Below the pieces are notes generated by a model. That model searched no databases. It was not told where the DNA came from and saw nothing but the letters and a program-made list of their open reading frames with translations. DNA of 20,180 nt from a virus. A program made the position numbers and the translations under genes. The stretch is taken from positions 1-20,180 of IMG/VR virus record IMGVR_UViG_3300042881_000237. One strand, written 5' to 3'. This document shows positions 1-20,180 of this stretch, in pieces. Position 1 is the stretch's first letter. Every line of letters begins with the position of its first letter.

Positions 1-100
1 TTGCTTGAACAAAAGCAACAACTTCATCAGGAGATGCGCCGGGAGGGCCCTCTACACTATAAATACGACCATCGGGTCCTTCTACTTTGTATATGGGCAT
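1..100 (-). CDS. Partial CDS: N-terminus of a phage protein with a short EGPDG/EGPPGAS domain
   Basis: An ATG at 98-100 opens a frame that stays open to the window edge, giving 33 residues that begin MPIYKVEGPDGRIYSVEGPP and continue GASPDEVVAFVQA. The pattern (two short strands carrying 'EGPxG', then a helix beginning 'GASPDEV') resembles a small N-terminal module that I recall from several phage virion proteins, including ejection-type proteins; that family link is from memory. A weak AGGA lies about 11 bases upstream. It follows the transglycosylase gene by 28 bases in the same direction, so it is probably another structural or ejection component. The rest of the protein lies outside the window and its function cannot be assigned. 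Confidence 0.75.
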   Translation of the reverse strand, partial: MPIYKVEGPDGRIYSVEGPPGASPDEVVAFVQA

Positions 101-128
101 TGCAGCGCATCCTAATTGTTACGGGGTG

Positions 129-2111
129 TCAACTAACCCCTAAAAACTTAAAGCCTCCGCCACCCGCAGGTGCGGCCTGTTTAGCCATTATAGGTTTAAC
201 TCCAGCACTTGCATAGATTTGTTCACGAATTCTTTGTTCTTCGCGCATGCGAGCCGTTGGGTCTTGCAAGGCCAACATCTTGTTGTTCTTGTCCCAGTTG
301 GCCATGTAGTCGTTGACTTCTTTTTCAGCTTCAAAAGATATGTTCTTTTCCTTGGCACCGCGCTCAAGTGCGTCTGCGTACGCAGACTGATACCTAGTTT
401 GAGCTTCTCTGTAGGCTTTTTCTGTTGCTGATTTTTCGCGTTCTTTCTTGTCAGCCAATGCGCCAAGTCCAGACTCGCCAGCCGCAACCAAGAAGTTTGG
501 ATTCTTATTGGCCATCAACCGCAAGCCAAGGGACAAGTAGTCCTCGTCTGAAAGACTGAAACCTTTCTTCTCTGGCACAACTGCTTTAGCTGCTTCAACA
601 ACTTTTTCCTGCACAGGTTCCGGTATGCCACCAAACTCGTCAGGGCTAACTGGCTCCATTTTGTTGGGGTTATAACCAAGTCCAGAAACCGCAGAAGCTG
701 CGTCAGCAGAAGTGTCAGCAGGGAACGTTTCATTGGCAAGGGCGCTTACACGTCCAGCAGCCTGAGCTTTTTGACCGGTTTGAGCTAAGCGTTGCGCTGT
801 TGCAACATCCACAGCTTCCCGCGCTTGAGATGCCTGTGCAATCTGAGCGGCTTTACTTGGGCCTTCTGCGGCACGGCGGGCTTCAATCATTTTGCGCAGA
901 TACTCTTGCTCTTCCAATGTAGCGCCAGCAGCCTGTGCGTCTCGGGTAACTTGCTGCGCCGCTTCAAGCGCCTTGATACCACTCTGTTCATTTTTTGCAG
1001 CCGCGAGTTCCGCCGCAGACATACGTCCTTTAGGCCCTTGCAAAAGACCAATTTTGTCGCCAAGCTTTTCGCCCAAAGCAACAATGCCAGAAGACCCAGA
1101 TTTAACTGAGCCGACAACAGGTGCCAATGGTGTAGGGGCGTTTAACGTAGTGCCAATTTGGCGCTGGGCTTCAAGAGGAATGCCCAACTTGTCAGCCATC
1201 CGACCAAAGAAAGAGTTGGTTTGATCGTAGTTAGAAACAGGCGCTTGATAAGTTTGTCCCGGAATTTGAGAAGCCGCGCTAGTGTCGGCAGGGGCTGCGG
1301 CTTGCTGTTTTTGTGGCGTACCCGCTTGAGCAGCACCAATAGGCAACATAGCAGTCATGCGCTGGGCAATGCTCTTGCCGTACTCAACAGTGTCTGGTGC
1401 GTTTGGATTCTTTGGATCACTTACAGCCACGCCTTTGGCCGCTTTTTGCATACCGCCGGGACCGCCGTAGTAGTAAGCGCCAGCCAACACAGGGTCGCCA
1501 CCAGCCGCGTCGTAGCCTTTTTTACCGTAGCGAATACCAGCACGCATGTTGTCCAGCGGCTTGTTAATGTCCATGTCTTTATCCGCCACTTGCTTAAACG
1601 TGCCGGGAAGAATTTGCATGGCGCCACGGGCGTCTCGGTTAGACGTTTTTGCAGTAGTTTTACCGCTGGATTCTTGGGCGTGAAGCGCCTTCAAGAACGC
1701 ACGTTCTTTTGGATCGGTGATGCCTTCCATATCCAAAGCTTTTTCAAACAACTCTGCGCCTGACATTTTGGTGGGGCCGCCCTTAGACATGCGGATCACA
1801 GGCTCGCTGCGTTGAGCAAAGTCAAAGTCACTGTCGTCGTAACCAGCAATACCGCCATCAGCCATACCTTGGATGTTGGGCGCTGGTAGTTGTGCAATCC
1901 CCATCTGATCTACAGCCGCATCGGCCACTTTGGGCATCTGAGCCATTTGGGATTGCGCGGCTTGACGCGTGCGTTTACGGCGGCCATCTTCAGAGATGAT
2001 TAGCGGCAACACATACGGGTCGGCCTTGTGCATCATGGCCATTTGTTTCAGGGCCTGATCGGGCAGTTTTTCTAAACGCGAAAGGATGTTTTCTGAGTTT
2101 GGGAGTGCCAT
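129..2111 (-). CDS. Virion-associated lytic transglycosylase (SLT domain)
   Basis: This 660-aa protein carries a soluble lytic transglycosylase domain at roughly residues 115-250. The likely catalytic Glu is E147 in 'HAQESSG', followed by the family motif 'GAMQILPGTF' (163-172) and 'GAYYYGGPGG' (211-220). Such domains cleave the peptidoglycan glycan strand, and in virion proteins they open the wall for genome entry. Before it, residues 82-112 include 'GMADGGIAGY' and 'MSKGGP', Gly-Gly motifs also seen in the 747-aa neighbour. After residue 260 the protein is Ala/Gln/Glu-rich, with long predicted helices (380-450 and 560-640) and a short Gly-rich end. The length suits an ejection or internal virion protein rather than an endolysin, and the lysis cassette has its own endolysin. 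The start is 5 bases after the upstream stop, with only a weak GAAG ribosome site. The enzyme domain is secure; the virion location is inferred from context. Confidence 0.9.
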   Translation of the reverse strand: MALPNSENILSRLEKLPDQALKQMAMMHKADPYVLPLIISEDGRRKRTRQAAQSQMAQMPKVADAAVDQMGIAQLPAPNIQGMADGGIAGYDDSDFDFAQRSEPVIRMSKGGPTKMSGAELFEKALDMEGITDPKERAFLKALHAQESSGKTTAKTSNRDARGAMQILPGTFKQVADKDMDINKPLDNMRAGIRYGKKGYDAAGGDPVLAGAYYYGGPGGMQKAAKGVAVSDPKNPNAPDTVEYGKSIAQRMTAMLPIGAAQAGTPQKQQAAAPADTSAASQIPGQTYQAPVSNYDQTNSFFGRMADKLGIPLEAQRQIGTTLNAPTPLAPVVGSVKSGSSGIVALGEKLGDKIGLLQGPKGRMSAAELAAAKNEQSGIKALEAAQQVTRDAQAAGATLEEQEYLRKMIEARRAAEGPSKAAQIAQASQAREAVDVATAQRLAQTGQKAQAAGRVSALANETFPADTSADAASAVSGLGYNPNKMEPVSPDEFGGIPEPVQEKVVEAAKAVVPEKKGFSLSDEDYLSLGLRLMANKNPNFLVAAGESGLGALADKKEREKSATEKAYREAQTRYQSAYADALERGAKEKNISFEAEKEVNDYMANWDKNNKMLALQDPTARMREEQRIREQIYASAGVKPIMAKQAAPAGGGGFKFLGVS

Positions 2112-2116
2112 GTTCT

Positions 2117-3157
2117 TCAGCCCATGTTATAGATTGCAAGATCAGCCAAGCCTGCGGGTTTATCCCTATACGCAACATCCTCAACAGCGCCGCCCTTCTT
2201 GAACACGCCCAAGCCTTTAGCGGCAAGGCCAACACCTGCTATTTGCGAAATCGGACTTGCAGGAGGTGCGTACAGGGTACTGCCCATCTGAGACAGAGGT
2301 GCGCCGCGAATAATATCTGACATGAAGCCCATTTGCTTGTAGGGCTGGTTTTGAGCGTTGAGCCACTCTTGGTATTGGTTGCCAAGAATAGTATTCATCT
2401 GTTGCTGTTGCTGGCCACCGTATTGGTTCTGCAACTTGTTAATATCCATGCCTTGAGTGAACTGGTTTTGGCCAATTGTGTTCAAGGTGTTAGCGCCTGT
2501 AAGAGCTGTTTGCAAACCTTGCAGGCCAAGACCTGCGCCATACTGGCGTGACTGCTCGTTTAACTGCGCCGCTTGCTGGCGTTGCTGTTGCTCTGTATTA
2601 AACTGGTTTAGTGCTTGGCCGTAAGCGTTCTGCATGCCAGTAGCAAAGATGTCGCCCTTTTGACGAGCCAAATTACCAGCGGCCTGACCCCGCATAAGAT
2701 AGTCACCACTACCGCCAAACGCACCCGCACGAGCCGCTTGAGCTTGCTGAGACTGTCCTGCAATAGCCGCTTGACGCGCAGCATCTTGTTGCTGGCGCTG
2801 AATGACTTGCTGAACATAGGGCGACATGTATTGAGACAGCGTATCACCGCCAGTCACGCTACCTGATTGGTAATTGCTAGGGCCGTACTGTGTGTTGAGT
2901 GCTTGTTGCCCAGCCAAACCCGCCAAACCTGAAGCGCCTGCCAGTTGATATGAAGGCTGCATTTGCTGAGCGCCTTCAAAGGATTGCTTTTGAAGTGGGG
3001 AGAACTGCGCAACACGCTCTTTTGTATACGCCTCATAGGGGATATTGGGGTTAGAAAACGCTTGCGCTTGGCCCAGCAGAGTTGTTGCATACGGCGCAAC
3101 CTCAGGCGCAAAACCTACTTGATTCTGCGTTGTTTGTTGTATGGTTTGGCTAGTCAT
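2117..3157 (-). CDS. Gln/Ala-rich virion protein, probable ejection or internal protein
   Basis: This 346-aa protein is very rich in Gln, Ala and Gly, with long amphipathic or coiled-coil helices (about residues 105-215, many 'QQQ' and 'AQAA' runs) and no enzymatic motif. The C-terminal 60 residues turn hydrophobic ('ISQIAGVGLAAKGLGVF') and then contain 'FKKGGAVEDVAYRDKPAG', a Gly-Gly motif resembling those in both flanking genes. Size, composition and position between the transglycosylase and the 747-aa protein suggest a component of the DNA-ejection apparatus, comparable in character to internal virion proteins of podoviruses. I cannot name a family from sequence alone. The ATG has a strong AAGGAG site that overlaps the stop codon of the upstream gene, so the two are translationally linked. 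Confidence 0.85.
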   Translation of the reverse strand: MTSQTIQQTTQNQVGFAPEVAPYATTLLGQAQAFSNPNIPYEAYTKERVAQFSPLQKQSFEGAQQMQPSYQLAGASGLAGLAGQQALNTQYGPSNYQSGSVTGGDTLSQYMSPYVQQVIQRQQQDAARQAAIAGQSQQAQAARAGAFGGSGDYLMRGQAAGNLARQKGDIFATGMQNAYGQALNQFNTEQQQRQQAAQLNEQSRQYGAGLGLQGLQTALTGANTLNTIGQNQFTQGMDINKLQNQYGGQQQQQMNTILGNQYQEWLNAQNQPYKQMGFMSDIIRGAPLSQMGSTLYAPPASPISQIAGVGLAAKGLGVFKKGGAVEDVAYRDKPAGLADLAIYNMG

Positions 3158-3164
3158 TTACTGA

Positions 3165-3170
3165 CTCCTT
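3165..3170 (-). promoter_or_regulatory. Shine-Dalgarno AAGGAG overlapping the upstream stop codon
   Basis: On the minus strand the bases read TAAGGAG, where TAA is the stop of the 747-aa gene (3169-3171) and AAGGAG is the ribosome site for the ATG at 3155-3157, seven bases downstream. This fixes the start of the 346-aa protein and suggests re-initiation by ribosomes finishing the upstream gene. Confidence 0.8.
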
Positions 3171-5412
3171 ATGCGGGAAGATGTTTCTCAGAGCGGGAGT
3201 TGGCGGCTACTTTGCCCTTACCAACAGTCTTGCCCCGAGCTTTTTGAATGCGATCCATCATGGCGTACAGCTTACGTGCGCCAGCTTCTGTAGAGCCGTT
3301 ACCCAGCTCAGACACAATACGTGCGGGTACTACGAACTCACCATCGGCAAGACGTGCGGGGTGCTTCTTACGGCCAATCGTAGCAGGGATGCTGTCAGAC
3401 ACGCCGTCTCCGGGACCCTTGAGCAAACGGCCACCATCAGAGTAACCGCCCAGTGCACCAAGACCACCAAGGGCGTAGCGGGGCATCATGCCGCCGTTGG
3501 CGTAGCCCATCAAACCACCGTTGGCCTTACCGGCAGACTCAAAAGCGTCTTCGTCAAGATCATTACCATCATCAAACCACCAGTCGCCACCGCCGTCACC
3601 GGTATCGTCCACAGGGCCATAGTCATATACGGAATTCGGCGCAGGCGCAGGCGCAGGCGCAGGCTCAGGAACATAGGGCTGATCGTATGGATCGCCTTGA
3701 GGAGGCGTATAGGGCTGATCGTATGGATCGCCTTGATATGGTACAGGCTCTGGCACACCTGTGTTCCCATAACCGGGCTCGAAGAAGTTTGGATCAACTG
3801 GCTCTGGGTCAGGAATATAGGGCGGTGGCTCAACAGGCAGTGGCTCAACAGGCTGATCATACGGATCCCCTTGAGGAGGTACATAAGGCTGATCATACGG
3901 ATCCCCTTGAGGAGGTACATAAGGCTGATCATACGGATCCCCTTGAGGAGGTACATAGGGCTGATCGTACGGATCCCCTTGAGGAGGTACATAGGGCTGA
4001 TCGTACGGATCCCCTTGAGGCGGCGTTACAGGCGTAGGGGTAAGATCTACAACAGGTATGTTGGGGTTAGCTGGCTCGGGCACAAAGCCTGAATACGTAG
4101 TTGAGGACCCAGTATCGGACCCGGCGTTACCTACGCTCGCACCCCCGCCACCACCTCCGCCACCACCAGTACCACCCCCGCCACCACCGCCTGTAACTGG
4201 CTGCGTCTTCATAGGATCAGTAGTCGTAGCAGGTGTTGTGGTTGTAGCTGGAGCGTTTGTGTTTGAAACAACGGGTCTGGGCGCAATTGCTTGAATTCCC
4301 GCGGGGGCAGCGCTTGCAGTATTACCCATCAAATAGTCGTACGCATCCTTAGACTGGCCAGACAGGGTGTTAAATCTGGCATACGGATCGTTTGTATTTT
4401 GAGCTGGGGCCTGTGCTTGTGCTTGTGCCTGTGCTTGTGCCTGTGCCTGTGCTTGTGCTTGTGCTTGTGCTTGTTGTGCCTGCGCGTATAAAGCGGGGTC
4501 TGCTCTTTGTTCTAATTGTTTTAAAAGACCGCCAGCAAAATACCCAGCTACCCCGCCGTCAGCCAACGCTACGATACCGCCGCTGGCCATGCCGGGTGGG
4601 AGCTGCTGTCCTAGACCTGCTGGGGGTGCGGATGGTGCGGGGGGTGCGGTCTCCCCTTTACGAATAAAGTCAGGGAACTGACGAGCGCCCCACTCACTGG
4701 CCAGCACGGGGTCCATTGCCCTGACTGTACGGGTATTAGCGTCATACTGGAATGGGCGAATGTAGCCGGGGGTGGCAGCAGGCATTTTGGTCGTTGTTGG
4801 GACCATGGCGTCAGCAATAAACGGAGACGCGGCGGCAAGACCCGCCTTCCAATTGTCTTTGGCAAACTGTCCAAGCGCGGAGGGGCTATCAGTAACAGCT
4901 TTAAATCCAGCTCCGATTTTGTCTAGGTTTGATGTAGCCGCAGCGTTGGCGGCGGGGGCAGTGGCGGCATTTTGAAAACCTAAAGCCTGTGCTTGAGCAT
5001 CTGTCAAAGAGGTTGCCAAATTAGCGCCAGCACCAGCACCAACCTTAGCACCCGCACCCATAAAAGCTTCGCCTAAACCTGCACCACCATAAGCGCCAAG
5101 ACCTGCCATCAAGCCTTTAGACAAACTTCCAGAAGCCAAAGCAGTAACGCCGCCGACTGCTAATCCAGCGCCTGCGGCGCTCATCAAACCAAAACCAGCA
5201 GGGCCTAGTGCAAAGCCTGCAATCATGGGCAAAAGCTTCTTCAAGAAGCCAGCTTCAGGCAAACCTGTGTCAGGGTTGATAGTCAGTGAACCGCCATTTT
5301 TCATGGCCAATGCCTGCAGACTCGCCACTTCTTCGGGAGTCATGTGAACAAGCATGGAATCAGAGCCACGCCCTTTTGTGGCCATGTGGTTGGCTAATAC
5401 GTGAAGGCTCAT
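3169..5412 (-). CDS. Large low-complexity virion protein with tandem PPQGDPYDQPYV repeats
   Basis: This 747-aa protein has a mosaic layout. Residues 20-60 hold a conserved-looking start ('HMTPEEVASLQALAMKNGG', then 'INPDTGLPEAGF'). Residues 60-130 are Gly/Ala-rich and hydrophobic, a possible membrane-inserting part. 'ALADGGVAGYFAGG' follows at 282-295, Gln-Ala alternation at 310-336, two Gly runs near 408-424, five tandem 'PPQGDPYDQPYV' units (464-521) and two more (560-581), Ala-Pro alternation (584-592), an acidic patch (600-625) and several Gly-Gly motifs (630-661). The end carries 'GPGDGVSDSIPA' (666-677) and 'LADGEFVVPARIVSELGNGS' (688-707), a motif pair I recognise from the C-termini of phage tape-measure and ejection proteins. 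The role is therefore probably an internal, ejection or tape-measure-like protein; the exact function is unknown. A GAGAGG site five bases before the ATG supports this start over later Met codons at residues 10, 20 and 24. Confidence 0.88.
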   Translation of the reverse strand: MSLHVLANHMATKGRGSDSMLVHMTPEEVASLQALAMKNGGSLTINPDTGLPEAGFLKKLLPMIAGFALGPAGFGLMSAAGAGLAVGGVTALASGSLSKGLMAGLGAYGGAGLGEAFMGAGAKVGAGAGANLATSLTDAQAQALGFQNAATAPAANAAATSNLDKIGAGFKAVTDSPSALGQFAKDNWKAGLAAASPFIADAMVPTTTKMPAATPGYIRPFQYDANTRTVRAMDPVLASEWGARQFPDFIRKGETAPPAPSAPPAGLGQQLPPGMASGGIVALADGGVAGYFAGGLLKQLEQRADPALYAQAQQAQAQAQAQAQAQAQAQAQAQAPAQNTNDPYARFNTLSGQSKDAYDYLMGNTASAAPAGIQAIAPRPVVSNTNAPATTTTPATTTDPMKTQPVTGGGGGGGTGGGGGGGGGASVGNAGSDTGSSTTYSGFVPEPANPNIPVVDLTPTPVTPPQGDPYDQPYVPPQGDPYDQPYVPPQGDPYDQPYVPPQGDPYDQPYVPPQGDPYDQPVEPLPVEPPPYIPDPEPVDPNFFEPGYGNTGVPEPVPYQGDPYDQPYTPPQGDPYDQPYVPEPAPAPAPAPNSVYDYGPVDDTGDGGGDWWFDDGNDLDEDAFESAGKANGGLMGYANGGMMPRYALGGLGALGGYSDGGRLLKGPGDGVSDSIPATIGRKKHPARLADGEFVVPARIVSELGNGSTEAGARKLYAMMDRIQKARGKTVGKGKVAANSRSEKHLPA
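3677..3742 (-). repeat. Two in-frame 36-bp repeat units (QGDPYDQPY), diverged cluster
   Basis: Two copies (3677-3712 and a partial one from 3713) of the same 36-base unit as the main array, but with 'tatggatcgcc' where that array has 'tacggatcccc'. They encode residues 560-581 of the 747-aa protein and are separated from the main array by about 110 bases of non-repeated, Pro/Glu-rich coding sequence. Confidence 0.85.
3851..4020 (-). repeat. In-frame tandem array of 36-bp units (about five copies)
   Basis: Units start at 3851, 3887, 3923, 3959 and 3995; the last diverges after about 26 bases. Each encodes the 12-residue unit PPQGDPYDQPYV of the 747-aa virion protein. Copies 1-3 carry 'gatcatacgg' and copies 4-5 'gatcgtacgg', so the array looks like stepwise duplication of neighbours. 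As 36 is a multiple of three, gain or loss of a unit keeps the frame. Confidence 0.95.
4141..4191 (-). repeat. Poly-glycine coding run (GGN repeats)
   Basis: A C-rich stretch on the plus strand that reads as runs of GGN codons on the minus strand, giving a flexible Gly linker broken by one Thr at about residues 408-424 of the 747-aa protein. It lies between the Gln-Ala segment and the tandem Pro-rich repeats. Confidence 0.85.
4411..4490 (-). repeat. Hexanucleotide repeat encoding alternating Gln-Ala
   Basis: About thirteen 6-base units (plus-strand TGTGCT or TGTGCC) encode a (Gln-Ala)n stretch at residues 310-336 of the 747-aa protein. The third-position C/T variation between units is irregular, which fits slippage. 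The number of units is likely to vary between related phages. Confidence 0.9.
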
Positions 5413-5446
5413 GTTTGCCTCTCAAAATGGGGGTTAATCAAGTTTA

Positions 5447-6121
5447 TCATGTTGGTAGCGCTGACACAAATGTTATAGCGCCTATTGCAGACGGAATTGA
5501 TGGGCGCGTATAAGGGCTTGTTGAAGATGGCGCAGCCTCAAGGTACACCCCCGTAGCGCCTCCACTAGTCGCAGCTTGGTCCGTTGCCCACCATAATTCA
5601 ATTCTGTCGTTTGCATTCACCGGAAAAACAATACTAGAAAACGCCAGCAGTTCATAAGGCACTCCCGCACTCTTACGGGCAGGCAACGTAAACTTGACGC
5701 CAGACAAAGGCACATCAACCCCGTTTACCCTTAACCACACGGTTGCAAAATGAATGTCGTTAGCGTTGTTGGCAAACTGCAGGCCGTACTCAATTTTGTA
5801 CACGCCAGCAAATGAATTAGAAGCGTACCCAGTGGAATCAAGCGTGAAACCTTCAACAGTCTCTAGCGTGCTCCAGCCAATCTTTGTGGGGACGTTGCTC
5901 CCCGTAGCATATTGATCCTGATTACTAGACGCGGAGATATGCGGAAAACTGATGTACTTACCGCCCGCATTGCCAAGCAACTCACTAAGAGAATTTCTAA
6001 GTTGGTTGAAGTACAAACGCAAGATGTTGGTAAACTGATCCTGATACCTACGCTCGTACTGCTCCGTCCCCAATGGTAGATTGGGTACAGCAGGGTTGAT
6101 AATACGTTTACTAGAAGCCAT
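5447..6121 (-). CDS. Structural protein of unknown family (beta-rich, 224 aa)
   Basis: A 224-aa protein with a helical N-terminal part ('QYERRYQDQFTNILRLYFNQ' at 21-40) followed by a beta-rich body: alternating hydrophobic strands such as 'YKIEYGLQFANNANDIHFAT' and 'VWLRVNGVDVPLSGVKFTLP', then 'FPVNANDRIELWWATDQ'. The body resembles jelly-roll (TNF/C1q-like) domains, where a 'D.I.L.W' strand near the end is common; this is a fold impression, not a family match. Its ATG overlaps the stop of the 692-aa tail gene (ATGA), so the two are coupled and probably belong to the same structure. A short tail spike, head-decoration or neck-associated fibre is possible. I do not recognise a named family. 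Confidence 0.85.
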   Translation of the reverse strand: MASSKRIINPAVPNLPLGTEQYERRYQDQFTNILRLYFNQLRNSLSELLGNAGGKYISFPHISASSNQDQYATGSNVPTKIGWSTLETVEGFTLDSTGYASNSFAGVYKIEYGLQFANNANDIHFATVWLRVNGVDVPLSGVKFTLPARKSAGVPYELLAFSSIVFPVNANDRIELWWATDQAATSGGATGVYLEAAPSSTSPYTRPSIPSAIGAITFVSALPT

Positions 6122-8199
6122 CAGCGTCTTCCGTCCGCACGAATATCAATACGAGGAGCGCCCAACTGCCAAGCAGTGTTGACTTGGTTAGAACTGATCT
6201 TGAATATCATCTGGCGTCCACGCAAGCGTGTGTAAATTTGCCCCGTAAACTCTTCCGTAATGTTGTACGTACTGCTTGAAGATACCGGCTGGCCTGCATC
6301 GCTTGTGACACCAGAGCCTGAGTTAGCCAAACCAAACAATTCCATGGTCACTGTTGGCGTAGTGCCGGATGGGGAATTTGTAGAGTTCTCAAAGGTCAGG
6401 TCTGGCAAGATACGCCATACAAAACCAAAGTTGTGGCCATCACCAATATCAAACTCAGACGAAGAGATGTACGCGTTAAGCGGCAGGACTTCGGGGGTCT
6501 CAACGTCGTTTAACCCAAACTCATGGTTAACCAAGTTGTAGCTGTACGTGGCCGCAATCGGCGTTGGCAATAGCCCTGAATCAAGCCAAGCAGTGCGCGC
6601 CATGGTTCCGTAGTACCAGATTTTTTCGACGTAGTTGTAGATCACATACTTGTCTACAGTCGTGCTGCTGCCAGAACAATAGAACCACCAGACTTCATTG
6701 AAGCCCTCGTTAGTGCCACAGAAAATTTGAAGCGTTTGGTCTGGGTTTAGGTTTTGAAAAACGTGACGGCGTAGATCGCAGTTAAGCGTTTGTATACGGC
6801 CATCGTATGCGTAGAACTTGTCCACCCCCATCCAGAACACAATACCGGAAGCAATAACAGCCGCGTTGGGGCTGATGATAGAGATGTTGTCGCCCAAAAG
6901 TTGCGCTGCCCATACATACGGAGGACCAAGGTACTGAAGTGAATACGCGCTTGAGTCAGTAAACACCACAATCTCTTGACGGGCCTGCACAGTCGTAATG
7001 ATCTGAGAGCCGTGAGATAGTCGGGTAAACCCTGCCTGATTGGTGGGGTCTGGCGTCCAGTTATAGGGATCGTTTTGGCCTGACCAGCGAATCAGCATAG
7101 GGTCAATAGCTGTTTGACCATAATCGTTCGTACCAAATACCATCACAAAGCGTGAAGCATCTGAGACAGCCAGTGTGTTTTGCACCACCGGCGCATCAAC
7201 AATGTTTGAGACGTAAACGCCCGAGCCAGTAGACGTGGTGCTGACTTCATTACCAGCCGCGTCAAGAAGCCCAAAAGTCAAGCCGTCAACACTAAAAGCG
7301 TAATATGTAGTTGACACAAGAATGCCAGTCGGCAAAGATGTCGTAGCGGCAAACTGAAGCGCCGCGCCTTCGGTAAACGCAATCGTGGAAGTCACAACAG
7401 TAGGCACACCCGTCACAGCACTGTTGGTAAATGTTACGTTTCCGCCCAGCGTGTTCAAAGCTACGCCTCGGCTAGACAAACCTGCAGTGGCATCCCAGTA
7501 AAACACCCCGCCACCACGGGGACCAAACACAAGGTCTTCACCGTAGTTAGTCTGGCTCCAGACTTGCAAAGCGCTGGTGCTCGTAGTGCCTGTACCCCAA
7601 GGACCTTCACCCCATCCACCTGCACCCCAGCCCGTCAAAGGAACCGCGTAGGCCGGGCCAGCATTGATTTGGTACGCGGCAACGACGGCGGAGCCACCAT
7701 AAGAACCGGCAGGAATTGCCGACGGCACCGTGATAGCAAAGGTATCAAGGCTTATAACAGTGAGTTGGTACTCAGCATTCCATGTTGAAGCGTATGTGCC
7801 TGTTGCGCCACTGAATGTAACAAAAGAGCCGGTAGTAGCACCATGCGCTATAGAACTCACTACAACTGTAGTTGAGCCGTTAGCTAAAAAAGGGTTTGCC
7901 CCCAACGTAACCGTCGAGCGGATGGGCGTGATGTCGTTGTAAACGCCGCCCTTTTCAATGTAGAACTTAGTGTTTGTTCCAACGCCGACCAAATTCAAAA
8001 AGCCAAGCGTCACCCAGTTCCATAATGAGCGACAAACCCCGTCAAAGGTGTAGGTTGATATTTGCTCCCAGCCACCAATAACTTCAGGGTTGCCTTGACG
8101 GAAACGGATTTTGTCGCAGTCGTACCAACCACCTTCGGTGGTATAGCGCGTATTCTCTTTATTTACGCCGGGCTTGAACAGAATCTTTTGTAATGGCAT
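6121..8199 (-). CDS. Tail hub/nozzle or DNA-stabilisation candidate (692 aa)
   Basis: The 692-aa protein starts 'MPLQKILFKPGVNKENTRYT' and continues with 'EGGWYDCDKIRFRQGNPEVI', then 'GGW'. I recognise this N-terminal pattern from tail proteins of many environmental phages. The body contains repeated beta-strand segments with aromatic endings ('LSHGSQIITTVQARQEIVVF', 'GVDKFYAYDGRIQTLNC', 'NEGFNEVWWFYCSG', 'KYVIYNYVEKIWYYGTMAR'), as expected of a beta-propeller. Podovirus tail nozzles (T7 gp12) and P22 gp10-type stabilisation proteins have similar size, a propeller fold and a comparable gene position, so that is the suggested role; homology to either was not tested. An Ig-like insertion may be present near residues 110-175 ('VTFSGATGTYASTWNAEYQL'). 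The start is 30 bases after the endolysin stop, with a weak GGGA site. Confidence 0.85.
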   Translation of the reverse strand: MPLQKILFKPGVNKENTRYTTEGGWYDCDKIRFRQGNPEVIGGWEQISTYTFDGVCRSLWNWVTLGFLNLVGVGTNTKFYIEKGGVYNDITPIRSTVTLGANPFLANGSTTVVVSSIAHGATTGSFVTFSGATGTYASTWNAEYQLTVISLDTFAITVPSAIPAGSYGGSAVVAAYQINAGPAYAVPLTGWGAGGWGEGPWGTGTTSTSALQVWSQTNYGEDLVFGPRGGGVFYWDATAGLSSRGVALNTLGGNVTFTNSAVTGVPTVVTSTIAFTEGAALQFAATTSLPTGILVSTTYYAFSVDGLTFGLLDAAGNEVSTTSTGSGVYVSNIVDAPVVQNTLAVSDASRFVMVFGTNDYGQTAIDPMLIRWSGQNDPYNWTPDPTNQAGFTRLSHGSQIITTVQARQEIVVFTDSSAYSLQYLGPPYVWAAQLLGDNISIISPNAAVIASGIVFWMGVDKFYAYDGRIQTLNCDLRRHVFQNLNPDQTLQIFCGTNEGFNEVWWFYCSGSSTTVDKYVIYNYVEKIWYYGTMARTAWLDSGLLPTPIAATYSYNLVNHEFGLNDVETPEVLPLNAYISSSEFDIGDGHNFGFVWRILPDLTFENSTNSPSGTTPTVTMELFGLANSGSGVTSDAGQPVSSSSTYNITEEFTGQIYTRLRGRQMIFKISSNQVNTAWQLGAPRIDIRADGRR

Positions 8200-8229
8200 G
8201 GCTCATTTTCCCATCAATTTGGGTGCGCA

Positions 8230-8658
8230 TCAAGCATAAAGCCGTGTGCCTGTTTTATCAATAATCAGCGCTTGTTTTCTTGGCTTGGCGTCTGGCGTGT
8301 TTGGGATGCTCACATGGGTCCAGCGGTCAAACTCACGGATGACTTGGTCGTATGGCAGGCCAGACGCAATGATGGTTTTGACCACTTCGTCAGGGGTTAG
8401 TTGAGGTACTCGGATGTCCACAGCACAACCAATGCGATGCTGGCTAGTATCTTTAGAACCAACAGCATCATTGACTTGCTTGCTGCGAAAAGCAGAGTTA
8501 ACCATGACTGGTCTTCCGCCCAAGGCAGTTTTGACTTCCTCAAGGAAGGCGGCGAGCCGCTTAAGGTTCTCCAGCTCGGCTTCGTTTGGGGTGTTGTCAT
8601 ACTGTCTGTGGTCAGTGTGCGTGAGTTCTTCAAGGGTGAAATGTGGTGTCAGATTCAT
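8230..8658 (-). CDS. Endolysin, peptidase M15 family (D-Ala-D-Ala carboxypeptidase-like)
   Basis: This 142-aa protein matches the M15 zinc peptidase fold used by phage endolysins to cut peptidoglycan cross-links or stem peptides. Visible motifs are 'VNSAFRS' (53-59), the zinc-binding 'SQHRIGCAVDI' with H74 and D81, and the terminal 'EFDRWTHVSI' with candidate catalytic E109 and third ligand H115. The length is typical for a single-domain enzyme. There is no signal peptide, so it needs a holin; the holin gene lies immediately upstream and overlaps it by four bases (ATGA). It is the last gene of the six-gene lysis cassette. Confidence 0.95.
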   Translation of the reverse strand: MNLTPHFTLEELTHTDHRQYDNTPNEAELENLKRLAAFLEEVKTALGGRPVMVNSAFRSKQVNDAVGSKDTSQHRIGCAVDIRVPQLTPDEVVKTIIASGLPYDQVIREFDRWTHVSIPNTPDAKPRKQALIIDKTGTRLYA

Positions 8659-9062
8659 TTTTTAATCCTATCTGCAATTTTTTCCATTGTGCGTCCACCG
8701 AAGTAGAACGACATCACGAGCATGCCCCATTGTCCCAGCAATTCAACGTAAGCGCCACGGGTTTCGTACTCAAATATTGAGGCAATGGCAAAGCCAGAAT
8801 ACGCCAATAGCAAGAAGATCAGCGTCAGAGGACGGATGTTCTTAGACAGCCAAGAGTCACTGGACATGTCAGCTTTGACCCGCTCGGTCAGGTTGTTCTG
8901 CTCAGTCTTGTACAGCTCGGTTTCGTTAGCCATCCTTGCTAATTCGCCATCTTGTGCCATTTTTGCAAGGTCAAGTTGCGCCTTGGCTTTAGCCTCTGGG
9001 TCTGGAATCAGCTTGTCAATGAGCTTACCGCCCACGTTTAAAAGTGCGTCTAGTCCAATCAT
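8655..9062 (-). CDS. Holin of the 3TM superfamily type
   Basis: A 135-aa membrane protein with a soluble charged N-terminal helix (residues 20-65), then the conserved junction 'SDSWLSKNIRPL' (68-79), hydrophobic segments at about 79-97 and 104-122, and a basic end ('RTMEKIADRIKK'). This matches the 3TM holin family first described in gene transfer agents and common in proteobacterial phages. Holins form the inner-membrane lesions that release the endolysin. AAGGA lies upstream of the ATG, and both ends overlap their neighbours by four bases. Only two transmembrane segments are obvious by eye; an N-terminal amphipathic helix (residues 3-19) could supply the third membrane contact. Confidence 0.88.
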   Translation of the reverse strand: MIGLDALLNVGGKLIDKLIPDPEAKAKAQLDLAKMAQDGELARMANETELYKTEQNNLTERVKADMSSDSWLSKNIRPLTLIFLLLAYSGFAIASIFEYETRGAYVELLGQWGMLVMSFYFGGRTMEKIADRIKK

Positions 9063-9352
9063 ACGATTTCCTTCTTTTCTTCTTTGGGTTCGTCTTTAGG
9101 TGGCACCATGTCTTTGAAAACGTCTTTGCCCTTGATAGCCAACAAAGTGCCAAGAGAGCCAAGAATGTATTTGCTCATGTCAGACAACAAAAAGAAAAAC
9201 TGTTTATCTGCTGGCGCAATACCGCTCATGGGCTGCGTTACAAAAACAAGCGAATACATTGACAAGAACACCATCGCTACGATGGTGATGCAAAAACTGA
9301 CTGCAATGGTCAGTTTAATCTTTGCTTCAACGTGGTCAGGATTCCAGTTCAT
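9059..9352 (-). CDS. Two-TM small membrane protein, holin- or antiholin-like
   Basis: A 97-aa protein with two hydrophobic segments (about residues 12-38 and 51-73) joined by a short polar turn ('PMSGIAPADK') and a strongly charged lysine/glutamate C-terminal tail. This is the usual topology of class II holins, and related small proteins sit beside 3TM holins in other environmental phages. It could be a second holin, an antiholin or a regulator of the 3TM holin. It has a good GGAGG site inside the end of the lipoprotein gene and overlaps both neighbours by four bases. The specific function is not proven by sequence. Confidence 0.85.
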   Translation of the reverse strand: MNWNPDHVEAKIKLTIAVSFCITIVAMVFLSMYSLVFVTQPMSGIAPADKQFFFLLSDMSKYILGSLGTLLAIKGKDVFKDMVPPKDEPKEEKKEIV

Positions 9353-9528
9353 CTTACCTCCGATTTCATATCTTCTGCTTTCATGAGCATGTCAGGGCAC
9401 ATTTGAGTAATAGCGCACTGGGGGCGCTGGCACTCAGGCTTTTCCCAATTGTTTCTATCCATACAAGGGTAACGAAACCTGTCTTGACAGCCAGCCAGAA
9501 GCAACAAAAGCGGCAGTAAGTACTTCAT
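9349..9528 (-). CDS. Small cysteine-rich lipoprotein in the lysis cassette
   Basis: This 59-aa ORF was read directly: ATG at 9526-9528, TGA at 9349-9351. It begins 'MKYLLPLLLLLAGC', a short signal peptide with a textbook lipobox (L-A-G-C), so processing would leave a lipidated Cys14 and a mature chain of about 46 residues. The mature part has four further cysteines (C22, C33, C38, C44), several aromatic and Pro residues, and a charged helical end. It would sit in the periplasm on the inner or outer membrane. The position suggests an outer-membrane spanin, but it lacks the proline-rich linker or coiled coil seen in many, so the assignment is tentative. The start overlaps the preceding stop and the stop overlaps the next start, both as ATGA. 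Confidence 0.85.
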   Translation of the reverse strand: MKYLLPLLLLLAGCQDRFRYPCMDRNNWEKPECQRPQCAITQMCPDMLMKAEDMKSEVR

Positions 9529-9674
9529 AGTCCGAACATCCCAAGTAGTTTATTCACAATCTTGTCTGACAGATCATCAGGCAAAAACTTGAGTAAGCCA
9601 AGCACCCACCAAGCAATACACAGCCTGACAAAGACTTTGAGGAACATGTCAAACTGTTTTTGGTACTCATTCAC
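9525..9674 (-). CDS. 49-aa one-TM protein, GTG start
   Basis: Read directly from a GTG at 9672-9674 to the TGA at 9525-9527. The sequence starts MNEYQKQFDMFLKVFVRLCI and runs on as 'AWWVLGLLKFLPDDLSDKIV' to a short hydrophobic end. One transmembrane segment at about 11-31 is followed by an acidic-amphipathic helix. GTG is preferred because it forms a GTGA overlap with the preceding gene, matching the other junctions of this cassette; an internal ATG at codon 10 would remove the polar N-terminus. It resembles no family I can name; a holin-associated or spanin-like inner-membrane partner of the lipoprotein is possible. Confidence 0.75.
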   Translation of the reverse strand: MNEYQKQFDMFLKVFVRLCIAWWVLGLLKFLPDDLSDKIVNKLLGMFGL

Positions 9675-10165
9675 CGACCACACCTTGACTTGGCACACAT
9701 TTCAGCCACTTCATTAAGACCCCAACCAATAGCGCCAACGAGCATCACGATTACAACAATTGCAACGGCCCACTCCATCTGCTCTCGTTCGGCTTCCTTG
9801 CGCCTCTTCTCTTCAGCCTTTAGCTCTGCCATCTCTTTGGCATCATCTCTGTCCATCTCGGCCTGCCGAGCCTTGGTGGCATTCCACACGTCTATGCGTC
9901 CCGCCTGCATGAACAGCATTTTGAGCTGTTCTTCAAACCGCTTCGCTTCATCAAGCGCCATTTCAATCTGTAGTGCCGCGCCAAGGTTTGATTTACCACC
10001 TGTACGTTTAGCCTGAAGCATCGCCTTGGTAGCGGTGCTCTTGGCGTCGAAAAGCCGCGCAATAGATGGAGCCAAGCCAGCTAGGTCATTGGCAACCTTG
10101 CTGGCCTTCTTGACTACGCTGATTGCACTTTGTAGTCCTGCTAGCGCCGTCATCGGGTCAATCAC
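9671..10165 (-). CDS. Helical protein with C-terminal membrane anchor, first gene of the lysis cassette
   Basis: A 164-aa protein starting at GTG (10163-10165) behind an AGGGGG-type ribosome site. Residues 5-40 are a small-residue amphipathic helix region, 45-100 a mixed helical domain ('GKSNLGAALQIEMALDEAKR'), 100-130 a highly charged coiled coil ('EMAELKAEEKRRKEAEREQM'), and 132-150 a single transmembrane segment near the C-terminus. A charged cytoplasmic coiled coil on a C-terminal anchor would suit a tail-anchored inner-membrane protein. Similar small proteins occur next to holins in cyanophage and freshwater phage genomes, by my recollection, without known function. Its stop overlaps the next start as GTGA. 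Assignment to lysis rests on position only. Confidence 0.85.
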   Translation of the reverse strand: MIDPMTALAGLQSAISVVKKASKVANDLAGLAPSIARLFDAKSTATKAMLQAKRTGGKSNLGAALQIEMALDEAKRFEEQLKMLFMQAGRIDVWNATKARQAEMDRDDAKEMAELKAEEKRRKEAEREQMEWAVAIVVIVMLVGAIGWGLNEVAEMCAKSRCGR

Positions 10166-10183
10166 ACTGCCCCCTACTACTTA

Positions 10184-10774
10184 TTAGAAAATAACTTCAG
10201 CGCCTATTTCAACGCCAGTTTTTGTTGCAACAATGTTGGAGCCACCACTATCAGTTGCAATTTCAACAGTGTATTGTTTGTAAAATGCGCCATTTGCTGT
10301 TACTGAAATGCCAAAAGATAAAACCGGTGTTATTTGAATCCAAACTCCTCTTGCGTTACCCGTATCGGTTATAGGGCCACCAGAAGAACCAGTTTGCGTA
10401 AATCTTATCCAATAGCTTGAACCAATTCCGGTAGTGGTGGGCGTTGCCCAGTTACCCGAACCTTGTATACCCCCATCGCTAGTGCCAGCTTGTATGGTTC
10501 CGTTACTGTTAAAAATGTATTCAGCGTAAGCAGTATTACCCGGATATGCAAGACCGTATACACCCACTAAAGGTGCTAGAGAAATTGCAATGGACGATTT
10601 ACCCCAATAACTATTAGGCAGTATTAGTGGCCCAGAAGACACGCCAGTCAGCGTTCTGGTTGCTGCACTCGGCATCGTGATTGTCGCTGTTGGCGAATTG
10701 CCCAGCTCAACGTTCACCGAGCGGTTGGCGTCTGACCCGCCCATGCGAATGTAACCAGACGACGCAAGGGTCAT
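10184..10774 (-). CDS. Fibre-like tail protein of unknown family (196 aa)
   Basis: A 196-aa beta-rich, Ser/Thr/Gly-rich protein. The N-terminus ('[20 protein letters not shown]', then 'NVELG') looks like a small tail-attachment module that I recall from other phage fibre or baseplate-associated proteins. The rest alternates short strands and Gly/Ser loops without enzymatic motifs, and ends in a strand-rich tail ('GFISV'-type strands, 'VEIGAEVIF'). Its ATG overlaps the stop of the collagen-like fibre (ATGA) with an AAGGA site, so it is probably made in step with that fibre and may be a partner or receptor-binding tip. The function is unproven. Confidence 0.8.
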
Positions 10775-12231
10775 GATTTATCCTTGAGTTGTTTTTCCAA
10801 AGACACAACTCGCTTGGCCAACTCAATCACCGCAGCCAAAGCAGCGTTACCGTAAGACACAGACATCTTGCCATCATCATGTTTTTGAACTGCATAAGGC
10901 ATGACTTTCTTTAAAGAGCCAGCACCCACGCCAACCTGAGTCAAGGCGGTATCGACACGGTCAAACACGCCGCTCTGAACTTGTGCAAGCTGCTCAATAA
11001 AGTCATCAGGGAAACCACGCCAGTTCATTTTCAGCGTCTCATCAGAATACGCAGTGATGTTACCCAAACAAGTCAGGTTAGTGCCGTCAAATGTCAGGTT
11101 GTTTGAGCCTGTGGAAGTACCGCCACTGTTGTACAAAACTTGACCGCTAGAGCCGCCTGTGGGTCCGGTAGGTCCAGTGGGGCCTGTGGGTCCAGTGGGT
11201 CCGGGACCGCCGGGTGATCCAGTAGGTCCAGTAGGTCCCGTAGGTCCGGGGCCTCCAGTAGGTCCGGGGCTTCCAGTCAAACCTGTGGGGCCTGTGGGTC
11301 CGGGGCCTCCAGTGGGTCCAGTCGGGCCGGGAGGACCCGGTACTGTAGAAGCAGGGCCAGTAGGTCCGGGGGGTCCGGGTACAGTTGATGCAGGGCCAGT
11401 AGGTCCGGGGGGTCCGGGTACAGTTGATGCAGGGCCAGTAGGTCCAGTAGGTCCAGTAGGTCCGGGGCTTCCAGTGGATCCGGTCGGGCCGGGGGGTCCG
11501 GGAACGGTTGATGCGGGTCCGGTAGGTCCGGGGGGTCCGGGTACTGTAGAAGCTGGGCCGGTGGGTCCAGTGGGTCCGGGTGCACCGGTGGGACCTGTGG
11601 GTCCGGTGGGACCTGTAGGGCCGGTAGGTCCTGCAACACCAGCAGCCCATGTGCCGTCACCACGCCAGAATGTAGAAGCCGAGGCGCTTGTACCGCTGCC
11701 TAAGTTAGTGACAGGTAAGTTGCCCGTAACGTTGGTGGCCAAGTTTACGAACGTGGTTGAGGCTGTACCTGTACCGCCAGATGTGATTGGCAAGGGTGTA
11801 CCCAGAGCCAGCGTAGACAAATAGTCAATTTGGTTGCCAACGTCAGTGCCGTTGTTGTAGACCACCGTGCGTTTGCCAGACGGCACAGACACACCTGTTT
11901 GGCCAGAGACCTTGACGGTAATTGCAAAAGAGTCGTTGTTGATAATCAGGTACGGCTTCTGAATTGCGGGGACGTTTAGCGTACCGGCAGCAGACAAGCA
12001 TCCTGAAGAGATCACCAAGCACAGCGCCCGAGCATTTTGAGCCGAAGTTGTGTTGGACAGCGTGAGTGTGGCTACGTTGGAGGTAAAGTTGGCAGAGGTT
12101 AGTGTGGCCATACCAACAATGGCTTGCTCAATGGCGGTGCCGATATTGCTGTTGGTTGTCGTGCCCCATGCGCCCGATTGTTCACCCGTCGTGATTAGCT
12201 CAAACTTAAGATTGGAAAAGGTACTTGCCAT
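10771..12231 (-). CDS. Collagen-like tail fibre with C-terminal S74-type chaperone
   Basis: A 486-aa fibre protein. Residues 1-150 are an N-terminal domain ('[20 protein letters not shown]') that I associate with fibre attachment in many phages, ending in a 'SGGTGTAS' junction. Residues 201-359 are collagen-like Gly-X-Y repeats, mostly Gly-Pro-Thr with five 'GPPGPTG' blocks and 'ASTVP' breaks, expected to form a triple-helical stalk. After a short beta segment, residues 394-486 carry 'SDETLK' (S396 and K401), the Ser-Lys dyad pattern of the S74 intramolecular chaperone, then a C-terminal coiled coil ('[14 protein letters not shown]'). S74 domains help trimerise beta-fibres and are often cut off at the Ser. 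GAGGA precedes the ATG. Cleavage is inferred, as the dyad context differs somewhat from 'SDxRLK'. Confidence 0.9.
11155..11631 (-). repeat. Collagen-like Gly-Pro-Thr coding repeats
   Basis: A 477-base run of GGN-CCN-ACN-type codons encoding residues 201-359. It contains nested longer units, notably 39-base copies encoding '[13 protein letters not shown]' that appear five times in two clusters (about 11335-11430 and 11480-11575). Because the triplets are G/C-rich and periodic, the opposite strand also stays open and reads as Gly-Pro-Val, which is a side effect of the repeat. Confidence 0.93.
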
Positions 12232-12247
12232 TTGGTATTCCTCGGAA

Positions 12248-13144
12248 TTATTGGTTGTTTATAACATTCCATGATGGGGTTTGGGGGATGTCAATCAGCG
12301 TCCAGTTAGAAGCTTGTGTGTCTACAATGTTTACCCAATTGGCATTCTCATCGGTGATAATTTTTACCCACGCAACAACAAGCGGATTCTCCCCCATTAA
12401 TACGTTTTCGGCAATACTTGCCCCAAACTGCGCGGTGACCGACATGATGTCGTTGACGGTTGTGTTCTCATTGACAACAAAGTAGAAACCTTGTGACGCA
12501 GTATTGGCGTCGGCAGAAGTAAAGTTTTCGTTGATTACGAAGAATACAGCAACGCTGGCAGTCGAAATATCGGCGGATGTAAACGTTTCAACGATGGTTT
12601 GCACAAAGGCAAACACAGACACTGGCGTGTCCAGCATCTCTAAATTCTCGGTGACCGCAGCACTAAACTGCGCCTCTACGGTTTCCACAGATAGCTGCGT
12701 GAAGTTCTCGTTAATGCTTTGCAGGAAGTTAGACTGGGTAGCATCGGCATCCGCAAGTGTCTGGGCTTCTGTAATCGACTGCAAAAAAGCAAAAAAGGTT
12801 GCTGCTGCATCCGCCATGACATTATTTTCTGTCACCGACTGAGCAAACTGGGCAGCAATTTCTGCAGTATCCGCTAGGACTGAGTCCTCTGTAATTGCCA
12901 GCGGGAAGTTGGCTTGGATGGCTAGCACGTCTTCGGAAGTGACTGCCTCAATGATGCTCAAAAACAGATCGCCCGCTGTTGCATCAATGTCGTCTAGGAC
13001 TGTGTCTTCGGTAATAGACTGAAGGAAAGCTGAAGACTGTGTTGTGGACTCTGCAAGGTCAATGTTCTCTGCCACCACAAAGAGGTAGGATGCCCCGCCT
13101 GTTGAGGCAAACGGGGCTTGAGCAAAACTTGAGAGTCCAAACAC
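12248..13144 (-). CDS. Repeat protein: about twelve 20-residue ITEN/ADxxx units plus a tryptophan repeat
   Basis: A 298-aa acidic protein made almost wholly of repeats. Residues 24-262 divide into one 19-residue and eleven 20-residue units of the pattern (S/A)(I/V)TEN-x4-(A)D-x6-F-x2 (for example '[20 protein letters not shown]'). Residues 259-298 form four units of 11 residues beginning with Trp ('[11 protein letters not shown]', '[11 protein letters not shown]'). The regular hydrophobic spacing suggests a beta-solenoid or stacked beta-hairpin fibre. Similar 'ESVTLSD'-type repeats exist in environmental phage proteins, by recollection, with no known role. The GTG start (13142-13144) is chosen because an AAGGAG site lies five bases before it. 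The gene sits between the 2OG oxygenase and the collagen-like fibre, so a structural fibre or spacer role is likely but unproven. Confidence 0.85.
12251..12370 (-). repeat. Four 11-residue tryptophan repeats at the C-terminus of the 298-aa protein
   Basis: Trp codons recur every 33 bases at residues 259, 270, 281 and 292, each followed by a hydrophobic residue three positions on ('W-x2-I'). The repeat overlaps the last 20-residue unit by four residues, marking a switch from one repeat type to another. Confidence 0.85.
12359..13075 (-). repeat. Degenerate 60-bp protein repeats (twelve units)
   Basis: Codes for residues 24-262 of the 298-aa protein. The units are conserved as protein (I-T-E-N/D, A-D, F) but strongly diverged as DNA, unlike the near-identical 36-bp array in the 747-aa gene, so this repeat is old and under selection for structure. 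Confidence 0.8.
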
Positions 13145-13149
13145 AGCTT

Positions 13150-13155
13150 CTCCTT
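13150..13155 (-). promoter_or_regulatory. Shine-Dalgarno AAGGAG fixing a GTG start
   Basis: The minus strand reads TAAGGAG, five bases, then GTG (13142-13144). The TAA is the stop of the 2OG oxygenase gene, so the site supports translational coupling and the non-ATG start of the 298-aa repeat protein. Confidence 0.8.
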
Positions 13156-13693
13156 ATCGGAACCTAGGGCCGTTAAACCACATGGTAGCCGAGTAGCGAA
13201 TTCCTGACGTCACAGGGATAACCCTATGTTCAAGAATAGACGGGAACGCAATCATTGTCCCCTTTTTCAGCGGTGCTGTGTAGTCGCTGTACAGCCGCAC
13301 TTGGAACTGCCCCGCCTCAAACTCATCGTTCAAGAGGCAGACCACGGTAATCTTGCGGTCTGTTGGAGTGCCAACCAATGTGAAGGTGTCGGTGTGCCAA
13401 GCGTAGTGCTGCTCTGGTCCGTACTCGGCGAACTGAACATTCTCGCGGCCAGTAATGTGGTAATCCCACTTACAGACCTTGTTGGCTTCTAGCGCAAACT
13501 GCTCTAACTTGTCGCCAAGCCAGTAGTTGTCACCGCCAAACCGCACATTGGTATTGCGGGTAGTTTTGTCGTAGGTCTCCCCAGCCACTCCCATAGAAGC
13601 GTCGCGCACCTCGATGCCGGACAGCTCTGCAATGATTTGATCGCAGGTAGCGCTGTCCAGTTCGGATGTATACCAGATGGGTAGGTGTGCCAT
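13154..13693 (-). CDS. 2-oxoglutarate/Fe(II)-dependent oxygenase (prolyl-4-hydroxylase/PKHD-like)
   Basis: This 179-aa protein has the full active-site set of the 2OG-Fe(II) oxygenase superfamily: the iron-binding 'WHTD' (H100 and D102), the distal His in 'FPSILEHRVIPVTSGIRYSA' (H156), and the 2-oxoglutarate-binding Arg ten residues later (R166, with S168). The 'HRV.PVT.G.RYS' string is characteristic of the prolyl-4-hydroxylase/PiuC-like branch. Such enzymes use O2 and 2-oxoglutarate to hydroxylate proteins or small molecules. Members are common in cyanophages and other environmental phages, where substrates are mostly unknown. Here the enzyme is embedded in the tail-fibre operon, one gene before the repeat protein and two before the collagen-like fibre, so a virion protein is a reasonable candidate substrate. 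The ATG overlaps the preceding stop by one base (TAATG). No signal peptide is seen, which suggests cytosolic action. Confidence 0.93.
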   Translation of the reverse strand: MAHLPIWYTSELDSATCDQIIAELSGIEVRDASMGVAGETYDKTTRNTNVRFGGDNYWLGDKLEQFALEANKVCKWDYHITGRENVQFAEYGPEQHYAWHTDTFTLVGTPTDRKITVVCLLNDEFEAGQFQVRLYSDYTAPLKKGTMIAFPSILEHRVIPVTSGIRYSATMWFNGPRFR

Positions 13694-13923
13694 TATTTAG
13701 CTTCTACGTCAGCAACTTCGGGCTTTGTTTCCAAAGCTTCTTTGAGCATCTTAAAGAAGGCGTCCCTGCCAACCTGCATCTGATCCAAGTTGAAGCGGGC
13801 TGAGTCTAGTTTGCGGTCCAAGTCGGCCACATGGTTGACAAGCATCTGTTGCTGCTGCGTCATGTCTTCGTACTTGTACTCTACGCCGTCAATACTCACG
13901 GGGGTCTTTTTTTCGTTTCCCAT
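13693..13923 (-). CDS. Small coiled-coil phage protein (76 aa)
   Basis: A 76-aa acidic protein. It begins with a short beta-like part ('PVSIDGVEYKYEDMTQQQQM') followed by one long charged helix with heptad spacing ('HVADLDRKLDSARFNLDQMQ'), consistent with a coiled-coil oligomer. I recall near-identical architectures as conserved hypothetical proteins in tail regions of environmental phages; no function is established. It has an AAAGGA site, and its stop overlaps the oxygenase start by one base. A fibre-assembly helper or small structural role is possible from position only. Confidence 0.82.
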   Translation of the reverse strand: MGNEKKTPVSIDGVEYKYEDMTQQQQMLVNHVADLDRKLDSARFNLDQMQVGRDAFFKMLKEALETKPEVADVEAK

Positions 13924-13940
13924 GTTATTTCCTTTAAATT

Positions 13941-13962
13941 GCTGCCAAAAGCGGGTGGCAGC
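13941..13962 (-). other. Intergenic hairpin between the 85-aa and 76-aa genes
   Basis: GCTGCC at 13941-13946 pairs perfectly with GGCAGC at 13957-13962 around a 10-base loop. It lies in the longest intergenic gap of the window. On the transcribed strand it is followed by AATTTAAAGGA, not a run of T, so it does not look like an intrinsic terminator. It ends about 10 bases from the AAAGGA ribosome site of the 76-aa gene and could serve as an RNA-processing or mRNA-stability element, or simply be chance. Confidence 0.35.
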
Positions 13963-13968
13963 TTCCCG

Positions 13969-14226
13969 TTATTCTGTTGGGGGTGTTGGTGGTACGTACG
14001 GCACGGGAGGAGTCTGGCTCCAAGCGTAGTTTGCAATGTCCAAGAAATACTGTTGGTCCAGCACTGTATCAGCTTGCGGATCGTTTGGGGTCAAGACGCA
14101 GCGCCAGTAAGTGGTTGAGATTACCACGTCGTCTTTTAAAACGTCCGTGCTTTTACGAATGCCAATACAGCCGTTGGGTTGGATGTTGAACTCGCTGATA
14201 TATGTTACTTCGGTGAAGACTGCCAT
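13969..14226 (-). CDS. Conserved-looking small phage protein (85 aa)
   Basis: An 85-aa protein with a beta-rich first half ('MAVFTEVTYISEFNIQPNGC', then 'IGIRKSTDVL'), a middle segment 'ISTTYWRCVLTPNDPQAD', a helical part ('LDQQYFLDIANYAWS') and a Pro-rich end ('TPPVPYVPPTPPTE'). Short proteins of this layout are frequent between fibre genes in environmental phages, by my recollection, and lack a known function. AAGGA overlaps the stop of the preceding 479-aa fibre gene, so it is translated right after it; a fibre-associated or chaperone role is a guess from context. Confidence 0.78.
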   Translation of the reverse strand: MAVFTEVTYISEFNIQPNGCIGIRKSTDVLKDDVVISTTYWRCVLTPNDPQADTVLDQQYFLDIANYAWSQTPPVPYVPPTPPTE

Positions 14227-14235
14227 GATTTTTCC

Positions 14236-15675
14236 TTAAACAATGTATGAAATAGTGCCTTGAATTTCGCCAGCAGCACTCATACCTGAAACATCTGCAA
14301 ACTGGGTAGCCGCATCTGTAATAACAATTGCCAAATCAGCGCCTGTGTAATTTTGAGACATTGCCCAAGTTATTTGAGTACCCACTGCAAATCCAACCCC
14401 AGAAGTGTAGCCAACAGCACCGGTAGCCCTGTAACTAGCCGCAGAAGTTGAAGTAAATGGAAACCCATTAACACTAAGAGTGCCAGAGCCGCTTTTAGCT
14501 GACCACATAACAAAAAAGTTGACCGTTACAAGGCGTCCTACTTTGGTATAAAAACCAGTCCGAACACCGTATGTAAATGTTCCGGCTGCAAAAGCGGGAG
14601 TAAACGTACCCTCTTCGTAGTCATCCAATGTGTTTGAGTCAGCTGATGCTACTTGAGTTGCGGGGAAGTTGATGCCCGTAAAGTGGCCTGTTTTAAACCG
14701 ATAGCCAGTAGAACCAATGTCTACAAGAGCGCTTTGACGAACATTCAGGCCGTCAAGAGTTGGCTCAAAAGAAGCTCCGTTGAACATAATGCCAGAATAG
14801 CCCGATGCGTTTGAGCCGACAGTGGGAGCGCCGTTGAATGAACCCAAAGCGGTCGAGTTAAGGCCGCCAACTTGCGTTTGAAGATGCACTCCATTTGAGG
14901 CTTTTTTGATGTAAAAGGTACCGTCTGTGTCTATACGGGCTTTTTCTGAAAACCCATCAACATAGAAAGCAATATGAGAACCAGCACGTAAGCTGTCTAC
15001 GTCTGCAACAAGAGCAAGTGAATTATCTGCGTTTGAATTTACGCCAACAAAACCACCAGCTTCACTGTTTGTTGTAACAAAAGTTTCACCACCAAGCACC
15101 TGCAGTCTACCAACAGTAGCAGTTCCAATCGATGAAGTAGTGCCAACTAGTAAGCGACCGCTTGAGTCTATACGGGCAACAGCCGTACCGGAACCATTAA
15201 CATATAAACGAATCCCCCCGCCAGTTTCCGAGAACAAACCAGCATCACTAGATGTGTTCCCTTCAATGGCTCCGCTTACACCCAAAATAGCTTTAGTACT
15301 TCCGTTTTGTCTGGCGGCAAATGCGCCCCCGCCCGTTGTACTGGAGTTATCAATAAAGATTGTTCCGTAGTTTCCAGACGCTTTTGCATGGATGATGGTA
15401 CTAGGAGAACTTACCCCCACACCCAAGTTAGTACCATCAAACACCAACGCACTGCCGCTTGTCAGAACCTTAGAGGCGTTTAAATACAGGACGCCGTTGG
15501 CTGTGCCGCCGGTGTATGCAGGCTGATTGGCAAAAGTTACGACTTGGGATGCGCTGATACTGATCGCAGTTGTACCGTTGGTCTGAAGATCCAAGACCCC
15601 AGAGTTGTCAGCACTCGACTTGAGGCCAGCTGTTCCACTGACTACGCCGTTGTCGGCATTTAGCGATGAGGCCAT
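14236..15675 (-). CDS. Tail fibre protein with unassigned C-terminal beta domain (479 aa)
   Basis: A 479-aa fibre. The N-terminal part ('SSADNSGVLDLQTNGTTAIS') and the middle contain 'NLGVGVSSPSTIIHA', 'VARIDSSGRLLVGTTSS' and 'EKARIDTDGTFYIKKA', members of the GxxGVGTxSP / ARIDSSG repeat family typical of trimeric beta-helical phage fibres. The end is marked by 'DDYEEGTFTPAF' (about residue 350), followed by a beta-rich domain of about 120 residues with no S74 dyad and no C1q pattern; this is the likely receptor-binding or stabilising tip. It starts one base inside the stop of the 706-aa fibre gene (TAATG) behind AAAGGAG. It is a paralogue of the two larger fibres upstream in the repeated region, differing at its end. 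Confidence 0.88.
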   Translation of the reverse strand: MASSLNADNGVVSGTAGLKSSADNSGVLDLQTNGTTAISISASQVVTFANQPAYTGGTANGVLYLNASKVLTSGSALVFDGTNLGVGVSSPSTIIHAKASGNYGTIFIDNSSTTGGGAFAARQNGSTKAILGVSGAIEGNTSSDAGLFSETGGGIRLYVNGSGTAVARIDSSGRLLVGTTSSIGTATVGRLQVLGGETFVTTNSEAGGFVGVNSNADNSLALVADVDSLRAGSHIAFYVDGFSEKARIDTDGTFYIKKASNGVHLQTQVGGLNSTALGSFNGAPTVGSNASGYSGIMFNGASFEPTLDGLNVRQSALVDIGSTGYRFKTGHFTGINFPATQVASADSNTLDDYEEGTFTPAFAAGTFTYGVRTGFYTKVGRLVTVNFFVMWSAKSGSGTLSVNGFPFTSTSAASYRATGAVGYTSGVGFAVGTQITWAMSQNYTGADLAIVITDAATQFADVSGMSAAGEIQGTISYIV

Positions 15676-17795
15676 TACGCGGCTCCTTTAATTGTTGCCA
15701 GCTCGGATTTTACCGAATCAAGTTCTGCTTTGAGTTCTTGGATGGCTGCGGTCAGGGTTGCTACTAGGAACGATACATCAATGCCTTGGTACTGGGGGTT
15801 GCCTTCTGCATCAACAGCATCCTTTATTCCTGTTACAGCTTGGGGCATAACTTCTGCAAGCTCATGGGCAATAAAACCTTGACCGTCTGAACCGTCAATC
15901 TTCCATTTGTAGGTGACAGGCTTAAGCGAAGCAACCTTGGCAAGCGCATCAGTCATTGGCTGGATGTCTGCCTTCAGGCGGTAGTCCGATGCTGTGTTGT
16001 AAGCGGTTGATGAACCACTGGTAATAATTGAACCAACAGCGCCGTTGGGGTTTTTAAAATAGCCAACGTAACTACTTGCGGTTGAAGTTGCTGAAGCAAT
16101 AATTCCCCAGCCCGCGCCACCAAGAAATGAAGTGTTTGCAAAAGCTAGTCCGCCCGATGAGGGGTTTGAACTCGTAGTCCCCACCAACACATTACCTTCA
16201 CCATCAACCCGCATACGCTCATAGCAATCAGTAAGGCCGCTAGTAGTTGCGTTGTGTGTATAAAAAGCAAGGACTGTGTCCCATCCACTATCAGGAGCGG
16301 ATCGGAATGAAGCAATACCCGCTTGGTGTGGTCCAGTAGCAAACCACAAACCAACAGCATTATTTGTAGTTGCTGTAGTGGTATTGTAGATTTGGATACC
16401 CTGCATGTTGCTACCAATAGTAGCTGTGCCAGTTATAACCGCGCCCGCAGCCGCCGCCGATAATCTCATTGGAGGATCTGTTCTGCCAACACCTAAATTA
16501 CCACTTGGATCAAAGCGAGCACGTTCTGTCAGCGTAGTGTCTGTTCCTACAGAAACAGTGGCCTCCGCTGCCGTGAAGAACTTAATTGCGCCATACCCAA
16601 CATTAACGGCAGACCTTGCCCAAGCAAGATTAAAAGAGCTTGCAAACCCGTTTGAGGTGCTGCTGTAACGAACGCCACTACCAAGCACTAAATCGCCACT
16701 GCCTGCCTGACGGAACATAGTGGCAAGACTGGTGTTATCAGTTGACTCCGGGAAAGAAATGTTGGTGCTGTTTGCAACGCCAAAACCGGGAGAACCATTC
16801 CCTGTAGTTCCCACCAGAAAGTTGCCACCTGAGGTTATACGGGCACGTTCTGAGCCATTGGCATTAAATGTCATAGCACCATATGGTGAATTTAATCTAA
16901 GAATGCCAGCGTATGCACTAAGGTTTGCACCCCAACTAATAATGTCTTCATTTGCAAATCTAAAACGCATATAGTTATATGCGCCACCCGCAGTTGCAAG
17001 GTTGATATCAACAAATTGATTAACCGCACTTGATGTGTCTTGCAAACTTAAAGCCGTTTGACCATTACCAAAATTATTTCCGTAAATTGTTCCCGCAACA
17101 GATAGACGACCGTTGTCAGCTGTAGTGCCAACCAGTAAATTTCCGCCTGACGTTATACGGACACGTTCTGTGTTGTTAGTGCCTAATGTCAGTGCTGCAT
17201 TCGCGCTATTTTGGATAATGAATACGCCACCAGTTGACTTAATATTGCCCGTGTAAACAGAGTTATCAATTAAGTCTATTCGGGGGATGGTTGCGTTAGT
17301 AGCAATTTCAAGCGCGTAGCCAGTACCGTATGCACCCGCAGTATTTCTAATATCAACAGTATTGCCAATAACGGTTACTTTGCCGTTTGGCGACGCAGTA
17401 CCAATACCAAAGTTACCAGAGGAGCTAAGATTAAGTGCGGTCGCATTAGCTGTGTTACCAATGGATAAGTCACCAGAACCAGTCGTGATGCCAATATAAA
17501 GATTACCGTTTGAAGCCGCTTCAATTCGGCCTACATTAGTGCCGTTGTAGTCTGTGTAGATTCCAGAATTTCCGCTTGTACGCTTTACATACAGAGCAGA
17601 CGCAGGCGACGCAGTACCAACACCCAAGTTACCACTTGAGTTCAAAACCAAATTGCCATTGGCCACGTTCAACGTGTCTGTGCTCTGGTCGCCCAGAATG
17701 GTGTTGCCTGTGGTTGTTAAGTTGATGAGCGTGGTACTGCCCGTGTTAATCAGGCCGGGCGTTGTAATCCCAGTATCGCCATTGAGCGTAATCAT
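15675..17795 (-). CDS. Tail fibre with C-terminal S74 intramolecular chaperone (706 aa)
   Basis: A 706-aa fibre that opens with 'MITLNGDTGITTPGLINTGS' and a short linker to a beta-helix region of many 'GNLGVGTASP' and 'ERARITSGGNFLVGTT' repeats spanning about residues 50-590. Residues 600-706 are an S74 domain: 'SDYRLK' (S603 and K608 as the Ser-Lys dyad), 'QGFIAHELAEVMPQAV', 'GIDVSFLVATLTAAIQELKA' and a C-terminal coiled coil. Such domains fold and trimerise the fibre and are then self-cleaved before the Ser. The consensus match is close, so autocleavage is expected. GGAG precedes the ATG three bases after the upstream 83-aa gene. Confidence 0.92.
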   Translation of the reverse strand: MITLNGDTGITTPGLINTGSTTLINLTTTGNTILGDQSTDTLNVANGNLVLNSSGNLGVGTASPASALYVKRTSGNSGIYTDYNGTNVGRIEAASNGNLYIGITTGSGDLSIGNTANATALNLSSSGNFGIGTASPNGKVTVIGNTVDIRNTAGAYGTGYALEIATNATIPRIDLIDNSVYTGNIKSTGGVFIIQNSANAALTLGTNNTERVRITSGGNLLVGTTADNGRLSVAGTIYGNNFGNGQTALSLQDTSSAVNQFVDINLATAGGAYNYMRFRFANEDIISWGANLSAYAGILRLNSPYGAMTFNANGSERARITSGGNFLVGTTGNGSPGFGVANSTNISFPESTDNTSLATMFRQAGSGDLVLGSGVRYSSTSNGFASSFNLAWARSAVNVGYGAIKFFTAAEATVSVGTDTTLTERARFDPSGNLGVGRTDPPMRLSAAAAGAVITGTATIGSNMQGIQIYNTTTATTNNAVGLWFATGPHQAGIASFRSAPDSGWDTVLAFYTHNATTSGLTDCYERMRVDGEGNVLVGTTSSNPSSGGLAFANTSFLGGAGWGIIASATSTASSYVGYFKNPNGAVGSIITSGSSTAYNTASDYRLKADIQPMTDALAKVASLKPVTYKWKIDGSDGQGFIAHELAEVMPQAVTGIKDAVDAEGNPQYQGIDVSFLVATLTAAIQELKAELDSVKSELATIKGAA
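16815..17174 (-). repeat. Dispersed 30-50-bp fibre repeats (ERARITSGGN / LLVGTT) in the 706-aa gene
   Basis: Copies at about 16815-16858 and 17131-17174 share the strings 'cca.cagaaagttgcc' or 'ccagtaaatttccgcc' followed by 'tatacgg.cacgttctg' on the plus strand. They match similar segments in the neighbouring 690-aa gene more closely than random coding sequence would, giving sites for recombination between fibre genes. Confidence 0.75.
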
Positions 17796-17798
17796 GAT

Positions 17799-18050
17799 TT
17801 AGGCTCCGTTGATGGGCGCTTCAGCCGGTGCAACCCAACCCTCTGCGAACGCAAGCGATACCATCTCGGCTTTTGTTGCTGGAATTGGCGTGCCGGTTTC
17901 CAAACACTTTGTAACGCAAAGTTGAACAATAGAATCTACAGCAATGTCTGCGCGGGCAGTTGCCGCGTTTTGAATCCATTCATGCGTAGATACAGCAATG
18001 CTTGTAAAAGCTTGCGCTTGTGTTGCATCGAGTGTGACAGTGTAGTCCAT
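17799..18050 (-). CDS. Small phage protein between two fibre genes (83 aa)
   Basis: An 83-aa mainly helical acidic protein. It includes 'MDYTVTLDATQAQAFTSIAV', then 'THEWIQNAATARADIAVDSI', with a Trp-centred helix pair, two Cys (64 region 'LCVTKCLET') and a short 'AEGWVAPAEAPINGA' end. I recall small proteins of this shape ('SPQDWIENA'-like centre) as conserved hypotheticals in tail modules of environmental phages. AAAGGA precedes the ATG, and the stop is three bases before the next fibre start. A fibre-assembly helper is possible; nothing in the sequence proves it. Confidence 0.8.
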   Translation of the reverse strand: MDYTVTLDATQAQAFTSIAVSTHEWIQNAATARADIAVDSIVQLCVTKCLETGTPIPATKAEMVSLAFAEGWVAPAEAPINGA

Positions 18051-18060
18051 GATTTTTCCT

Positions 18061-20133
18061 TTAACCTAAAAGCCAGCCCATAAAGCCACTAACAATACCG
18101 TTACTGCTAGTGTTGATGTCATCTGAACCGGACAATACAACAGCGGGTGAAGCACCGTTGTAGAACCCCGCCTGTACGAAATCATTTGCAGATAAACTTA
18201 TAGTGAGTGTAGTCGTGCCGTTAGGCCCGTACCCCGCGCCGTTAACAAAAGCGCGAGAAAACTCGACACCATTGACATATATTTTTGGCTCATACGTAGT
18301 ACTGCTCACTGGACGACCAGAAGTTTGGTGGCAAAAATAGTAAACCCCTGTAACAGGAGCGGTGAACCTGCCATTCCCAGAGTTATAGTGCCCGCCACGG
18401 TTTAATTTTACAGATCCGTATATGTAAGGAGAACTGCCGGGCGTAAATGTTATGGCTTGTTCCGTCGCCATAAACGCTGGCTGATACGGCAGTGTTAGTT
18501 GGCCGCCTGTATTTACGCGCAACCTTTCTGTAAATGCGCCGTTGGTTGTGTTGACCTGCCCAAAAGTAAAAATTCCGTTACCGCCGCCGGGAGCACCAGA
18601 CCAAGCAGATAACTCATAGCTGGAACCACTTAAATCAACCCCAAAGCCAGAAGCTACACCACCTGAAGACCCATCATCGTATACGGCTAGTTTTCTTCCA
18701 ACCGCATTACCTAAACTTAAACGATATTGCGGAGTCGAAGTGCCAATACCAAAGTTACCGCCTGATGTTATACGGACACGTTCTGAACCGCCTGATGAAA
18801 ATGTAAACGCACCAGCAGATGTATTGCCAGCAGTAAAACGATATTCACCATCACCTAAAGTACCGCCACCCGCCAGTTTTGAAATTGCGTAAGAGTTATC
18901 AGCGCTGGCGTTAAATTGAATTTTTACGCCTGTTACATCTTTAAATGATAACTCGCCGCCCCCACTAGTTGCTCCAAGTAAAAATTTACCGCTTGAGGTT
19001 ATACGGGCAAGTTCTACGCTTCCGTAGCGGAAATAAATACTATTTCCATTCCCGGATGTAATCGCCGCATCTGATGACGTTGCAATAACGACGCTACCCG
19101 CAAGCCCAGTTGTTGTAGGGCCATCTTGAGCGTTGCCATACAAGTTTATTGAAGCGCCTTTACTAAGGTTAAGTGATCCGGGATTGCCTACTTGTATATT
19201 TAAACCAAACCCTTGATTTGCTGATGTACCAGATGTCATCAACGCATTACCAAATTGATCCGTGCTAAACCCAATCCCTTGTCCAACATTTACCGCAAGT
19301 TTTCCAAAAGAAGAAGGGCTTGTAGTACCGATACCAAAATTACCGCTTGTGTCTATACGGGCACGTTCTGTGTTGTTGGTGACGAAAAGTAACGGGTGAT
19401 TTGACTCCGTACCAAATAGAACTATTGACCCGTCAGAACTATTCCATACGGATGTTACTCCTACAGAAGTTTCTTTGTTGTAAATAAGAGACGGCCCAGA
19501 TTTTGAAACTTCAAGTCTTCCGCTAGGGCTTGTAGTACCAATACCAAAGTTACCGGCTGAGGTTATGCGGGCACGTTCTGCTCCATTGGTACTAAGCTGT
19601 AAAGAACCCGCTCTTGTGTTTACAACAGACATTTCAGTACCATCGTGATACACATAACCTGCGGCATTACCGCCTGTCTTCAACGCCAACAAAGATGTTG
19701 AAGAACCATTGATCTCAACTAAGCCACGACCCGATGCGCTATAAGTTGGCGATGTTGTCCCAACCAGCAAGTTACCACTTGAGTCTATACGGGCGCGTTC
19801 TGCGCCATTAGTATTAAAAATTAGAGCAAGGTAATCAGCCCCACCATTTATGCTGTATTCAGTACTAGAAGAGCCAAAACGCAATGTGCCTTGAGTATCA
19901 CTTCCAGTAGAAACAATTACAGGAGTTCCTGTTGCGCCTGTTTTTAATCTAGCTGAACCTGAAACATCTAATTTATATGCGGGACTTCCTGTACCAATAC
20001 CAACGTTTTGACTCGTATCAATAGTCACCGCAGTCGTAGCAGACGCGCCAGTCTTAAGTACCAGCGCTCCCGTAGAGTCTGATGTGACGACGTACCCAGT
20101 CGTGGTAGTTGTTCCGGCGGCTATGCTACTCAT
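18061..20133 (-). CDS. Tail fibre with C-terminal C1q/TNF-like domain (690 aa)
   Basis: A 690-aa fibre. From about residue 25 to 540 it is built of beta-helical repeats of the 'NVGIGTGSPAYKLDVSGSAR' and 'GAERARIDSSGNLLVGTTSP' type, at least six recognisable. Residues 548-690 form a C1q/TNF-like jelly-roll end: 'QPAFMATEQAITF', 'FTAPVTGVYYF', 'KIYVNGVEFSRAF', 'LSANDFVQAGFYNG' and a hydrophobic final strand 'SGFMGWLLG'. C1q-like tips trimerise and often bind carbohydrates or proteins, so receptor recognition is likely. The ATG follows AAGGA overlapping the previous stop. The repeat body is shared with the 706-aa and 479-aa fibres, while the tip differs from both. Confidence 0.9.
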   Translation of the reverse strand: MSSIAAGTTTTTGYVVTSDSTGALVLKTGASATTAVTIDTSQNVGIGTGSPAYKLDVSGSARLKTGATGTPVIVSTGSDTQGTLRFGSSSTEYSINGGADYLALIFNTNGAERARIDSSGNLLVGTTSPTYSASGRGLVEINGSSTSLLALKTGGNAAGYVYHDGTEMSVVNTRAGSLQLSTNGAERARITSAGNFGIGTTSPSGRLEVSKSGPSLIYNKETSVGVTSVWNSSDGSIVLFGTESNHPLLFVTNNTERARIDTSGNFGIGTTSPSSFGKLAVNVGQGIGFSTDQFGNALMTSGTSANQGFGLNIQVGNPGSLNLSKGASINLYGNAQDGPTTTGLAGSVVIATSSDAAITSGNGNSIYFRYGSVELARITSSGKFLLGATSGGGELSFKDVTGVKIQFNASADNSYAISKLAGGGTLGDGEYRFTAGNTSAGAFTFSSGGSERVRITSGGNFGIGTSTPQYRLSLGNAVGRKLAVYDDGSSGGVASGFGVDLSGSSYELSAWSGAPGGGNGIFTFGQVNTTNGAFTERLRVNTGGQLTLPYQPAFMATEQAITFTPGSSPYIYGSVKLNRGGHYNSGNGRFTAPVTGVYYFCHQTSGRPVSSTTYEPKIYVNGVEFSRAFVNGAGYGPNGTTTLTISLSANDFVQAGFYNGASPAVVLSGSDDINTSSNGIVSGFMGWLLG
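18735..19806 (-). repeat. Dispersed 30-60-bp fibre repeats (NFGIGTTSP / ERARIDSSG) in the 690-aa gene
   Basis: At least five copies, near 18735-18792, 18965-19020, 19313-19380, 19528-19590 and 19754-19806, carry plus-strand 'ccaataccaaagttaccg' type segments followed by 'tatacgggcacgttctg'. The DNA match between copies is high over 30-60 bases, whereas the sequence between copies is unrelated. Confidence 0.8.
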
Positions 20134-20142
20134 TTTTATTCC

Positions 20143-20180
20143 TTACACAATAATCCAGCGTTGCCCGCTAGCGATTGAAA
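20143..20180 (-). CDS. Partial CDS: C-terminal end of an upstream gene
   Basis: The last 12 complete codons of a minus-strand frame, ending '...SIASGQRWIIV' and TAA at 20143-20145, are visible. The stop is nine bases before the 690-aa fibre start and overlaps its AAGGA site, the same junction style used elsewhere in this operon, which supports it being a real gene. Nothing can be said of its function beyond a hydrophobic C-terminal strand; an alternative open frame in this short stretch cannot be excluded. Confidence 0.5.
   Translation of the reverse strand, partial: SIASGQRWIIV

Follow-up and report, generated by a model that had tools for sequence, protein, structure and literature searches.

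In phage T4 the holin T acts with the periplasmic antiholin RI, which is a SAR protein and not a lipoprotein. In phage ICP1 holin activity has been demonstrated for the protein TeaA, a member of family PF11351 (GTA_holin_3TM), and ArrA is the antiholin (PMC7182436). Cassettes coding two holin-like proteins, one with two transmembrane (TM) segments and N-in/C-in topology (PMC13056207), are described for F1 mycobacteriophages (LysF1a and LysF1b) and for phage P1 (LydA/B/C/D) (PMC13056207; PMC9025707). A survey of spanins, to which Rz/Rz1 belong, lists 91 of 677 phages without a recognisable one (PMC6139136).

The window analysed here is the whole 20,180-nt stretch of a possibly incomplete virus record and represents a phage fragment of freshwater type. 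It carries a cassette of six minus-strand genes, named A to F in their order of reading (Table 1). Gene E codes for a protein of the TeaA family and lies directly before the endolysin gene F, with the particularity that, unlike in ICP1, it follows A-B-C-D and shares 4 bases with the start of the endolysin gene. The cassette shares with F1 and P1 the presence of two different holin-like membrane proteins (E and, putatively, D) beside an endolysin, but the protein families differ and the abstract of PMC13056207 mentions no lipoprotein partner. The association of a membrane protein (D) with a small cysteine-containing partner outside the membrane (C) may work like T4 holin T with RI. C is, like Rz1, a short lipoprotein coded in a lysis cassette; however, it co-occurs with Rz-type spanins, and the window gene is neither embedded in nor overlapping a long inner-membrane spanin (i-spanin) gene. 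Searches of the open-licence literature turned up no account of either family, C or D. The C-D pair, a lipoprotein and a two-helix protein, is a candidate for a new kind of holin control.

Gene products and junctions of the cassette

The six genes have exactly the lengths, and are joined by exactly the five successive 4-base overlaps, given in the original prediction. Simple hydropathy and sequence patterns served to assign TM segments and lipoboxes, and gene starts are inferred.

Table 1. Positions of the cassette genes, their overlaps and other features of the window.
Feature	Position	Strand	Length	Description
Gene A	9671..10165	minus	164 aa	GTG start; phrog_32327, function not annotated (E 1.2e-7)
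Gene B	9525..9674	minus	49 aa	GTG start; small protein with one TM segment
Gene C	9349..9528	minus	59 aa	lipoprotein, lipobox LAGC (residues 11-14), Cys14
Gene D	9059..9352	minus	97 aa	phrog_25359, function not annotated (E 8.6e-10)
Gene E	8655..9062	minus	135 aa	GTA_holin_3TM family holin by family match (PF11351; phrog_3427 holin)
Gene F	8230..8658	minus	142 aa	M15-type endolysin by family match (PF08291; phrog_894)
A-B overlap	9674-9671	minus		GTGA
B-C overlap	9528-9525	minus		ATGA
C-D overlap	9352-9349	minus		ATGA
D-E overlap	9062-9059	minus		ATGA
E-F overlap	8658-8655	minus		ATGA; holin stop / endolysin start
Further 4-base overlap	10774-10771
Collagen-repeat tail protein and 2OG-Fe(II) oxygenase	10771-12231 and 13154-13693	minus		PF01391; PF13640
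Repeat protein	3169-5412	minus		tandem repeats; no Pfam match
Virion-type proteins	129-2111, 15675-17795 and 18061-20133	minus		Transglycosylase SLT (PF01464), Peptidase_S74 fibre chaperone (PF13884), C1q (PF00386)

The product of E scores above the gathering cut-off of PF11351 (39.6 bits, cut-off 24.8) and matches phrog_3427 with an E-value of 1.1e-25; simple hydropathy marked one TM segment in it and two are plausible by eye. That of F is likewise above the cut-off of PF08291 (60.8 bits, cut-off 23.2), matches phrog_894 (E 1.8e-34) and carries the zinc motif H74-x6-D81 and W-T-H115, with H74, D81 and H115 as ligands. Judged from these curated family matches, E is a PF11351-family holin and F an M15 endolysin, in agreement with the functions first proposed for the last two genes.

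The D protein features two hydrophobic segments separated by a conserved loop (VTQPMxGxAPxDKxFF) and a charged carboxyl terminus, with F37, D49 and G65 invariant, and is predicted from hydropathy alone to be an N-in/C-in hairpin. It has no match to a curated holin family. C has no match in the PHROG or Pfam families; its mature part has the invariant residues R19, Y20, C22, C33, P36, C38 and C44 (R-Y-x-C ... C ... P-x-C ... C) in 39 aligned relatives and it is probably located outside the inner membrane and disulphide-bonded. Its AF2 model (pLDDT 82) gave no significant PDB fold match.

The A protein has one carboxyl-terminal TM helix (~133-152) and a cytoplasmic part predicted to be helical. 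It is probably tail-anchored in the inner membrane with its bulk in the cytoplasm, because basic residues precede this carboxyl-terminal TM segment. The AF2 model is all-helical, with four helices (mean pLDDT 88), and the fold search returned no PDB match at E<=0.001. A protein of 50-70 aa with a carboxyl-terminal TM segment is coded upstream of A in L086, L091, L149, L169 and many other relatives and was not found in the window; its layout presumably resembles that of XhlA. B belongs to no family in the PHROG and Pfam searches. Its start was placed at GTG 9674 rather than at GTG 9698, which would open a 57-aa ORF, because the same residue (MNEYQKQF) is coded by ATG in relatives L095 and L240.

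Overlaps of 4 bases occur at 6 of the 19 junctions in the gene list of the window, and a run of at least five has P = 0.007 when the six are shuffled. Their clustering is beyond chance, yet modest. Ribosome binding sites, read by eye, are good for D and E (CGGAGG, AAGGA), GGGGG for A, and weak for B, C and F. Scans for promoters and terminators found nothing above the level of shuffled sequences.

Relatives of the cassette

Viral contigs were searched with E, D and C as anchors, yielding at least ~250 loci, most of them metagenomic fragments that are mutually related so that raw counts overstate independence. Gene order, co-occurrence, overlap conservation and the E and F families were established by sequence comparison. 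Few relatives were found among named phage genomes; these environmental phages are almost without cultured relatives. Across 84,980 bacterial and archaeal genomes D was matched four times, in MAG contigs, and therefore no host is named.

The order A-C-D recurs across relatives and, among the matches listed, D lies directly downstream of C in 168 of 170 C genes. Among the matches listed, 87 C genes are flanked by 2.5 kb or more at either end: an M15, GH19 or GH108 endolysin is coded on the same strand and no more than 2.6 kb away in 78 of them, and A is present in 72. Five of the remaining nine have a GH24 lysozyme downstream (by Pfam in L120 and L197; L123, L126 and L174 are of the L120 type), bringing to 83 of 87 the loci where C has an endolysin beside it, and these endolysins fall into four unrelated classes. 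The original grouping of the four small genes with the lysis genes is thereby upheld for A, C and D; B is confined to near relatives (20 ORFs among the matches listed). A, C and D are conserved but unnamed membrane families tied to lysis in well over 100 environmental phages and provide a recognisable module for the annotation of aquatic phages.

On a weakly resolved C+D tree the window groups with its nearest relatives L083 and L095, which have the same A-B-C-D genes; the endolysin is M15 in the window, GH108 in L083 and GH19 in L095, and at least 17 changes of endolysin type are needed over the tree. Such a pattern, read from sequence comparison, would fit A-(B)-C-D being a constant membrane block followed by an exchangeable holin-endolysin pair, a view that we hold with belief and doubt in about equal measure. 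In some relatives E-F stand alone or A-D are replaced by different small genes, and some have A and E without C-D.

Loci with E-F and without C-D (L003, L011, L019 and similar) carry an alternative block of genes c9, c19 and c3 before E-F. The c9 product is a secreted cysteine-containing protein found in most c3-type loci and, among the matches listed, never in the same locus as C. c3, which sits before E where C is absent, is a homologue of D (hhalign on separately built sets, probability 93.5, E 2.4e-7).

In DSL-LC01 (L165; OQ999401.1) the C-D pair, at 2442-3979, lies between a gene with a weak holin PHROG match and a WhiB gene, ~9 kb from the annotated endolysin. The match of the first gene has an E-value of 1.5e-5 and its best match is to a PHROG annotated as nuclease. 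Its terminase and its WhiB gene have been put forward as grounds for regarding DSL-LC01 as an actinobacteriophage (PMC10611076); the WhiB gene was confirmed by Pfam. In the 180-kb contig L219, C-D directly follow a T4-like i-spanin/o-spanin pair (o-spanin, the outer-membrane partner) and the part of the contig that was analysed shows no recognisable endolysin.

The overlaps are unequally conserved. Between holin and endolysin genes, among the matches listed, the 4-base overlap is kept in 51 of the 52 relatives with an M15 endolysin (E-F), in 43/43 for E-GH108, 35/35 for hol159-GH19 (hol159 being a relative of E) and 9/11 for E-GH19, which amounts to 138 of 141 over four holin-endolysin combinations. 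At 70% non-redundancy it is found in 26 of 27, against a background of 47 of 228 (21%) other same-strand junctions in related contigs (Fisher P = 4e-15). Among the matches listed, B and C overlap in 13/13 relatives and C and D by 4 bases in 101 of 169 and by 1 base in 33 more; A and C overlap in 38/48 where B is absent, A and B in 8/17, and D and E in 7/43. The holin-endolysin overlap is the most conserved junction and, as a conserved feature of the sequences, fits translational coupling. The six-gene chain as a single unit would mostly be local to this phage and its near relatives. It need not be one coupled unit, because D and E have good ribosome binding sites of their own and the D-E overlap is not conserved. 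The initial proposal of coupled translation at fixed ratios suits the holin-endolysin junction best. That all overlaps are a by-product of genome compaction, uninformative on expression ratios, is an alternative of some weight that we tend to doubt: it accounts for the frequency of 4-base overlaps at other junctions, for the scarcity of the D-E and A-B ones and for the strong sites of D and E, but not for a holin-endolysin overlap kept over four gene combinations nor for the constant B-C one.

Possible roles of the small membrane proteins

The reading preferred here, to which we give roughly an even chance, is that of a late lysis cassette with an exchangeable E-F pair and a constant membrane block, D being holin-like and C its partner or regulator. 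We infer the topologies, the coupling, the holin activity of D and the regulatory role of C and A. E would permeabilise the inner membrane and F would cut the peptide part of the peptidoglycan, F probably being translated, from its weak ribosome binding site, by ribosomes finishing E via the stop/start overlap. D, a two-helix protein with holin topology, would most likely be a holin or a holin partner. C would pair with it outside the inner membrane and most likely time its triggering, as RI does for the T4 holin. A is probably an accessory protein or a regulator, and B may be a clade-specific accessory.

Control of D is the simplest role for C because C is a near-obligate neighbour of D and lies outside the inner membrane; the linkage to D and the invariant cysteines support C as antiholin. 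A different role of C in lysis, or one in superinfection, is possible. In the inspected cassettes of the Rz type (L177, L240, L241, L182, L238, L156) D is the holin candidate, as the only two-TM protein found there, and in L156 it directly precedes the endolysin. In the window, where E is already a recognised holin, D may act as a further holin or as a partner and need not be the pore-former. Note that D was also considered as the TM domain of phrog_1544/hol159, which was rejected: PHROG matches were weak (E 0.3 and 0.006) and hhalign on separately built sets gave a probability of 0.3.

Small membrane proteins and lipoproteins are typical of superinfection exclusion, and A-D might be late membrane genes for superinfection exclusion or sensing, or for envelope modification, that share the operon without being engaged in lysis. 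The lack of functional annotation for A-D in the libraries searched, the ~9 kb between C-D and the endolysin in DSL-LC01 and the stretch of L219 without a recognised endolysin are in line with this possibility. It is nevertheless unlikely, given the proximity of endolysins of four unrelated classes in 83 of 87 loci, the position of D as the only polytopic protein found in the inspected Rz-type cassettes, and the neighbours of C-D, which are a spanin-like pair in L219 and the gene with the weak holin match in DSL-LC01.

The slot between D and the endolysin contains E (121 loci), hol159 (35) or an Rz-like spanin, never both, and a PF11351-type holin and an Rz-like spanin never occur in the same locus (156 loci versus 74 with any spanin), in each case among the matches listed. 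Rz genes were identified by PHROG and partly by Pfam models. A lipobox ORF, Rz1-like, is embedded in 41 of the 64 untruncated ones, and the other 23 may have variants outside the search pattern. In L159-type loci the Rz/Rz1 pair is found upstream of A. The 43 whole records of the E or hol159 type gave no strong Rz match, and one weak match (E 0.006) inside a 627-aa ORF, versus strong matches in all Rz-type records of the modelled family by the same search. Hardly any lipobox ORF besides C was found near E/hol159 genes, and among E/hol159 loci that include flanks about half are without C. The E-type and Rz-type slots switch ~3 times on the weakly resolved C-D tree, which gives the exclusion only a small number of independent events as its basis.

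These observations bear on the original suggestion that one of the small genes codes for a spanin, for which C would be the outer-membrane half, with B or A as the inner half, or a disruptor of its own, completing a holin-endolysin-spanin set. C has the lipobox signal sequence, no other gene on the coding strand shows a clear lipobox in the window, where no other spanin was seen, and its cysteines are a common feature of o-spanins (PMC6139136). Many relatives code, directly upstream of C, a small protein with a TM segment and a carboxyl-terminal coiled coil; in L182-L247 it has ~95 aa, a basic and probably disordered amino terminus, a TM segment at ~45-63 and a short coiled coil. The window has no suitable gene for an amino-terminal TM segment followed by a coiled coil, whether adjacent to, overlapping or embedding C. 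A and B do not have the long periplasmic domain of an i-spanin, the TM segment of A being at the carboxyl-terminal end, with charges on its amino side, in the wrong orientation, and B having at most ~18 residues beyond its TM segment. A spanin function of C is disfavoured and improbable, since 74 loci code an Rz-like or T4-like spanin next to C, with Rz1-like ORFs as above, B also accompanies Rz/Rz1 (L177, L240, L241), C is missing from about half of the E/hol159 loci, and C is also coded by DSL-LC01, a likely actinophage that would face no outer membrane of the Gram-negative kind.

In the E-type records without detectable spanin a role of C in outer-membrane breakage is possible. A broader view, which we consider quite improbable, is that C-D form an unrecognised holin system under the control of a cysteine-rich lipoprotein, common to many phages of aquatic origin and to one or more likely actinophages, and that phages with a PF11351-type holin in the slot after D dispense with Rz/Rz1, E or E plus C-D also rupturing the outer membrane. 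The complete exclusion between PF11351-type holins and Rz-type spanins among these loci turns into a testable question by what means the outer membrane is opened when a phage has no visible spanin.

Other genes of the window

A tail protein with collagen repeats (GPTGPTGP) is coded two genes from a 2OG-Fe(II) oxygenase (Table 1), and hydroxylation of the collagen-like fibre by this neighbour is possible. A further minus-strand gene codes for a protein with tandem PQGDPYDQPYVP repeats, and three regions code for virion-type proteins with Transglycosylase SLT, Peptidase_S74 and C1q domains.
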